Assembly: GCF_029872155.1 (NCBI RefSeq)
Contig: NZ_JARXLA010000003.1
Coordinates: forward strand, 372,001-436,000
Direction: 5' to 3'
From: Hyphomicrobium sp. D-2
GTDB taxonomy: Bacteria > Pseudomonadota > Alphaproteobacteria > Rhizobiales > Hyphomicrobiaceae
DNA length: 64,000 nt
Shown here: one piece after another, positions 1 through 64,000 of the stretch
Position numbering within the stretch: position 1 is the stretch's first letter
How the letters are laid out: the number at the start of each line of letters is the position of its first letter
Program-made: the position numbers and the translations under genes
Notes under the pieces: model-generated
Told to the model about the DNA's origin: nothing
The model's input: the letters and a program-made list of their open reading frames with translations, nothing else
The model's database searches: none

Positions 1-1
1 C

Positions 2-1609
2 ACCTCGCAAGGCGAGTTGAGCGGCAACTTCACGCCCGTGCAGCAGGAAACTGCGTTCCTCACCTACACGACGTCGACCGACGCCAACAACGCCTATGTG
101 AAAGTTCAGCTGAAGGGTTCGGAACCGGAACCGACTCCGGAACCCACCCCAGAACCGACTCCTGAGCCAACGCCTGAGCCCACTCCAGAGCCCACGCCGG
201 AACCCACTCCAGAACCCACCCCAGAGCCGACGCCGGAGCCCACTCCTGAGCCAACGTCTGAGCCCACGCCGGAACCAACACCGGAACCGACTCCGGAACC
301 GACCCCGGAGCCCACTCCGGAGCCCACCCCAGAACCGACTCCTGAGCCAACGCCAGAGCCGACACCCGAGCCGACTCCAGAACCGACACCAGAGCCGACA
401 CCAGAGCCCACGCCGGAACCAACACCGGAACCGACTCCAGAACCGGCAGTGTTCACTCCGTCCGCACGCACGCCGAACCAGATCGCGACGGCACAGGCGC
501 TGGATCTGCTCTCGCACGGCAATGCGCTGTGGTGGGGCGTTGCCAACCTGCCGAACTACGAAGCTGCGCGCACGGCCTTCGAGCAGCTTTCCGGCGAGCA
601 GTATGCATCGTCAAAGTCGGTGTTCATCCAGGGCGCCTACATGTTGCAGAACATCGTCACCGATCGTATCCGCGGTGCGTTCGGTTCGGTTGGCGCGAAG
701 TCTGCTCCGGTGATGGCCTACCCGCCGGGGATGATGGGGCTTGGCCATTCGCAGAAGTCGAAGCAGCAGCGCCTGCAGCAGGCAGAGGCTGACACACGTC
801 GCTTCGCTTTCTGGGGCAGCGGTTTCGGTGCCTGGGGCAATAGCGATGGTAGCTCAGGCGTCGGCAAACTCGATTACACCACCGGCGGCGTCATCCTTGG
901 CGCGGATGGATATGTCACCGATAATTGGCGTGTCGGTCTCTTCGGTGGCTACAGCGCATCGGCGTTCGACACAGCGCATGCCGAAGGTGAATCCGACAAC
1001 TACCACCTCGGCGCCTATGCTGGCACCGAGTTCGGTCGCTTGGCGTTCCGCAGCGGGCTTGGCTACACTTGGCACCAGAATGAAACGACGCGTTCGATTG
1101 CCATTCTCGGTCAGCGTGTCGAAGGCGATTATTCCAGCCAGACGTTCCAGGCCTTCGGTGAACTTGGCTATCGTATGGGGACTGCTACGGACGGGTTCGA
1201 GCCGTTTGCCAACCTGTCCTACATTCAGCTGAAGACGGACACGTTCACCGAGACCGGTGGTTCGGCTGCGCTGACTGTTCGCGGGGATACAACACAGGCG
1301 GTGTTCTCGACGTTGGGCGTTAGGATGTCATCCACGCTGGACTTCGTGGGCTTCAATGCAGTTGCACGAGGCACGCTCGCCTGGCGTCACGCATTCAGCG
1401 ACATTGACCTGCGCTCGGTGCATCAATTCTCTGAGGGTGACAGCTTCGTCATCCAGGGCGTGCCGATTGCTGAGAATGCGTTGGTGGTGAACACCGGGTT
1501 GGATTTCAACCTGTCGGATAGCGGCGCCTTCGGCGTCAACTACACCGGTCAGTTTGGCGATGGTGCAACGGAGAGCGTGTTCAACGCACGCATGAAGTTG
1601 AAGTTCTGA
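2..1609 (+). CDS. Autotransporter C-terminal part (5' end outside window)
   Basis: The frame is open to the left edge, so this is the C-terminal part of a larger protein; an internal TTG at 17 is not a credible start. It shows the end of a passenger, a tract of about 110 residues of repeated Pro-Thr-Pro-Glu units (bases about 122-446), an alpha-helical linker and a beta-barrel of about 280 residues ending in KLKF. A terminal Phe is the usual BAM recognition signal of autotransporter barrels (Pfam Autotransporter family). The PTPE tract probably acts as a stiff, periplasm- or surface-spanning spacer. The DNA of the tract is a degenerate 12-base repeat and could vary in copy number by slippage. 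The passenger function cannot be told from what is present. Confidence 0.85.
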
Positions 1610-1634
1610 CACTACGCGCAAGCATGGTGCTGAC

Positions 1635-1666
1635 GGGAGGGGATCAATATGCATCCCCTCCTGTTT
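1635..1666 (+). terminator. Probable Rho-independent terminator after the autotransporter
   Basis: A perfect 9-bp stem (GGAGGGGAT at 1636-1644, ATCCCCTCC at 1653-1661) with an 8-base loop is followed by a short T-containing tail (TGTTT). It lies 26 bases after the autotransporter stop codon. The T-tract is weak, so termination efficiency is uncertain. Confidence 0.6.
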
Positions 1667-1744
1667 CGCATTGTGCACGCCCCAAGTGTTATAGCGGGGT
1701 GCCTTTGATCGATTGCAACGGAACGATGCGGCCAAGGACTCGGC

Positions 1745-2665
1745 ATGAATTCGAAGCGTATATTCGTCAGCGTCGCCAGCTTTTGTGATCCACTGCTGGA
1801 GTTCACGATAAGGAATGCGGTTGCGACCGCGCGCCATCCGGAGCGGCTATCATTCGGTATCGTCGAACAGAATGATGTAAGTGTTGAAAGTGCGCTGCCG
1901 ACAGGGCGTTGGCGCACGGCGTTTCTGCATGTCAATCCGCGTCATTCGCGCGGGGCATGTTGGGCGCGCGCACTGGCGATGACGCTTTACGCGGGCGAGG
2001 AATATTTCTTCCAGATCGATTCCCACACCTGCTTCGATCAGCACTGGGACGTTACGCTCATCGATACGCTGGAGCAGATCGATGCTCGCTCCGGCAATGC
2101 CAAAGTGGCTATTTCCATTCGCCCGTTCGCATTTGAAATCGACGACGACGGATCAATCCGCACCAAGCGCTTCACCGAAACCACGCTGCGCCTGACGCCG
2201 ACCGTGTCAGTCATCAAGCGAAGCGAGCCGGTGTTGCAGTTCGCGAGCGAAGACACAAAGCACAGGGATGATGTCGCCGGCTTCCAGATTTCCGCAGCGT
2301 ATCTTTTTACGCGCGGGCACTTCGCCGCCGAGGTTCCCTATGACCCGCTGTTCTATTTCCACGGCGAGGAGCAGAACATCTCCATCCGCGCGTTCACTCA
2401 CGGTTGGGACATCTGGCATCCGAACGCCGTCCCGCTCTACCACCTCTACAAGAAGCGCGGGGCCAAGGAGGCGCCGTTGCACTGGGATGCCGACTTTGAA
2501 AGCCAGCGTCAGGAGAAATGGTTTGAGCTGCGCCGTCGCGCCGATCGGAGGCTGGGCGAGCTGATGACGGGAAAGCTCAGCGGTGCCTATGGCCTGGGAT
2601 CGGTGCGCACGTTTGACGATTACCTGAAGGTCAGCGGCTTGCGGTTGGAGGATGTGGAAGGCTAA
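1745..2665 (+). CDS. GlcNAc-type glycosyltransferase (GT60-like)
   Basis: A 306-residue protein resembling the GlcNAc transferase family typified by the Skp1 hydroxyproline GlcNAc-transferase (Pfam GlcNAc, CAZy GT60). It starts with a GT-A-like strand (FVSVASFCDP), has a DxD-type metal and nucleotide-sugar site around FQIDSHTCF, and the conserved HGEEQNISIRAFTHGW segment that follows YFH. An AAGGA ribosome binding site lies seven bases before the ATG. No signal peptide is seen, so it acts in the cytosol. It stands alone just after an autotransporter, so glycosylation of that surface protein is a possible but unproven role. Family call fairly sure; acceptor unknown. Confidence 0.75.
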   Translation: MNSKRIFVSVASFCDPLLEFTIRNAVATARHPERLSFGIVEQNDVSVESALPTGRWRTAFLHVNPRHSRGACWARALAMTLYAGEEYFFQIDSHTCFDQHWDVTLIDTLEQIDARSGNAKVAISIRPFAFEIDDDGSIRTKRFTETTLRLTPTVSVIKRSEPVLQFASEDTKHRDDVAGFQISAAYLFTRGHFAAEVPYDPLFYFHGEEQNISIRAFTHGWDIWHPNAVPLYHLYKKRGAKEAPLHWDADFESQRQEKWFELRRRADRRLGELMTGKLSGAYGLGSVRTFDDYLKVSGLRLEDVEG

Positions 2666-2920
2666 GTACCGCCACAGCAATGAAAATCCGCTGAGCCGGG
2701 TGACGGGGTGATATGGTCTGGGCGGCAGATGCCCCCGAATTGAACCGGGCCGGCCTTCGTGGCTGAATGCAGTGTGAAATCAAGCCGCGCACCTCATCGC
2801 ATATCGTAAGCATCCGGTGAAGGGCACCTGGTAGCTGTGTCCGTCGACGAACGACTCAGCCTTTGGATGGCGCCGACTGCGGGCGCTTCGCCAAATGCAT
2901 GATGCCGATGCTCGACTGGT

Positions 2921-3858
2921 CTAAACTAGCTGCAGCGATGGCAGGACGGTTTGAGAAAAAAGACGCATCTGGCTGAGGGTTTGCTGGCGAGGCAATACGC
3001 CGTTGCCGTTGAATACGCATCGCAAAGCGCCGATGCCAGTTGCGCGCTGCAGCTCGATGATGCGCCGAGCGCAGGTTTCTGGACTTCCCATGATCAATTG
3101 ATCGCGCAGCAGTTCGTTGCGGTCGATTGGCATGACGTCGGCTCGCGCGATGCCTCGACGCTGGGCATAGAAAATGCGCCGCTCTTGCAACAGCGGCAGT
3201 AATGCCTGCAAATAATTTTCCGCCTCGGCTCTGTATGTCCAATGACAACGTATCGTGTCAGTGAACTTTCAGGCAGCCTGCTCCGGAACTGGCCGGCAGC
3301 AACGGCGGCGTTGTAGAGTTCGATCTGGCGGCCTTCCGGTGGCTCAAGGCTTAGCAGGAGAGGAAATCCGTGCATCGCGGCGAAGCCTAGCGTCTCCGGT
3401 GTGTAACCGGCGAGATATATCGGTTGGCGGCTGTCGCTGGCCGTGGGCGCCAGGCTCGCTTTCAATGTAACAAGAGCGCTTTCAAAACGCTCGCGTGTCG
3501 ATGCCGCGTCGATGTTCAGTTTCGCGAATGTTGCAGGGTCGGTTCCTCGGCCAAAACCAGCATCGAAGCGGCCGCCACTGTGCCATTGAAGCTGCTCGAT
3601 CTGTTCGGCAAGCAGCAACGGATCGTGCAGCGGCAACACCAGCACCGATGTACCGACGCGCAGTCTTTGCGTGCAGGTAAATATCGAAGCGGCCAGCAGT
3701 AGCGGTGACGGATAGGGTTGCGGCGGCGTCTGGAAATGAAACTCGTTGAACCAGATGCCATCGAAGCCTAGTTGGTCAATTTCCCGCATAAGGGCGAGGA
3801 AGTCGGCGTGGGAAATCCGATCTTGCTCGCGGCCGATGCCGGCAACATCAATCCGCAT
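2921..3858 (-). pseudogene. Luciferase-like flavin-dependent monooxygenase, frameshifted
   Basis: The N-terminal two thirds (MRIDVAGIGREQDRIS, later FDGIWFNEFHFQ and GTSVLVLPLHDP) are a bacterial luciferase-like (LLM class) TIM-barrel oxidoreductase using reduced flavin. Near 3228-3240 the frame breaks: the first frame becomes Arg/Cys-rich nonsense, while the family sequence resumes one frame over as EAENYLQALLPLL and runs to a stop at 2921 through MGSPETCARRI, a typical LLM C-terminal motif. One base appears to be missing. Repaired length is about 312 residues, close to the family norm. The ATG overlaps the upstream methyltransferase stop by 11 bases, so the two were translationally coupled. 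Confidence 0.8.
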
Positions 3859-4549
3859 CGAATTCACTGCTCTTACCTGCGCTAGGCCAATCAATCAGCG
3901 CAACTTCACAGGCTGTGCGATCGCCTCGGTCAACGAGATACCTGCGGTCACGGAACTTGATTTCAAGCTCTCCAAGGACATCGCATAGCGCATCCGCACG
4001 CTCGCGTTCGTACGTGTTGCCTTGCGCTTGCACGACCAGAGGATTGGCATGCGGACGTCCGACGGTTTGTACGAGAATTACGCGGCGGCGCGCGCAGCCC
4101 GTCATCTTCAACAGTGCGGTTGCGATGTCCGTAACCCTGTAGAGGGCGTTGGCGGAAAAGACGATGTCGGCCGTCGGAGCGGCGCAATCTTCCCATTTGG
4201 CGGCGATCAGCTGAGGCGGCGGGTGAGCGTCATCATCCGGCCACCGGCGTACAAATTCCGCGCGCATGGCTGCGGATGGTTCCACGCCGATGATGCTTGT
4301 GACGCAACCCGCGAGCCTTCGTGTGAAGGCGCCACTGCCCGGACCTATTTCCAGCAGGCTATCGTTAGAGCGCAACAGCGCGCGCGCGTCGGCAATCACG
4401 TCGGTTGCAAGGCGCGCTAGCGGGCTGCGCTCATCGTACTGCGGCGCGTACTCCTGCCAGAACGCTTCTTCCTCGCGGTCGTCACCCTGACGCGGATTAA
4501 CGTGCGTCGATTGCTCGAACGCCAACGCCCAGAACGCCGTCGGGCTCAT
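3848..4549 (-). CDS. Class I SAM-dependent methyltransferase
   Basis: About 233 residues from the chosen ATG at 4549; the frame is open further upstream, but that part reads like leader sequence. Motif I is LLEIGPGSGAFTRRL, followed by IIGVEPSAAM (acidic residue binding the ribose of SAM) and ADIVFSANALY, which is the normal Rossmann-methyltransferase order. It is transcribed away from the B12 uptake operon, back to back with its riboswitch leader, and overlaps the downstream luciferase-like gene. Substrate unknown. Being next to a receptor/ABC operon suggests a role in handling an imported or secreted small molecule, but this is inference. Confidence 0.75.
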   Translation of the reverse strand: MSPTAFWALAFEQSTHVNPRQGDDREEEAFWQEYAPQYDERSPLARLATDVIADARALLRSNDSLLEIGPGSGAFTRRLAGCVTSIIGVEPSAAMRAEFVRRWPDDDAHPPPQLIAAKWEDCAAPTADIVFSANALYRVTDIATALLKMTGCARRRVILVQTVGRPHANPLVVQAQGNTYERERADALCDVLGELEIKFRDRRYLVDRGDRTACEVALIDWPSAGKSSEFDAD

Positions 4550-4729
4550 CGTGGAACGATTGTGTGGCTGCATATGCAAAATGATTGGGAGGAGAATAAT
4601 GGAGCCTTCAGGCTGCGGCTTCTGGTGATGGTCGTCAAGGTTGTTGCCTGCTTGCGCCACTTGGAAACATTTCAAGGTGGTGTCGGCTGCACGCGTTGAC
4701 TCGCACTCCGATCGTACAGTTTATGGAGG

Positions 4730-4905
4730 CGTTCAGGTTCTGCGGACGTGCTCCGCAGGTAGGGAATGCGGTGCGCCGATGCAAGTCGGCTATGCCGCAG
4801 CTGCCCCCGCAACTGTAAGCGGCAAGCTGTTTGCGTAAGCCACTGGCGATTTCGCCGGGAAGGTGCAAAGAGCGCGATTAGCCGCGAGCCAGGAGACCTG
4901 CCTGA
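4730..4905 (+). promoter_or_regulatory. Cobalamin (adenosylcobalamin-type) riboswitch
   Basis: The conserved cobalamin aptamer core is visible in order: GTAGGGAATGCGGTG (from 4759), CCCCCGCAACTGTAAGCGG (from 4804), GCCACTGGCG with CGCCGGGAAGG (about 4838-4864), and the B12 box GCCAGGAGACCTGCC (4888-4902). The closing stem pairs CAGGT at 4734-4738 with ACCTG at 4896-4900. It lies upstream of, and on the same strand as, a TonB receptor and BtuFCD-type genes, so it should repress B12 import when cobalamin is plentiful. Confidence 0.93.
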
Positions 4906-5340
4906 GCATGGTCGTTCATTGATTGCGCGGGTGGCGCAGTCGATACGAATGCGTAGTAGCGACCGAACCTTAGTTTGTTTGGAACGTTCGGGAACGCTCA
5001 CGCCAGGCCACCTTCTTTCTGTTTCTGCAGTGTTTGAGTGAATGCCGTTAGTTACGGCAGTTTCGAGCGTTCCAATGTGTTTGGAGCGTTGATGTGCGTA
5101 CGCAAGGCTCGATAGAGCATTCGATCATCATGCAGTTGCGATCAGCGCATCTGCAGTGCACGGCTCGCCGCATCGGCGCAGTACGCGGTGCCGCCTGCTG
5201 CGATGGTGAAACCACCCGCCCGTCGCGCGCAGCCAACGCCTTTTCCTCAGCATCAGCTTCGCGCTGTCCGCGCCCGTAAGGGGTGCCGACATTTAGCGTT
5301 CTTGCGACCGAATTCGTGCGTTTTAGTTTGGAGTTCCAGT
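4906..5340 (+). other. Long 5' leader between riboswitch and receptor gene
   Basis: About 435 bases separate the B12 box from the receptor ATG. No convincing gene is seen; short open frames have no ribosome site or family features. The expression platform of the riboswitch (terminator or ribosome-site sequestering hairpin) must lie here, but no clear hairpin with a T-run was recognised. Confidence 0.5.
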
Positions 5341-7647
5341 ATGAAAACGTCGAGAGTATCCTCGTATCTCGTTGCTCTCAGTGCGCTGATCGTTCCAAGC
5401 CATACACTTTCTGCCCAAGAACTTGCCGCCGCCGATGGTGAAGCGGCGATCGTTCTGCCGGGACTGGAAGTGGAGGCAAACGAGAAGGCAACCCAGAAGA
5501 AGAAAGCGCCGCAGCAGAAATCGGCCAAGAAGCCAAATCCCAGCCGCCAGAGCGGGCAGGCGGCATCGGCCGTTGCATCCGACCAGTACGTCGTGACGCC
5601 GGGCGGGCGTCGGGAAGCCCGCGGTAAGGTTCCTGCGACCGTGCAGGTCATCGATCGCGACGTGATTGAACGTTCTACGTCGCAGTCTGTCACGGAGTTG
5701 CTGCGCGAAAACGCGGTTGGCTTCTTCAGTGAGTGGACGCCCGGCCAGACGTCTATCAACGTCCGCGGTGCCGCAAGCGATGGCCAAGGCAAGGATTTCC
5801 GCAGTCAGGTTCTCGTGCTGATCAACGGGCATCGCTCCGGCACAGCCAATTTGTCGAAGCTGTCTCTTTCCGATGTTGCACGCATCGAAATCGTACGCGG
5901 CCCGGCATCGGTGGTTTACGGCAGCGGCAACCTTGGCGGCGTCATCAACATCATCATGAAGACCGGCCGTTCAGCCTCCGGAACTTTCGTTGAAGGCAGC
6001 ATCGGTTCGTGGGACCTGCGGCAAGGCAAGGTGCAGACCGGCGGCGTCGAGAAGAATGTCGACTACTATGTCGGCGCATCGGTCGGTGCACGCGGCGATT
6101 ACCACAGCGGTCGCGGTGGTACGACGATGGAGAACACCGACTGGGATCGGCGCGGTGCAACGGCCTCGCTTGGTTATCAGATCAATGACAATCACAGGCT
6201 TGAGTTCAACGCCCGTACAGACGGCATTTATGACGCCGGCTTCCGCGGTTCGGCCGCCAACTACTTCGCGCGCGAAGATCGCTACAACCAATCCGCCGAC
6301 GCGAGTTACTACGGCCGTACGGCGGACGGAGTGTTTAACTGGTTCGCACAGGCCTACGTCGTCAATGACGTCGATAATTTCAAATGGGCATCGCCGATCA
6401 GTGCAGGCACAGCGCTGGATCACAATCGCCGCGAACTGGACATTGCCGGCGTTCGTGTTCAGCCGCGCGTGAAGCCGTGGGAAGGCAACGAACTGCTTGT
6501 TGGGTGGGACTTCGAACATAGCACGGTGCGCTCGACCCGCTTGCGGATCGCTGCGCCGGGCAGGGTTTTGAATCCGCTGCAGGTGCCGCCTCAGGACAAC
6601 AATCAGACCGATCAGTTCAACGGCTTCTATTTCGAGGATTCCCAATCGTTCTTTGGCGATGTGCTCAATGTGCGCGGTGGCATGCGCTACACCCAGGGCA
6701 CAACAACGTTTGACTGGACGCCGCATTATCAAAACCAGGAAAACAAGTCGCAGGAGTATGAGGCGCTCACCTACTCATTCGGCGGCACGTTGGCAGTAAT
6801 GGACGGTGTTGTGCTGCGCTCCGGCATTGCTACCGGTTTCCGCGCGCCGACGGCAACCGAACTGGCCGCGCAAACGACCAACCTCGATGGCTCACGAGCC
6901 TTCGGTAATCCGAACCTCGAACCTGAAACCAGCCGGCAGATCGAGTTCGGCGCCAATGTTAACGGCTGGCTCGGCACACTGGACGTTGCAGTGTTTCAGA
7001 ACGTCATCTCCGATCGTATCGGTACGGTTTCCCGCGGATCCGGCGCAAACAGAGTTTCCGATTATGTGAACAACGCCGGTGATATCGAAGTGCAGGGTAT
7101 CGAAGTCGGCTTTGACATGAACATGTTGCGCTTGCTGCAGCCCAGGCCGCAGAGCAGCAACTGGCGCTGGAACCTGTTCTCCAACAGCTACTACAACTTC
7201 GAGATGACGGATCGCGGCGCGCCAGCTTCGGCCAATACCGACAAAGCGCAGCGCATGTATCAATATGAAGCTTCGATCGGAACGCGTTTCGGTCAGGCGG
7301 GGCCGGATGTGCGCGACTGGTCATTCCAGGTCGTCGGCTTGCTGCGTGGTCCGATGTGGTATGATACCGAAGAAAGCTTCCGCGCTGGCGGGGAACCATC
7401 AACTTCGCACCGGCATCGCAAGAGTCCATTCTGGGTCTGGAACACGCGCGGCGACATTGAAATCACGGAAAACGTAAAGCTGTTTGCAGGCGTGAATAAT
7501 CTGTTCGATGTAAATGAGCATCCGATTTTCATTCTCACCGATACTCCTTCGTGCGCTGGCTTGGCCAATATGGCGAGCCAGAACGGCGGCTGCGGCACGT
7601 CGATGATGGGGCGCGAGTTTGTGGCCGGTCTGCAGTGGCGCTGGTAA
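5341..7647 (+). CDS. btuB: TonB-dependent receptor for vitamin B12 (BtuB-like)
   Basis: A 768-residue outer-membrane receptor. ATG at 5341 has GGAG eight bases upstream and starts a signal peptide ending near LSAQE; the open frame upstream lies in the riboswitch leader and is discarded. After the peptide come a TonB-box-like LPGLEVEA, a Lys/Gln-rich linker, a plug (VIDRDVIERSTSQSVTELL ... RIEIVRGPASVVYGSG) and a beta-barrel ending in GLQWRW. Control by a cobalamin riboswitch and the following BtuF/C/D genes identify cobalamin or another corrinoid as the substrate. The symbol rests on context; sequence identity to enteric BtuB would be low. A Cys pair near the C-terminus (SCAGL ... GGCGTS) could form a loop disulphide. 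Confidence 0.85.
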   Translation: MKTSRVSSYLVALSALIVPSHTLSAQELAAADGEAAIVLPGLEVEANEKATQKKKAPQQKSAKKPNPSRQSGQAASAVASDQYVVTPGGRREARGKVPATVQVIDRDVIERSTSQSVTELLRENAVGFFSEWTPGQTSINVRGAASDGQGKDFRSQVLVLINGHRSGTANLSKLSLSDVARIEIVRGPASVVYGSGNLGGVINIIMKTGRSASGTFVEGSIGSWDLRQGKVQTGGVEKNVDYYVGASVGARGDYHSGRGGTTMENTDWDRRGATASLGYQINDNHRLEFNARTDGIYDAGFRGSAANYFAREDRYNQSADASYYGRTADGVFNWFAQAYVVNDVDNFKWASPISAGTALDHNRRELDIAGVRVQPRVKPWEGNELLVGWDFEHSTVRSTRLRIAAPGRVLNPLQVPPQDNNQTDQFNGFYFEDSQSFFGDVLNVRGGMRYTQGTTTFDWTPHYQNQENKSQEYEALTYSFGGTLAVMDGVVLRSGIATGFRAPTATELAAQTTNLDGSRAFGNPNLEPETSRQIEFGANVNGWLGTLDVAVFQNVISDRIGTVSRGSGANRVSDYVNNAGDIEVQGIEVGFDMNMLRLLQPRPQSSNWRWNLFSNSYYNFEMTDRGAPASANTDKAQRMYQYEASIGTRFGQAGPDVRDWSFQVVGLLRGPMWYDTEESFRAGGEPSTSHRHRKSPFWVWNTRGDIEITENVKLFAGVNNLFDVNEHPIFILTDTPSCAGLANMASQNGGCGTSMMGREFVAGLQWRW

Positions 7648-8534
7648 GAAGCATTGTTGCGGTCGCGATGTTTGTCGCGGCCGCAGTCGTCCCAAGTGCG
7701 CTTCGAGCCGAAGCCGTTACGGTAACGGATGCGCTCGGTCGCAGCGTCACGATCCCTGCTCCCCCGCAGCGGATCGTGACCATTTTTTCCTCCAACACTG
7801 AACTGGTATGCGCCATCGGCCTTGCCGATCGGATCGTTGGCATCGACGCCATGACGCGCTATCCGGAGGAGATCGCGTCGAGACGTCATGTTGGTGGACG
7901 GCTCGGCTTTTCAGTCGACCGCGTGGTTGAGCAAAATCCCGACCTTGTCATCGTGACGCCGGCGCGTCAGGCCGCGAACCAGCTTGTTGAACCCATGCGC
8001 AGGCTCGGCGTTCCGGTCGTCGTGCTCACGTCACGGAACATGGCGGAAGTGATCGGCAACATCCGTCTCATCGGTCGCGCCACTGGACGGGCTGCAGAGG
8101 GAGAAGCGGTTGCGCAAGGGCTTGAAAAGCGCATTGCCGACGTTCGTGCCGGAGCGGAGCACATGCGGCGTCCGCGTGTTGTCATGATTACGGGCAAGCT
8201 GGGTAACGGTCTGCTTCTCGTGGCCCGGCCGAACACTTACACGGGTGATGCGCTGGGCATGGCCGGAACAGAGCCAGCGCTTGTCGGCATGCGTACGTTG
8301 GCGCAGGTGTCGCCGGAAGCCATCCTCGCCGCCAATCCCGACCTGCTATTGTACGCTGGTAAGCAGGAAGACCTGGATGATCTCATATCGCGACCGGGAT
8401 GGCGCGAGATGGAAGCCATCAAGCGCGGGCGCACGTGGACTGTTTCGCGCGCTGAGTGGCTGATACCCGGCCCACGCACACTTGATGGTGTCGAGCGGCT
8501 GGCAGGACAGTTACGCAACCTGAGGGGCGACTGA
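7635..8534 (+). CDS. btuF: Periplasmic B12-binding protein (BtuF-like)
   Basis: About 299 residues from GTG at 7635, which overlaps the receptor stop by 13 bases; an ATG at 7668 is an alternative. A signal peptide (AVAMFVAAAVVPSALRAEA) precedes a class III periplasmic binding fold: VTDALGRSVTIPAPPQRIV, then NPDLVIVTPA, and LAANPDLLLYAG in the second lobe. These motifs are standard for BtuF, FepB and FhuD proteins. The riboswitch-led operon points to cobalamin. It delivers substrate to the downstream BtuC/BtuD importer. No lipobox is seen, so it should be soluble in the periplasm. Confidence 0.85.
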   Translation: MALVRSIVAVAMFVAAAVVPSALRAEAVTVTDALGRSVTIPAPPQRIVTIFSSNTELVCAIGLADRIVGIDAMTRYPEEIASRRHVGGRLGFSVDRVVEQNPDLVIVTPARQAANQLVEPMRRLGVPVVVLTSRNMAEVIGNIRLIGRATGRAAEGEAVAQGLEKRIADVRAGAEHMRRPRVVMITGKLGNGLLLVARPNTYTGDALGMAGTEPALVGMRTLAQVSPEAILAANPDLLLYAGKQEDLDDLISRPGWREMEAIKRGRTWTVSRAEWLIPGPRTLDGVERLAGQLRNLRGD

Positions 8535-8539
8535 CGAGC

Positions 8540-9523
8540 ATGGTGCGATACTGGGGCACACTCGCGTTGCTGCTGATCTGCGCGGTGTTATTCGGCGCGT
8601 GTGCCGGTCACACATGGGTAACTCCCGCCGATGTCTTGAGCGCAGCGATGGGCGACACGTCAATGCAGGCCATGCTGTTGCGGGAATGGCGTTTGCCACG
8701 GGTGGTGGCCGCGTTGCTGGTTGGCGCGTTGCTCGGCTTGGGCGGCGCCATTTTTCAGGGCGTGTTTCGCAATCCGTTGGCTGAGCCCTATCTGCTTGGG
8801 TCAGCGGGGGGCGCCGCTCTCGGTGCCACCATTGCGCTGCTGGTTCCGCTAAGCCTGTCGCAGTCGTTCGCGCTGCCGTTGTTCGCCTTTCTCGGAGCCT
8901 GGGGCGCCACGCTGCTTGTCATCGGCGTTGCCCGCACTGCCGGCGCGCTGGATGTGCCGACGCTGCTGCTGTCGGGCGTTGCCATTTCCGCGGTGCTTGG
9001 CGCGCTGCGATCCTTTCTCATGCTGGCGTTGTCGGATGAAACCGTCAGCCTGCAGGTCGTGCTGAGCTGGGTGCTGGGCGGCATGCAGACGCCGACGTGG
9101 GGCGGTGTTGGCATTCTCGCAGCGCTCACGCTTGTTTCGCTGTTCGCATGCATTGCGCTGGCGCCAGGGCTGGACCGGCTGGGGCTGGGCGAAACGATGG
9201 CCACCGCATACGGAATGGACGTGCATCGTTTCGTGATGCTCGCGGTCCTGGTCGCGGCGGCGACGGTGGCAATTTCCGTTTCGGTCGGTGGCCTGGTCGG
9301 CTTCGTAGGGCTTGCAGCACCGCATATCGCGCGATGGCATTTGGGGCCACTGCACCGTGTTGTCATTCCCGCGTCGGCGGCGATCGGCGCGATACTTGTC
9401 ACGGTAGCCGATGCAATTGCGCGCTCCGCGCTGCCGCCGGCAGAAATTCCGCTCGGCCTTGTCACGGCGGTGGCGGGTGGCCCGTTCTTTCTGCTGTTGC
9501 TTGCGCGGAGCCGGAAATGGTGA
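8540..9523 (+). CDS. btuC: FecCD/BtuC-family ABC permease
   Basis: 327 residues with about ten hydrophobic helices and the signature of the FecCD family: WRLPRVVAALLVGALLGLGG, then FQGVFRNPLAEPYLLGSAGGA, and near the C-terminus GLVGFVGLAAPHIARWHLGP. It starts five bases after the binding-protein gene and its stop overlaps the ATPase start, so the three are one translational unit. It should dimerise in the inner membrane with two BtuD-like ATPases to import cobalamin. Confidence 0.9.
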   Translation: MVRYWGTLALLLICAVLFGACAGHTWVTPADVLSAAMGDTSMQAMLLREWRLPRVVAALLVGALLGLGGAIFQGVFRNPLAEPYLLGSAGGAALGATIALLVPLSLSQSFALPLFAFLGAWGATLLVIGVARTAGALDVPTLLLSGVAISAVLGALRSFLMLALSDETVSLQVVLSWVLGGMQTPTWGGVGILAALTLVSLFACIALAPGLDRLGLGETMATAYGMDVHRFVMLAVLVAAATVAISVSVGGLVGFVGLAAPHIARWHLGPLHRVVIPASAAIGAILVTVADAIARSALPPAEIPLGLVTAVAGGPFFLLLLARSRKW

Positions 9524-10275
9524 CCCTCAAAGCGCAGGAAATTGTTGTTCGGCTGCAGGCGCGCACGCTGCTGCATGGCGCCTCGTTCACTGCTCGTCGT
9601 GGCGAATCTATCGCGATCATCGGCCCGAACGGAGCAGGAAAATCTACGCTTTTGAAATCTCTCGCCGGGCTATTACGGCCAGCGAGCGGTTCGGCAATGT
9701 ACGACGGCACGTCGATTGCTTCGATGACGGCTGCGAGTCGTGCGAGCGTCATCGGGTATGTTCCGCAACATTTCAATCCGCATTGGGACATCCGTGTCGC
9801 GGATCTGATGCAGATTTCCCTCGAACGATCGCGCGCATTGGTACAGCGTGAAATGCTCGATACTGCCCTGCGCACGCACGATATTGGACCATTGCGAGAT
9901 CGCTGGTGGTCGACTCTATCGGGTGGTGAGCGCAATCGCGTGTTGCTTGCGATGGTGCTGGCGACGGAGCCGCCGGTGTTGCTCGCAGACGAGCCGGCGG
10001 CAAATCTCGATCCGCGGTGTAAGCTTGAGATGGTTGAGCGCCTAAGCGCTTACGGTCGCACTGCGCTTTCCATTGTCGTGATGCACGACATTGATCTCGC
10101 GTTCCGATATTTCGATCGCATCCTGCTGCTGAACGACGGCCGGGTCGTTGCAGATGGCGCCACGGCGGCAGTGTACGATGCGCCCATCCTTGAGGATGTG
10201 TTCGGCGTCAGGTTTATTCGCACTGAACATGGGAACGTGAGGACAATACATCCTGGCAATGTCGTGTCCAAATAA
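9517..10275 (+). CDS. btuD: ABC transporter ATP-binding protein (BtuD-like)
   Basis: 252 residues from ATG at 9517, which overlaps the permease stop (ATGGTGA); the frame is open upstream but that part is permease shadow. Walker A is GPNGAGKSTLLKSL, the signature is LSGGERNRVLLAM, Walker B is VLLADEPAANLD and the H-loop is VVMHDIDLAF. This is the energising subunit of the B12 importer and the last gene of the operon. No clear terminator follows. Confidence 0.9.
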   Translation: MVTLKAQEIVVRLQARTLLHGASFTARRGESIAIIGPNGAGKSTLLKSLAGLLRPASGSAMYDGTSIASMTAASRASVIGYVPQHFNPHWDIRVADLMQISLERSRALVQREMLDTALRTHDIGPLRDRWWSTLSGGERNRVLLAMVLATEPPVLLADEPAANLDPRCKLEMVERLSAYGRTALSIVVMHDIDLAFRYFDRILLLNDGRVVADGATAAVYDAPILEDVFGVRFIRTEHGNVRTIHPGNVVSK

Positions 10276-10386
10276 TGTGCAGGCTCTCGGGATAGCGGGC
10301 GTGATCGTGACCTGCCCTCATTGAGTGGCCGGGGTGGAATGTTAGTTCAGGGCTCCTCCTTCTGCTAGGTGCTGCGTGGGCGAAGG

Positions 10387-10418
10387 CGCAGCCTGATGCT
10401 GCCAACGCCAGTTGCAAC
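10387..10418 (-). mobile_element. 32-bp relic of an IS3-family transposase gene
   Basis: The reverse complement of these 32 bases is identical to 37551-37582, which encodes LQLALAASGC inside a degenerate IS3-family integrase-core pseudogene. A diverged copy lies at about 59808-59850. Only this fragment is recognisable here. Confidence 0.55.
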
Positions 10419-10702
10419 CTAACGCGGTGAAACCTCCTCAGCCGTCTTTGCGAACATCTCCCGGTCTTGCAGCGCCGCTCGGCAAAATCGCATTGCTGCG
10501 TTTTTGCGAGAGCAGGCCGTTGCGTCGCCAAGCAATAGGGTGAGGGCAAATGCCTTTGGTGCTCACCGCCGCTTGCTGTCGATCTATTTGCGTACGCTGG
10601 CGCGGCCCCGTTGTGTGGGCGCCGGACAACACCCATGCGCCTGAATGTTTGCGAATTTTGTCAACTTGTTGCGCTGACCCCGGGGGTGCGATATGCCGAT
10701 AG

Positions 10703-10717
10703 TTGGTAACTAACCAA
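10703..10717. promoter_or_regulatory. Possible TetR operator upstream of the receptor operon
   Basis: TTGGTAACTAACCAA is a near-perfect palindrome (TTGGTAA / TAACCAA around a central C, one mismatch) ending 26 bases before the receptor ATG. The cassette it precedes includes a TetR-family gene, so an operator role is plausible. A clear second copy ahead of the TetR gene was not found; only a weak partial match (GTTGGAAGTTAG) is present near 14920. Confidence 0.4.
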
Positions 10718-10742
10718 TTGTTTGCGTAGAGGGCGTTTTGGT

Positions 10743-13007
10743 ATGCGTGTGAGTGGCGTTGGGCGACGCGGCGTAAGTCGTGATCGCAGTGTTGTAGCTT
10801 GGCTGTTTTCTGCCTCTGTCACGGCTCTTCTCGCAAGCACCGGTGCTTTGGCACAGACAGCCGACAATGATGGCGATGCCATCGCGCTGGAGCCGCTCGA
10901 AATTTCAACGCAGCAGACCAAATCAAAAAAACGTGCAGCTGCACGCATGAAGCCTGCGCAAAGCGTTGTCGTCACCGCACGGCGCATTGAGGAGCCGGCG
11001 CAGGCCGTACCCTTCGCGATGACAGCCGAAACTTCCTACGATCTGCAACATCAGGACATCGAGGATACGCAGGAACTGGCGCGCCGCATTCCGAACTTCA
11101 ACCACGCCGACTCCGGACTGTTCTTCGCCAATCTGACCAACATGCGCGGCATTGGTTCGTCGTCGGCGCTGATTTCGCCATCGATCAACTATTACATTGA
11201 CGGCGTGCCTGTGCCTGCGCGCCTTTTCGACATGCCGTTTGGCGGTGTCGAGCGCGTCGAGGTGCTGCGCGGGCCGCAGGGCACACTGTTTGGTCTCAAT
11301 TCGCAGGCCGGTGCGGTCAGCATCGTCACCGGCGATCCGTCCAAAACGTTCGGCGGCACTGCAGGCGTGATTATCGGCTCGCATGGCCGCAAGGAAGCGG
11401 ATGTAACGCTCGAAGGGGCAGTGACGGATTCCGTTTTGGGGCGCATATCAGCCAAGCTTTACGACTATGACGGCGATCTGACGAACGTGCTGTGGTCGGC
11501 GCCCGGTGTTGTGTCATCATCGGATGAAGTGCTTCGTGCCCGGACGTATGGCACGTTGTCGGGCAAGCTTCTGTTTGAGATCGATGACGACAGGCGACTG
11601 ACGCTGTTCGGCAACTGGAGCCGTGATCGCCAGAACCCCACCACCGGTATGTGGCTGGACGATCCGGGCTTCCCGCGCAACGCGTTCAATCCCATTCCAG
11701 AGCTGGAAACCGAGGCGGCCAGCGCTGGCGCGAAGTATGAGCAGAACCTGGGCTGGGCGCGCTTCACGTCGATCAGCGCCATCACGGGTTACGATACAAA
11801 AATGGAAGCCGATATTGTTGACGGCTTCATCGGCTCTGCACAATCGGGCGCGCCGGGCTTCATGCTGCAGGCGCCCGGACTTAACGTGCGCCGTATCGAC
11901 GAGGACAGCACACAGCTTAGTCAGGAGTTGCGCCTCGATGGCGCCACCGCCGGCGTGCGCTGGGTTGCCGGGCTCAGCGCGCTGTGGTCGAACTTCGATA
12001 GCACCACGGACATCACCAGCCTTGCGCTGGCGAACGGCAGCTACCGCGGACAGATCGAGACCACCAACCTTGCAGCGTTCGGTGAAGTCACCGTGCCGTT
12101 GGCTCAGCGCCTGAACTGGATCGGCGGTCTGCGCCTCTCCTATGAATCGAAGGACTTTGACGGGCAGTTCCTGGGCCGTAACGGTGCGCGTCCCCAGTTC
12201 GATGAGTCCGGCAATGTCGACTATCTCTTCCTGACTGGCCGGACGGGCTTGTCATACGAGCTTGCCGATAATCTGACGGCATTCGCCACCGTTGCACGCG
12301 GCGAAAAAACCGGCGGCTATCTGTTCTACAATCAGTTCGCCGCGCTCGGCATTCCGTTGCAGCCCTACGGAAGCTCGACCACCTGGTCGTATGAAGCGGG
12401 CGTCAAGGGCAGCCGCCTTGCCGGTGGTAATGTCGATGTTGCGACTTCAGTCTTCTACAACGATACCGCCGACGAGCAGCTCTTCACGTTCAATCCCGTG
12501 CTGGGACGCTTCTCCGTGCAGAACGCCGATACGCGTACCTATGGCGCGGAACTGGAAGCCGTTGTCAGGCCGATGCGCGGTTTGAGCGTTGGCACCAACG
12601 TGGCGCTGCTCAACACCGAAATCACCAGCGGCAGCGCGCTCATTCTCGGCAACGATGTGCCGTACGCACCTTCGTTCAGCTCCATGCTGTTTGCCGAATA
12701 CCGTTGGTCGACGCCAATTTCTGGCAACTCCGGCGAGACGTTCGTGCGCGCCGAATATGGATACACCGGCTCGCGCATGATTGATCCGGCCAACAGCCGC
12801 AAGCTGGGCAGTTATGAGCTGGTGAACCTGCGCGCCGGTTGGCAGGGAGAGCGCTTCGAGTTGTTCGGCGCGGTCGAGAACCTGTTTGATGAAAACTATG
12901 CAACGTCGGGCTTCCAGGCTGGCACCGACACCAGCGGTCGGCCGGTATTCGCCGGCATTTCAGGCGAAGGGCGGGCGTATATGATCGGCGCACGGACAAA
13001 CTTCTGA
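10743..13007 (+). CDS. TonB-dependent receptor, FyuA-like siderophore type
   Basis: About 754 residues. ATG at 10743 is chosen because it directly starts a basic N-region plus hydrophobic core ending near GALAQTA; a TTG 21 bases earlier is less likely. Then TonB-box-like LEPLEIST, a short Lys/Arg/Ala linker, and a plug containing IPNFNHADSG, INYYIDGVPVPARL and RVEVLRGPQGTLFG. The barrel has ATVARGEKTGGYLFYN and ends with NLFDENYATSGFQ and a terminal Phe. The overall pattern is that of the FyuA (yersiniabactin/pesticin receptor) branch. The downstream MFS and methyltransferase genes overlap or nearly touch it, making one operon. Ligand unknown; a metallophore is most likely. Confidence 0.8.
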   Translation: MRVSGVGRRGVSRDRSVVAWLFSASVTALLASTGALAQTADNDGDAIALEPLEISTQQTKSKKRAAARMKPAQSVVVTARRIEEPAQAVPFAMTAETSYDLQHQDIEDTQELARRIPNFNHADSGLFFANLTNMRGIGSSSALISPSINYYIDGVPVPARLFDMPFGGVERVEVLRGPQGTLFGLNSQAGAVSIVTGDPSKTFGGTAGVIIGSHGRKEADVTLEGAVTDSVLGRISAKLYDYDGDLTNVLWSAPGVVSSSDEVLRARTYGTLSGKLLFEIDDDRRLTLFGNWSRDRQNPTTGMWLDDPGFPRNAFNPIPELETEAASAGAKYEQNLGWARFTSISAITGYDTKMEADIVDGFIGSAQSGAPGFMLQAPGLNVRRIDEDSTQLSQELRLDGATAGVRWVAGLSALWSNFDSTTDITSLALANGSYRGQIETTNLAAFGEVTVPLAQRLNWIGGLRLSYESKDFDGQFLGRNGARPQFDESGNVDYLFLTGRTGLSYELADNLTAFATVARGEKTGGYLFYNQFAALGIPLQPYGSSTTWSYEAGVKGSRLAGGNVDVATSVFYNDTADEQLFTFNPVLGRFSVQNADTRTYGAELEAVVRPMRGLSVGTNVALLNTEITSGSALILGNDVPYAPSFSSMLFAEYRWSTPISGNSGETFVRAEYGYTGSRMIDPANSRKLGSYELVNLRAGWQGERFELFGAVENLFDENYATSGFQAGTDTSGRPVFAGISGEGRAYMIGARTNF

Positions 13008-13008
13008 C

Positions 13009-14199
13009 ATGATTGGCTTCCGAATTTCCTCACTTCCTTTGCTGTTTGGGCTGGCCGCGAATGCGGCTGCCCAAGCTTTTCTGCTGGTGGTGCTGCCGGG
13101 GTTGGGCCGCGACCTTGGTTTCTCCGCCATGGAAACCGGATTGCTGCTGGGGCTCGGCGCTCTTGTGCTGCTGATTGCAGCACCGGTCTGGGGCGGCATA
13201 AGCGAAACACGCGGGCGCCGGTTCGTGCTGTTGAGCGGCCTGTTCGGTGCAACGCTCGGCACGGCGCTGATGGCAGTCATCATCGCTTTGCGTCTGGCCG
13301 GTGACCTGGAACGCGACACAGCACTCATCGCGCTATTTGGTGCGCGCGCGTTGCAGTCGCTGCTGACCGGTGGATTGCTGCCGGCAGCGCAAGCCTGGAT
13401 GGCGGACCGCACCACGCCTGATCAGCGTGCCGAAGGCATGGGCCTGCTGGGTGCGTCCTACGGCATCGGGGCGATCATTGGCGCGGCTTCGGCATTCAAG
13501 GCCGGTGGCTCAGCGCCGGTTGAGGCTTTGGTGGCGTTGGCCGTTGCTGTGGCGGTCGGGTTTGTGCTGGTGCTGTTGCTGGTTAGAAACGCGCGCACCG
13601 AGCCCCTCAGCCAGACAGTACGCATCGGCTTTCCGCTGCGATTGATCTGGTCAAATCTGATCGTGACGTTCCTGGGCGTTTGCGTTTACGGCGTTATGCA
13701 GCACGTCACGGCGCTGCGTCTTGAAGATGGCTTCGGTTTGCCCCGGGCGGATGCAATCTCGACGGCGGGCGCTGGCCTCATGACGGCAAGCATCGCCATG
13801 GCGGCAATGCAGATCTTCGGACTGCGCCTCATCAAGCTGCGTCCCGCACTGCTGCTGTTGCTGGGTGCGATGGCCGGCGGTCTGGCCATGGCTGCGGCGG
13901 CCCTGGCAATTGAAGTACCGATGCTGCTCATTGCGCTGGGCGTGTTGGGCGCCGCGCTGGGTCTGCTGCTGCCGAGCAATCTGGCGTTGTTGAGTTTCAT
14001 TGCCGGGCCAGCGGCGCAGGGGCGTGTAGCGGGCGTCAACGCGATCGCGCAGGGCTTGGGTCTCGCGGCCGGTCCGATAGCGGGTGCAGCGCTGCATAAG
14101 CTGGCGCCGTCCGCGCCGTCGCTTGCAGCGACGGTTGCGTTGGCTGTGGTGGCGTGTATCGCGGTGGTGGCGGTGTTCCGAAAGGGGCAGGCAGCATGA
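13009..14199 (+). CDS. MFS transporter
   Basis: 396 residues with twelve predicted membrane segments. The loop 2-3 motif is seen as APVWGGISETRGRRFVLL (family consensus GxxxDrxGRR), and the start of the second half follows LLVRNARTEPLSQ. The ATG lies one base after the receptor stop and its own stop overlaps the methyltransferase start (ATGA), so it is co-translated with both. In similar receptor/MFS sets the MFS protein moves the metallophore across the inner membrane, by import of the loaded form or export of the free form; direction cannot be told here. Confidence 0.8.
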   Translation: MIGFRISSLPLLFGLAANAAAQAFLLVVLPGLGRDLGFSAMETGLLLGLGALVLLIAAPVWGGISETRGRRFVLLSGLFGATLGTALMAVIIALRLAGDLERDTALIALFGARALQSLLTGGLLPAAQAWMADRTTPDQRAEGMGLLGASYGIGAIIGAASAFKAGGSAPVEALVALAVAVAVGFVLVLLLVRNARTEPLSQTVRIGFPLRLIWSNLIVTFLGVCVYGVMQHVTALRLEDGFGLPRADAISTAGAGLMTASIAMAAMQIFGLRLIKLRPALLLLLGAMAGGLAMAAAALAIEVPMLLIALGVLGAALGLLLPSNLALLSFIAGPAAQGRVAGVNAIAQGLGLAAGPIAGAALHKLAPSAPSLAATVALAVVACIAVVAVFRKGQAA

Positions 14200-14879
14200 A
14201 CGCGTTCCCCGATGCGGCAGCGAAGATCTATGACGACAACATTGTGCGTCTCGTGCCGGGCTATGCGCTGGCGCTTGAGTTGATGGCTGCCATCCTGGCC
14301 GTACAGTTGTCGGGACCGTGCCGCATTCTCGTGCCGGGTTGCGGCACCGGCGCTGAAATACTGGCGATCGCCAACAGTTTGCCCGAAGCCAGCTTTGTCG
14401 CCGTTGAGCCGTCGGCTGGCATGCTGGATCTGGCGCGGCAGCGCATCGCGGCGGCGGGGCTGTCGGAGCGCGTGGAGTTTGTTTCCGGCTACCTCGATGA
14501 TGTCGGCGAGCGGGGGCGCTTCGATGCTGCAACGGTTTCGCTGGTGCTGCACTTCCTGCCCGATGATGGCGCCAAGCAGGCATTTCTTTCAGGGGTTGCA
14601 CAGCGGCTCGCGGCCAACGCGCCGCTGCTGCTGCTTGATGCGCCGAGCGTCGCTTTCGACGAATCAGCTTTGCGGCAATGGCTGCTGACGCAGCACGGTC
14701 CGGGTGTGCCGCCCCCCGATGCCGTTATCAAACGCATGCAAACCCTGTGGCACCGGGCAACACCGGAACGCATCGCGGAACTGCTCGCCCGTACTGGGTT
14801 TGCCGAGCAGGCGACCTTCTTTCAAACCCTTGGATATGTCGGCACCAGCGCCCGGATGCGCCTGCGATCTGTTGATTAA
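14196..14879 (+). CDS. Class I SAM-dependent methyltransferase
   Basis: 227 residues from the ATG overlapping the MFS stop. Motif I is ILVPGCGTGAEILAI, motif post-I is FVAVEPSAGMLDLA, and FDAATVSLVLHFLPDD fits motif IV. This is a Rossmann methyltransferase of the UbiE/Methyltransf_25 kind. As the third gene of a receptor-MFS operon it may modify an imported or synthesised chelator, or may act in detoxification. It differs in sequence from the methyltransferase at 3848-4549, so the two are not recent duplicates. Confidence 0.78.
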   Translation: MNAFPDAAAKIYDDNIVRLVPGYALALELMAAILAVQLSGPCRILVPGCGTGAEILAIANSLPEASFVAVEPSAGMLDLARQRIAAAGLSERVEFVSGYLDDVGERGRFDAATVSLVLHFLPDDGAKQAFLSGVAQRLAANAPLLLLDAPSVAFDESALRQWLLTQHGPGVPPPDAVIKRMQTLWHRATPERIAELLARTGFAEQATFFQTLGYVGTSARMRLRSVD

Positions 14880-14957
14880 CCGGTTTCCTGTGCACCTGAA
14901 CCTTTTGTTCTGTTCCCGTTGGAAGTTAGAACGGAGCTAGGGTAGGGAGGGAAGCTT

Positions 14958-15488
14958 TTGGACCATCAGGAGCCGTCGCGAAAGCAACTCATTCTCGATG
15001 CCGCATTGGATATCATCGAGCATGATGGGATGAAGGCCCTCACGCAGCCGCGGATCGCCAAGGCGTGCGGGCTGAGGCAGTCGCATCTCACCTACTATTT
15101 TCCGCGCAAGGCCGATCTCTACATTGCACTGCTTGAAGCATCGCATATGCGCGCCGAAGCCAAAGCGGTTCGCAAGGTGCCGCTCGAAGGATTGCTGGTT
15201 GCGCTGTTCTTCGATCCGGAGCGTATGCGCTTTTTTCTGTCGATCATCCTTGAGGTGGGCGACGATCCGGATCTGCAACCCATTCTGCAGGAGCATGGCA
15301 AGGGGCTGTGCGTTGCCATCGCCAGGCATCTGGGTCGGGCGGACAACGACCCCGATGTGGAATCCTTCGTGAATGAAATGCGCGGCGTGGGTGTCACCAA
15401 TCTGATGTCGGTCAAGCCCGTGAAGAACGGTGCTGCAGTTATGCGCAAGGTCGCGGCGCGTCACGGGCTGAAGTTCGGCGGCAAATAA
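14958..15488 (+). CDS. TetR/AcrR-family regulator
   Basis: 176 residues. The N-terminal helix-turn-helix is clear: KQLILDAALDIIEHDG, then LTQPRIAKACGLRQSHLTYY with FPRKADLYIALLEA. The start is an unusual TTG at 14958, chosen because GGGAGGG lies about eight bases upstream and no ATG or GTG precedes the helix-turn-helix. The C-terminal ligand domain is short. It lies 78 bases after the receptor/MFS/methyltransferase operon on the same strand and probably controls it, perhaps through the palindrome at 10703-10717. Confidence 0.82.
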   Translation: MDHQEPSRKQLILDAALDIIEHDGMKALTQPRIAKACGLRQSHLTYYFPRKADLYIALLEASHMRAEAKAVRKVPLEGLLVALFFDPERMRFFLSIILEVGDDPDLQPILQEHGKGLCVAIARHLGRADNDPDVESFVNEMRGVGVTNLMSVKPVKNGAAVMRKVAARHGLKFGGK

Positions 15489-15593
15489 CGCGTTGCGCTG
15501 AAGTGCGCGCCTCTTGATTGCATCATTGCATCGGCGCGATCCCCGATTTTAAAATGACCGAGCATAGGCCGGAAGCCTGCCGGAAGCAGTCGT

Positions 15594-16772
15594 CTAAAGT
15601 GCTTCCAGAAAAGCAACCAGCGCAGCCCGCTCATCTGGTGTCAGCTTGAACGCTTTCATCTGCGGAGATTTTGTAAGCGCCGCGTTGAACTGCGGCTTGC
15701 GCTCATCTGCAACGGGCGTCCTTTTGCCTACGCTGTCGATTGCAGCCTCATAGAACCTGACTAGGCCCTCCAGGCGCGGAAAGACGCCGTTGTGCATGTA
15801 GGGGCCTGTGCGCGAGACATGGCGCAGGGAAGGCGTCAGAAATTTGCCGATGTCCTCGACTTGACCGGTCACATTGAAGCGGCCGAGATCTTCCAGCTTC
15901 CGGTTGAAGAAGCTGAGGCCGATATTGTGGAAGCGATTGTCGGACAGCAGCGGGCCGTTGTGGCAGTTGGCGCAGCCTGCCTTGGTGCGGAAGATGTGCA
16001 GCCCCCACACCTGTGTGTCTGACAACGCATTCTGATCGCCGCGCAGGTAGCGATCGAAACGCGTCGGCCGTTCCAGCGTGCGTTGGAACGCGGCGAGCGC
16101 AGCAACGATGTCTTCCGCCTCGAAGTTGTTGCCATCGCCCTTGATGGCTGCGATGGCGGAGCGATAGGTGTCGTTGGCGTTGATCCGCGCCACGACGCCA
16201 TCGAGATTGTCGTTGGCCATTTCGTGCGCGTCGGTCAGCGGGCCAAGCGCCTGGTGTTCCAGTGAGCCGCTGCGCCCGTCCCAGAAGAACGTCGATTTGT
16301 AGCCCACGCTAAACAGCGGCATGGCGTTGCGCTTGCCCTTCGCCCGCGCGTGTCCGAACGGTGTTGGCAACGCGTCGCCCCAACCGAGGCGGCGGTTGTG
16401 GCAGCTTTGGCAGGCGATATGTCCTGATGCGGAAAGTGCTGGGTCTTCGAACAGATCGTGTCCCAGGCGGGCCAAAGCGAGTTCGCGATCGGTGGGCGCG
16501 GGATGGATATTCAGCGCGGCCATTTCCGTGAAGTCGGCGTCCGCAAGCAAGCGCGGCCGCGGCCAGTCGTTCGGCGGCTTCGCATACGCGTCGCGCAGAT
16601 AGGCCAGCTCCACGGCGGACGGTTGCGATGGAAAGTTTGCATCCAGCGGAACGTCGGGCGGCAGCAGCGCGTAGGCGAGTGAGCCCGCGACGCAAATGGC
16701 GGCGAAGGCAATCGCCCCCGCCGCCAGCACTTTGAAACGTGATCGCAATCCGGTGCTTTCTGCTTGGTTCAT
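15594..16772 (-). CDS. Di-heme cytochrome c peroxidase family protein (CcpA/MauG-like)
   Basis: 392 residues. A membrane anchor or uncleaved signal (about residues 13-36) is followed by two c-type heme sites, CQSCH (121-125) and CANCH (267-271), in the spacing of bacterial di-heme peroxidases. Typical family segments are FWDGRSGSLEHQALGPL and FLTPSLRHVSRTGPYMHNG. It acts in the periplasm, reducing peroxide or oxidising a protein or small molecule as MauG and MbnH do. It starts three bases after the stop of the TonB receptor upstream, so the two form one operon. Which subfamily (peroxidase or MauG-like oxidase) cannot be settled by eye. Confidence 0.87.
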   Translation of the reverse strand: MNQAESTGLRSRFKVLAAGAIAFAAICVAGSLAYALLPPDVPLDANFPSQPSAVELAYLRDAYAKPPNDWPRPRLLADADFTEMAALNIHPAPTDRELALARLGHDLFEDPALSASGHIACQSCHNRRLGWGDALPTPFGHARAKGKRNAMPLFSVGYKSTFFWDGRSGSLEHQALGPLTDAHEMANDNLDGVVARINANDTYRSAIAAIKGDGNNFEAEDIVAALAAFQRTLERPTRFDRYLRGDQNALSDTQVWGLHIFRTKAGCANCHNGPLLSDNRFHNIGLSFFNRKLEDLGRFNVTGQVEDIGKFLTPSLRHVSRTGPYMHNGVFPRLEGLVRFYEAAIDSVGKRTPVADERKPQFNAALTKSPQMKAFKLTPDERAALVAFLEAL

Positions 16773-16775
16773 GCG

Positions 16776-19595
16776 TCAGAAACGTAAGCCCGATTCCAGC
16801 CAGAAGCTGCGGCCCATGACCCAGGGATTGTCATAGGTGGCGACCGAGTTGCCGGACGTATTGAGAATATTATTCACGTGGGCGCTGACATACGCTTGTT
16901 CGGTCACCATCACGTGGGCGACCATGTCAAGTGTCAGCACCGCCTTGAACTTCTTGTCGTCGTAGACATCGTGCTGGCGGCCGTTCAGCATCTCATTGGC
17001 ACCGGTGTCGTAGATACCGTCGTAGCCAAGATTATAGCCAGCGCTGAAATCCAACCATAGCAGGTTGTTAAACCAGCTTGTCGAAAGCGTGCCGCCGATG
17101 CGGATAGGAATATCCTTGTTGCCGGTCACCGCAACGAAGCTTTCCTTCGTGTAGGACTCGCCCTTGTAGGAGATGAAAACGTCGCTCTCGTCGTCGTCGA
17201 AGTAGGTCGAGCGCGACATGCTTTGTTCCGACCATGTCACCCCGGCGGTAAAGCCTGCCGTGTTGAGATACGTCGTCGGCAACTGGTGCCAGAACTTGGC
17301 ATACTCAGCAGATGCCGAGCGATAGTATTTCCAGCCGTTATTGGTCAGCATCGTGCAACCGGAACCGCAGCTCTCGGAAGAGAACTGGTCAAGGCCATCG
17401 CGCTCAATATAGCGCAGGCGCAGATTTCCGCCCAGCAAGGGGTCCCTGATCCGTACGGTGCCTGTCATTTCGTCGGTGTACGGCGTGGATAGATCCGACC
17501 CCTTGAAAGAATAGGTACGGATGTTGGCCGGTGGGGTCCACGTCGAGGACACGTTGCCTTGTGCATCGTGCCCGCGGGTATACGAGAGCGAGTAGGGCTG
17601 GCCGTCGCGTATCGCATAGGCCAGGAACTCACCGCTGTAGTAGCGGCTATAGCCCGCGGTGAAACTGATTCCGTCGATGGGGGTAATCGTACCCGCCAGT
17701 CGCGGAGCGACATTCAGGTTCTTGAAGTAATCTTCATAGTCGACGCGGACACCTGCGCGCACATTGAACCATCCCAGCGTTTGATCGACTTCTGCGAAGC
17801 CGTGGTAGGTGTTCACGGTGCTTTCGGTCATGTTCGCCGGCGAGACGATCTTGATGCGCGCATACTGCTGGCTATTGCAGGCCTCGTCGTTCGGCGGACA
17901 GTGGAACTCGCCTCCGGCGGGGCTGGCGGTTTCGCCGGTCGCTGTACGGAATGTCGAATAATAAATGAAGTCGTTGGGACGTCCGCGGCGACCGTCAATC
18001 GTCTTCGCTTCGCCACCGATCAGAAAGTTGCCCAGCAGCACGTCGCCGGTCAGCTTGGCTGTGATGCCAAGATCCGTTTGTCCCATCTCTTTGTTGCCAT
18101 AGCCGCCATTATAGCACATGGCGTTGTCTTGAAGGCTTCGCGATGGGTCCTGGAGCAAAGCGCTGACCGGATCCGGCCGGCACCAATCCTGAAACATATC
18201 CGTGCTGAATGTTTCTTGCCACACGCCATTGACAGGCTTCACGCGACGCGATGCGACCCATGCGTGCGCAACATCCTTGCCGGTGTAATTCAACGTGTCG
18301 CTGTCGTTGTAGTAGGCCTTTGCTTCCAGCGCGACGTTGCGTAGGCCAATGGAGTCTTCCGTAACATTTGTCAGCGACGTTATATATTCGAGCTGCGTCG
18401 ATGAGCTTTTTGTTTTGACGTCCATCTCCATGTCGCGCCATGTGGAAAGCGTCCATAGCTGAGCGTAGTCCGTCAGCGACGTATCGAGCGTGAAGCGGCC
18501 GATGTCCGTTTTTAGAGAGGTTGCGAAACGCAGAAAAAGGTTTTCCGAGTCTTCATTCGCGACGCCGCTGTAGAAACGGTAGTCTTTCTGTCGCGTTGTC
18601 TCAGCGGTTTTACGGCTGGCCTGAATGATGAACGCAAGGTCTGTTGTGATCGGAGCGCCGACAGAGGCAGCAAGACCTTCCTTCACGAATTTTGGCGCTG
18701 TGCGCCCAAGCGGATTGGTGCCATCCGGCGTGGCATTGAGGTAATCCACCATCTCGTGCGTATGACGATTGTAAGTTAGCGATCCGCGATAGCGATCTGT
18801 GGGTGGGCGCGCAAGATCGTATTTGATTACGCCGCCCTGGAATTCTCCGTATTCGGCGGAAGCGTTGCTGTCGATGAGAGTGGCGACACCAACGAAGTCG
18901 GAGGGAACAAATATGTTCTGCGGATGCAAACCATACGTCGCGTTGAGGTTGGGAACCTGGCCTGAGTCGTTAGTGAGCTGGTCGGCAGGAAAGGGTTCAA
19001 CGGAACCCGTCGCGTTCGAGATTGAGACGCCGTTGAGAATGATTTTGTTATCGTAAGGTTGGCCGCCGTTGATCGACAGCAGCAGCGGGCGCGTATCGAT
19101 GGCCTGATAGCCATTGATGCCGGCGTTTTCGTTGGCGTCGTTCTGGTACTGCACGTTGGGCAGATTGCGCATGAACGTGTTCGCGTCGCCGCCGCCATCG
19201 GTGCGCATTTTCACGCTGCGGGCATCGAACACGGTCATGCCGGTGTCTGCTACCGCGCCGCCGAGCACGACGCCGTCGTGCGGCCCATCCGAAGAAGCCG
19301 CTGCGTCGCCTGAGCCCTGGGAGTCAAGAACGCCTTCGTCGGCATCGGCGGAGCCGCTACCACCGCCACCTGTGCCTTGCTTCTTGGCCTTTTTGGCCTT
19401 CTTCGGCTTATTGCTGGTGCTGACAACGAGATCGGGAAGGGGCACTTCGCCAGTCGGCCCAGCCTGCTGTTGCGCGGGTGCTTCCGATCCGGGAATTTCC
19501 GACGCTGAATTATCTTGAGCCAGTGCTGGGCTGGCAGCCAACAGAACGCACGCAACAACGCCCGCGGGAAAACCCGCGGCAACACACTTCGACAT
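16776..19595 (-). CDS. Large TonB-dependent receptor paired with di-heme peroxidase
   Basis: About 939 residues. ATG at 19595 is preferred over one 21 bases upstream because CGGGGGG sits just ahead of it. Signal peptide ends near ALAQDN; then TonB-box-like PLPDLVVST, a Lys-rich linker (NKPKKAKKAKKQ), a Gly/Ser/Asp-rich stretch and a plug with TFMRNLPNVQYQNDAN. The barrel is larger than average and has an extracellular-loop Cys pair (SESCGSGCTM). It ends in SGLRF with the usual terminal Phe. The following co-transcribed gene encodes a di-heme peroxidase. The ligand is unknown; a redox-active metal complex would fit the partner. Confidence 0.82.
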   Translation of the reverse strand: MSKCVAAGFPAGVVACVLLAASPALAQDNSASEIPGSEAPAQQQAGPTGEVPLPDLVVSTSNKPKKAKKAKKQGTGGGGSGSADADEGVLDSQGSGDAAASSDGPHDGVVLGGAVADTGMTVFDARSVKMRTDGGGDANTFMRNLPNVQYQNDANENAGINGYQAIDTRPLLLSINGGQPYDNKIILNGVSISNATGSVEPFPADQLTNDSGQVPNLNATYGLHPQNIFVPSDFVGVATLIDSNASAEYGEFQGGVIKYDLARPPTDRYRGSLTYNRHTHEMVDYLNATPDGTNPLGRTAPKFVKEGLAASVGAPITTDLAFIIQASRKTAETTRQKDYRFYSGVANEDSENLFLRFATSLKTDIGRFTLDTSLTDYAQLWTLSTWRDMEMDVKTKSSSTQLEYITSLTNVTEDSIGLRNVALEAKAYYNDSDTLNYTGKDVAHAWVASRRVKPVNGVWQETFSTDMFQDWCRPDPVSALLQDPSRSLQDNAMCYNGGYGNKEMGQTDLGITAKLTGDVLLGNFLIGGEAKTIDGRRGRPNDFIYYSTFRTATGETASPAGGEFHCPPNDEACNSQQYARIKIVSPANMTESTVNTYHGFAEVDQTLGWFNVRAGVRVDYEDYFKNLNVAPRLAGTITPIDGISFTAGYSRYYSGEFLAYAIRDGQPYSLSYTRGHDAQGNVSSTWTPPANIRTYSFKGSDLSTPYTDEMTGTVRIRDPLLGGNLRLRYIERDGLDQFSSESCGSGCTMLTNNGWKYYRSASAEYAKFWHQLPTTYLNTAGFTAGVTWSEQSMSRSTYFDDDESDVFISYKGESYTKESFVAVTGNKDIPIRIGGTLSTSWFNNLLWLDFSAGYNLGYDGIYDTGANEMLNGRQHDVYDDKKFKAVLTLDMVAHVMVTEQAYVSAHVNNILNTSGNSVATYDNPWVMGRSFWLESGLRF

Positions 19596-19935
19596 TGATC
19601 CCCCCGAAGGACGCAAAACAAACTTCTGGCTGGGATACGAATGCGAAGTACGCTCTACGCAACGCTTCCACTGGCTCGTACACGCAGCGAAATCTGGCCG
19701 CGTGAGCGAGCACGTTAATTAAACGTTACTTTATGAGTCAAGTATGATGCCGCTGTCGCCGCTGACCAAAGTCAGTGTGTCGCGTTTCATCACAAGCCGC
19801 ACGAAACATGTTCGCAAAATGCTCGCCGTCAGGTTGCGGACGGCGGATGGTTGGTCACTGCGATTAGCAACAATGCAACCGTGGGTGCGCATCAAATGTT
19901 GGCGCAGCCTGAAGACCGCGCCAACATTGATAGGA
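19596..19935. other. Intergenic region with a small palindrome
   Basis: About 340 bases between two receptor genes on the minus strand. It should hold the promoter of the receptor/peroxidase pair. The only structure noticed is an inverted repeat ACGTT-AATTA-AACGT at 19712-19726, about 117 bases before the ATG, a possible but unproven operator. No gene is seen. Confidence 0.4.
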
Positions 19936-22059
19936 TCAGAATTTCGACGTGGCACTCAGGATGAATGAGCGGCCCGGCTCATACAGCGGCGTGACGATGG
20001 CGAATTCCTGGCCGTAGGTCGCGCGGTCGGCGTAGGTCTCGTTGAAGACATTGCGCACATCGAGACGGAACGTCAGATCGTAGCCGGGCAGGTCCGGCGC
20101 ATACTCTGCGAACGCGTTGAACACCTTGTAGGCCTTATACGCCGGACGGCCGGGAGTGACGTTGTCGTACTTCGGGGCGATCTCCGCATCGGCGCCAACA
20201 GTCAAGCCGGTGCCGACAAAAGTATGCGCGCCCGATATCGTGATGATTTCGCCAACCGGCGTTGCGATATAGGTGCCGGTGTCCGAGTCAGCTGGCTTGC
20301 CATCAACCGAGACGTCGATGTTGGCGTACCTGACGCGCACAAAGCCGTCGCCCCAATCGTAGCCAACGCCCAGTTCGTAACCTTCGGAGATGATGTCGCG
20401 TACGCGCAGGGCGCCAAACCCGACATTGGTCCACGCGGCGATGCGGGCGTTGTCGATTTCGGTGCGGAACACGCTGCCTTCAAGCTTCCAGCCATTATAT
20501 CGGGCTACGAGGCCAGCCGTATAATTGTCAGCTTCGACAGCCTGCGGGCCAGTGCCGTAGGTCCAGTCCGGGTTCATGATGAAGTTCTCGGCCAGGGGGA
20601 TGCCGCCCCACACGTGCGAATAGCCAGCCTTCGCTGTCAGGAACTCGCCAAGCAGATCCTGCTCGCCGGAAATATTGCCGCTGACGCCGCTGTCGGTCCA
20701 GGTCTGGCCGGTGACGCCGGTGAACCATTGATGATCGGCACGGCCGCCGAACGAAACGCGCGTGCCCTTGAAAACTTCAATCCGCGCCTGCGAGTAAGCA
20801 CCGACGACGTCGCTTTCTTCGTCCATCTTGGCGCCCGGATATACCAGTTCGGCGCTGCGGAGAGTGAAGTCGACGCCGGTCACAACGCTGCCGAACACAA
20901 ACGAAAATTTGTTTTCCGCCTTGCCGTTCACGCTTTCCGAAACACCGTCGACTGGCGAAGGGAGACCGGTGACGCGATCGAAAAGGGGCGTATACACGGT
21001 TGTTTTGCTGTGCGCGACGAGCACCGTGGGGTCCCACCAACCTTGCGGCGTGGCATCGGTATAGCTGAACACAGTCGTCTGCCGGTCGATGTCATACTCG
21101 CGATACAGCGGTTCGGCACCGATTGGCGGGCGTGTGAAGTTCGCGCGGTAAGGCCGCATGGCATCGTCGCTGAAGCGTTCGTGACTGATCTCGAAGCGGT
21201 CGCCCGACTGCGCCTGATATGCAACTTTTCCTAATCCGCTGAGGTAATCGATCTCAGTTCCGCCGATTGTGCGGCCGTTGCCAGCTTCAAAGTCGTCGCC
21301 CTTGCCAATGGTGAAGTAGCCGAGAATCTCGACACCGTTTGACATGCCGTAGGCCGCGACGTTGCTGGTGAGCACGTTGCCATTGGTATTGAACTGCGTC
21401 TTCAGGAAGCCGCCGAAGCCATCCTTGTCCAGCAGGTCGACCACGTCCTTCGTCTCGTAGGCGATAGAGCCAGCCAGTGCGCCGAAGCCCGCGTCAGCAG
21501 GCGCGACACCCGCATCGACGCGCACCGCTTTCAGCAGGCTTGGATCGATAAAGTTGGTACCGTTGTGGTGGAACACCTTGTTGTTTTGAGCCGCGCCATC
21601 GACCGTGACGGCAAGCGCCGTCTCTTCCAGACCGTTGACGTAAACCTTCTGCGAAGTCGGGATCGAACTGCCGACGAGAATGCCAGGCTGGCCAGCAAAC
21701 ACATCCTTGATGTCTGCCGGATTGAGGCGGTCGAGATCGGCAGACGTGATGTTTGTCGTCTGCGTGCCGATGCTGGGTTCGCCGGAAACAGTAACGGGGG
21801 CTTTGCCTGCAGCGGCCTGCGTGGCCAGCGGAGCAGGTGTGATGTCAGCCGATGCCGGGGCGGACTTCACCGGCTTTTTCGCCGCTGCGGATTTCTTTTT
21901 CTGCTTGGCCTTTGGAGCTTCAACTTCGAGGGCCGGGAGCTCGGTCGTTTCCTGTGCTGAAACGATGGATCCGCACCCAAGTCCGCATAGGGCTGCCGAA
22001 CCGACAACGATAGCCGCAGAACGACGCCCGGTGCAGCGGGCGCGACGCACGTTACGCAT
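19936..22059 (-). CDS. TonB-dependent receptor (heme/siderophore type)
   Basis: 707 residues. The signal peptide ends near SIVSAQE and is followed by TonB-box-like LPALEVEA, a Lys/Ala linker (PKAKQKKKSAAAKK), and a plug with ITSADLDRLNPADIKDVFAG and VRVDAGVAPADAGFGALAG. The barrel has FNAFAEYAPDLPGYDLTFRL and ends in SFILSATSKF. The plug layout resembles heme and heme-protein receptors, but no diagnostic FRAP/NPDL box was recognised, so heme, another porphyrin or a siderophore are all possible. A TATAGTAT motif lies between its GGAG ribosome site and the ATG; the RpiR regulator gene is just upstream on the same strand. Confidence 0.8.
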   Translation of the reverse strand: MRNVRRARCTGRRSAAIVVGSAALCGLGCGSIVSAQETTELPALEVEAPKAKQKKKSAAAKKPVKSAPASADITPAPLATQAAAGKAPVTVSGEPSIGTQTTNITSADLDRLNPADIKDVFAGQPGILVGSSIPTSQKVYVNGLEETALAVTVDGAAQNNKVFHHNGTNFIDPSLLKAVRVDAGVAPADAGFGALAGSIAYETKDVVDLLDKDGFGGFLKTQFNTNGNVLTSNVAAYGMSNGVEILGYFTIGKGDDFEAGNGRTIGGTEIDYLSGLGKVAYQAQSGDRFEISHERFSDDAMRPYRANFTRPPIGAEPLYREYDIDRQTTVFSYTDATPQGWWDPTVLVAHSKTTVYTPLFDRVTGLPSPVDGVSESVNGKAENKFSFVFGSVVTGVDFTLRSAELVYPGAKMDEESDVVGAYSQARIEVFKGTRVSFGGRADHQWFTGVTGQTWTDSGVSGNISGEQDLLGEFLTAKAGYSHVWGGIPLAENFIMNPDWTYGTGPQAVEADNYTAGLVARYNGWKLEGSVFRTEIDNARIAAWTNVGFGALRVRDIISEGYELGVGYDWGDGFVRVRYANIDVSVDGKPADSDTGTYIATPVGEIITISGAHTFVGTGLTVGADAEIAPKYDNVTPGRPAYKAYKVFNAFAEYAPDLPGYDLTFRLDVRNVFNETYADRATYGQEFAIVTPLYEPGRSFILSATSKF

Positions 22060-22068
22060 ATACTATAC
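22058..22068 (-). promoter_or_regulatory. TATAGTAT motif overlapping the receptor ribosome-site spacer
   Basis: On the minus strand GGAGTATAGTATATG covers the ribosome site and start codon of the receptor. The octamer TATAGTAT also occurs as an inverted repeat upstream of the neighbouring RpiR-type gene (23374-23393), suggesting a shared regulator. Inference from two sites only. Confidence 0.35.
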
Positions 22069-22289
22069 TCCAAACTCATTACGCGGACTGGCATCACGGC
22101 TGCCGAAAGGGCGATGTCAGCTACAAATGCAAGCCTGGCTGGCTTTCACCCTCGCGGGGATGGCTGGCTGTTGCGAGGGGCAGAGTTTGATTGCCTACTG
22201 CAGTAGTAAAGTTTTGGATTGGGCGCCGATGAGAAAGGCGCCGGGCGATGCAAATTAGACACTTCAGCTCGTCGCGCTTCAGCCGCCGC

Positions 22290-23147
22290 TTATTTGAACA
22301 AAGTGCGCCGCAGCTCGCCCAAATGCTCCAGTGTCGAGATGGCGCGCGCAGGCTCGTGGGCCGTCAGTGCAAATATCATCGCCTCAAGACATACCAACGT
22401 CGTTGCGTGCATGGGCACATGACCGGCATGGCTGCGCAGCACCTCGATGACGACGGCGGCCTCGCGCGCGAGCGGTGTTTCCCTGGTGTCCGTCACCAGC
22501 ACGACCGGCACGTGCCGCTGTTTGGCTTCAGCCATTGTCATTCTGGCTTCACGAAACGGTTTTCCGAAGGCCAGCATCAAGAGAACATCGACGCTGGGCA
22601 TGTCGAGCAATTGCTCAGGCAAGGGTGCCATGCACGCGTCGAACACAGCGGTTGAGCGTCCGATGCGGTTTACAGACAACGCAAAATAGCGGGCGAGAAA
22701 TGCCGTAGATGCGATGCCAAACACACCTATTTTTTGCGCTGATCCAAGCAGCTCGGCAGCCGAGCCAATGCTTGCCCGGGTTCCGTCGACAGACAATGCA
22801 AGGAATGTCTCTTGATGATCGGCAAAGACCTGATCAACCGCCGTGGCCGAATGCTCTTTGATCGACGCAACCGTGCGCGCGATGCTGTCAACCGGCGTCT
22901 GGCCATATCCAAGTGTCGTCGCGATGGCCTGGCGCAGCTCCTTCAGGCCGCGAAATCCAATCGCCTGCACCGCACGGATAACGGTCGCATCCGAGGTGCC
23001 GATGGCCGCTGCAAGCTCCATAGCAGACATCGTCATAACTTCATGCCGATGCCCGTCCATGTATTCGACAACGCGTGCCAGCGACGGGGAAAGCCGCTGG
23101 GCGCGCGAACGCATCCGGTCTTTCAATTTGTCGTTCGGTTTAATCAC
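22290..23147 (-). CDS. MurR/RpiR-family transcriptional regulator
   Basis: 285 residues. The N-terminal HTH_6 domain (about 1-80) has LSPSLARVVEYM and MSAMELAAAIGTSDATVIRA followed by VQAIGFRGLKELRQAI, characteristic of RpiR proteins. A SIS sugar-isomerase fold follows (about 125-250) with IGVFGIASTAFLARYFA and MPSVDVLLMLAFG. Classic members sense phosphosugars, but several alphaproteobacterial relatives sit in iron or siderophore loci, as here. It lies upstream of a TonB receptor on the same strand and near a siderophore-type ABC importer, so it probably controls one or both. Confidence 0.85.
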   Translation of the reverse strand: MIKPNDKLKDRMRSRAQRLSPSLARVVEYMDGHRHEVMTMSAMELAAAIGTSDATVIRAVQAIGFRGLKELRQAIATTLGYGQTPVDSIARTVASIKEHSATAVDQVFADHQETFLALSVDGTRASIGSAAELLGSAQKIGVFGIASTAFLARYFALSVNRIGRSTAVFDACMAPLPEQLLDMPSVDVLLMLAFGKPFREARMTMAEAKQRHVPVVLVTDTRETPLAREAAVVIEVLRSHAGHVPMHATTLVCLEAMIFALTAHEPARAISTLEHLGELRRTLFK

Positions 23148-23373
23148 GGGCGGCCCCCAACGAACCCCGGATGACGTGTGGATTCTGTCTTTTTGCGGCC
23201 ATTCGCCTGTCCGCAGACCGACAGACGATGAGCAAGGTTAATCTGGAACGCAACCGAACGGCCGGACGGGAACCATACTCGCTCGGCCAGCCGCTCCGCT
23301 CGCACGCCCTTACCAAGCCCGCGCAAGGATGTGGATGCCAGGCCGTGTGCCCATGCGTCCCATGCCGAGTAAG

Positions 23374-23405
23374 ATACTATACAAAAATAGTATGATTTAC
23401 TATAT
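23374..23405. promoter_or_regulatory. AT-rich inverted repeat, candidate RpiR operator
   Basis: ATACTAT (23374-23380) and ATAGTAT (23387-23393) form a perfect 7-bp inverted repeat with a six-base spacer, and a third half site ACTATAT follows at 23399-23405. It lies about 230 bases ahead of the RpiR start in otherwise GC-rich DNA. The same octamer occurs at the receptor start at 22058-22068. It may be the operator or an AT-rich promoter region; no protein binding can be shown from sequence. Confidence 0.45.
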
Positions 23406-23438
23406 GGAGCCCAGTGGTCGAGGCACGCGCGGTGCGGA

Positions 23439-23759
23439 TCACGCCACGGGGATGGTCCGGGTGTCCGCGCTGGCGCATGTCACCCACTCAACGCTGGGTA
23501 GTTCCTCGCGCCATGCAAAGCGTACGAGATGGTCGCCAACAGTCGCTTTAACTGTCGCCAGGGCGTGCTCGCTGTCCGCCTCGCAATGCAGGCTCAGAAC
23601 GTCCCGGTCAGCACGCATGATGCACACGCCGGGCTTGAATCTCACGGTGCCGTGGCTGTCATCATAGGTGGCATGCACCTTGTGCGCGAAGTGCTTGCAA
23701 AGCTGAACGAGGTACACGGACGCCTTTGGCGTTTTCACCTCAGCCTTGGCGACAAACAT
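23439..23759 (-). CDS. DUF2218 domain protein
   Basis: About 106 residues from ATG at 23759, chosen for the GGGGAG seven bases upstream. The pattern SVYLVQLCKHFAHKV, then FKPGVCIMRADRDVLSLHCEA and VGDHLVRFAWREEL followed by VEWV matches the DUF2218 family. These small cytosolic proteins are often encoded beside siderophore receptors and importers; their biochemical role is unknown. It is divergent from the ABC importer operon, with about 230 bases between the starts, so the two probably share a control region. Confidence 0.75.
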   Translation of the reverse strand: MFVAKAEVKTPKASVYLVQLCKHFAHKVHATYDDSHGTVRFKPGVCIMRADRDVLSLHCEADSEHALATVKATVGDHLVRFAWREELPSVEWVTCASADTRTIPVA

Positions 23760-23991
23760 GCGGCGCTCCCCAGTCACGCATTACTAAATGGATGGCTCAG
23801 GTCACTGCCATGGATGCTGCATGATGTCTGTCGGGAAAAGCGCATTTCGCACTACTACATCTGCGCGCGGCGCATCTGCCACAACCTTGACGGGGTTCCT
23901 CCAGTTTATAAGTTCACGGCTTGGCGGCCGGGTTCCGCTGGCCAAGCTGACGCAAAGAAATGACTGTCATGACGACCAGAAGGAGACGCGT

Positions 23992-24972
23992 GTGAACGAC
24001 CTCAAGATCGCGTCGGGTTATTTGCTGCCGCGCAATCGTCTTCGCTTCAGTGTGATGCCGCTGGCCATAACGCTGCTGACGCTGCTGCAATTGTCGTTCG
24101 CTTCGATGGCGTCGCCGTTGCGTGCCGAGCCGATGACCGTCACCCATGCGCAGGGAGAGACTGCTCTCCCTGATCGTCCTAAAAAGGTTTTCACCTTCGA
24201 TCTGGCATCGCTGGAAACGCTTGATGCGCTTGGCGTGGAAGTCGCAGGCGTCATCGGCTCCAATATACCGGATCATCTGGCGAAGTATCGCGACGACAAA
24301 TATCTCAAGATCGGTTCGCTGTTTGAGCCCGACTATGAAACGATCAATGCAGCTCAACCCGATCTGATTATTGTTGCCGGGCGCTCGTCGCCCAAATATC
24401 GCCAGCTCGCGCAGATCGCACCGACGATCGATCTGTCGACAGATGACAGCACATTTCTCGAAAGCGCCTTTCGCAACGCCCGAACGCTCGGCCGCATCTT
24501 TGGCAAGGAGCCTGATGCGGAACAGTTGATCGGCAAGCTGCAGCAGACGATAGACGAGCTGAAGGTCAAAGCACGCAGTGCAGGGCGAGGTCTGATTATT
24601 CTGACGACTGGCGGGCGCATCAGCGCCTATGGACCGCAATCCCGGTTCGGCGCGCTCCATCGCGACTTTGGCATCGCCGTCGCGATTGATGACCTGGATA
24701 AAGCCATTCACGGCCAGAGCGTTTCGTTTGAGTTCATCCTGCAGACCGATCCGGATTGGCTGTTCGTCGTCGATCGGGACGCCGCCATTGGCCAGAAGGG
24801 TCAGCCGGCGGCGCAGCTTCTGGACAATGCGCTGATTGCGCGCACCAAGGCAGCCCAGAACAAGCGCATCATCTATCTCGACGCCGCGCGCTGGTATCTC
24901 ATCGGTGGCGGCATCGTGTCGATGCAGGCAAACGCGGATCAGATCGCCACGGCGTTGGACGCCAAACCATAG
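23992..24972 (+). CDS. Siderophore-type ABC substrate-binding protein
   Basis: About 326 residues from GTG at 23992, supported by AAGGAG eight bases upstream. A signal region (PLAITLLTLLQLSFASMASPLRAEP) is followed by a class III binding protein: TALPDRPKKVFTFDLASLET, AAQPDLIIVAGRSS, and LQTDPDWLFVVDRDAAIGQ. This resembles the FatB/YclQ/VctP group that binds ferric anguibactin, petrobactin or similar catechol siderophores. Four genes follow in the order binding protein, permease, permease, ATPase, the same content as fat and ycl operons. The ligand is inferred only from that resemblance. Confidence 0.83.
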   Translation: MNDLKIASGYLLPRNRLRFSVMPLAITLLTLLQLSFASMASPLRAEPMTVTHAQGETALPDRPKKVFTFDLASLETLDALGVEVAGVIGSNIPDHLAKYRDDKYLKIGSLFEPDYETINAAQPDLIIVAGRSSPKYRQLAQIAPTIDLSTDDSTFLESAFRNARTLGRIFGKEPDAEQLIGKLQQTIDELKVKARSAGRGLIILTTGGRISAYGPQSRFGALHRDFGIAVAIDDLDKAIHGQSVSFEFILQTDPDWLFVVDRDAAIGQKGQPAAQLLDNALIARTKAAQNKRIIYLDAARWYLIGGGIVSMQANADQIATALDAKP

Positions 24973-25959
24973 ATGCCGATCGCTCGCGCTCATGCACTGC
25001 TGCTGCCTGGGCTTGGCGTTGCCACGCTGTGTGCGCTCTTTGTCTGGAGCGTGTTTGTCGGCGTCAGCAATATCAGCCTTGCGACGTTGCTTGCCTCAGG
25101 CTGGGCCGATACGCAGGTTCAGGTGCTGTTTGAAAGCCGGGTTCCTCGCACTCTGGCCCTTGTGCTGGCAGGTGCCGCTATGGCGGTGGCTGGAACGATC
25201 CTGCAAATGATCGTCCGCAACCGTTTCGCTGAACCTTCCACGGTCGGAACTGCAGAAGCGGCAAAGCTCGGCTTCCTGCTGGCGCTGATATTCGTTCCCG
25301 ACGCATCTATCGCTTTGCGCCTTGTTGCTGCGACGGTGGTGGCACTGCTTGTTACAGCGATATTTCTGCGCATTCTGCGTCACACGTCGCTGCAGTCACC
25401 GTTGATTGTCCCGCTCGTCGGCATTCTTCTCGGCGGTGTCATCAATGCGGCGGCAACTTTCATCGCTTACCGATACGACCTGCTGCAATCTCTGGCGACG
25501 TGGAGCAGCGGCGACTTCTCGATGATCCTGCGCGGCCGTTATGAGCTGCTCTGGCTTGCGCTGGGCATGACGGTCATCGCCTATATCTACGCCGATCGAT
25601 TTACCGTCGCCGGCATGGGCGAAAATTTCACGACCAATCTCGGGCTGAATTATCGTGCCGTCGTTGCGCTTGGCCTCGTCATCGTCGCGGTGGTTACGGC
25701 TGTGGTCATCGCCACAGCTGGCATGATCCTGTTTCTAGGTCTCGTCGTGCCGAATCTCGTCAGTCTCGTCATGGGCGATAACGTCCGGCGGGCGCTGCCA
25801 TGGGTCGCACTGCTCGGTGCGGTGCTGGTTCTCGTTTGCGACATTCTCGGGCGGATCGTGAATGCGCCGTATGAGATCCCGGTCGGAACCATGCTCGGTG
25901 CGGTGGCAAGCGGGCTATTTCTCTATTTGCTGCTGCGTAAGAACGCTCACCTTACATGA
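24973..25959 (+). CDS. FecCD-family ABC permease, first subunit
   Basis: 328 residues with multiple membrane helices. Family signature: SRVPRTLALVLAGAAMAVAG, LQMIVRNRFAEPSTVGTAEA, and near the end TAGMILFLGLVVPNLVSLVM. The ATG directly follows the binding-protein stop codon and its own stop overlaps the next start by four bases. The NRFAEP variant of the usual NPLAxP box is typical of the FatD/YclN/VctD subgroup. It forms a heterodimeric channel with the next gene product. Confidence 0.88.
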   Translation: MPIARAHALLLPGLGVATLCALFVWSVFVGVSNISLATLLASGWADTQVQVLFESRVPRTLALVLAGAAMAVAGTILQMIVRNRFAEPSTVGTAEAAKLGFLLALIFVPDASIALRLVAATVVALLVTAIFLRILRHTSLQSPLIVPLVGILLGGVINAAATFIAYRYDLLQSLATWSSGDFSMILRGRYELLWLALGMTVIAYIYADRFTVAGMGENFTTNLGLNYRAVVALGLVIVAVVTAVVIATAGMILFLGLVVPNLVSLVMGDNVRRALPWVALLGAVLVLVCDILGRIVNAPYEIPVGTMLGAVASGLFLYLLLRKNAHLT

Positions 25960-26930
25960 AGCAGAGCGCCTCTACATTGCTGTCGCCTTCAGTTCTGCCG
26001 GTTGCGGTGTTGGCGTTGCTGTGTGTCATTGCTTGCGTCGCGTTCATGACGGTAGGCGCCAATGGCGCCTGGAGTTTCGTGCTACCGTTCCGTGGCGGCA
26101 AACTCGCGGCCATGGTGCTTGTCGGCTATTCGATTGCCGTTTCGACGGTGCTGTTTCAGACGGTGACAGGCAATCGCATTCTGACGCCGGCGATCATGGG
26201 CCTGGATACGCTTTATGTCCTGATCCAGACGGCGCTTATATTCAGCATCGGCAGCGCCGCCACCGCTGCGTTGCCGCCGGCCGCGATGTTTCTCGCGCAG
26301 GCAACCGCTATGATTTTGTTTTCTGGCCTGCTTTATCTGTGGCTGTTTTCAGGCCGCACCCAAAGTCTCTATCTCATCGTTCTGGTTGGACTGGTGCTCG
26401 GCGTGCTGTTCCGCAGCGTCGCCAACCTTTTGCAGCGGCTCATGTCGCCGAACGAGTTCGTGGTTCTTGCCGACCGCCTGTTTGCAAACTTCAATACTGT
26501 GAACACGCAGGTTCTGGCTGTGGCCGCAGTGGCGGTTGTCGCCGTCTCAATTTTCGGATTTCGAAAGTTGCGCACGCTGGATGTGCTGCTGCTGGGTCGA
26601 GAACCGGCCATCGCGCTTGGCGTTGACTACAAAGCAAGCGTCGCGCAGATCCTCATCATCGTGGCGATACTGGTTTCGGTCTCAACCGCGCTGGTGGGGC
26701 CGGTTACGTTCTTCGGGCTGCTCGTCGCCAGTCTGGCGTATCGCATCAGCAGCTCGCAGAAACACGTCTACGTGTTGCCCGTGGCGGTGCTGGTGGCAAT
26801 CCTGATGCTCGTGGGCGGACAGTTCATTCTGGAGCGCGTGTTTGCGTTCAACACGGCGCTCAGCATCATCATCGAATTCGCTGGCGGTATCGCCTTCATC
26901 ATCATGCTGCTGCGAGGAACCTCGCGATGA
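25956..26930 (+). CDS. FecCD-family ABC permease, second subunit
   Basis: 324 residues, hydrophobic throughout. RGGKLAAMVLVGYSIAVST, FQTVTGNRILTPAIMGLDTL and VGPVTFFGLLVASLAYRI match the FatC/YclO/VctG subgroup, in which TGNRILTP replaces the NPLAxP box. It overlaps both neighbours by four bases (ATGA), so expression is tightly coupled. Together with the previous permease and the following ATPase it makes an inner-membrane ferric-siderophore importer. Confidence 0.88.
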   Translation: MKQSASTLLSPSVLPVAVLALLCVIACVAFMTVGANGAWSFVLPFRGGKLAAMVLVGYSIAVSTVLFQTVTGNRILTPAIMGLDTLYVLIQTALIFSIGSAATAALPPAAMFLAQATAMILFSGLLYLWLFSGRTQSLYLIVLVGLVLGVLFRSVANLLQRLMSPNEFVVLADRLFANFNTVNTQVLAVAAVAVVAVSIFGFRKLRTLDVLLLGREPAIALGVDYKASVAQILIIVAILVSVSTALVGPVTFFGLLVASLAYRISSSQKHVYVLPVAVLVAILMLVGGQFILERVFAFNTALSIIIEFAGGIAFIIMLLRGTSR

Positions 26931-27685
26931 TTGTCACGCAGAACCTGAAGAAAGCCTATGGCACGGCTGATGTCGTGCAGGATGTCTCTATCGAAATTCC
27001 GCGGCGCGGCATCACGTCGATCATCGGGCCAAACGGAGCAGGCAAATCGACCTTGCTCGGCTTGATCAGCCGGTTGCTTCCGGCAACATCCGGAACGGTA
27101 TTGGTCGATGAACTGAACGTTGCGACCGCACCCAGTGACGTGCTGGCGCGTCGTTTGTCGATCCTCAGGCAGGACAACCATCTCACCGCTCGCCTGACTG
27201 TGCGCGATCTCGTCGCTTTTGGCCGCTTTCCTTACACCGGCGGCCGCCTGACCGCTGACGATCAGAAACGCATTGATGAAGCCATTCGCTATCTGGGGCT
27301 TGAAGAGCTGCAGGGCCGCTTCATCGATGAGATGTCGGGCGGGCAGCGACAGCGGGCGTTCGTCGCCATGGTGCTGTGTCAGGATACCGATTACGTGCTG
27401 CTGGACGAGCCGCTCAACAATCTCGATATGCGCCATGCGGCGGGCATGATGAAGCTCATTCGCCGGATCGCTGACGACCTCGGCAAGACATTCGTGCTGG
27501 TGCTGCACGATATCAATTTCGCATCCATCTATTCCGACCACATCATTGCAATGCGCGAGGGCTCCGTCATCAGGCAGGGCAAGCCAGCGGATATCCTGCA
27601 AACGCCTGTGCTGCGCGACATCTTCGACTTCGACATCCCCATTCACGAGATCGAAGGCAGGCGGCTGGGCCTTTATTATTTCTGA
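26927..27685 (+). CDS. Siderophore-type ABC ATPase
   Basis: 252 residues. Walker A is GPNGAGKSTLLGLI, the signature MSGGQRQRAFVAMVL, Walker B YVLLDEPLNNLD and the H-loop VLVLHDINFASIYSD. This is the FatE/YclP/VctC-like subunit of the four-gene importer and its last gene. A short hairpin (TGCGG/CCGCA) follows about 30 bases later but lacks a T-run. Confidence 0.9.
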   Translation: MIVTQNLKKAYGTADVVQDVSIEIPRRGITSIIGPNGAGKSTLLGLISRLLPATSGTVLVDELNVATAPSDVLARRLSILRQDNHLTARLTVRDLVAFGRFPYTGGRLTADDQKRIDEAIRYLGLEELQGRFIDEMSGGQRQRAFVAMVLCQDTDYVLLDEPLNNLDMRHAAGMMKLIRRIADDLGKTFVLVLHDINFASIYSDHIIAMREGSVIRQGKPADILQTPVLRDIFDFDIPIHEIEGRRLGLYYF

Positions 27686-27897
27686 CACGCGCCGCGCCGA
27701 TTAGTGCGGCCGATCCGCAGGCATTTCCCCTATTGCGGTTGCCAAGAAGCTTGGCATGGGGCGGAATTAAGCCAGAAAATCCGGTGCAAGCCCTTTGACG
27801 GTCTCGTGGCGCGACATGGTCGTAGGTCTGTAGTAATCATGCCGTCGTTGTGCAGGCAGCTGGAAGGGGCAGACCGTTGGGCCTATCAGAACTAAGA

Positions 27898-28455
27898 ATG
27901 CTTATCGCAGAGCATCAAAGAGCGGTTGCGCTCACAGCAGGCGTAGCCATGGCCGCCGCTTTTGTCGGCATTGCTGCTCTGTCGCTGAGCGATAACCCCG
28001 CAACGACGGAGCTAGACACCGCTGCTCAAGCTGGTCGCGAACCGGCTGCGACAGAGCTGCGCCCTTCTCTCGATTGCGCATTCCGGCCTGCCAACCACAA
28101 CAGCATCTATTTCTATTTTGATGTGGCGATGAACGAAGGGGCCGAACCGCGATTCTTTGAGCGGGCAGTCGTGTTTGGCGATGGCAGTCGTAGAGCGTAT
28201 GAGGGCGATGACCGCCCTGTTTGGAACTACTCTGTGGACGCGGACGGCAACGCCACGATTGCATCGCAAAGCGATGAAACGCGCATAATTCTGTATGGCC
28301 TCCGGATGGACATTGCCGGTGTCTGGCCAGTCGAAGCGGGCATCAGAAGTCCGGTGTTTTTCAACCTCGGCGGCGAATGTCGGCAGGCCAATCTTGTGAG
28401 CGCCCGTTCAACGATGTCGGCGTCAGGTGAAACAATGAAACCCGCGGCGCAGTGA
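27898..28455 (+). CDS. Hypothetical membrane-anchored protein
   Basis: About 185 residues from ATG at 27898; a TTG at 27877 with AAGGGG upstream is an alternative start. It has one N-terminal membrane helix (about 9-30), a short polar linker and a likely periplasmic domain with two Cys (LDCAFRP and GGECRQ) that could pair. No family recognised. It is on the same strand as the siderophore importer but about 210 bases after it, so probably separate. Confidence 0.55.
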   Translation: MLIAEHQRAVALTAGVAMAAAFVGIAALSLSDNPATTELDTAAQAGREPAATELRPSLDCAFRPANHNSIYFYFDVAMNEGAEPRFFERAVVFGDGSRRAYEGDDRPVWNYSVDADGNATIASQSDETRIILYGLRMDIAGVWPVEAGIRSPVFFNLGGECRQANLVSARSTMSASGETMKPAAQ

Positions 28456-28850
28456 AGGGGCCGGGGACTCGCGCGACGATCTGTAACGCACTCCGTTGGT
28501 TTCCGGTTCGCCGGTAGATGAGCAACGCCTTTGTCCGGCGCGGCGAGCGAGTGCCGAACTTCGCTGAGTCCAGGCCGGCTCTGGCGATCCACTCTAGACA
28601 CCAACGCGCGTACTGCAGTGTTGTAAGCCTGCCGCTATCGCCACTTGCCGTTCGGGTAAGCACAGATCGCGTCGCCGCCTAGTGGGTCTTATCGGTCAGC
28701 TCATAGATGGAGATGCCGTGTGCGGAGGGTCTCAATCGCATTGCGGAAAAATCTGTACCGGTAACGGTCCGTTACTTGGCAACCGCCAAGCACTCGACTA
28801 GCGTTTAAGCAGACTAGCGTTCGAGCAGATTTGTTCTTACGGGGGGTGCG
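28456..28850. other. Intergenic region, nothing recognised
   Basis: About 395 bases between two small genes. The right end must hold the promoter and the ribosome site of the next gene (GGGGGG at about 28840-28845). No gene, repeat or hairpin stands out. Confidence 0.4.
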
Positions 28851-29150
28851 ATGCAGGTCTTCAAGTTAGGCTTCGTGGCCGCGGTTATGGTGTGCGCACT
28901 TTCGGCGATGGCTCAGGCGGCCGATTGCACCCGGGTCGCAGCCAGTGGCGATAACGTAACCCACGATTTGGCTGTGCTGTTCTCCACAAACGCCCTCAAG
29001 AATACGATCGCAGGGCGAGGGCTTGTAGGAAAGGGGCCAGTGAAAACCACCTGCAAATCAGGCTCGGCAATGATTGAGTGTTACTCCTCGCAGATGGCCT
29101 GCAAGGGCGGAACGCCCGCGACCTGCTTGGGCCCCTGGCTATGCTTCTGA
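28851..29150 (+). CDS. Small secreted cysteine-rich protein
   Basis: 99 residues with a good GGGGGGTGCG ribosome region before the ATG. A signal peptide with core FVAAVMVCALSAMAQA is predicted to be cut before ADCTRV. The mature part has six Cys (26, 68, 77, 84, 92, 98), enough for three disulphides, and ends in GPWLCF. No family is recognised. Size, export and Cys pattern would suit a periplasmic or secreted stable domain such as an inhibitor or small toxin, but there is no direct evidence of function. Confidence 0.65.
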   Translation: MQVFKLGFVAAVMVCALSAMAQAADCTRVAASGDNVTHDLAVLFSTNALKNTIAGRGLVGKGPVKTTCKSGSAMIECYSSQMACKGGTPATCLGPWLCF

Positions 29151-29657
29151 ACCGGCGCAAGACGTGACTTCGTTTTGAATCTGTTCCTGCGGCTCGATCC
29201 TCGCAGTTATGCAGAGCACTATCCAAAAAGATGCATCGGGCGCTTCTGGCCCGTAACGCCGCTCGCCTGACGAAAGCTAACGGATCGCTTGACCTCCGGG
29301 GACGCGGCGGCCACGAGGCGTCGGCGTCTCGGCATGGCTGACGCTTGGTCCCAAAAACTGCGACCGCCATTCTCCATAATCAGCGATGATGAGGGGCGCC
29401 CGGATCACGACTACTTACTGGTACATCGCGTCAGATGTTGATCTTGGAATGTCGGAGACGAAGCCAGATCACGCACTGAATATCGGTGCGTCAATGGTAA
29501 TGACGCGCTGCAATCCTATAACACGCAATGTGTAGTGGACGTGTTCTGTTCACCACAAGTACAACCAAAAGGAGTGCATGGGGTACGCAGTGTACTGCGT
29601 CCACTGACGACTCACCCATTGTTGTCGATGTGAGCTGGCGGCCCTGGGGACCTACAT
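29151..29657. other. Intergenic region, nothing recognised
   Basis: About 507 bases upstream of the first broken autotransporter gene. A promoter is expected near the right end, but no clear motif, gene or repeat was identified. Confidence 0.4.
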
Positions 29658-32172
29658 ATGCGTCGGCGATCTTGTTCAGCAATTCTGCCATCTCGCACTG
29701 CAGCGCTTGCAGTGATGCATACGCCGAGCGCGCACGCCCAGCAGGTCTACGCCAATGGAACAACAGTAACCGCCAGCGGCACGATCACCACGAGCGGGCC
29801 ACCGGCACTGCTTGCGATCAATAGCGGCGTCATCCTCAGCACTACACCGCTGACAATAACGAACACCGGCGGCGACGGCGCTCGGGCAACGACCAGCGGA
29901 CAAATCACAATTGCAGCCGGCTCATCAATCATCACGACTGGCGCAACTGCGATTGGCGTCTCTGTCGATGGTATTGGATCGCTGATTACTGTTGGCAATG
30001 GCACGCAGATCACGACAAGCGACGCCTACTCCAGCGGATTTTACATTTACGACGGAGGTCAGATCGATGCTGTCGGAGTGACGATCGATACCGCAGGCAC
30101 ACAAGCGCACGGCATGGTCGTTTATGATGGCGGACTCATCAATGCAGCAGGAACCACCATTACTACCTCGGGAGCAAACTCCCACGGAATAGCGGTTTTC
30201 CTGGCCGGACAAATCAGTGCTGAAAACATATCGGTGACCACCACCGGGACTGAATCTCACGGCATATATATGACAAGCATGGGCAGTACATTCGTGAGCA
30301 TTTCCGATAGCGTCATCACAGCCCAAGGACTCGACGCATCCGCTGTTCGCTCCGTTGGAAACAACACTCTCGCCATCGCCAATAGCACGCTGAGTGCTGA
30401 AAATGGGATAGGCTTCGATACGGTCGGCGGAACGCTGACCGCGAATGTCATCAACTCGACCATCACCGGTGGCAATGGGCTTCTGAATGTCGGCGCCGCA
30501 GCGACTTTGGGCATCGACGCGACGGGATCGACACTGAACGGTTCAGCAACCACGGCAGCTGGCGGCGTCTCCATTGTCGCTCTTACCAACTCGCGCTGGA
30601 ACGTAACGGGCGATTCCAACATCTCATTTCTGGATAACGCTGCGGGAAGCCTTGTGCAGTTCACGCCGCCGGGATCGGGGGCAGGACCGTTCAAAACGCT
30701 GACGGTCAACGATTACCTCGGTGCTGGTGGTACGCTAGCCGTCAACAGCATATCTCGGCGGCGATGGATCGCCATCCGATAGGCTGGTGATCGATGGCGG
30801 CAACGCGATTGGCACCTCGTTGCTGTCGGTCAATAACGTCGGCGGTGGCGGTGATCTCACACGGTTGGACGGCATTCTCATTGTTGACGCACTTAACGGA
30901 GCGACGGTGCCAGACCTGTTCGCACTCGCTGCGCCGGTCATTGCAGGCCCGTACGAATATTCGCTCTATAAAGGCGGTGAGAATGGCGCCAACCCGCAGA
31001 ACTGGTATCTGCGCTCTGATCTCGATTGCGAACTCGATCCTAACGTTGCGGAATGTCGTGGTGGCGGCGGCGATGACATCCCAGATTGGCGGCAGGAAAC
31101 GTCGCTTTATGCCGCTGTTCCTGCGATGACGTTGCTGTACGGTCGCCTGATGCTCGACACGCTGCACGAACGGCGCGGAACATCCGTCAGCTCATACGCA
31201 GAAGGTGTACACAACGCTGCATGGGCGCGTGTCATCGGTCAGCATGGCGATCGTGATGGCGGCAAGGGCGGCATCTACGGCGCCGGCCCGAAGTACGACT
31301 ATGACTTCTGGGCCTTCCAGGGCGGTCTTGATCTTTATCGCGACGGCGATGTCGGCACATCACGCAACCACGCCGGCGCCTTCTTCGCCATCGGCCATGG
31401 TTCCGGCGATGTGCAGCACATCGGCGATGGTAGGGCGGGTGAGAACTCGTTCATGGCGTATTCGTGGGGCGCCTACTGGACGCACTACACGCCCAACAAC
31501 GCCTACGTTGACGCGCTGTTGTTAGGCTCGTGGTACGATATTGACGCCAAGTCGAACCGCATCCCGAAGATGAAAACAGACGGCGGCGCCTTAGGTGCTT
31601 CGCTTGAAGGTGGCTATCCGGTTTACACCGGCCCCGGCGGCTTCAGCATCGAACCGCAGGCGCAGCTTGCCTATCAGACCATCAATCTCAACAACGGATC
31701 AGATGTCGCCGCGCAGGTGCACTTCGGTAACGTCAACTCTCTGATGGGCCGCATCGGCGTTCGCTTCGCGCAGGACTTCGGCACACCGACCTGGCTGACC
31801 GGAGCACCGTCCACCTTCACTGCATGGGTGCGCCCAAACTTCTGCGTACGAATTCCTCGGCGATCCAAAGACCAAGTTCATCTGCCACCGGCTTCATCCC
31901 CGTTCGCGGCCGACATGCGGGCGGCACGAGCATTCGAGATCAACACCGGCTTCTCGACCGACATCGGCGACGGCGCGGCGATCTACGCCAACGCGTCCTA
32001 TCTCGTCGGCATCGGCGAACACGCCGACGGCAACGCCTATGACGGCAAACTCGGCGTCAAAGTTGCCCTGGTGATCCGTAGGCTATCTGTGGACATGCGC
32101 CGGGGCATTTTTGGAGATGTGCCCTTATGTTTTTCCGTGGCCAGGAAATTGCCCTCACTTTGGTCGCTTTAG
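29658..32172 (+). pseudogene. Autotransporter, copy 1, with frameshifts
   Basis: A signal peptide (ending SAHAQQ) leads a passenger of Thr/Ser/Gly-rich parallel beta-helix repeats with recurring ITTSG and NSHGI/ESHGI units. Three lesions are visible by comparison with copy 2. The frame breaks near 30748-30785, where YLGGDGSPSDRLVIDGG is read in the next frame. A compensated double shift near 31845-31925 turns a barrel strand into RIPRRSKDQVHLPP. One extra C near 32066 removes the proper VAW-stop, so the frame runs on to 32172. The barrel (HERRGT, GQHGDRDGGKGGIYGAGPK, FEINTGFSTDIGD) is otherwise nearly identical to copy 2. Probably dead, unless these are base-calling errors. Confidence 0.8.
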
Positions 32173-34738
32173 CACCTTCTGCCTTTTTCAGCCCCGACGC
32201 GGCCGCGCAGATAAATTGCACCGGCGTCGGAGATCCCGCCTGCACAACCTACACCAACGTGAACATCACCACGACGCTTCCGGGTGATTATGCAGTGACA
32301 GCGAGCAATGGTGGCGCCGCTACGATAGACGAGGGCTCTCTTACAACGCCGGGCACGGTGGCGCTGGCGCATGCACGCTTTGTTCTGGGGGTGCGATTAA
32401 TCTTCTTGGAGGTGTCGTTGTGCTCCAGTGCCGGCATCGGTCTAGCTGCGTACGACGCGAACAGCGCAATCACCATGGATGGCGGTTCTATAACCACACA
32501 AAACGACGGATCGCGCGGCGTTTCGTCGTTTTCCTGACGCAGTCGTGACGTTGACAAACGGCGTCGCCATCGAAACTCTTCGGGCTGAACGGCTGCGGCC
32601 TCGATGTCTCAGGTGCTCAAATCTGCGATGTCCGGTGGGTCCATAACTACCCGTGGCGACGTCGCGGAAGGCGTTTGGACCTTCGGTGCCAACACTGTGG
32701 TTACGCTGACGGACGGCGTCACTATCAATACTTTATGGCAGAAGTTTCCCCACCGGCGTTTTATCGCTGTCGGACGCTCAGGTTACCATGGATGGTGGTT
32801 CGATTACGACGTCGGGTAGCGACTCGTCATGGCGGCATGCATGGCCAGCGGCGGGTGGAACGCTCGCACTTGACAGCGTGGTGATAGCAACTTCGGGAGA
32901 AAGAGCCGCGGGCGTGCGTGACCCCGAGCAGCACTCTGACGATGACGGGCGGATCGATTACGACACATGGCTTCGGCGCTGCGGTTGCGTCGTCGTTATA
33001 CGGAACCAGCATCACCAATCTTGATGGTGTCACCGGCTGTTTCCACGGCGTCCGATGGCATTGTGCCTTCTCATACGAGGATTCACCGACCGATGCCACG
33101 TCTCAACCTAGTGAATTCCAGCATCACCGCACCGATAGACCAGAGATGATGCGCGGGCATCCGGCATTGCTCATGTAAATTTATCAAGCAGTACGGCTCA
33201 CGGGTGCAGCGATAAAGACTGTGGGGGCGACGACCAATGTTGATCTGCAGAACAACTCGACGTGGACCGTTACGGGCGATCCCAACGTGACGAGCATGAC
33301 AAACGGAGCAGGCAGCGTTGTGCACTTCACGCCGCCCGGTTCGAGTGCGGGACCGTTCAAAACACTGACAACGGCAGGACCCACGCTTCTACCGGTCGGG
33401 CGGCACGCTGGGCATCACATACGCGCTGGGCGGCGATGGATCGCCATCCGATAAACTGGTGATCGATGGCGGAACGGGAACCGGTACGTCTCAACTTGTG
33501 GTCAGCAACGTCGGCGGACTTGGCGACCTTACCCAACTCAACGGAATTCTGGTCGTCGATGCGATCAACGGCGGCACAACGGTGCCGGGCTTGTTCGCGC
33601 TCGCCGGTCCGGTGGTCGCCGGCCCATATGAATACTCGCTCTATCGCGGCAGCGAAGATGGCTTCCAATCTGCAAACGCCTGGTATCTGCGCTCCGGAGC
33701 CGAACTGCGCACTCGATCCGTCGACTCCGATCTGCGGCGACGATATCCCAGACTGGCGCCAGGAAACCTCGCTTTATGCCGCCGTTCCGGCGATGACGCT
33801 GCTGTACGGCCGCCTGATGCCAGGACACGTTGCATGAGCGTCGCGGCACTGCGGTCAGTGCATACGCAGAAGGTGCACCGAATGCTGCATGGGCGCGTGT
33901 GATCGGCCAACACGGTGATCGCGACGGTGGCAAGGGTGGCATCTACGGCGCCGGCCCCAAGTACGACTATGACTTCTGGGCCTTCCAGGGCGGCATGGAC
34001 CTTTATCGCGACGGCGATGTTGGAACGTCACGCAATCACGCCGGTGCGTTCTTCGCCATCGGTCACGGCTCCGGCGATGTTCAGCACATCGGTGACGGCA
34101 AAGTCGGCGAGAACAGCTTCATGGCCGACAGCTGGGGCGCTTACTGGACGCATTACACGCCCGAAAACGCCTATGTCGACGCGCTACTGCTCGGATCGTG
34201 GTACGATATTGACGCCAAGTCGAACCGCATTCCGAAGATGAAAACAGACGGTGGCGCGTTTGGCGCTTCGCTTGAAGGTGGTTATCCGGTTTACTCCGGC
34301 CCCGGCGGATTCAGTATCGAACCGCAGGCGCAGCTCGCCTATCAGACCATCAATCTGCACAACGGATCCGATGTCGCCGCGCAGGTGCACTTCGATAACG
34401 TCAATTCACTGGTGGGCCGCGTCGGCGTTCGCTTCGCGCAGGACTTCGGCACGCCGACCTGGCTGACGGGCGCACCCTCCACCTTCACCGCATGGGTGCG
34501 TCCGAACTTCTGGTACGAGTTCCTCGGCGATCCGAAGACGAAGTTCTCGTCCGCCACCGGATTCATTCCGTTCGCGGCCGACATGGGCGGCACCACGTTC
34601 GAGATCAACACCGGCTTCTCAACCGACATCGGCGACGGCACCGCCATCTACGCCAACGCATCGTATCTCGTCGGCATCGGCGAACACGCCGACGGCAACG
34701 CCTACGACGGCAAACTCGGCGTCAAGGTTGCGTGGTAG
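32127..34738 (+). pseudogene. Autotransporter, copy 2, heavily frameshifted
   Basis: A paralogue in tandem with copy 1. It starts with a signal peptide (ending DAAAQI) at 32127, with GGAG ten bases upstream. Passenger pieces with MDGGSITT repeats appear in turn in all three frames from 32127 to about 33430, then the linker (VIDGG ... GPYEYSLY) and an intact barrel from about 33830 to 34738 ending GVKVAW. At least five frame changes are needed to read it through, including one near 33690-33830. The barrel is about 90 per cent alike in protein to copy 1, so this is a recent duplication followed by decay or poor sequence. Confidence 0.78.
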
Positions 34739-34926
34739 TGTCGGGAGACTGTATGGCCGCTTGCCGCGGATGAACTGACGCGGTATTTCTTGGCGTTTGT
34801 CGGTCACCGCCTCGGGAGGTTCACGTCCGCAAACTCGGCGGAGCAGCCTTTGGCGACGGCGTGCGCCAGTAGGGCCCTTAAGACGATAGCCTTGCGAGGA
34901 CGACCTAAGTCTGCCGCATCACATCG

Positions 34927-35196
34927 CTATTGAACTCTCCATAATAGGAGGTGCGCCAACCATTTGGATTCAATGCGGCAGATATGGGAAACACTTTCGA
35001 TAGGCTGTTTCACGCCGCCGAGAATAAGGGCTTGTGGCCCGTTATGAGCGATTTTGATCGCATTCAATTTCAGGGCGAGCGTATCTACTGCGTCCTGAGC
35101 CACCGCAAAGCTTATGTCTAAAATGGCTCTCTTCGACAATTTAAGCGAACCGGCGAACTCATCTTCCACGTAAACCATAGTTTGCCACGGCGGCAT
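34927..35196 (-). CDS. Small hypothetical protein
   Basis: About 89 residues from ATG at 35196, which has TTGGAG nine bases upstream. The composition is protein-like (VYVEDEFAGSLKLSKRAI, LGGVKQPIESVSHICR) rather than Arg-rich shadow sequence. No family recognised, no neighbours on the same strand. May be a remnant. Low certainty that it is a real gene. Confidence 0.35.
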   Translation of the reverse strand: MPPWQTMVYVEDEFAGSLKLSKRAILDISFAVAQDAVDTLALKLNAIKIAHNGPQALILGGVKQPIESVSHICRIESKWLAHLLLWRVQ

Positions 35197-35394
35197 GGTG
35201 GTCTGCTCCAATGGGCAGCGCGAGGGTTTCAACGGCTGCTTCTAACCCGTAGTGGACAGTTTAGCCGCCCGATGTGCTGAACGTGCAACATCATCGGCGG
35301 GTTTGCTACGTCCCCTGATTAAGCGTGTCCCGAATCGGCTAAATAGCTCTTCCAAAGCGGGTGAGCGTAGCGGCACATTTTACGGTGGAATGCT

Positions 35395-36966
35395 ATGCAA
35401 CTGCTACACTCGACAATCGCCCGTGGCTTTAGCGCTGCGATGGCGCTTTTTTTGTGCCTGAGCGCATTCAGCGGTCGCGCGCTTGCCTCCGCCGGCTGCG
35501 ACGCCCTCAATACCGGCGCGTGGAATGTGACCCTTTCCATTTCGGGCACCGGATATACGTCGATGTTGAACTTCGATGTCGGTGATACCGTCCACGTCAC
35601 GGCCGTAGAACTTTCACCGTCGGGTGGCATCGCCTTGTTCGACGGGGCCGCTGGAACGCTGGGCACCACCAGCGGTTCTGGGACCATCAATCATACGGTC
35701 ACCGGGCCGGACGATCTGTCGATGGTGGTTGGGCTTGCCAGTGGGACAACTTTTTTCGCCCAGTACGGCCTTACAGCAACGTGTGATGCCGCACCGTCAC
35801 CAGGGCCCAGCCCGACGCCGAAGACAGACGCTTCGCAGGCGGTGACCAAGGGCTTCCTCGCCTCGCGCATCAACGGCATTCTGCTCAACGATCCAACAGG
35901 TGTAAGCCTGCTCGACCGCTCGTTGGCCTCGTCTGGCCAGACCAACATCGCCGCTGCCGGCAATGGCACGACGAACGTCGCCAGTAACGCCGCTGCCTTC
36001 GGCAGCGCCATGGGCCTCGGCGTCGGCGGCCTCGGCGACGACGCCATCGACACATCGGGATCCAAAAACATCCGCTTCTCGCAATCGCTGTCGCAGCTTC
36101 GCCGTCAGGCAGCCGATGCTCAGATGCGCAAGGACAGGATGGCCCTCGGCGCCGGTGACGGCGGGTCGCTCCCGCTCGCCTACGAGACGGCTTCGCCCTG
36201 GGACATCTGGGTGGAAGGCCGTTACTCCGCCTTCGACGATGACAACGGCAATCTGGGCCGCGATGGCCATGTCGGCGTGCTCTACGTCGGTGGCGACTAT
36301 CGCGTAACGGAAAACGTGATCGTCGGCGTGCTGGCCCAGTTCGATTGGGCGAAGGACGAAAGCGGCGTCCTCTCGTCCAAGGTGGACGGCAGCGGCTGGA
36401 TGATCGGGCCCTACATGTCTGCGCGCATCCACGACAACATCTATTTCGATCTGCGCGCCGCCTGGGGCCGCTCCGACAACGATATCGATGTCGCCAATGC
36501 CACCGGCTCTTTCGACACTTCGCGCTGGCTCGTGAAAGGTACGCTTGCGGGTAACTGGATGCATGACGTATGGCGCATTACGCCGTCGGCCGAATTGGCA
36601 TACGTCGAGGAAAGCGCCGACGCCTTCACCAATTCGGCCGGCACCTTCGTGCCGGGACAAGACGTTTCCCTGGGGCGCCTGCAGTTCGGCCCCGAAATCG
36701 GCTATCGCATCCGGCACACGGCCGACACCTTCATCGAGCCGTTTGCCGCTCTCAAGGGCGTCTGGGACTTCGACAACCCGAACGTTGCCATCATCGACGG
36801 CTTCGTTGTCGGCCCCGGCAACTTCTGGGGTAGGCTGCAGGGCGGTCTCAATGTCGTGACGTCGAGCGGCTGGTATGCCCGCGGCCTCGCCTCGTGGGAT
36901 GGCATCGGAGCCGACGACTACAATGGCTTCACGCTGCAAGGCACGATCAACGTGCCGCTGAACTAG
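35395..36966 (+). CDS. Autotransporter outer-membrane beta-barrel protein
   Basis: 523 residues. Signal peptide with core MALFLCLSAFSGRALA, a short passenger of about 110 residues (residues 32-140) with two Cys (AGCDAL, TATCDAAP), a Pro/Ser linker (APSPGPSPTPK), a helical region and a barrel from about residue 255 (WDIWVEGRYSAFDDDNGN). It ends in TINVPLN instead of the usual aromatic residue. The passenger (WNVTLSISGTGYTS, then a TGPDDLSMVVG segment) resembles a small beta-sandwich rather than a beta-helix. Intact, unlike its two upstream neighbours, and of a different barrel subtype. Confidence 0.83.
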   Translation: MQLLHSTIARGFSAAMALFLCLSAFSGRALASAGCDALNTGAWNVTLSISGTGYTSMLNFDVGDTVHVTAVELSPSGGIALFDGAAGTLGTTSGSGTINHTVTGPDDLSMVVGLASGTTFFAQYGLTATCDAAPSPGPSPTPKTDASQAVTKGFLASRINGILLNDPTGVSLLDRSLASSGQTNIAAAGNGTTNVASNAAAFGSAMGLGVGGLGDDAIDTSGSKNIRFSQSLSQLRRQAADAQMRKDRMALGAGDGGSLPLAYETASPWDIWVEGRYSAFDDDNGNLGRDGHVGVLYVGGDYRVTENVIVGVLAQFDWAKDESGVLSSKVDGSGWMIGPYMSARIHDNIYFDLRAAWGRSDNDIDVANATGSFDTSRWLVKGTLAGNWMHDVWRITPSAELAYVEESADAFTNSAGTFVPGQDVSLGRLQFGPEIGYRIRHTADTFIEPFAALKGVWDFDNPNVAIIDGFVVGPGNFWGRLQGGLNVVTSSGWYARGLASWDGIGADDYNGFTLQGTINVPLN

Positions 36967-37199
36967 TCGGTGAACAGGCAGACCAGCGGACGGCGGGCTG
37001 CGGACTTCCGTTCCTGGCTCTAAGCGGCTGAAGGGGCTGATCTCCTGGGATCGCGTTCCGACAGCAGCGACGATGAATGCGAGCGCGGCCCTCGCTGCCG
37101 GCTTCACGATCACCGATTGGCTGGCAGGGCACGCTGCCAGTTCGCGCTTTCCGATCCACTGTCGAACGGGATTGCGAGCCTCTTTGAAGAGGTGTCTGC

Positions 37200-37620
37200 G
37201 TCCGCGCATACCAAAGATTAGACGGACCGCGGTTGCCCGGACATGAGCCCGCGCGAGCTGGCGGCGAAGTTCACCGATGGCCGCTAATACTACGTATCTG
37301 AAGCCTCCGTGTACCGCTTGCTGAAGGCTCACGACCTCATCACCAGTCCGGCGTTTATCGTCGTCAAGGCGGCCGATGAGTTCCGCGACAAGACCACGGC
37401 ACCGAACAGCTGTGGCAGACCGACTTCACGTATCTGAAGGTGATCGGCTGGGGCTAGTTTTATCTGTCGACGATCCTCGGTGACTTCTCGCGCTACATCA
37501 TCGCCTGGAAGCTGTGCGCGACAAATACGTGCCGAGGACATCACCGATACGTTGCAACTGGCGTTGGCAGCATCAGGCTGCGACAGCGCCCGCGTCGCCC
37601 ACAACGGGTAGTGGATTTGC
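37200..37620 (+). pseudogene. IS3-family transposase (OrfB-like) remnant
   Basis: Degenerate integrase-core coding sequence in several frames: MSPRELAAKFTDGR-stop-YYVSEASVYRLLKAHDLITS, then AADEFRDKTTAPN, WQTDFTYLKVIGWG-stop-FYLSTILGDFSRYIIAWKL and DITDTLQLALAASGCDSARVAHN. This is the order seen in the IS3-family transposases common in rhizobia. Two in-frame stops, frameshifts and loss of the last catalytic part make it dead. It holds the 32-base segment shared with 10387-10418. Confidence 0.8.
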
Positions 37621-37824
37621 TTTGAACGCTGTCATGCCGCTGCGGTGATTGTGCGTGGCGTCTCGGCTTCTTTCGGCACAGTGTTTAGTGAACGGGTAAA
37701 TCGGGTGTTAACCGCACAGCGACCGATATTCGTTTACTGTTTGAATGCAACGGCGCCAAGCACACGATTCACCGTAGACTTTTTGTAATGTTTCAACTCG
37801 AAACCTGTCGGAGCCAAGCGTACC

Positions 37825-40362
37825 GTGACGTCGATCAGGGCATCGTCTGAAGCTACTGAAGCAACACCACCGGCATCGCCACTGGAAGCCATGGCAAGCC
37901 GCCTGATGGATCTGGTCACCGCGACGCTAGTAAACGGCATCCCCGTTCTTGTATGTGATCGCGCGGGACGCATCGTGCTGGCTAACGACGCGCTTCACAC
38001 TGTTTTGAACTACAGCAAAAACGAATTGCTGAACCAATCGTACTCGGACGTGTGCATCGATCTAGCGCTGGACGAGTTGTTCGAGGATATGGAGAAAACA
38101 CCGGCCGTCACTTCTCGCTGGAGCGGCGATATCACGCTCAAAACCGGCGAGCGTGAAACCCAAATGATGAGCGCCACCATCAGCGCACTGCGGGACGCGA
38201 CCGGAAGTCCATCGCATTGTCTTGTTGTGATAAGCGACGCATCCGGCGGCGGTGCGCGGCAAATCCCGACCAAGGGAACTGCACTGCAGCGCCCCGGCAA
38301 TTATGACGGCGATTACGCCGAAGCCATCCTGAACAGTTTGCCGGGCGTCTTCTATCATTTCGACGACAACTTCAAACTGGTGCGCTGGAACCAAAACTTC
38401 GAAAAAATATCTGGTTACACTGCCAACGAACTGCTGGGCGCCGAGCCGAAAATGTTCTGCGTCGAAGAACAGCGGGAGCTGGTCTACAGCCGAATCCGCG
38501 AGGTGATGGAGACCGGCGAAAGCACCGTCGAATCCGACTTTCTGCGGAAGGACGGAAAACGCATTCCCTATCTTTTCACCGGCACCCGCTTTGAGCGTCA
38601 CGGCCGTGTAGGCTTTGTAGGCGTTGGCAATGACCTTTCGACCCGCAAACGCATTGAGGAGGCTTTGCGGGTTGAGACCGCGCGGTTTGAAGCGCAAGTC
38701 GAAAGCTCTGTCGACGGCATTCTTGTTGTTGATGAAAACTTTGTGAAGGTTATCCAGAACCAACGTCTAACCGAACAATGGAAGATACCACATCATATTG
38801 CATCGAACCCGGATAACGCGGTGCAACTTGAGTATGCGGCAAGCAACACCACTCACCCCGATGAGTTTATCGCCAAAGTTCACTGGCTAATGGCGCATCC
38901 CAATGAGGTCAGTAGCGACGAAATTGAGCTGCGTGATGGTACCGTGCTCGATCGCTACTCAGCGCCTGTTTTAGACCGAGAAGGCAACTATTACGGTCGC
39001 ACGTGGATTCATCGCGACATAACTGCGCGCAAGCAATCGGAACAGCGCATTCGCCATCTTGCGTCCCATGACGACCTTACGGGACTGTGCAATCGCAATG
39101 TCGTGCAGGAGCGCATCGCCAACGCCATAGATGCCGCGCGACCAGGTCGCAGGATTGCATTGCTGTACCTCGATCTTGATCGCTTCAAGATCATCAACGA
39201 CGGCTATGGACATCCGTTCGGAGATGAAGTCTTGAAGGCGACAGCGAAGCGATTGCAGTCACTCGTGCTGCCGCAGGACACGGTGGCCCGATATGGTGGC
39301 GATGAATTTCTTATTCTGCTGACCGACCTTGATTCCGCAGCCAACGCCCACGGAATAGCAAAGCGAATAGTAGCCGGCCTGGATGGCCCGCTCATCGTCA
39401 ACCAGCGCAGCGTTCATCTTTCGGGCACCGTTGGCGCTAGCATATTTCCCGATGACGCGGAGACGGCAGACGAACTGATTGGGAATGCCGATGCTGCGAT
39501 GTACTGGGCGAAGGAACTGGGACGAAACACGTTCCAGTTCTACAGTCGTGAGCTTGGCGAAGAAGCTATGCGTCGCGTGGATCTGGAAACGCGCCTTCGG
39601 GCCGCAATTCAAAACGGGCGCCTAAGCCTCGCCTATCAGCCGAAGGTCAGCTTAAAGTCCGGTGCGATTGTCGGCTGCGAAGCGCTTGCGCGGTGGCACG
39701 ATCCGGAGCTTGGGCACATTGCGCCGGGCCGCTTCATTCCGGTAGCCGAAGAATCTGGCCTCATTATTTCGATTGGCGATTGGGTTCTGCGCGCTGCCTG
39801 CGCTCAGGCGCGTTCCTGGCTGGACAAAGGCTTGCGGCCGATATGCGTTGCAGTGAATGTTTCCGCGCGTCAGCTTCTGCAGCAGGACTTCGCAGCCGTG
39901 GTACTGCGCTGCCTTGCCGAGACGGGACTGCCGCCAGAACTGCTTGAAATTGAGCTCACGGAAACTTTGATAGCGTCCGACACCGAACGTGCGGCCGAAA
40001 CTTTTGGATGTCTGAGCGCGTCTGGTGTGAAACTGTCGATCGACGATTTCGGCACCGGCTATTCAAGCCTTAGCTATTTGCAGAATTTTCGAGTCGACAC
40101 ACTTAAGATAGACAAATCATTTATCGCCAAGATGCTTTCGGATAGCGGCAACGCTGCGATTGTCCGCGCGGCAATCTCTCTGGGGCACAATCTGCAGTTC
40201 AAAGTACTCGCCGAAGGTGTCGAAACGCTGGAACAGTGTCGCTTCCTGGCCGAGATCGGATGCGACGAAGTTCAAGGCTATTTTTTCAGCAAGCCCGTGC
40301 CGTCGACGGAGTTTGAAGCACTGCTGTCAATACGGGACGCGCAGGCGCAGCAGCTGGCTTGA
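37825..40362 (+). CDS. PAS-PAS-GGDEF-EAL cyclic-di-GMP protein
   Basis: 845 residues from GTG at 37825; an ATG at codon 23 is an alternative start. PAS-like domains span about 32-138, 163-275 and a third diverged one about 286-400. The GGDEF domain has intact GGDEF (491-495), with the inhibitory site degenerate (LPQD at 482-485 instead of RxxD). The EAL domain has EAL (619-621), NVS, ELTET and DDFGTGYSS (740-748), all expected for phosphodiesterase activity. No membrane helix, so a cytosolic sensor that makes or breaks c-di-GMP. It stands alone between mobile-element remnants; IS insertion may have brought it here or merely flanks it. Confidence 0.92.
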   Translation: MTSIRASSEATEATPPASPLEAMASRLMDLVTATLVNGIPVLVCDRAGRIVLANDALHTVLNYSKNELLNQSYSDVCIDLALDELFEDMEKTPAVTSRWSGDITLKTGERETQMMSATISALRDATGSPSHCLVVISDASGGGARQIPTKGTALQRPGNYDGDYAEAILNSLPGVFYHFDDNFKLVRWNQNFEKISGYTANELLGAEPKMFCVEEQRELVYSRIREVMETGESTVESDFLRKDGKRIPYLFTGTRFERHGRVGFVGVGNDLSTRKRIEEALRVETARFEAQVESSVDGILVVDENFVKVIQNQRLTEQWKIPHHIASNPDNAVQLEYAASNTTHPDEFIAKVHWLMAHPNEVSSDEIELRDGTVLDRYSAPVLDREGNYYGRTWIHRDITARKQSEQRIRHLASHDDLTGLCNRNVVQERIANAIDAARPGRRIALLYLDLDRFKIINDGYGHPFGDEVLKATAKRLQSLVLPQDTVARYGGDEFLILLTDLDSAANAHGIAKRIVAGLDGPLIVNQRSVHLSGTVGASIFPDDAETADELIGNADAAMYWAKELGRNTFQFYSRELGEEAMRRVDLETRLRAAIQNGRLSLAYQPKVSLKSGAIVGCEALARWHDPELGHIAPGRFIPVAEESGLIISIGDWVLRAACAQARSWLDKGLRPICVAVNVSARQLLQQDFAAVVLRCLAETGLPPELLEIELTETLIASDTERAAETFGCLSASGVKLSIDDFGTGYSSLSYLQNFRVDTLKIDKSFIAKMLSDSGNAAIVRAAISLGHNLQFKVLAEGVETLEQCRFLAEIGCDEVQGYFFSKPVPSTEFEALLSIRDAQAQQLA

Positions 40363-40505
40363 CGCCGCATCCCGGCAATGTGCTGAGCTGGCTTGCATGC
40401 CGGCAAACATATTCGCTGCAACTCGCCAGTTCTGTCGTCCTTAGTCGCCCCAACGTCTGTGATAGCGTTTTGCACCTCAAAGGAGAGCCAATGGCGGTCG
40501 CCAAA

Positions 40506-40696
40506 GCCCATCGGAGCGGCTCGTACGCGATATCCGCCGGGCAAAGCTAATTCTGTCTCATTTCCGGGATGCGCAGCCCGGTTTCTATCATGAGGTAGAC
40601 GATGCTCGTGCGATTGTCATTGAGGCCATCAAGGGCTCCGGGCGCGAGGATGACATTTTGGCCCAATGGGTGGAGGAGGCCAAGTGCTACTCGTAG
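40506..40696 (+). mobile_element. IS3 OrfA 5' relic joined to an unknown ORF fragment
   Basis: Bases 40506-40542 read SERLVRDIRRA, closely matching the IS3 OrfA start found on the minus strand near 59960-60000. The frame continues without a stop as KLILSHFRDAQPGFYHEVDD and then VIEAIKGSGREDDILAQ to a stop at 40696. No start codon exists in this frame. The second part is unrecognised and overlaps the end of the truncated integrase on the other strand, so this marks a recombination junction. Confidence 0.45.
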
Positions 40697-41487
40697 TGCT
40701 GTTCGGGTGCAAAGTAGATGTTGTCGAGGAGTTCAGTGAGCTTGAGTTTTTTACTCTTGTTGATTTTGACGAGCATCAATTTCAGCATGCTGATGGATTT
40801 GTTGGCGGTGTTGGATTGCACCTCTTTGCGCAGGACCAGTTGTTTCCAATAATCATGCAGCGCGGCAGCGTGCTTCCAGGAGAGTTGATTTAACGGTACG
40901 TTGTGGCCGATGGCATTGATGAAGATGCGGACGCAGGTGTCGCGTTGGATACGCCATTTGCGGAGTTGGTTGGGAGAGTGGTCCTTAAGGCGGGTTTCGT
41001 CGATGGATTGATACGTGTCTACGACGTCGAGGAGCGAGAGGCCCGGTGGTTCGATGCTGCCCATGAGCGAAGCAACGACGGACTTGTTGTGAAGCTGTTT
41101 GTTGGCGACGAGGTATTCCAGTCGTTGGATGACTTCGTGGAGCCGGTCGTGGGTGTATAGGGTCGTTTTTGGGGAATAATCATAACCATGGCGGCGGGCT
41201 GTTGCGACGGCCCTGTCATAGTCCGCTGAGGCGTCGGGGTTGATGCCGTCGGCCAGGGCAGACCAGCGCTGATGAAGGGCGTGGTCGAGGTAGGCTATGA
41301 TGGTTCGGGCTTGTATGCCGTAGGGGTCGTCACAGACACGGATGTGTGTGCTCTGAATGACGATGTTACGCGTTTCCCAAAACTTGAAGCGTGTTGGTAC
41401 TTTCCGGCGGAGGTGCCAGATGCCATTGCGGTTATATGGTTCCGGGCTGCGGCTGTGGCGGCGGGGGCTCAAGGGGCTCTCTTGCAT
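40687..41487 (-). pseudogene. Truncated tyrosine integrase (N-terminal part)
   Basis: 266 residues. PEPYNRNGIWHLRRKVPTRF is the DUF6538-type N-terminus found on phage-like tyrosine integrases, and LSLLDVVDTYQ to VLRKEVQSNTANKSISMLKL fits the core-binding domain. The catalytic domain (Arg...His-x-x-Arg...Tyr) is missing: the frame stops at 40687, exactly where sequence from another source joins. It is therefore a 3'-deleted, inactive integrase and a likely scar of a lost integrated element. Confidence 0.7.
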
Positions 41488-41946
41488 GGGTACAAGAGTT
41501 AGCTAAGGGGCGAGCTTTGTCGACCAGTATCGCATTAAGTGTGGGGTAAAGTGTAGCAGAGAGGGCCTAAGCCGCAAAAAAAGATCAGGCAGCTTGTCCC
41601 GCCAGCATTGTCTGAAGCAGCATCTGACGCTTGGGCGCCTCTATCCGAAGCAGAGTGCACAGCTTGGAATTGGATTGACGTTGCCACGACATGACTGCTG
41701 CTGGCCCATGCGCTAGGTCGCGGAAGACCGGCATTTGATCTCTGCCGACTTGATCCTAGAACGAGCGCGCTTGTCGGTTTGTCCCAGTGAAGGAACCCGC
41801 TTTCGCGGGAGAGCGCTGCGCGCAAGGGCAGCGGCGCCAGCTGCTTAGGATGCGCTAACCAACGGATCGACGTGCGGTAACGGGGCGGGCGCTCCGTCTT
41901 GAGGATCGAGGGGTCAAGCACTCCAACCTCAAGACAGGAGACCCCG
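41488..41946. other. Intergenic region at the left side of the IS91-type element
   Basis: About 460 bases with no credible gene. The left end of the IS91-type element must lie here, probably in the last 100 bases, but its exact terminus could not be set. AGGAG precedes the recombinase ATG at 41947. Confidence 0.4.
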
Positions 41947-42845
41947 ATGAGCGAGAAGCCCATCAGCCCGTTGCGCGCCCGCATGATCGAAGACATGTGC
42001 GTGCGCGGTTTCTCTCCCGCCACCCAACGCGGCTACATCCGCGGCGTCAAGATGCTGGCGGCCTTTCTGGGTCACTCCCCTGACACCGCGACCGCGGACG
42101 ACCTGCGCGCCTTCCAACGGCACCTGGCAGCCACGGGAGTGACCCCGGGCGTGCAGAACATGACGGTATCAGGGCTGCGGTTCTTCTTCCGATTCACCGT
42201 CGACAAGCCGGAGACGACGCAGCACCTCGTCTACACCCACGAGCCGCGCAAGCTTCCCCGCGTGCTCTCGCCGGAGGAGATCGGCTGGCTGCTGACGGCG
42301 GCAACGGAGCCGAAGGACAAGGCGATGCTGAGCGTCGCCTACGGCGCCGGATTGCGCGCCATGGAAGTCGTTGCACTAAAGGTCTCCGACATCGACAGCA
42401 AGCGCATGCTGCTCCGGGTCGGCAACGGCAAGGGCGGCAAGGACCGCTACGTCATGCTCTCGCCGACACTGCTCGAGGCGTTGCGCGACCGGTATCGCAT
42501 CGCCCGGCCGCGCGTCTTCCTGTTCCCCGGCCGCGATAAGATCGGACCGATGACGACGCGGCAGTTTCACCGCATCTGCAAGGGGCTGCCCAGCGTGCGG
42601 GCCTGCCGAAGTGGGTCGGGCCGCACACGCTGAGGCACTCGTTCGCGACGCACCTGCTCGAGAACGACCTCGACGTGCGCGTCATCCAGGTGCTGCTCGG
42701 CCACGCCCAGTTGGATACGACCGCCCGCTATACGCAGGTGGCGACCAGCGTCATCCGCCGCGTGATGAGCCCCATCGACCGGCTCATCCTGCTCGACGCG
42801 CCGCCCAATGACGCTCCGCCGCCGGATGAGGCGCCGCCGGCATAG
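41947..42845 (+). pseudogene. XerC-like tyrosine recombinase of the IS91 element, frameshifted
   Basis: Starts MSEKPISPLRARMIEDM with AGGAG upstream. The N-terminal SAM-like domain and the start of the catalytic domain (YGAGLRAMEVVALKVSDID) are intact. Near 42581-42590 one base is missing in AAGGGGCTG; after it, the catalytic end is read in another frame as [36 protein letters not shown] and a Pro-rich tail. The His-x-x-Arg and Tyr residues are thus present in DNA but out of frame. Confidence 0.85.
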
Positions 42846-42857
42846 CGGCAGGCGGCA

Positions 42858-44035
42858 TTGTCTCGTCCAGCTCTGGAGGTCGCGGACATTCTCCGCGATC
42901 ACGGCGCCGCCTGGCGTGACGCCAACGCCGGCCATGTGAGCCTCGGCCAGATGAAGGTGATGTCGGCCATCGAGCGCTGCCGCACGGCGGCACTCGGCGG
43001 ACACGTCGCGCGCTGCGAGAACAGCGCCTGCGGGCACACGGTGATTGCCTACAACAGCTGCCGCAACCGCCACTGTCCCAAGTGTCAGGGAGCGGCGGCG
43101 CGGGAGTGGATGGAGGCGCGCGCAGCCGAGCTGCTGCCCGTGCCGTATTTCCATGTCGTGTTCACGCTGCCGGCGGCCATCGCCGACATCGGCTACCAGA
43201 ACAAGGCGGTGATCTATGACCTCCTGTTCAAGGTGTCGGCCGAGACGATGACGACCATCGCCGCGGATCCCCGGCATCTGGGCGCGAAGATCGCGATTAC
43301 GTCGGTGCTGCACACCTGGGGCTCCGCGATGACGCATCATCCGCACGTGCACATGATCGTGCCGGGCGGATCGCCAAGCGGCCGAACTTCCTGCTGCCGG
43401 TCATGGTGCTGTCGAAGCTGTTTCGGCGGCTCATGCTCGAACGGCTGACGGCGGCGCATGACAAGGGTTTGCTGAACTTTCACGGTGCGCACGCACCTCT
43501 TGCCGATGCGAAGGCGTTTGCGGCGTTCCTGGCGCCGCTGAAGAAGACGCGGTGGTTCGTCTACGCCAAGCGTCCCTTCGCCGGGCCCAAGGCCGTGCTC
43601 GCGTACCTGTCGCGCTACACCCATCGCGTCGCCATATCGAACCGTCGGCTGATCGTCGCCGACGGCGGGACCGTCACCTTCAAGGTGAAGGACTACCGGA
43701 TCGAGGGCGCCGGCCGCTACACGACGATGACACTCGATACGCATGAGTTCATCCGCCGCTTCCTCCTGCATGTGCTGCCCAAGGGCTTTCACCGCATCCG
43801 CCGCTACGGGCTGCTGGCAAGCGGTGTGAAGGCTGCGAACCTTGCCAGGATGCGCGCACTGCTCGACGTGGCGCCGCCGGATCCGCCGGAGCCCGAAGCC
43901 GTCAACGGTGCCGACGTTCTGCCGATACCGTGCCCGTGCTGCGGAGGCCGCATGCTCATCATCGAGCGGTTCGAGGCTGGCTGCCAGCCGCGCCATCGTT
44001 CGACGCCGGTCATCATCAGGATCGACACATCATGA
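42858..44035 (+). pseudogene. IS91-family transposase, internally deleted
   Basis: The TTG start gives MSRPALEVADILRDHGAAW. The zinc-binding N-terminus is clear (CENSACGHTVIAYNSCRNRHC, read as Cys-x4-Cys and Cys-x3-His-Cys groups) and the HUH motif lies in MTHHPHVHMIVPGG. Near 43367-43372 a short segment is lost: family members have GIS-x-DG-x-RW here, while this copy jumps from VPGG to IAKRPNFLLPV out of frame. The rest, including YLSRYTHRVAISNRRL with the catalytic Tyr region, and the C-terminal CPCCGG, follows in the second frame to 44035. Confidence 0.87.
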
Positions 44036-44471
44036 GCGTCAGCCAGCACCCCGACCGCAGTACCGACGATTTCGGGAACTGGTTACGTGCCGGCGGCGAC
44101 GGCGCTCGGCGACCATCAACCGCGAAGCGCGGAAATCGCCGTTCGCTCCAACGCATTCTTCGCAGTCCGAGCACGCAAACGGCATTTGCCGCGCTCAGGA
44201 TCGGTCATCATCCGAGGCAATGCACCACCCCACAGGCGTGCCCCAAGCACCACCGCCGGGCATCAATCGCCATAGCCCCTGAGGCAGCGGCGCGCCCACA
44301 CCCCCGCGGGTTCCTTCACTGGAGGTTTTCCGACAACGGCCCGAGTGCCCCTGGCCGCGTTTGAGCAGGGCCGTCATCCGAAACCCTTCACAGAAGGGGA
44401 AGTCAGCCGACCTCTGGTTGGCCACCGTGAAAGGTCGTCGACCAGGTCCGCTGGCATAGGGAAAGCAGTCG

Positions 44472-44542
44472 TCAGATGTCGATGTTCTCGGCAACCTCGA
44501 TCGCATCGTCCATTTCTGTGCCGAGGCAGTTGGGCAGTATAG
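44472..44542 (-). pseudogene. C-terminal tail of a rhizobial-type tyrosine recombinase
   Basis: The minus strand reads CLGTEMDDAIEVAENIDI followed by a stop. This matches the characteristic C-terminus (YLGxExDDAxxIAExIDx) of tyrosine recombinases common in Hyphomicrobiales. Nothing upstream in the frame is recognisable, so only the tail survives. Confidence 0.45.
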
Positions 44543-44607
44543 TTGCGAACACCTAGGTCCAGCATCGACATCGGCGCCGGCTTCGCACCAACGAACGTCC
44601 AGAGAGT

Positions 44608-44847
44608 TCATGAGGCACTCATTTCCACCTGAAATGCGGCAGCCGGCTTGGCTGCTTCCGCTGCGGGCACAGGTGCCACCGAGAGGTCGAGCGCTAGGGC
44701 CAGTGCCGCGACGAGCCACTTGATGAGCTCGCTGCGCACCGCCGAAATCAGCTCGCTGATGAGCAAGCGAACGACAAACCGGGCCATCACAACCGGCAGC
44801 GGCATCGATCCGGCGCCAACCAGGATGACGCCAGCCGCCACCAGCAC
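44608..44847 (-). CDS. Small hydrophobic hypothetical protein
   Basis: 79 residues with a long hydrophobic N-terminal half (VAAGVILVGAGSMPLPVVMA) and an Ala/Pro-rich end. It follows the gene at 44872-45366 by about 24 bases on the same strand, with a GTG or CTG-type start and no strong ribosome site. It could be a small membrane protein or non-coding. Low certainty. Confidence 0.3.
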   Translation of the reverse strand: MLVAAGVILVGAGSMPLPVVMARFVVRLLISELISAVRSELIKWLVAALALALDLSVAPVPAAEAAKPAAAFQVEMSAS

Positions 44848-44871
44848 GACCAGATCCGGACGCGCTAAATG

Positions 44872-45366
44872 CTAGTTTTTCTTAGCGTCGGGCGGCAGGT
44901 TACTTTGCCGGTGAACAACGCCATTGCGATCAACAAGTGCATAGGTGACGGCTGTGCCTCCTGACGGCCACATCTTGCATTCCAGCCCGGCGCCGTTTGC
45001 GGTGACAGTGGTGATCACGGAGCGCAAGCCAAGGCGCTTCTGAGCAGCAGCAACGCGTCGGAGTGCGTCGTCCAGTTGCAGCATCGCATCCTCTTGCGTT
45101 GCCTCGTTCGCGGCGGCGTGTGCATTTGCTTCGCGCAAGAAGTCGTAGCCGTCACCGTCGTCGTCGAGCACGGGAGTAATCTCGATGTCGCTGTAGCCCA
45201 ACCGCTCGACATGGCCACGAACGTATTTGATAATTGCGCCCTCATCCCTATCGTAGACGTTCGAAAACCGGAATAGCTCGCTGCCGACGATCACAAGAAT
45301 GCTGGCAGCCTCGATTGAGACCGTGCCGATGGCCTGCTTAGCCGCCTGGATCTGATACTCGCTCAT
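44872..45366 (-). CDS. Hypothetical protein
   Basis: 164 residues; ATG preceded by AAGGAT. Two parts can be seen: an N-terminal alpha/beta stretch (AASILVIVGSELFRFSNVY, YVRGHVERLGYSDIEITPVL) and a helical, acidic middle (EATQEDAMLQLDDALRRV) before a beta-rich end (WPSGGTAVTYALVDRNGVVH). No family recognised and no export signal. It lies between mobile-element debris and other small unknown genes. Confidence 0.55.
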   Translation of the reverse strand: MSEYQIQAAKQAIGTVSIEAASILVIVGSELFRFSNVYDRDEGAIIKYVRGHVERLGYSDIEITPVLDDDGDGYDFLREANAHAAANEATQEDAMLQLDDALRRVAAAQKRLGLRSVITTVTANGAGLECKMWPSGGTAVTYALVDRNGVVHRQSNLPPDAKKN

Positions 45367-45634
45367 AAATTATCCTTGTAAGGACTGTTACGCTTCAGTG
45401 TGGGCCACATGGGAACCGATCGGACGGTGTTCAAGAACCGCGCCGGCGACCGGGAAGAGTTGATGATTTTGTCGAAGCTCAGTGATTTGTGAGCACTCCA
45501 AGTTGCTCGATGAAGTATTGACCTAGGCTCCCGCGGTGGGTGGAATCTGTTCTAGTGGTCTGCACGCCCTGCCGCTCGGCTTGTTGACCTCGATGGCCTA
45601 CACTCTCAATGATTCGACGTTGGAGGCTTTGGCC

Positions 45635-45880
45635 ATGAGCAATGCCGTTGTACAAATTCGACGCGCTTATCAGAAAATTGCAGGCCTTCGCGAGACGGCT
45701 GGGGTGACGGTCACCCTTGCGATGTGTGAACGTGGCATCGTGGTAAGGGCGCGCAATTCTCCCGGTACATCACACTCAGAGTCACTCGTCCTCTGGGACT
45801 GGCTTGCTGATCCATCGAGCGATTCTCTACTCACCTACGTCGATAAGGTAGCCTCCGGTGTCATCGAGACAGCCGCCTAG
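45635..45880 (+). CDS. Small hypothetical protein
   Basis: 81 residues from ATG at 45635, chosen because TTGGAGG lies nine bases upstream; the frame is open back to 45536. Sequence VQIRRAYQKIAGLRETAGVT then LWDWLADPSSDSLLTYVDK looks like a small folded alpha/beta protein. No family recognised. Its stop codon abuts the stop of the convergent gene on the other strand (45880/45881). Confidence 0.5.
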   Translation: MSNAVVQIRRAYQKIAGLRETAGVTVTLAMCERGIVVRARNSPGTSHSESLVLWDWLADPSSDSLLTYVDKVASGVIETAA

Positions 45881-46387
45881 CTAAGCGGTCCTCCCGATCC
45901 ACACTTCTTGGACTTCGCCGGCTTCTGGCGGAACGACCCTTATCGCGTGCACATAGGCGAGCATCCGGTGGTTCCCATCCATTATCTCGTATCCCTGAGG
46001 TGTTTCCAAAAGGACTGGAGGCGATGGGAAGGTGCCTTGTTCCCTCAGGTATTCTAAAGCCCGCTCGGTAGTCTTCCAACCGTCGGGAATTTCTATCGCA
46101 TAGTTGTTGGGAACGCCGAGATAGTAGCCACTCTCCATCGCTCCCAAGGTGGCGTTGCCGTTGGATGATAGTCCGCCGGAGACCGTGTCTCTGAGGTTGA
46201 TCTGCTGCTTGGCCCACCTCACTTGGCGCCAGAACTCCAGCGGATAGTCGAGTAGGAAGTTTAGCCATCCTTCGGAGTTTTGAGGCGGACCAAGCTTTTT
46301 TACGAATGGCGCAAGCCAAGCGGTTGCCAGTTCCTCAGGAACGGTCGGGAAGGCTTCGGCAATGAGGAGACGTGTCCTCTCGTCCAT
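45881..46387 (-). CDS. ParB/Srx-fold-like hypothetical protein
   Basis: About 168 residues from ATG at 46387; an ATG 30 bases upstream is also possible. The segment SPPVLLETPQGYEIMDGNHR (near residues 118-137), followed by MLAYVHAIRV, carries the DGNHR motif of the ParB N-terminal/sulfiredoxin-like fold, used for nucleotide binding or hydrolysis. It is far shorter than a partition ParB and has no helix-turn-helix, so a role in chromosome partition is unlikely. Similar single-domain proteins are common in phages and accessory islands. Confidence 0.6.
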   Translation of the reverse strand: MDERTRLLIAEAFPTVPEELATAWLAPFVKKLGPPQNSEGWLNFLLDYPLEFWRQVRWAKQQINLRDTVSGGLSSNGNATLGAMESGYYLGVPNNYAIEIPDGWKTTERALEYLREQGTFPSPPVLLETPQGYEIMDGNHRMLAYVHAIRVVPPEAGEVQEVWIGRTA

Positions 46388-46627
46388 GGGTATATTGGCC
46401 CCTCTGTCGTTCAACATGTTGGCGTAGAGAAAATGCCTAAGTTAAGCCGAGACGACGGCAACTTTAGACGCCTGCAAACCGTGCTGATAATTATCCGAAT
46501 GGCTGTCCTTGCCGTGCCGTGATTGACGATCCTCCGCAAAATTGATTGAGCATTGCAAATTCTCACCTGTTTGGGAAAGTCTTGCTGCGCATCGCGTAGT
46601 TGGCAGCATAGCGACAGAGGCCCTTAG

Positions 46628-47040
46628 TTATACGAACCTCATCGAGACAGCCATTAGGTACGCGTTGTCCGTCGTATTGCTCGCAATGATCATTCCGCTT
46701 TGCGGGTAGTTTGTTGAGGATGCGCCGGTGGCGCTCACCGCGCCATCAACGAACACTCGCAGTGTCGCCCCGTTCGTGTAACGGCGAAGGCGTACCAAGT
46801 TGCGGTGCTTGGCGCCCATGCGAACGTCAAGTCGGAGCCTGTCTGCTGTCGCGCGATTGCCAATCTGTGTTGCTCGAACCAGCGGTACACGGTGAAGCTC
46901 CCGTTGGTGTGGCCGTTGAACATATTGAAGCTATTGGGTGGCGCAGCGTTGAACCGAATGCGTCATTCGAGGGTGAAGTCTTGCGGCCGCGCGTCATTCG
47001 CAAGCGCGACGTCGCAAACGATGAACATAGGTTGCCGCAT
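46628..47040 (-). pseudogene. LamG-like (concanavalin-fold) domain remnant
   Basis: Read on the minus strand: ALANDARPQDFTLE-stop-RIRFNAAPPNSFNMFNGHT, then RLAIARQQTGSDLTFAW and ATWYAFAVTRT, a frameshift near 46760-46780, then NGATLRVFVDGAVSATGASS and a C-terminal stop. This is the laminin-G-like jelly-roll pattern (xWYxxAVTR...xLRVFVDGxxV) often found in phage tail or surface proteins. An in-frame stop replaces the expected Trp and one frameshift breaks it, so it is dead. The start of the gene is not recognisable. Confidence 0.6.
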
Positions 47041-47162
47041 CACGCCACCCATTGAGCTCATCACTCGTGGCACCCGAGAGCGCGGGGCAAGGCAGTGTTT
47101 CGCGAATCAGCAGTAAGATAAGACCTTGCCGCCCAGCCGGAGGACGGTCACGGGACGGAGAG

Positions 47163-47711
47163 ATGAGCAAGTATCACATCGCGCTGACGGACGATGAGCG
47201 TGCTGCCCTGAGGCGGATCGATCTTCGCCTGGTTCACGCAAACAATGATGAGAGGCAAGCTGCCTTCGATGGCAATGACGAGCCGATCCTCGCGCTGGTC
47301 AAATCCTTGAGCGATCGCGATGCCGTTCCGGAGGTGCGCCTCCGCTATTGGAACAATCCAGAGTACCACAACGGACGCATCAAGGCGTCGCACAAAGGGT
47401 TGTTCGAGCGGAACAGCTGTCGTGGATCGGACATCTATACGCATCCAAGCTTCATCAAGTACCTGCGCTATTTCCTGTTCGGCGCGGAGCTTTCCGGCCC
47501 CGTGATTGCGGCCTTCGAGGAGAAGGTCGGCGACCCCCAATGGGTGTCGTCGAGTGATGTTGTGCCGATTGGCAAGGCTGCGCGCCAACTCGCGCGTCAG
47601 CACAGCCTTGATCACGATGCGCCGGAGGAGTTTTTCAAGCTCTGCCTCGACATGGGCCTAGGGCTGAGCAGGGCTCAAAGCGTCCGGCGCTCGGTCTCCC
47701 ATATCCGCTGA
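47163..47711 (+). CDS. Hypothetical protein, first gene of a HEPN-type pair
   Basis: 182 residues from ATG at 47163, preceded by ACGGAG. Mostly soluble and charged (LTDDERAALRRIDLRLVHAN, GRIKASHKGLFERNS, YLRYFLFGAELSGPVIAAF). No family recognised. Only 15 bases separate it from the next gene on the same strand, a HEPN-like protein, so they probably work together. The pair opens the island of nuclease and NTPase genes that extends to 59.7 kb. Confidence 0.6.
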   Translation: MSKYHIALTDDERAALRRIDLRLVHANNDERQAAFDGNDEPILALVKSLSDRDAVPEVRLRYWNNPEYHNGRIKASHKGLFERNSCRGSDIYTHPSFIKYLRYFLFGAELSGPVIAAFEEKVGDPQWVSSSDVVPIGKAARQLARQHSLDHDAPEEFFKLCLDMGLGLSRAQSVRRSVSHIR

Positions 47712-47726
47712 GAGCGAAGCCCAATC

Positions 47727-48314
47727 ATGAAAGAGACGTTCGAGGAAAAGCTTGCGCGCGTGGCGGGATCCATTCGGCGTATCGTAATCGACGATCCGCA
47801 CCGGCGCTACCGGGATGGGATTCTTTATTGGCTGAACAAGGCGGACGCGCTGCATGACGCCGCTATGGTTCTGGGAGGAGATCCTTTCGGCCATCATTTC
47901 GAGGCGTTCGCTCTGCTGGCCGGCTTCTCGCTAGAAGCATTGATCAAAGGCACGCTGACCGGCCTCGGTGAGAAGGTTCCCTTCACCCACGACCTGGTGA
48001 CCTTGTTTGAAAGGGCAGGTCTCGAGCTATCGGACGACGATCGCGTCGTATTGAAGGCCCTAACCGTCTATACGACGTGGCATTCTCGATATCCGGCCGC
48101 AAAGGACGCAAAGGGAATGATCGAGGGCATGGAGGTGTTGAGGTCTCAATATCCTTCATCCGGGAACCTCCAGACGATCGCCGAGACGGCAAACGCATCC
48201 CCCGCCAGTCTGAACACTGCAAGCTACGAACGGCTCTACGGATTTTGCCGCCAACGGTTCTTTGATGTGCAGTCGTCGGTACATGAAAGCGTGCATTACT
48301 CGTATGAGTCCTGA
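47727..48314 (+). CDS. HEPN-like domain protein
   Basis: 195 residues, nearly all helical. FEAFALLAGFSLEALIKGTL, FTHDLVTLFERAGLELSDDD and TWHSRYPAAKDA match the conserved core of HEPN proteins (helix with AxxLxGxxLExxLK, then THDLxxLxxxAG, then RYP). A canonical RNase motif (Arg-x4-6-His) is not evident, so it may be a non-catalytic HEPN protein. HEPN proteins act in toxin-antitoxin, RNA-cleavage and abortive-infection systems, which fits the position beside a nuclease-NTPase operon. Partner is probably the preceding gene. Confidence 0.6.
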   Translation: MKETFEEKLARVAGSIRRIVIDDPHRRYRDGILYWLNKADALHDAAMVLGGDPFGHHFEAFALLAGFSLEALIKGTLTGLGEKVPFTHDLVTLFERAGLELSDDDRVVLKALTVYTTWHSRYPAAKDAKGMIEGMEVLRSQYPSSGNLQTIAETANASPASLNTASYERLYGFCRQRFFDVQSSVHESVHYSYES

Positions 48315-48466
48315 TTGAGCAGCCGCGTCCTCCGCTCAGCTAGCGCCTGGGCCGCCTCCGCGGGCTAAAGTTCGCGTCGTAGGCAGCCGTGGACGGGCTT
48401 CCTGCTTCGATGTGTTGTACGCTCTCGAAGCCCTGCAGAAGAGGTAGGCGCAATGCGCAATCGAGA

Positions 48467-51400
48467 ATGACATTGTCTAAGCATGAGATAAAAACGTCCG
48501 CCATCACGCGAGCCGGTTTTGAGTATCAGGATCTCATCGGCATTCAGCTACTCATCGCGTTCTACCGCGACCCCAAGCTATATGTTTGGATCAAGCTCGA
48601 GGCTGACGACGTAGAGGTTCGTGCGCTAGACGATATCCTCGCATCTCGTCCTGACGGCACCCTTGACGTCACGCAGGTCAAGTTCACGGTCGATCCTGAG
48701 CGATACTTCCTCGATTGGGATTGGCTGCTCGAAAAGAAGCCCAAGGGCACATCGATGCTCGCAAAATGGGCCAACTCGGTTCTGACTCTGGCTCGCGACG
48801 GGAAAATCCATTCCGCCAAGCTTCGCACAAACCGAATGCCCTCGCCCGAGTTCGCTAAAGCTCTTCAGGGATACGCGGTCCACTACGATCTGCTAGCAGA
48901 CGACATCAAACTTAAGCTGAATGGCGATATTGGCAGCGAGGCGGATGCCCGCCAATTCCTGTCAATCTGGCAGTTCCATCACTCAGAGCCCATGCTGAGT
49001 GATCTGGAGTATCAGCTTATGAGCAGCCTAGTGCCCTCAGACGCCGATCCATCGAAATGGCTGCTCCTACGCGACAGGGCGAGGCGATGGGCGATCAACA
49101 AAAACCAGCCTGCGCCAGATGGCCGGATTCAGCATGGGCACCTCACTCAGATCATCACCAAAAGCAAGCTGCAGCCGATGCCGCAGCAGTTTCGCGTGCC
49201 CGATGGGTATCGCGTTCCACGGCAGGATTTTCATGCCGGGCTGATGAAGGACATCTCCGAGCAAGCCAAAAACTTGCTCGTGCTGTGGGGCTCGCCCGGG
49301 CGTGGCAAGAGTACGTACCTGAGTTACCTAATCGAGCAGCTTCGCGCTGCGGATGTGTCAGTGATACGACATCACTACTTCTTGTCCCTCGAAGACCCGA
49401 CCATGGACCGCGTCTCCTTTGCCGACATCGCGTCGTCGCTGATGAACCAGATCGCGATTCACTACCCTGATGGCGTCGCCCACGGCGGCGGCAACGAGCC
49501 CGACGACGAGATCAACCGTCTTCGCTTCTGGATCGAGAAGTGTGCCACCTACTACTAGGAAGAGAAGAACAAGCCCTTTGTCATCGTTATCGATGGACTC
49601 GATCACGTATTCCGGGAAAAAGGCGACACTTCTCAACTCAGCCAGCTTTTCAACCATCTACTGCCGGTGCCGGAAAATGTGATTCTGCTCGTTGGCACAC
49701 AGCGCGTCCCCGACGCGCAGCTGCCTAACAAACTCTTGTCGTACGCCAAGGCGGATGACTGGCGAGAGATACCGTCGATGGACGAGGGAGCAATCCTCGC
49801 CTGGCTGACCAAACAGAAAGAGCTAGGTCGGCTTAGGGTGCCTGCTCCCCCACATGGAGAAACTGAAGCAACGCAGCTCGGCGACATCGCCCACGCGTTT
49901 TTCGATATCAGCCACGGCAACCCGCTCCATCTCATCTACTCCTTCGAGATGCTGGTTTTGACGGGCGACGAGATCCGGGCGGAGGATGTCGAACTCCTCC
50001 CACAATGTCCTGATGGAGACATCCGCGAATATTATAGGACACTTTGGGCAAAGCTTTCCCCCGGTGCGAAAGAAGTCCTGCATTTGATTGCGGGCTGCGA
50101 GTTTCACTGGCCGGCGGAAGGTCTCCGGTCGTGCGCGGGGCCGACAGACGAGGTCGAGCACATGCTCGAGCATCATCGATCTGGAGTTATGCCGTTTCAT
50201 GGAAGCATCCTCGCTTACGCACGCGAGCGCAGCGACCATGGCAATACAGTGCGAGCGTTACTGCCTCGGGTTGAGAAGTGGCTGTCGGAAGAGGCGCCTC
50301 CGTTGCCGAGATGGGGATGGCTGTGGCTCACCCAGTCGAGAGGTGGTGATAGCGAGAACCTAGTGAGCCAACCTACTCGGCGGTGGGCAATCGAATCCAT
50401 CATCGCAGGATGGCCGATCGATCAGATGGTGACCGTTCTATCTGAGGCTGAGATAGTCGCATTCGATCGGATGGATCTCGCGCGAGCATCGGAACTGCGT
50501 CATCTGAAGACCCGGCTGCTGAACGGCCCAACCTTCCAAATGGGCAAGTTCATGGAGCTGGAGACCGCGACGCTCATTGACGCAAGGAATCGGGATCGTC
50601 TTCACCTGATGATCTACGGTCTTGCCAGCCTGCCTGAGCAGGACATTGTTGCTCTCGCGCGAGCGGCATCTCGCATCGCGCCTGAGCTTGTTGCTGAATG
50701 CGCCGAGGAGTTACGCAATCGCCTTAACCTGTGGATCGGTTTACGACATCGGCCGCGCAAGGACTTCGAGACGCTCACGCGTTATTTCATCGAGGTGCAA
50801 GCAATCGGCGGGCCGGTCGATATTGATACGCTGATCCGTTTTATTCGACAGTTCGAAGAGCGGGAAGAGTTGTTCGATTGGCTCATCGAAAGCTTGTCGC
50901 GCGAGCGGCGATACGAGTCCCTGGTGAGCGGCGAGAGGGTTCTTCGCGGTCCAGAGGACACCGAATGGCGGCAGCGCGTGCTCGATGCGATCATCCGCTG
51001 TGCGTGGTCTGAGCAGGCCGACGCAGGAAGCATAAATCGCGCAGCGGACTGCGAGACCAGCGCATTCGCAGCGTGCTGGCTGCGCTATCACAAGCTCTCG
51101 CCTGTACCACCAGTACCAAGCTTCATTTTCCCGCCCGGCATAGTCAAAGAATACTATGAGTACGGCACAAACCATCAACTAGTATCCCTTTTTCGCGCGC
51201 TATTCTTCAACGCCCTCGAGAGAAAGCTTGATGGCTCAAGTCTGGACATCTCTGACTGGCTGAACTCGAACGCTGCGGCCGCTCCATGGCTTTGCAATGC
51301 ATTTGAAATGCTGAAGAGCGGGGCAGAGACCGTGGCTTCTGGCGCCATGGAGCTGTCGTTTCCTGCAGTCTACCGAATTGCTGAATCAGTGCCGCAGGTT

Positions 51401-52855
51401 GAGACTGGCCGCCCGACTGAGGCGGTAGCTGTACAGCAGATTGCCTTTAGGCGTGCCTTGCTCGACATTGCTATCGACATTCACTTTTTAAAGTCGCCTG
51501 TCGGCAGGCAGCCACTTCTCATTGATCAAGTCCTGGAGGAAGTGCGGCGCTCGAGGCATTGGGTCGAGGAGTTCTGGCTTGCGACGCAAATCGAGCACCA
51601 GTACGTGCTCACATCTGCCGATACCGCCGCGGCGTCTCTTCAGCGGGAAAAGGATCAGCTCGCTGGCGAGGTGACAGAATTCTATCCTCGCGCCGACAAA
51701 TGGGTAGAATTGGCGCAATTCGCTCAACTGTACAATTTGCCCGCGACTGAGATTCTGCGTCGCGCGGCTGACTGCCTGCTCGGGCACGGTTGGCGCAAGG
51801 ATCTTTGGTTGAGCGACGTGCTTGAGGCTCTTGCTGAAGCACATAGAGAGGGCGCGATTGACTCTGTGCCGGCCCTCCGACGTTTGACACCGATCATCGA
51901 GCAAATAACGACCTTCACCGACGGAGATGAGACAGATCATGTGCGATCTGAGTTGATCGACGCCGTCAAGGCGGTGAAACCAGATTGGCTTCCGAGCTTC
52001 AACGCTCACTACGCGGAGACCGAACAATATCGATACGCCGACGAGGCATTGGAGGCCCACCTCGAGGTATGTCGCCTTGATGAAGAAGCCGCAGCGGCGC
52101 TGGCCGGAACGCTTCTCGAGGCACGAAACTTGACCTCCCTCACCCGGCCCACTGAATCTGGTGACAACCGAGCGGCCCAAGCCGTGCTGGATAGGCAGCT
52201 CCGGTTCTTGGGCGGAAAGCCCAGTCCGGTGCACAGAGAGCGAGGCTCGACCGATACGCCAGAAGTAGTGATAGCGAACACCGTTGATGTCACCTCGTTT
52301 GGCCCAGCAGAATTTGCGAAGTTGCATCGAGCGATCCAAGTGCATCCTCAAGGCTACGCGATGCGATATTTGGCCAAGGAGTGGCTCGCTCATTGGAAGA
52401 ACGAAGGAGAGGGAATTGAGGCTCTCGGCTCGCTGCAGACATTCCTGGAGCAGGAAGAGAACCCGTACTACGCCGAAGATGCATTGGACTACGCGTTCCA
52501 GGCCAGCCTGGAACTCCAAGGCAAGACCGCCGCTTACTATTGGCTGGTGCAGGCTCACATCCATCGTCACGGATGGATCAACTGGGCGTCCAAAAAAGAA
52601 GCTTACGCGAGGCTAGACCTCGCATTGAAGCACTACCCACATAAGTGCGTAGACTTCATACGAGACACGTCCCGTCCATCGCGAAATTGGCAGAAGCGCA
52701 AGCACAGCTTCACGCTCGGCCAGGAACGCCTCATCCACTTCCTGCTTCAATGCGGTCAACTCCAGTTGGCGGCCTCCATACTTCGCAGCTATGTCGAGCT
52801 GGCGGTCGAAGAACTCTCGGATCAGCCCATACCCGATTGCCCATGGCTGACGTGA
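48467..52855 (+). pseudogene. Cap4-like nuclease-STAND NTPase, one in-frame amber stop
   Basis: A continuous frame of 1,462 codons except for TAG at codon 364 (49556-49558). The N-terminus resembles the Cap4/DUF4297 dsDNA-nuclease fold: RAGFEYQDLIGIQLL (15-29), acidic KLEADD (43-48), DD (55-56) and TQVKF (69-73) as the catalytic D/E...Q-x-K. A STAND NTPase follows: Walker A GSPGRGKST (275-283) and, just after the stop, Walker B FVIVIDGLDHV (371-381), then VGTQRV. Residues about 480-1460 are helical repeats, as in sensor regions. This is the layout of Avs-type antiviral proteins. The start ATG is chosen because it directly precedes the conserved part. If the stop is real the ATPase is split; if readthrough or an error, the gene is intact. 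Confidence 0.8.
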
Positions 52856-54306
52856 CCTCCACCGCATCACTGAGAATGCTTATAGGTCGGCTGGCCTGGC
52901 CTGTGCGCTTTGTTCGATGGCGCGCTGCCCGAGAGTATGCTTCGATCCTCAGCTGTCCAAAGCTTGGCGCCGACGCGGCAAACATTTTCCTCGAATGGCT
53001 GGGAGCTCGGAAACTCGAAAGCGAGATCGTCACTGGCCTGTCAGTTTTGATTTGCGCTGACCCGGTCGCCCGGCCACCTGCCATCGGTGTTATAGAGCGA
53101 ATAGGCCGACCATCCATATTGAGTGACGCACTGTTGTCGCTCCTTTATGGGCCGGAGCATGCGACGGAACCCTGGCGAACGGGTAACTCCGGAAGCTCTC
53201 CGATCCAGTTTGTTGCTGAACCCTATTTCGGGAAGCACAATACTGCCTGCGTCCCCCCCATCCTGAAGGTGCGCCTTGAAAAACTAGAGCAGATAAGCGG
53301 AGGCATTCCTCTCGCGCAACAGTGGAGCTACGAGTGGCAACAACTTGTCGATAGGTACGACGCCCCACGCTCATCGTACCCATATTACTTCGTGGACTTC
53401 AGTGAGCACCAATCCGGCATCGACGGTCAATTCAGCCAGCGTCAGTGCGACTTCTTACGCTCTGCTTATCTTCGAACGCTTTCTTACGCGGTGGATGTTA
53501 GACGGATGCCAATGGACATCGCGCTTGACAGCGCTCTCCTTACCTTGCCGCTCAATCCCGGGCTTGCTCGGATCGACCCGATTTCCAGACCGACCGCGTT
53601 AGGCGACCGGCCCGAGAAGCTCTTCCAGATGGAAGGGGCGTCCGAGCAATTGGTCCAAGACCTCATGTCTCAAAATGCTCACACCATCGGGATGCAACCC
53701 ATCTCGCTGACTGTACCAGTCGATGCAGGAGTAAATTCGCACGCGGAGATTCGAATTCGTGCGCTGCTGGCAAGCGACGACTTTCAACCCGACAGTGCAC
53801 CAGATGCTGTATTTGAGGGAGACTTGGACTGGAAGTTCCAGGATGGGATGAGCTTCGCCGGTGTCTTGCCCCAGCTTCACGAGGAGGAGCAGGTCATTCG
53901 CGGGCAGTCAGGCCATGCCATTCCGCTGGCCGTCAGGCTGTACCCGCGGAGTTACGGCTTCTGGATGCTGGACTACTTCCACGTTGGCATCAGTGCGCCA
54001 TCTTCATTGCTGCTCGAAAGCGACGTCGCCGTTAGCTGCCTCGCAGATAGGATCGGATTCCTTGCTAACGAGATCGAGGTTGGAAACTGGAAAGTTTGGC
54101 ATGATCATTGGTCTCCCAGGTATATTCGCCCGGACGGCAATACTCGCTGCGGTACGATTACAGAGGCTAGTTCAGACGCACTGAAGGCACGCATTTCTCG
54201 GCGCGGGCGTAGGTTAGCTTGGGTCGTCGAAACACGTGAATGGAAGCAGGAATCCGACCACGGCCCTTATAGGCTGCACAGGCGAATGCACTTCTTCAAA
54301 GCATGA
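52843..54306 (+). CDS. Unknown partner of the STAND NTPase, coupled start
   Basis: 487 residues from ATG at 52843, overlapping the STAND stop by 13 bases (ATGGCTGACGTGA). The N-terminus (LRMLIGRLAWPVRFVRWRAA then REYASILSCPK) looks like HEAT-type repeats seen at the C-terminal side of very large STAND proteins. The rest contains SYPYYFVDFSEHQSGIDG and EEEQVIRGQSGHAIPLAVRL and no recognised catalytic motif. Two readings are possible: a separate, translationally coupled subunit, or the far C-terminus of one ~1,950-residue protein split by a frameshift near 52843. The canonical stop/start overlap favours the first. No family assigned. Confidence 0.7.
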   Translation: MADVTSTASLRMLIGRLAWPVRFVRWRAAREYASILSCPKLGADAANIFLEWLGARKLESEIVTGLSVLICADPVARPPAIGVIERIGRPSILSDALLSLLYGPEHATEPWRTGNSGSSPIQFVAEPYFGKHNTACVPPILKVRLEKLEQISGGIPLAQQWSYEWQQLVDRYDAPRSSYPYYFVDFSEHQSGIDGQFSQRQCDFLRSAYLRTLSYAVDVRRMPMDIALDSALLTLPLNPGLARIDPISRPTALGDRPEKLFQMEGASEQLVQDLMSQNAHTIGMQPISLTVPVDAGVNSHAEIRIRALLASDDFQPDSAPDAVFEGDLDWKFQDGMSFAGVLPQLHEEEQVIRGQSGHAIPLAVRLYPRSYGFWMLDYFHVGISAPSSLLLESDVAVSCLADRIGFLANEIEVGNWKVWHDHWSPRYIRPDGNTRCGTITEASSDALKARISRRGRRLAWVVETREWKQESDHGPYRLHRRMHFFKA

Positions 54307-54389
54307 AGTTCTGATGCAAGCGACAGAGGGTGAAGACTGGGCGCCAGCCATCTTGGTTTATTGAATAGTAGCTTGCAGCGTTCCGAAGC

Positions 54390-55238
54390 ATGTCTGACAA
54401 ATCATACTCTGCCCTCGATCGCGAAATCATAACCCTCGCCGCTGTGTGGGACTTGATCGGCTCGCTGGTGCACTATGGCCACTTCATGAAGGGTCATAGG
54501 ACTGATGGCGCTGTCCTAATGTTTCAGACACGGGAGGCGAGCAAGCTCTTTGTCATTATACTGGCTGACTTCCTATCGCTTCCCCGCGATGGGGTGTTCG
54601 GTTTGACTAGGCCGAGGTCAGAAGGCAGCCTCGGCAAGACTTACCTCGGCCACCTCGAAAGCGTTGTTGGCGACCCGCAGTTCAACGGCGATGTTGGGTT
54701 GCTCGCATCGTCGGTGAAAGCCTTTGCGGGATGGCTGGATGGCTATACCGTTGTTGAAAAGGTTTGGCTTCCCTCAATTGAACGCGACGGGACGGTGCGC
54801 GTGCAGCGCATGGCCTACCTCAAGATTTGTGGGACAATCTCCAAGCACGGGTTCACCCGGCTTGGAGATGTCGTCAGGCAGGTACGGAAAATCCTCGCCG
54901 ACAACGGAACAGAAATCAACGAAGGGCAGAGCTATCTTGTGATCCCTGAGTTCCAGGAATGGTTCCGGGACAACATCTTCATCGCGTCATCGACTGTCGT
55001 CGCTTGGCACCTCAACGAGATCCGATGGGGTATCTACCAATACCTCTTGTCGGAGTTCCGACGTGCCTACACCCCAACCGAAGTCTCCGAGGGCATGCAG
55101 ATGTACCGATACGACGTGCCAAAGGCAGTCACTGATCCTCTTGTCCGAACGATGTACTGGGATCTCATGAATAACGTCCGCGGCCAGCCCTACTTCCCAC
55201 GGTTCACGGTCGATCCATACATCAGGGACCTATACTAA
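54390..55238 (+). CDS. Unknown protein downstream of the STAND operon
   Basis: 282 residues, soluble, no signal or membrane helix. Helical N-terminal half (REIITLAAVWDLIGSLVHYG, MFQTREASKLFVIILADFL) and a C-terminal part with WFRDNIFIASSTVVAWHLNE and a conserved-looking RAYTPTEVSEGMQMYRYD. No family recognised. It begins 83 bases after the partner gene on the same strand with no hairpin between, so it may be the third gene of the same operon. Role unknown; position suggests defence. Confidence 0.6.
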   Translation: MSDKSYSALDREIITLAAVWDLIGSLVHYGHFMKGHRTDGAVLMFQTREASKLFVIILADFLSLPRDGVFGLTRPRSEGSLGKTYLGHLESVVGDPQFNGDVGLLASSVKAFAGWLDGYTVVEKVWLPSIERDGTVRVQRMAYLKICGTISKHGFTRLGDVVRQVRKILADNGTEINEGQSYLVIPEFQEWFRDNIFIASSTVVAWHLNEIRWGIYQYLLSEFRRAYTPTEVSEGMQMYRYDVPKAVTDPLVRTMYWDLMNNVRGQPYFPRFTVDPYIRDLY

Positions 55239-55454
55239 ATTATCAAACATCAAGAGCTGCCTTAACTGTTGCAATGCGAGCAAACGGTCTAAGCAATCGT
55301 GCACTCGGAGGTGTCTGCGCACTCGCCCGGCGCTAAGGCCAGGAGCTAACGGAGACACCGCTTAGCCGTGCGCGGCGCAATACTGCCCCTCGCTGGGTAC
55401 GTGTACGGGCGTTATCATCATCCCCCACCGACAACGCTTCCCGGGGCCCCTTTC

Positions 55455-56650
55455 ATGCCTCTCTGTATCCTTTGCTCTTCGCCCTTACCTGCGGACACCA
55501 CGCCCGAACACGTCTGGCTAGCTTCGCTCGGCGGTCGCAAGACGACCCGTCAGGCCCTATGCAGCACGTGCAATGGCAGCATGGGGAGTGGCCCTGACAA
55601 GGCGCTTGCCGACAGCGTCGCTTTCATACGCAATCTTCTCAATCTCGGGTCAGGGAGGGGTGATCCGCCCCCGCCATCAAAGGGCTTCGCCACGGCGACG
55701 ATCGCATTGCTTTGAAGCCCGGTGGCATTCCGGTTATCGACGGCGGCCGTCCGTTTGTAATTACCTGGTTGCCCGATGGGAATCCGAGCGTGGAACTGCG
55801 CGTGACCTCTACGGAGCAGCTTCGAAAAATCCTACCGGATCTCGCTCGAGCGCTCCGCATGCCACTCGCCGACGTCAAGGCAACCCTAAGCTCCGGACAG
55901 GTTCGCCACGTCTCACAGAGGATCGGCACACAGCGCTACCGAATCTCCCTTGGCGGCCCGGAGGCCATGCGCTCCATGCTCAAGACATGCCTCACCCTCT
56001 GGGCCGCCCGCCACGGTACAGACGAACTGCAGAGGCCGGTCTATGATGATGCGCGTCGGTTCGTCCGATACGGCGGCGACGACCTCGCGCGCCCAATCTG
56101 TAAGATTGATTTCGGACCGCTTGCTGGTTCCGACGCGCTTATTCCGCGCTTCGGTCAACACTTCAATCTCGCTCTTGTCGCGAGCGATCCAGCTGGCCGG
56201 GCTGTCGGCTACTTCAGGCTCTACAACGCCTGTGCATGGCGGTTCGAGCTTTGCGCGCAAGGCGCGCCGCCGGCTTCAATCGTGACCTACGTCTCAAACC
56301 CTGGGCAGCCGAGTATTTGGGATACTGCCACGACGGATGCGCTCATTCCCGCCGTAGCCGTTCTCGAAACAATCCCGAGTCATGACTACACAGAAGTGCG
56401 CCAAGCCTTTGGCCGCATGCATGCCGACCACCATAGCCGGGCGTCCCTTACGGAGATCAACAAGATTTGCGAACAGGCTAGCACGAAGCTCGGATTTCCT
56501 CCCGACCAACTCCTGACACCCGAGCAAATCGATCGCTACCTCGCCGAGGTTTCTCACCGGATGGCCAGTTGGATGGTGGGCGTGCCGTTCGAGGAATCGC
56601 TAACGGCAGAGGAGATTGCCCGTCTGCTGGAGGAAGCCGAAGAAGAGTAA
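55455..56650 (+). pseudogene. HNH endonuclease (HNH_5 type), frameshifted
   Basis: The first frame from ATG at 55455 carries a zinc-dependent HNH-5 motif: CILCSSPLPADTTPEHVW, then a Gly-Gly-Arg loop (LGGRKTTRQ), CSTCNGSMGSG and DKALADSVAFIRNLLNLGSG, the usual order in this family. Near 55690-55700 the frame is lost; the expected continuation (DDRIALKPGGIPVIDGG) is in the next frame and continues to 56650, a C-terminal domain of about 310 residues with AEEIARLLEEAEEE at the end. One indel therefore splits an otherwise normal gene of about 398 codons. Confidence 0.75.
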
Positions 56651-57059
56651 TCCTGCACCAGCTCAAGGCAGGAACAGGTGATGAGGTGCGGCCCGCGAAT
56701 GGGCGCTCACGATCGGGAACCTCTGAGCTGCGGATGTTCCTATTGTGCTACGAAGCTCGGAAGTGGATGGGTTGAGGAAGTCCGCTCGTGTTTACGAGCG
56801 TCGGTTTGGCTCTTCAGCTCGACAGCGCTGACGTCCACTTCCAGTCCGCAATGGGAAGGTGATGGTTCGTCCGCTCGGCGACGAGGTGCGGACCAGGCTT
56901 CGCAGTCCCGTAGGTGACGCAGTAGGCGGCGGTCGCATGTCCGCAAACTCGGCAAAGCGAAGTTGGAACGGGTTTTTGATATCGCCTTTGGCAGGAAGAC
57001 AGCTCGTTCTCTGAAAGCGGGCACGCGTCTCTGTCCTCTGACATAATCCACGCGGCAGC
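56651..57059. other. Intergenic region between convergent genes
   Basis: About 409 bases between the HNH gene and the convergent helicase gene. Short frames here are Arg-rich or lack ribosome sites. No gene, repeat or clear terminator recognised. Confidence 0.4.
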
Positions 57060-59672
57060 TCATCTGAGGACGTTTGGGGTGTTCAAATTGTTGCGCAAAA
57101 TGGCGGCGCCGTAAGCGTTGTCTGCCAGAAGCTCAGTGGCAAAGGCAGACGGCGTGTCTCGGTCGACCAATATCGTTACCGAATGCCGCGCCCTCGTTAA
57201 GGCCACATAGAAAAGTCTTCGCTCCTCGGCATGTTCAAAGCGCTCGGGCGCTGGGAGTACAAGTTCGAGCAGCGAGTCATCAACGATCTGAGATGGAAAG
57301 CCCATTCGACCGCGTGCAGCTCGCAAGATGACTACGTGATCGGCTTCAAGTCCTTTCGAGCGATGGACCGTCAAGAAGCGCATGTCGAGTTCTGGGAACT
57401 CCGATGCCAGGGCTGCCAGATTGTCCGGCTGCACAAACCGATAACGCCCGAGAAGAAGAACGCTCGCTCTTCCAGTCGACCGCTGTTGGATTTCGTCCAA
57501 CGCCCCCCGCAAGGCTTTGGCTTCGGTGCTTCGTGTATAGTGCACGATCTTGATCGCTGGGGCGTGAGCTTCTGCGGCAGGAACCATTCGTTTTTTAAGC
57601 TGCGCTGGATTCTGCAGTACGAACTTGCGCGCTGCGAGCGCGATCCGGTCGGAGTTGCGGAACGTTCTGCCAAGATCCACCACGTGGTGCACGCCGCCCG
57701 AGCCTGCGAAGGTCCCGCCGAAAACGTCGCCGAACTTTTGCATCAGGCTGAGATCGGAGCCAGCGAAGCGATAAATTGATTGCCAGTCATCACCAACGGC
57801 AAAGATGCGGGCGTCTGAATGTTGCGCCTTCAGAGCTAGAAGTAATCCGCCTCTGCCGTCCGATATGTCTTGGAATTCGTCGACCAGCAGGTGTTTGTAT
57901 GGGCTGGTATACCGTCCAGATCTAACATGGTCAGTGGCGCGACTGATCATGTCCTCGAAGTCAATCCTGTCTCCAAGACGCTTTTGATACGCTTCGAAAA
58001 CAAGCTCGAAGATCTCGAGGAACGCTTGCTCCCGCTGGGCATCGGAGAGTGGTCCGACTTGCTGACGGCATTCCTCCACCGACAATTTGCAGCTCTTGAA
58101 GTGCCGCAGGAAGATGCCGAGCGTTTGTGTGAAGGCGTCCAACTGTCCCAGCTGGGACAGCCTCTCAAATGTCTTCTCCGGCGGAATTGGAGCAGTCTTC
58201 GTGTAAGGTTCAAGCTTCTTCTCAAGTCCGGGAAGCAACCGCCCTTCGACGTTCTCGTAACTATACGTTTCGATCAGTATGGTGCCGTGTGTCTCGTGCA
58301 CTTGGCGTTTCCACGCCATACCTTCGAGATAGATGTCACGGTCAATATGGGGTGCCGTCGTCAGGCGCACGTCGCCGCCGGGACCACGCTCCTTGCGAAC
58401 CCCAAAATGTTCGATATAGACGCCGCTTTCGGTCAGCCGAAAATCAGGCGTGTAAGCGCGCCGGTCGTTGTTGGAAAGCTCGTGCTCGTAGTCCGGCTCG
58501 TATTCGTATTCGATCCCGTTGAGATATAGCCAATTCGCAATCAGCAGTTCCTCGTAGCTGCGAACTCGCTCACCTTGAAGGGTCCGCAGCTCGTTGTCGT
58601 CAACGTAGCGGGCGTACTCATCTTCTGAGTTAAAATCCCATTCTGTCTTCCACGGCCGATAGAACTCTCCGAACCAGCGCAGCAGAAGCGCGCAAGCCTT
58701 GGGTTGAGTCGCAACTTCGTTCATCACGACATCACGCAACAGAGCAAAAAACTGCACGTCATCGCTTGCATGCGCTGCAAGGGCTGGCGCCTGACGTTCT
58801 AGCTGCCGAATGATCTCATAACCAAGCGAATGGAATGTCATTGCATCGACAGGGGCTCCGCATCGCTGCCTGATCCTTCCGGCCATCTCCTCAGCAGCGT
58901 CGCTGCCGAACGCAAGCAGGAGGATCTCATTGGGAGGTCGAATGCCGCGCTTGATTAGATACGCGGCCTTGGCGACGATGACGCTCGTTTTGCCGGACCC
59001 GGCGCCCGCAAGAACAAGTGTGGCGTCCTCATCCGTGACGACTGCCAAGCGTTGTTCATCTGTCAGCGGATGAGCCTCGATTGCATCGAAGAACTCCCTC
59101 ATTTCGATCAGTTCTGTTTCGAGAAAGGTTTTGATCGCTGTCTCGCGAAGCTTCGCGGGCTCGTCGCGGACTTCTGCCGCGGCGGCAAATATGCGCATCT
59201 GATCGTCGGACAACAGATCGCTTGGCGCCGACTTAGGCAATAATTCAAAAACATCCTGAGCCCGCCTTATGAACGGGTTCAACAAGCAAGCGGCTGGGTA
59301 GCGTCTTGGCTGCTTCAACCGCTCGTTTATCAGCGCCAACGCGCGGAGTTCGGTCTCCGCCTGTTCGAACAGTGTAGTTATGTAACGGTTGCGGGTTTCA
59401 TTCGCCGCCTGCACGAAGGACGGAACGTCTGCTGCCTTGAAACCGGACGCACGCCATTCCGTACCATCCGCGAGCAGCAAGACAATTGTCCCGCGACCCG
59501 CATCTCGGGCACAACCTTCCATTTCGGCAAAGGAGATTTGAGGGCGCCTACCTCCGGAGAGTTCGATACCGGAAGCGTTGAGGCGGATACTCCGAAGCGG
59601 GCTCCTCAACAGGCTGTGCAATAGCCATGAATAGGTGCTTCTGCGTAACTCAAGGGAGCCCTCTGCTGGCAT
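57060..59672 (-). CDS. UvrD/HelD-like helicase with inserted PD-(D/E)XK nuclease
   Basis: About 870 residues from ATG at 59672; the frame is open 75 bases upstream. Superfamily 1A motifs in order: Q-motif LTDEQRLAV, Walker A LAGAGSGKTS (about 221-230), motif II LLVDEFQD (about 595-602), motif III VGDDWQSIYRFAGS, motif IV RTFRNSDRIA, motif V TVHRSKGLEADHVVI and motif VI RLFYVALTRAR. Between motifs I and II sits a restriction-endonuclease-like module: YEELLIANWLYLNGIEYEYE, YTPDFRL and YIEHFG (about 372-425). This resembles helicase IV (HelD) proteins with a nuclease insert. It should unwind and cut DNA, in repair or defence. It converges on the HNH gene and closes the island. Confidence 0.85.
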   Translation of the reverse strand: MPAEGSLELRRSTYSWLLHSLLRSPLRSIRLNASGIELSGGRRPQISFAEMEGCARDAGRGTIVLLLADGTEWRASGFKAADVPSFVQAANETRNRYITTLFEQAETELRALALINERLKQPRRYPAACLLNPFIRRAQDVFELLPKSAPSDLLSDDQMRIFAAAAEVRDEPAKLRETAIKTFLETELIEMREFFDAIEAHPLTDEQRLAVVTDEDATLVLAGAGSGKTSVIVAKAAYLIKRGIRPPNEILLLAFGSDAAEEMAGRIRQRCGAPVDAMTFHSLGYEIIRQLERQAPALAAHASDDVQFFALLRDVVMNEVATQPKACALLLRWFGEFYRPWKTEWDFNSEDEYARYVDDNELRTLQGERVRSYEELLIANWLYLNGIEYEYEPDYEHELSNNDRRAYTPDFRLTESGVYIEHFGVRKERGPGGDVRLTTAPHIDRDIYLEGMAWKRQVHETHGTILIETYSYENVEGRLLPGLEKKLEPYTKTAPIPPEKTFERLSQLGQLDAFTQTLGIFLRHFKSCKLSVEECRQQVGPLSDAQREQAFLEIFELVFEAYQKRLGDRIDFEDMISRATDHVRSGRYTSPYKHLLVDEFQDISDGRGGLLLALKAQHSDARIFAVGDDWQSIYRFAGSDLSLMQKFGDVFGGTFAGSGGVHHVVDLGRTFRNSDRIALAARKFVLQNPAQLKKRMVPAAEAHAPAIKIVHYTRSTEAKALRGALDEIQQRSTGRASVLLLGRYRFVQPDNLAALASEFPELDMRFLTVHRSKGLEADHVVILRAARGRMGFPSQIVDDSLLELVLPAPERFEHAEERRLFYVALTRARHSVTILVDRDTPSAFATELLADNAYGAAILRNNLNTPNVLR

Positions 59673-59807
59673 TTGGTTCTCGTCGCGGTTGTTCGTCGTC
59701 GAATGCTTTGAGACAGTTTTAGGCTTGATGGACTGGAGGGCTTCCAAATCGTTCTGAGTTCAGATTTATGCTGCTCTTTTGAAGTGGGTCAATCGACACG
59801 GGCGCTG

Positions 59808-60005
59808 TTGCAACCTGATGCGGATAATGCCAGCTGCAACGTATCGGTGACGTTGCCTTCGCCTTCGCGTCGGCACAGCTCCGCGATCGAGACCTCGCCG
59901 CGCAGGCAATCGAGCACAATGCGGATTTTCTCTTCGGCGGATACTGCTTGCGCGTGGCCCGCCGGATATCGCGCACGAGCCGTTCCGACGGGCTATGCCT
60001 CCGAG
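59808..60005 (-). mobile_element. IS3-family remnant with OrfA start fused to OrfB fragment
   Basis: Read on the minus strand: ERLVRDIRRATRKQY, EEKIRIVLDCLRGEVSIAEL and CRREGEG, which is the start of an IS3-family OrfA, joined directly in frame to NVTDTLQLALSASGCNSARVD, an internal piece of OrfB. All sequence between is missing, so this is a deletion derivative. The OrfB part is a diverged relative of the 32-base segment at 10387-10418 and 37551-37582; the OrfA part matches 40506-40542. Confidence 0.7.
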
Positions 60006-60617
60006 CCCATGTAACCGACCATTGAGAGTGATCGTATGGCCATTCGTATCGAACGTGGTCTTTCCTCGCTCTTTATTCAGTCGCTGCAATGATCCCAAAA
60101 TCCTCCAGTCGTCAAAACGCCAATTCTGTCTCACAGGTGTTGATGCCGGACAAAAGGCATACCTCGCCACGTTCCTCTTACCCTTCCCGTACTTATCTGC
60201 TGCATACAAGTCGGCTGCCTACGGCGTGAGCAATCCTTTGCTGCAACGTTGCTGAAATCGCGCATCGCAAAATCTGCCACTGGGGGGCTTCACGCCCCCC
60301 GATCCCCCGTGGGATATTTGAAGCAGGTGAGCGGATGCCAAGTATACAGCACCAAGCGTAGGCAGAGCTGTTGGCGACCTGCATTTGCGCTGCGATGCTT
60401 GCCCGGCGGTGCCGGCAGAGAGGCCGATGACCGTGCAGGTGAGGCGCGCCGCAACTTCCGTTTCAGTGCATCGGCCAAGTCCCAACGCCGTTGCGGCTGT
60501 GGGCAGCGTCGCAGGGTGAGTCCAGAGGCAACAATTCAGGTGGCACCAGCCCACACTAACACTTGCGGTTTTCTCAAAGGCGGCAAAAAACTGAGACCTT
60601 CCGCGCTCGCACAAAGG
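60006..60617. other. Intergenic region with a GC hairpin
   Basis: About 610 bases between IS3 debris and the ferredoxin gene. A strong hairpin GGGGGGC-TTCAC-GCCCCCC lies at 60282-60300 without a T-run, so it is not a clear terminator. An open frame from 60249 reaches the ferredoxin in frame but its first 120 codons are low-quality. The ferredoxin promoter should be in the last 100 bases. No gene seen. Confidence 0.4.
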
Positions 60618-60944
60618 ATGGTCCGTGTTGTGAATATTGTGGTTGAAGACCCCGACGGCAAGATCCACAAAATATCGTGCCGCAAAGGTCTATCTCTTAT
60701 GGAAGCAATCAGGTGGTCTGGATTGCCGCTCAGATCTTCTTGTGGAGGTGCCATGGCGTGTGGCACGTGCCACGTTATTTTGGACGAGCAAAGCTATTCC
60801 AGAGCGGGAGAGCCAAGCAGAGAAGAAAATAGCGTCATGGATACAGTATTCAATGTTACGCCGACATCGCGGCTATCCTGCCAGATTGTTGTCGCAGACA
60901 GCTTGGATAATATCCGCGTAAAACTATTAGATCCCTGGGCCTAG
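60618..60944 (+). CDS. [2Fe-2S] ferredoxin, adrenodoxin/ISC type
   Basis: About 108 residues from ATG at 60618; a GTG four codons later with better AAAGGA spacing is an alternative. Cluster ligands are Cys42, 48, 51 and 88 (SSCGGAMACGTCHVIL and LSCQIVV), the Cys-x5-Cys-x2-Cys-x36-Cys spacing of adrenodoxin-type ferredoxins. It carries single electrons between a reductase and an oxygenase or assembly protein. Downstream neighbours are a small ABM-like protein and, further on, a NapG-like ferredoxin, so an electron-transfer pathway is encoded here, but the terminal acceptor is not in the window. Confidence 0.85.
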   Translation: MVRVVNIVVEDPDGKIHKISCRKGLSLMEAIRWSGLPLRSSCGGAMACGTCHVILDEQSYSRAGEPSREENSVMDTVFNVTPTSRLSCQIVVADSLDNIRVKLLDPWA

Positions 60945-61068
60945 CAGGCCATTTTAAAATGGCAGAACTGGACCAATGCTCATTTTATTGTGTGGAGCAT
61001 GTGCAGATCGATTCAACGGCTATCGTACTTTCCGTCTCAAGACCAAGATGCCCAGGGAGGATAAAACG

Positions 61069-61578
61069 GTGGCCATTTATCAGAGCATGCAGCGGGTGCG
61101 TTTCTCTAGCCCAGACGATTACAAAAAATTTCAAACCATTTTTGCTGACGTCCGCATTCACTTAAAAAAACTTCCCGGATTTTTGCACCTGACATGGTGG
61201 GTGCATAACGATGACCCATGCTGGTACAACGAAATAAGCCTCTGGACCAGCTTCGATGCGCTCAGGGACTGGCACATGAACACCTATCATAAGCACGCGA
61301 AAGAGTGGGCTGTGAGGAGTGGTGCTATCATGGAGGACATAATCGCGAATTTCGAGTTCAAAAATGCTCGATTGATTCGTGTGTGTCCGAATTGCGCCCA
61401 TATTCAAGATAAGCCATACGAAATCAATATGGAGCAGGAAGCGCTGAGCCAGCCCTGCCCAAAATGCGAATTCACGTTTCCAGTCATGCGGGAGACTACT
61501 AACAGCACGGCGGTATTCAAAGACGTCGTGATGCCTCTGCAGGATCTGTCTTCGAAGGAAGCTGCGACAGCTTCATAA
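61069..61578 (+). CDS. ABM-like domain protein with C-terminal zinc ribbon
   Basis: About 169 residues from GTG at 61069, chosen because GGGAGGA lies seven bases upstream; the frame is open to 60976. The first 100 residues (YQSMQRVRFSSPDDYKKFQT, LPGFLHLTWWVHNDD, YNEISLWTSFDALRDWHMN and YHKHAKEW) look like a dimeric alpha/beta-barrel domain of the antibiotic-biosynthesis-monooxygenase type. Two Cys pairs follow, CPNC (106-109) and CPKC (130-133), a zinc ribbon or rubredoxin-like knuckle. The fusion is unusual. It lies about 120 bases after a ferredoxin gene on the same strand, so a redox partnership is likely; the substrate is unknown. Confidence 0.6.
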   Translation: MAIYQSMQRVRFSSPDDYKKFQTIFADVRIHLKKLPGFLHLTWWVHNDDPCWYNEISLWTSFDALRDWHMNTYHKHAKEWAVRSGAIMEDIIANFEFKNARLIRVCPNCAHIQDKPYEINMEQEALSQPCPKCEFTFPVMRETTNSTAVFKDVVMPLQDLSSKEAATAS

Positions 61579-61590
61579 CTGGCGAACGCA

Positions 61591-61625
61591 TCGGCTACGG
61601 AGGGTGTTGACCGATCCGTAGCCGA
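61591..61625. terminator. Bidirectional terminator hairpin between convergent genes
   Basis: A perfect 11-bp inverted repeat, TCGGCTACGGA (61591-61601) and TCCGTAGCCGA (61615-61625), with a 13-base loop, lies exactly between the convergent stops at 61578 and 61628. No long T-run, but position and symmetry support a shared terminator. Confidence 0.65.
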
Positions 61626-61627
61626 CT

Positions 61628-63097
61628 CTAACACTTCAAAAGAACATGCTCTATTCGCCCAACCGCCTGGGAAATTTGCTCTTCTGTCAAAGGCGTGTAG
61701 CCTAACATCACGTCGCGAGGGTTCGCCGGCGAGAAGGATTTGCAAATCGGCGACCCCCCAACCGGGTAGATGCCGACGCCAGCATCTTTACACTTAGAAG
61801 CGAGATCCTGTGCGGAGGGATGGTTCGGCCCAAGCGCCCATATGAGATGCATGCCGCCTTCCTCTCCAGATATCCTGCTTTTCGGAAATGCTTTCAGAAG
61901 ACCGGCAATTAACGTATCGCGTCGAGCCAAGTATTGCCGTCGCATTACAGCAATGTGCCTCTCGAATGCTCCCGAGCGAATGAGCTGCGCAATTACGGCT
62001 TGCGATAGTGTGGGTAGGCCGTTGCTCATCACCGCCTTAAGATCGTTGGCCGCGTCGGCGAGATGCTGGGGAAAGACGACGTAGCCCACTCGCAATCCAG
62101 GGCCGATAGACTTAGAAAAGGTACCAAGATATATGACGCGATTGGACTGATCTAAAGCCGAAAGAGAAAAGAGCGGCGATGAATTATATCTAAAGTCGCC
62201 ATCGTAGTCGTCCTCGATAACGTAGGCGTCTGATTTGTAAACCCATGAAAGAAGCTTTTCACGTCGCTCGAGCGACATCGTCATTCCATATGGAAACTGA
62301 TGTGATGGCGTTACGTAAATAAGCCTGGCTTCTTTTGGCCAGTCGTCGACGACAATTCCCTCATGATCTACAGCGGCAGGAATGAGTTTTACGCCCGACG
62401 TTTCAAAGGCGATGGCAGCGCCATGGTAACAAGGGTCCTCAACTATGGCGCTGCTGTTGGGCTGGCTCAAAAGACGGACCACAAGATTCAATCCGTCCTG
62501 AGCCCCAGAGACAATTATGATCTGATTTTCCGAGCAGACTATGCCGCGTGTTTTTCGAAGGTGCTCGCGCAAAGCAATTCGGAGGTCGAGATATCCGCGA
62601 GGATCCGGATACTCGCTGATCACGCGGGCGTGGGCGGCGAAATTTTCAAACATCAAGCGCTGCCAAGCCTTTTGAGGAAACAGCCTGTGATCAGGTCGGC
62701 CAATGCTGAAATCCAGCTCGGGGCGTTGGTGCGAAGGGATATACAAATTCGGGTTGATGTGTGCGAAAGCCATGTCGGTGGCCGGCGGAGTAGGTAGCCT
62801 GTCAGAGGAGTGAGACCCGCCTGCGGTATCTACGTGAATCGCCAGCCGAGGGTTAAGTTCGCAGACAACCGTGGCCGATGATTGTCTTGTTTCCAGATAA
62901 CCTTCCGAGTTCAGTTTTTCATAAGCGAGCATAATGGTTCGCCGAGCTACGCCGAGTTGTTCGCTTAGCTCTCTAGACGATGGCACACGCGTGCCGCTCG
63001 ACAGAAACCCTCGATCAATCAAGTCCCGTATCTGCGAAACGATTTGCGATTGGATCGGCACCTCTGACGCGCGGTCTATTAAGATTGGAAGCTGCAT
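61628..63097 (-). CDS. MocR/PdxR-type regulator (GntR HTH plus aminotransferase domain)
   Basis: About 489 residues from ATG at 63097, with GGGGA seven bases upstream. A GntR winged helix (about 1-75: SQIRDLIDRGFLSSGTRVPS, then RELSEQLGVARRTIMLAYEK) is joined to a fold-type I aminotransferase domain. In the latter, VSGAQDGLNLVVRLL, EDDYDGDFRY and GTFSKSIGPGLRVGYV (with the PLP-binding Lys in FSKS) are all present. Such proteins sense PLP-linked ligands and control vitamin B6, amino-acid or taurine-type genes, usually divergent ones. The divergent neighbours here are the genes at 63464 and 63745, the likely targets. Confidence 0.85.
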   Translation of the reverse strand: MQLPILIDRASEVPIQSQIVSQIRDLIDRGFLSSGTRVPSSRELSEQLGVARRTIMLAYEKLNSEGYLETRQSSATVVCELNPRLAIHVDTAGGSHSSDRLPTPPATDMAFAHINPNLYIPSHQRPELDFSIGRPDHRLFPQKAWQRLMFENFAAHARVISEYPDPRGYLDLRIALREHLRKTRGIVCSENQIIIVSGAQDGLNLVVRLLSQPNSSAIVEDPCYHGAAIAFETSGVKLIPAAVDHEGIVVDDWPKEARLIYVTPSHQFPYGMTMSLERREKLLSWVYKSDAYVIEDDYDGDFRYNSSPLFSLSALDQSNRVIYLGTFSKSIGPGLRVGYVVFPQHLADAANDLKAVMSNGLPTLSQAVIAQLIRSGAFERHIAVMRRQYLARRDTLIAGLLKAFPKSRISGEEGGMHLIWALGPNHPSAQDLASKCKDAGVGIYPVGGSPICKSFSPANPRDVMLGYTPLTEEQISQAVGRIEHVLLKC

Positions 63098-63463
63098 TTT
63101 TTTACATCCCCAGTCCAGCTTTGCACCGAACATGCCACGTGCGGCACCTCTGGCAACCCATTTGAAAATCGAACGGGTGATGAAAAACCGAGCAGCCCTC
63201 TGAAGCTGTCACATTCGTAATGTTGAAGGCGCTTTCGTGTAACGAAAGTCCGTGCAGTGCGCGACCAAGCTTACATTGCCTGTAAGAAGGAGTGGCGACG
63301 GTCAGAAAGCACCGCGTTTTGTTGGTCTTTATCGGCTCCGGCGCGATGGTGTTCTGGACCAACTGTTCTTTTCCTAGGTGGATCACTGAGTCGAACGCTT
63401 GTTTGGACATAATCCAATCATGAAATGCTTTGGGGTCTTCATTTGTTTGTCGAGGACACTTGA
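63098..63463. other. Divergent intergenic region, likely MocR control region
   Basis: About 365 bases between the MocR-type gene and a small divergent gene. It should contain both promoters and the regulator's operators. No clear paired half sites were recognised by eye and no gene is seen. Confidence 0.45.
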
Positions 63464-63688
63464 ATGAAAGATTGTCTTATCGACGATCACGAGTTCACGA
63501 GTATCGACATTCGCAATGAGACGTACTGCAGATTGATGTCCCTTCCGATTGCAGTTCATGTGGCAAGTAAGGGTGTTCAGAATTTTGACGGCTCAGTTTC
63601 CATTCCGATCACTTTCGCGCTCCTGTCTGAACTTAAAAGCCTGCACGATGATCCAGATACGGCAATTCAAGCGCTGCTGATGCGATAA
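63464..63688 (+). CDS. Small hypothetical protein
   Basis: 74 residues, ATG preceded by GAGGA. Acidic N-terminus (MKDCLIDDHEFTSIDIRNE), then PIAVHVASKGVQNFDGSVSI and a C-terminal helix. Probably a small cytosolic protein. No family recognised. It is followed on the same strand by a NapG-like gene 56 bases later, so they may share an operon. Confidence 0.5.
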   Translation: MKDCLIDDHEFTSIDIRNETYCRLMSLPIAVHVASKGVQNFDGSVSIPITFALLSELKSLHDDPDTAIQALLMR

Positions 63689-63744
63689 GTAACAAATATA
63701 ACCTGGGCAATTTGAGCCTGGCGCACACATAAACGCGGGATGGC

Positions 63745-64000
63745 ATGGCAAACAAGTTCATTGCGGAGAAAGGTGAGCAACGAAGTGGCGGTGTTGCCCC
63801 GGCCGGCGGCCGCAAAAATGCTCAGGATAAGCCGTCCAGCTCGAAATCGGCTGCCAGCGGGTACAGCCGCCGCGATTTCATTGGCACGGTCGCCAAATCT
63901 GCTGGCGTTGCCTGCATCGCGGCCGTTGCACTCGATCAATACATCCGCACCGCGCGCGCAACCGATGCCAAAGCCCTGCGCCCACCCGGCGCTATCAAGG
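63745..64000 (+). CDS. MauM/NapG-like ferredoxin-type protein (3' end outside window)
   Basis: Only the first 85 codons are present. ATG at 63745 (GCGGGA upstream) leads a Lys/Ser-rich N-terminus and a twin-arginine signal (SRRDFIGTVAKSAGVACIAA), followed by TDAKALRPPGAIK, the sequence that in NapG and MauM precedes the first four-Cys [4Fe-4S] motif. The protein should be exported folded through Tat and pass electrons at the periplasmic face. The cluster motifs lie beyond the window, so the identification rests on the signal and the ALRPPGA box. Confidence 0.65.
   Translation, partial: MANKFIAEKGEQRSGGVAPAGGRKNAQDKPSSSKSAASGYSRRDFIGTVAKSAGVACIAAVALDQYIRTARATDAKALRPPGAIK

What the first reader, a model, noticed from the sequence alone, without database searches (positions are those of the whole stretch)
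48467..55238. Candidate three-gene defence operon: nuclease-STAND NTPase, coupled unknown partner, unknown third protein
Seen: a 1,462-codon frame with Cap4-like nuclease residues, Walker A GSPGRGKST and Walker B FVIVIDGLDHV; a partner starting inside its stop codon; a third unrecognised gene 83 bases on. Known: Cap4/DUF4297-STAND proteins (Avs type) usually act as single-gene phage sensors. A coupled 487-residue partner with HEAT-like start and a 282-residue unknown would be an unusual accessory set. Inference: a multi-gene variant of an Avs-like system.
Basis: partly seen in the sequence, partly recalled or inferred. Interest (0 to 1): 0.75.

Follow-up and report, generated by a model that had tools for sequence, protein, structure and literature searches.

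The report
Split phage-sensing nuclease with detached sensor
A bacterial defence protein that is one long chain in many relatives is here encoded as two overlapping genes, a nuclease-switch part and its detached sensor end; this copy is interrupted by a stop codon, and the third gene beside it is a roving defence and prophage passenger rather than a core part.

Summary
The first (48467-52855) is a Cap4-type nuclease fused to a STAND/NACHT NTPase and a long C-terminal region, but an in-frame TAG at 49556-49558 interrupts it between Walker A and Walker B. The 'unknown partner' (52843-54306) is not an extra factor: 90% of it aligns to the C-terminus of single-chain relatives (about 1,910-1,920 aa) that start with the same nuclease and NTPase, and its predicted structure (pLDDT 92) has one clear match among solved structures, Avs3 bound to a phage terminase (E 6e-6). 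Of 80 genome loci of this family, 39 are split like the window, 18 fused, 17 interrupted or unassignable, 6 cut by contig ends; split/fused changes at least six times on the tree. The third gene (54390-55238) is not a core part: it lies beside 1 of 80 relatives, and elsewhere beside AbiE, a TPR-PIN gene, integrases, or inside prophages. Its recurrence behind a split STAND operon in a distant clade (Caballeronia) is a real oddity. Verdict: a split-sensor variant of an Avs-like system, probably inactive here, plus a promiscuous cargo gene of unknown fold. The three-gene reading is not supported as a rule; the Avs-like reading is.

The parts
48467..49555 (+). Cap4-type nuclease domain plus Walker A half of the STAND/NACHT NTPase (363 aa up to the in-frame stop)
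   Evidence: invariant D55 D56 ... Q70 V71 K72 and G278 G280 K281 S282 T283 in A2
49556..49558 (+). in-frame TAG stop that interrupts the STAND gene between Walker A and Walker B
49559..52855 (+). remainder of the STAND frame: Walker B, rest of the NTPase, long C-terminal region (repeat character inferred from Avs proteins), stop TGA 52853-52855
52843..54306 (+). partner: detached C-terminal sensor part (487 aa; helical N half, beta-rich C half), overlapping the STAND frame by 13 nt
54390..55238 (+). third gene (282 aa): member of a rare cargo family of defence islands, plasmids and prophages; not a core component
47727..48314 (+). upstream HEPN-domain gene (195 aa), 152 nt before the STAND start; island context, no homologue in the other loci compared

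Best explanation
The locus is a split-sensor version of an Avs-like (Cap4 nuclease - STAND/NACHT NTPase - C-terminal sensor) anti-phage protein. Gene 1 encodes nuclease, NTPase switch and most of the C-terminal region; gene 2, translated from an overlapping start, encodes the last ~480 residues, which in other bacteria are part of the same chain. By analogy with Avs proteins the sensor would bind a phage protein, the two chains would act together, the NTPase would oligomerise and the Cap4 domains would cut DNA and stop the infection. SHOWN: domain content, one-to-one mapping of the two genes onto single-chain relatives, repeated split/fused change, Avs3-like fold of the sensor model. INFERRED: non-covalent assembly, the phage ligand, nuclease activity. 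This copy is interrupted by an in-frame stop before Walker B and is probably inactive. The third gene is a separate defence/prophage cargo gene.
For: blastp: the STAND pieces and partner cover one 1,922-aa chain almost end to end (2-358, 359-1449, 1454-1874; 24-35% identity). Two-gene operons in Cupriavidus pMOL28, Azonexus, P. aeruginosa and Roseibium plasmids; single chains in Serratia, Klebsiella and Pseudoalteromonas plasmids. The Klebsiella stretch is held at 99% identity by 4 of 5,426 E. coli genomes; the two that were read have one 1,922-aa gene. 80 genome loci: 39 split, 18 fused, 17 other, 6 contig end. Tree of 89 rows: 7 split/fused changes, at least 6 forced by well-supported branches. 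Partner model pLDDT 91.9, pTM 0.91; both chains of 8dgc (Avs3 with PhiV-1 terminase) are the only Foldseek matches with E <= 0.001. D..QxK and Walker motifs invariant in A2 (8 sequences) and A8 (20 sequences).
Against: No sequence similarity to any solved Avs was found: phmmer and profile searches of the PDB gave nothing significant. The Foldseek alignment to Avs3 is loose (TMq 0.46, rmsd 11-12 over 553-561 columns) and the tool does not show which part of Avs3 is matched. No phage assay, interaction or nuclease activity was found for this family. The window copy is broken, and the nearest partner relative in the order sample (G056, 35% identity) also has an interrupted STAND frame. The tree has several long branches, the window's among them.
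Confidence: 0.82

Rival explanations
1. A true three-gene system: the third protein is a functional accessory (regulator, second effector or inhibitor) of the split STAND pair.
For: A homologue (36% identity) lies 90 nt behind a split STAND operon in Caballeronia catudaia, on the other side of a 100/100 branch of the tree, with almost the same spacing as in the window (83 nt). In other genomes the gene follows a defence gene directly (AbiEii, about 2 nt apart by mechanical ORF starts; TPR-PIN gene, 14 nt overlap).
Against: Present beside 1 of 80 genome loci of the STAND family (62 of the 80 hold the partner end and at least 1.2 kb beyond). Of 16 third-gene places read outside viral contigs, 14 have no STAND or partner relative in the stretch, nor do 8 viral contigs.
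Confidence: 0.12
2. The partner is an independent protein (for example a regulator, or the 'multidrug DMT transporter permease' of plasmid records) that merely lies next to the STAND gene.
For: Annotated as such a permease in several plasmid records.
Against: Fused in frame to the same STAND protein in 22 of 91 loci; confident mixed helical/beta model with an Avs3 match.
Confidence: 0.03
3. The in-frame stop is programmed or harmless: a 363-aa Cap4 nuclease fragment acts alone or the stop is read through.
For: The rest of the frame shows no further stop, so the break is recent, an assembly error, or tolerated.
Against: In relatives with interrupted frames the first open frame has other lengths (328, 582, 623, 693 codons and more), which looks like independent decay; the downstream fragment can only restart after Walker B.
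Confidence: 0.06

Closest known systems
Avs3 (AVAST type 3; PDB 8dgc, bound to PhiV-1 terminase)
   Same: Very large chain (2,004 and 2,028 residues against ~1,910-1,920 for intact fused relatives); partner model matches it as the only significant solved structure. That Avs3 has an N-terminal Cap4-type nuclease and STAND NTPase is recalled, not tested here.
   Different: Sensor part encoded by a separate overlapping gene; no sequence similarity found.
Avs1b NTPase region (PADLOC PDLC02159)
   Same: 19 of 20 members of A8 match this model (best 1.7e-17); the matches given with coordinates (L087, P0006, window pieces) lie in the NTPase region.
   Different: No protease or MBL-fold nuclease domain hit among the operon's genes; the effector is Cap4-type.
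CBASS Cap4 / SAVED_PDDEXK effectors
   Same: N-terminal nuclease domain with D..QxK.
   Different: The PADLOC SAVED_PDDEXK match covers only the first ~125 of 483 profile positions; no SAVED or cyclase hit in Pfam.
Recurrently acquired nuclease-protease pairs (PMC12799240; passages seen)
   Same: Precedent for a gene module joined to several unrelated defence systems, the pattern suggested for the third gene.
   Different: The third protein has no nuclease or protease hit (Pfam, PADLOC, PHROGs, PDB folds).

Membership tests
Avs (AVAST) STAND sensors | STAND-type NTPase with Walker A and B | tested here: met
   Motifs; Pfam NACHT above cut-off in relatives P0003, P0006, P0012; in the window the stop splits the domain, N-terminal piece hits NPHP3_N above cut-off
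Avs (AVAST) STAND sensors | N-terminal nuclease effector | tested here: met
   PADLOC Cap4-type models 2.2e-12 and 3.2e-12; Pfam Cap4_nuclease only 0.012, below cut-off
Avs (AVAST) STAND sensors | effector, NTPase and sensor in one chain | tested here: not met
   Window is split; 39 of 80 genome loci split, 18 fused
Avs3 specifically | detectable sequence homology to Avs3 | tested here: not met
   No significant PDB sequence hit for P0003, A5, A8; no Avs2-Avs5 name among PADLOC hits of 20 members (whether the library holds such models was not checked)
Avs3 specifically | Avs3-like C-terminal fold | tested here: inconclusive
   Only significant Foldseek match of the partner, E 6e-6, prob 1.00, but TMq 0.46, rmsd 11 and matched region of Avs3 not shown
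Avs (AVAST) STAND sensors | activation by a phage protein such as terminase or portal | not testable with these tools
   needs phage assays
Avs1 | protease-fused NTPase with upstream MBL nuclease gene | tested here: not met
   Avs1b similarity with coordinates seen only in the NTPase; no protease or MBL hit in the operon
CBASS Cap4 | SAVED ligand domain and cyclase gene | tested here: not met
   SAVED_PDDEXK model matched only in its nuclease part; no SAVED or cyclase in Pfam scans
HEPN/Abi families (third gene) | recognisable HEPN, AbiV or AbiE domain | tested here: not met
   no Pfam, PADLOC, NCBIfam or PHROG hit for P0002; no PDB or BFVD fold match with E <= 0.001

The most novel reading that the evidence does not exclude
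The third gene founds an undescribed family: a portable defence accessory of new fold that is repeatedly joined to unrelated defence operons (split STAND twice in different clades, AbiE twice, a TPR-PIN gene once) and carried by prophages inside their structural gene block, so it may serve as a shared effector or safety control that makes different defence systems, and prophage superinfection defence, work.
Probability: 0.25. Interest if true: 0.68.

Novelty: new variant of a known kind. Interest (0 to 1): 0.45.

Why it matters
A natural two-chain form of an Avs-like sensor would let the recognition half be swapped, titrated or removed without touching the nuclease, which makes it testable whether the sensor half carries specificity and auto-inhibition. 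The family is widespread (20 alpha-, 17 beta-, 23 gammaproteobacterial and 20 other or unplaced loci among 80). PADLOC recognises only its nuclease and the Avs1b-like or other STAND NTPase in 20 members scanned, and its sensor gene is annotated as a drug-transporter permease in several plasmid records.

Tried and rejected
Partner as unknown accessory: rejected by fused relatives. Third gene as conserved component: rejected as a rule, kept as a rival because of L087. Conserved neighbour: of the window ORFs compared with 91 other loci, only the recombinase 41899-42633 (6 other loci), the ORF 40690-41487 (L044) and the third gene (L087) recur. Phage origin of the STAND gene: no match of 49667-52852 in 50,697 phage records and none for A2 in viral contigs. 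Weak partner hit G235/L004 (E 6.9e-4, a STAND protein with a TIR-like start by eye) was dropped as chance. Sequence homology to solved Avs: nothing significant. tRNA in the window: none. First genome scan with P0001 alone found no relative. Literature searches listed no paper that, by title and abstract start, describes this split family; the library is open access only, and searches were too broad to be informative. Papers: passages of PMC12799240 and PMC12931631 were seen; all others only as listings. Avs details not in those calls are recalled.
Full report
OBSERVATION. The window lies at G000:C3:372001-436000 of a 3.79-Mb genome in 9 contigs. The STAND frame runs 48467-52855. It is open for 1,462 codons apart from one TAG at 49556-49558, where about 54 stops would be expected by chance. 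The stop separates the nuclease and Walker A (363 aa) from Walker B, and the first start codon in the second part lies after Walker B. The partner starts at ATG 52843, overlapping the STAND frame by 13 nt; the third gene starts 83 nt after the partner.

WHAT THE FIRST GENE IS. The N-terminal piece matches Cap4-type nuclease models of PADLOC (2.2e-12, 3.2e-12) and NTPase models of Pfam (NPHP3_N 1.5e-7, above cut-off); Pfam Cap4_nuclease is weak (0.012, below cut-off). The second piece matches the Avs1b NTPase region (4.1e-6). The three intact STAND relatives scanned give Pfam NACHT above cut-off. In an alignment of the window with 7 relatives, D55, D56, Q70, V71, K72 and the P-loop residues are invariant.

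WHAT THE PARTNER IS. Sixteen plasmid records encode partner relatives. In Cupriavidus pMOL28, Azonexus, Pseudomonas aeruginosa pF061_1 and Roseibium it is a separate gene directly after an 'ATP-binding' or 'NACHT' gene. In Serratia, Klebsiella pC240_1 and Pseudoalteromonas it is the end of one 1,842-1,922-aa protein; the 1,842-aa Klebsiella one is interrupted in its nuclease part by an insertion sequence. In blastp, the two window STAND pieces match residues 2-358 and 359-1449 of the Serratia protein and partner residues 3-440 match 1454-1874: the chain is simply cut in two. Four of 5,426 complete E. coli genomes hold a 3.9-kb stretch of the Klebsiella form at 99% identity; the two that were read have it as one 1,922-aa gene on the chromosome.

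HOW GENERAL. A scan of genome contigs with the N-terminal alignment gave 99 relatives, 80 kept: 39 split, 18 fused, 17 other (short, interrupted or otherwise cut, which I read mostly as decay), 6 at contig ends; with plasmids, E. coli and one order genome, 43 split and 22 fused of 91. Estimated overlaps at the split are 1-31 nt in the 43 (estimated from the profile start). On a tree of 89 N-terminal sequences split/fused needs 7 changes, at least 6 forced by well-supported branches; some branches, the window's included, are long. The 80 loci include Nitrospirota, Thermomicrobiota, Bacillota, Bacteroidota and an archaeal MAG. In the order of the window the partner is rare: own genome plus one other of 297 (G056); a third, weak hit was dropped. 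G056 also has an interrupted STAND frame.

FOLD. The partner model from 62 aligned sequences has pLDDT 91.9 and pTM 0.91: helices to about residue 280, then a beta-rich domain. The only matches with E <= 0.001 among 350,542 PDB chains are the two Avs3 chains of 8dgc, bound to PhiV-1 terminase (6e-6 and 1.7e-5, prob 1.00, TMq 0.46, rmsd 11-12). No sequence search reached Avs3, so this is a resemblance of fold, not proven membership of Avs3. PMC12931631 (passages) states that STAND proteins have an N-terminal effector, central NTPase and C-terminal sensor, and that Avs1-Avs4 recognise terminase, portal or another phage protein and kill the cell by nuclease activity; that is the basis of the mechanism proposed.

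THE THIRD GENE. Its family is rare: 3 of 297 genomes of the order (one of them a 34-residue remnant, G154), 5 of 398 of the phylum, 4 of 385 of the class (one a fragment at a contig end, G672, not read further), own genome included each time. Nine plasmids hold matches, one of them only a 36-aa remnant. I read the surroundings of 16 places outside viral contigs, the window included. In 6 of 16 the gene follows a same-strand gene within 100 nt: the split STAND partner in the window and in Caballeronia L087, AbiEii in Phaeobacter and in G630 (AbiEii 1e-35), a TPR-PIN gene in G143, and a 166-aa ORF without Pfam match in G589. The other 10 have no such neighbour; 5 of these are Agrobacterium/Rhizobium plasmids with one common layout beside an integrase. 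The remnant in Mesorhizobium lies about 1.1 kb downstream of another TPR-PIN gene. No STAND or partner relative was found in the 14 places other than the window and L087, in the Mesorhizobium stretch, or in the 8 viral contigs. Of the 80 STAND genome loci, 1 has the gene; 62 hold the partner end and at least 1.2 kb beyond it.

THIRD GENE IN PROPHAGES. Eight IMG/VR contigs encode it. In L126 it lies between a neck/tail-completion gene (phrog_26) and the head maturation protease (phrog_976), in L124 upstream of a terminase large subunit (phrog_9); L125, L130 and L131 show the same order as L126 by eye, in L127 the protease is about 4 kb further on, and L128 and L129 were not assigned. In L131 the gene itself is in two pieces. 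Such insertion inside a structural block is typical of cargo genes (general knowledge). The model (pLDDT 84.8) has no match with E <= 0.001 in PDB or BFVD, so function is open; an abortive-infection or superinfection role is my inference from the company it keeps.

INDEPENDENT JOINING. The window and Caballeronia L087 are on opposite sides of a 100/100 branch. Two separate acquisitions are the simplest reading, since no other of the 80 loci shows the gene.

VERDICT. An Avs-like architecture in an unusual two-chain form, interrupted in this genome, beside a cargo gene of unknown fold. Neither the split family nor the cargo gene was found described in the searches listed, but both belong to known kinds of thing.

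Noticed in passing
L063 23-2776, L076 4691-8473, L078 4702-8475, L088 4714-8514, L090 4400-8218, L094 4714-8493; L072 14601-18014: A ~1,260-aa protein (cut short by the stretch end in L063 and L072) without Pfam match in the two copies scanned, with an ECK motif near its end by eye in L076, lies just upstream of the STAND operon in six loci and downstream in one: a candidate accessory of that branch.
   Followed up: partly
window 47727-48314: HEPN-domain gene (PF05168 3.6e-5, above cut-off) 152 nt upstream of the STAND gene.
   Followed up: partly
window 57060-59747 (-): 895-aa DNA helicase IV-like gene, below the NCBIfam cut-off of helicase IV (445 against 543 bits) and longer than that model (684 positions), so it probably carries extra segments.
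   Followed up: no
window 41899-44035: Tyrosine recombinase followed by an IS91-type transposase in two frames: a broken mobile element next to the island.
   Followed up: partly
L005 8058-9434, L009 8058-9434, L011 7992-9434: Sensor gene annotated as 'multidrug DMT transporter permease' in plasmid records, a misannotation; in L005 and L009 the listed start lies 57 nt inside the tblastn match.
   Followed up: yes
L008 2400-3880: In Klebsiella pC240_1 the single-chain gene is interrupted in its nuclease domain by ISKpn26.
   Followed up: no
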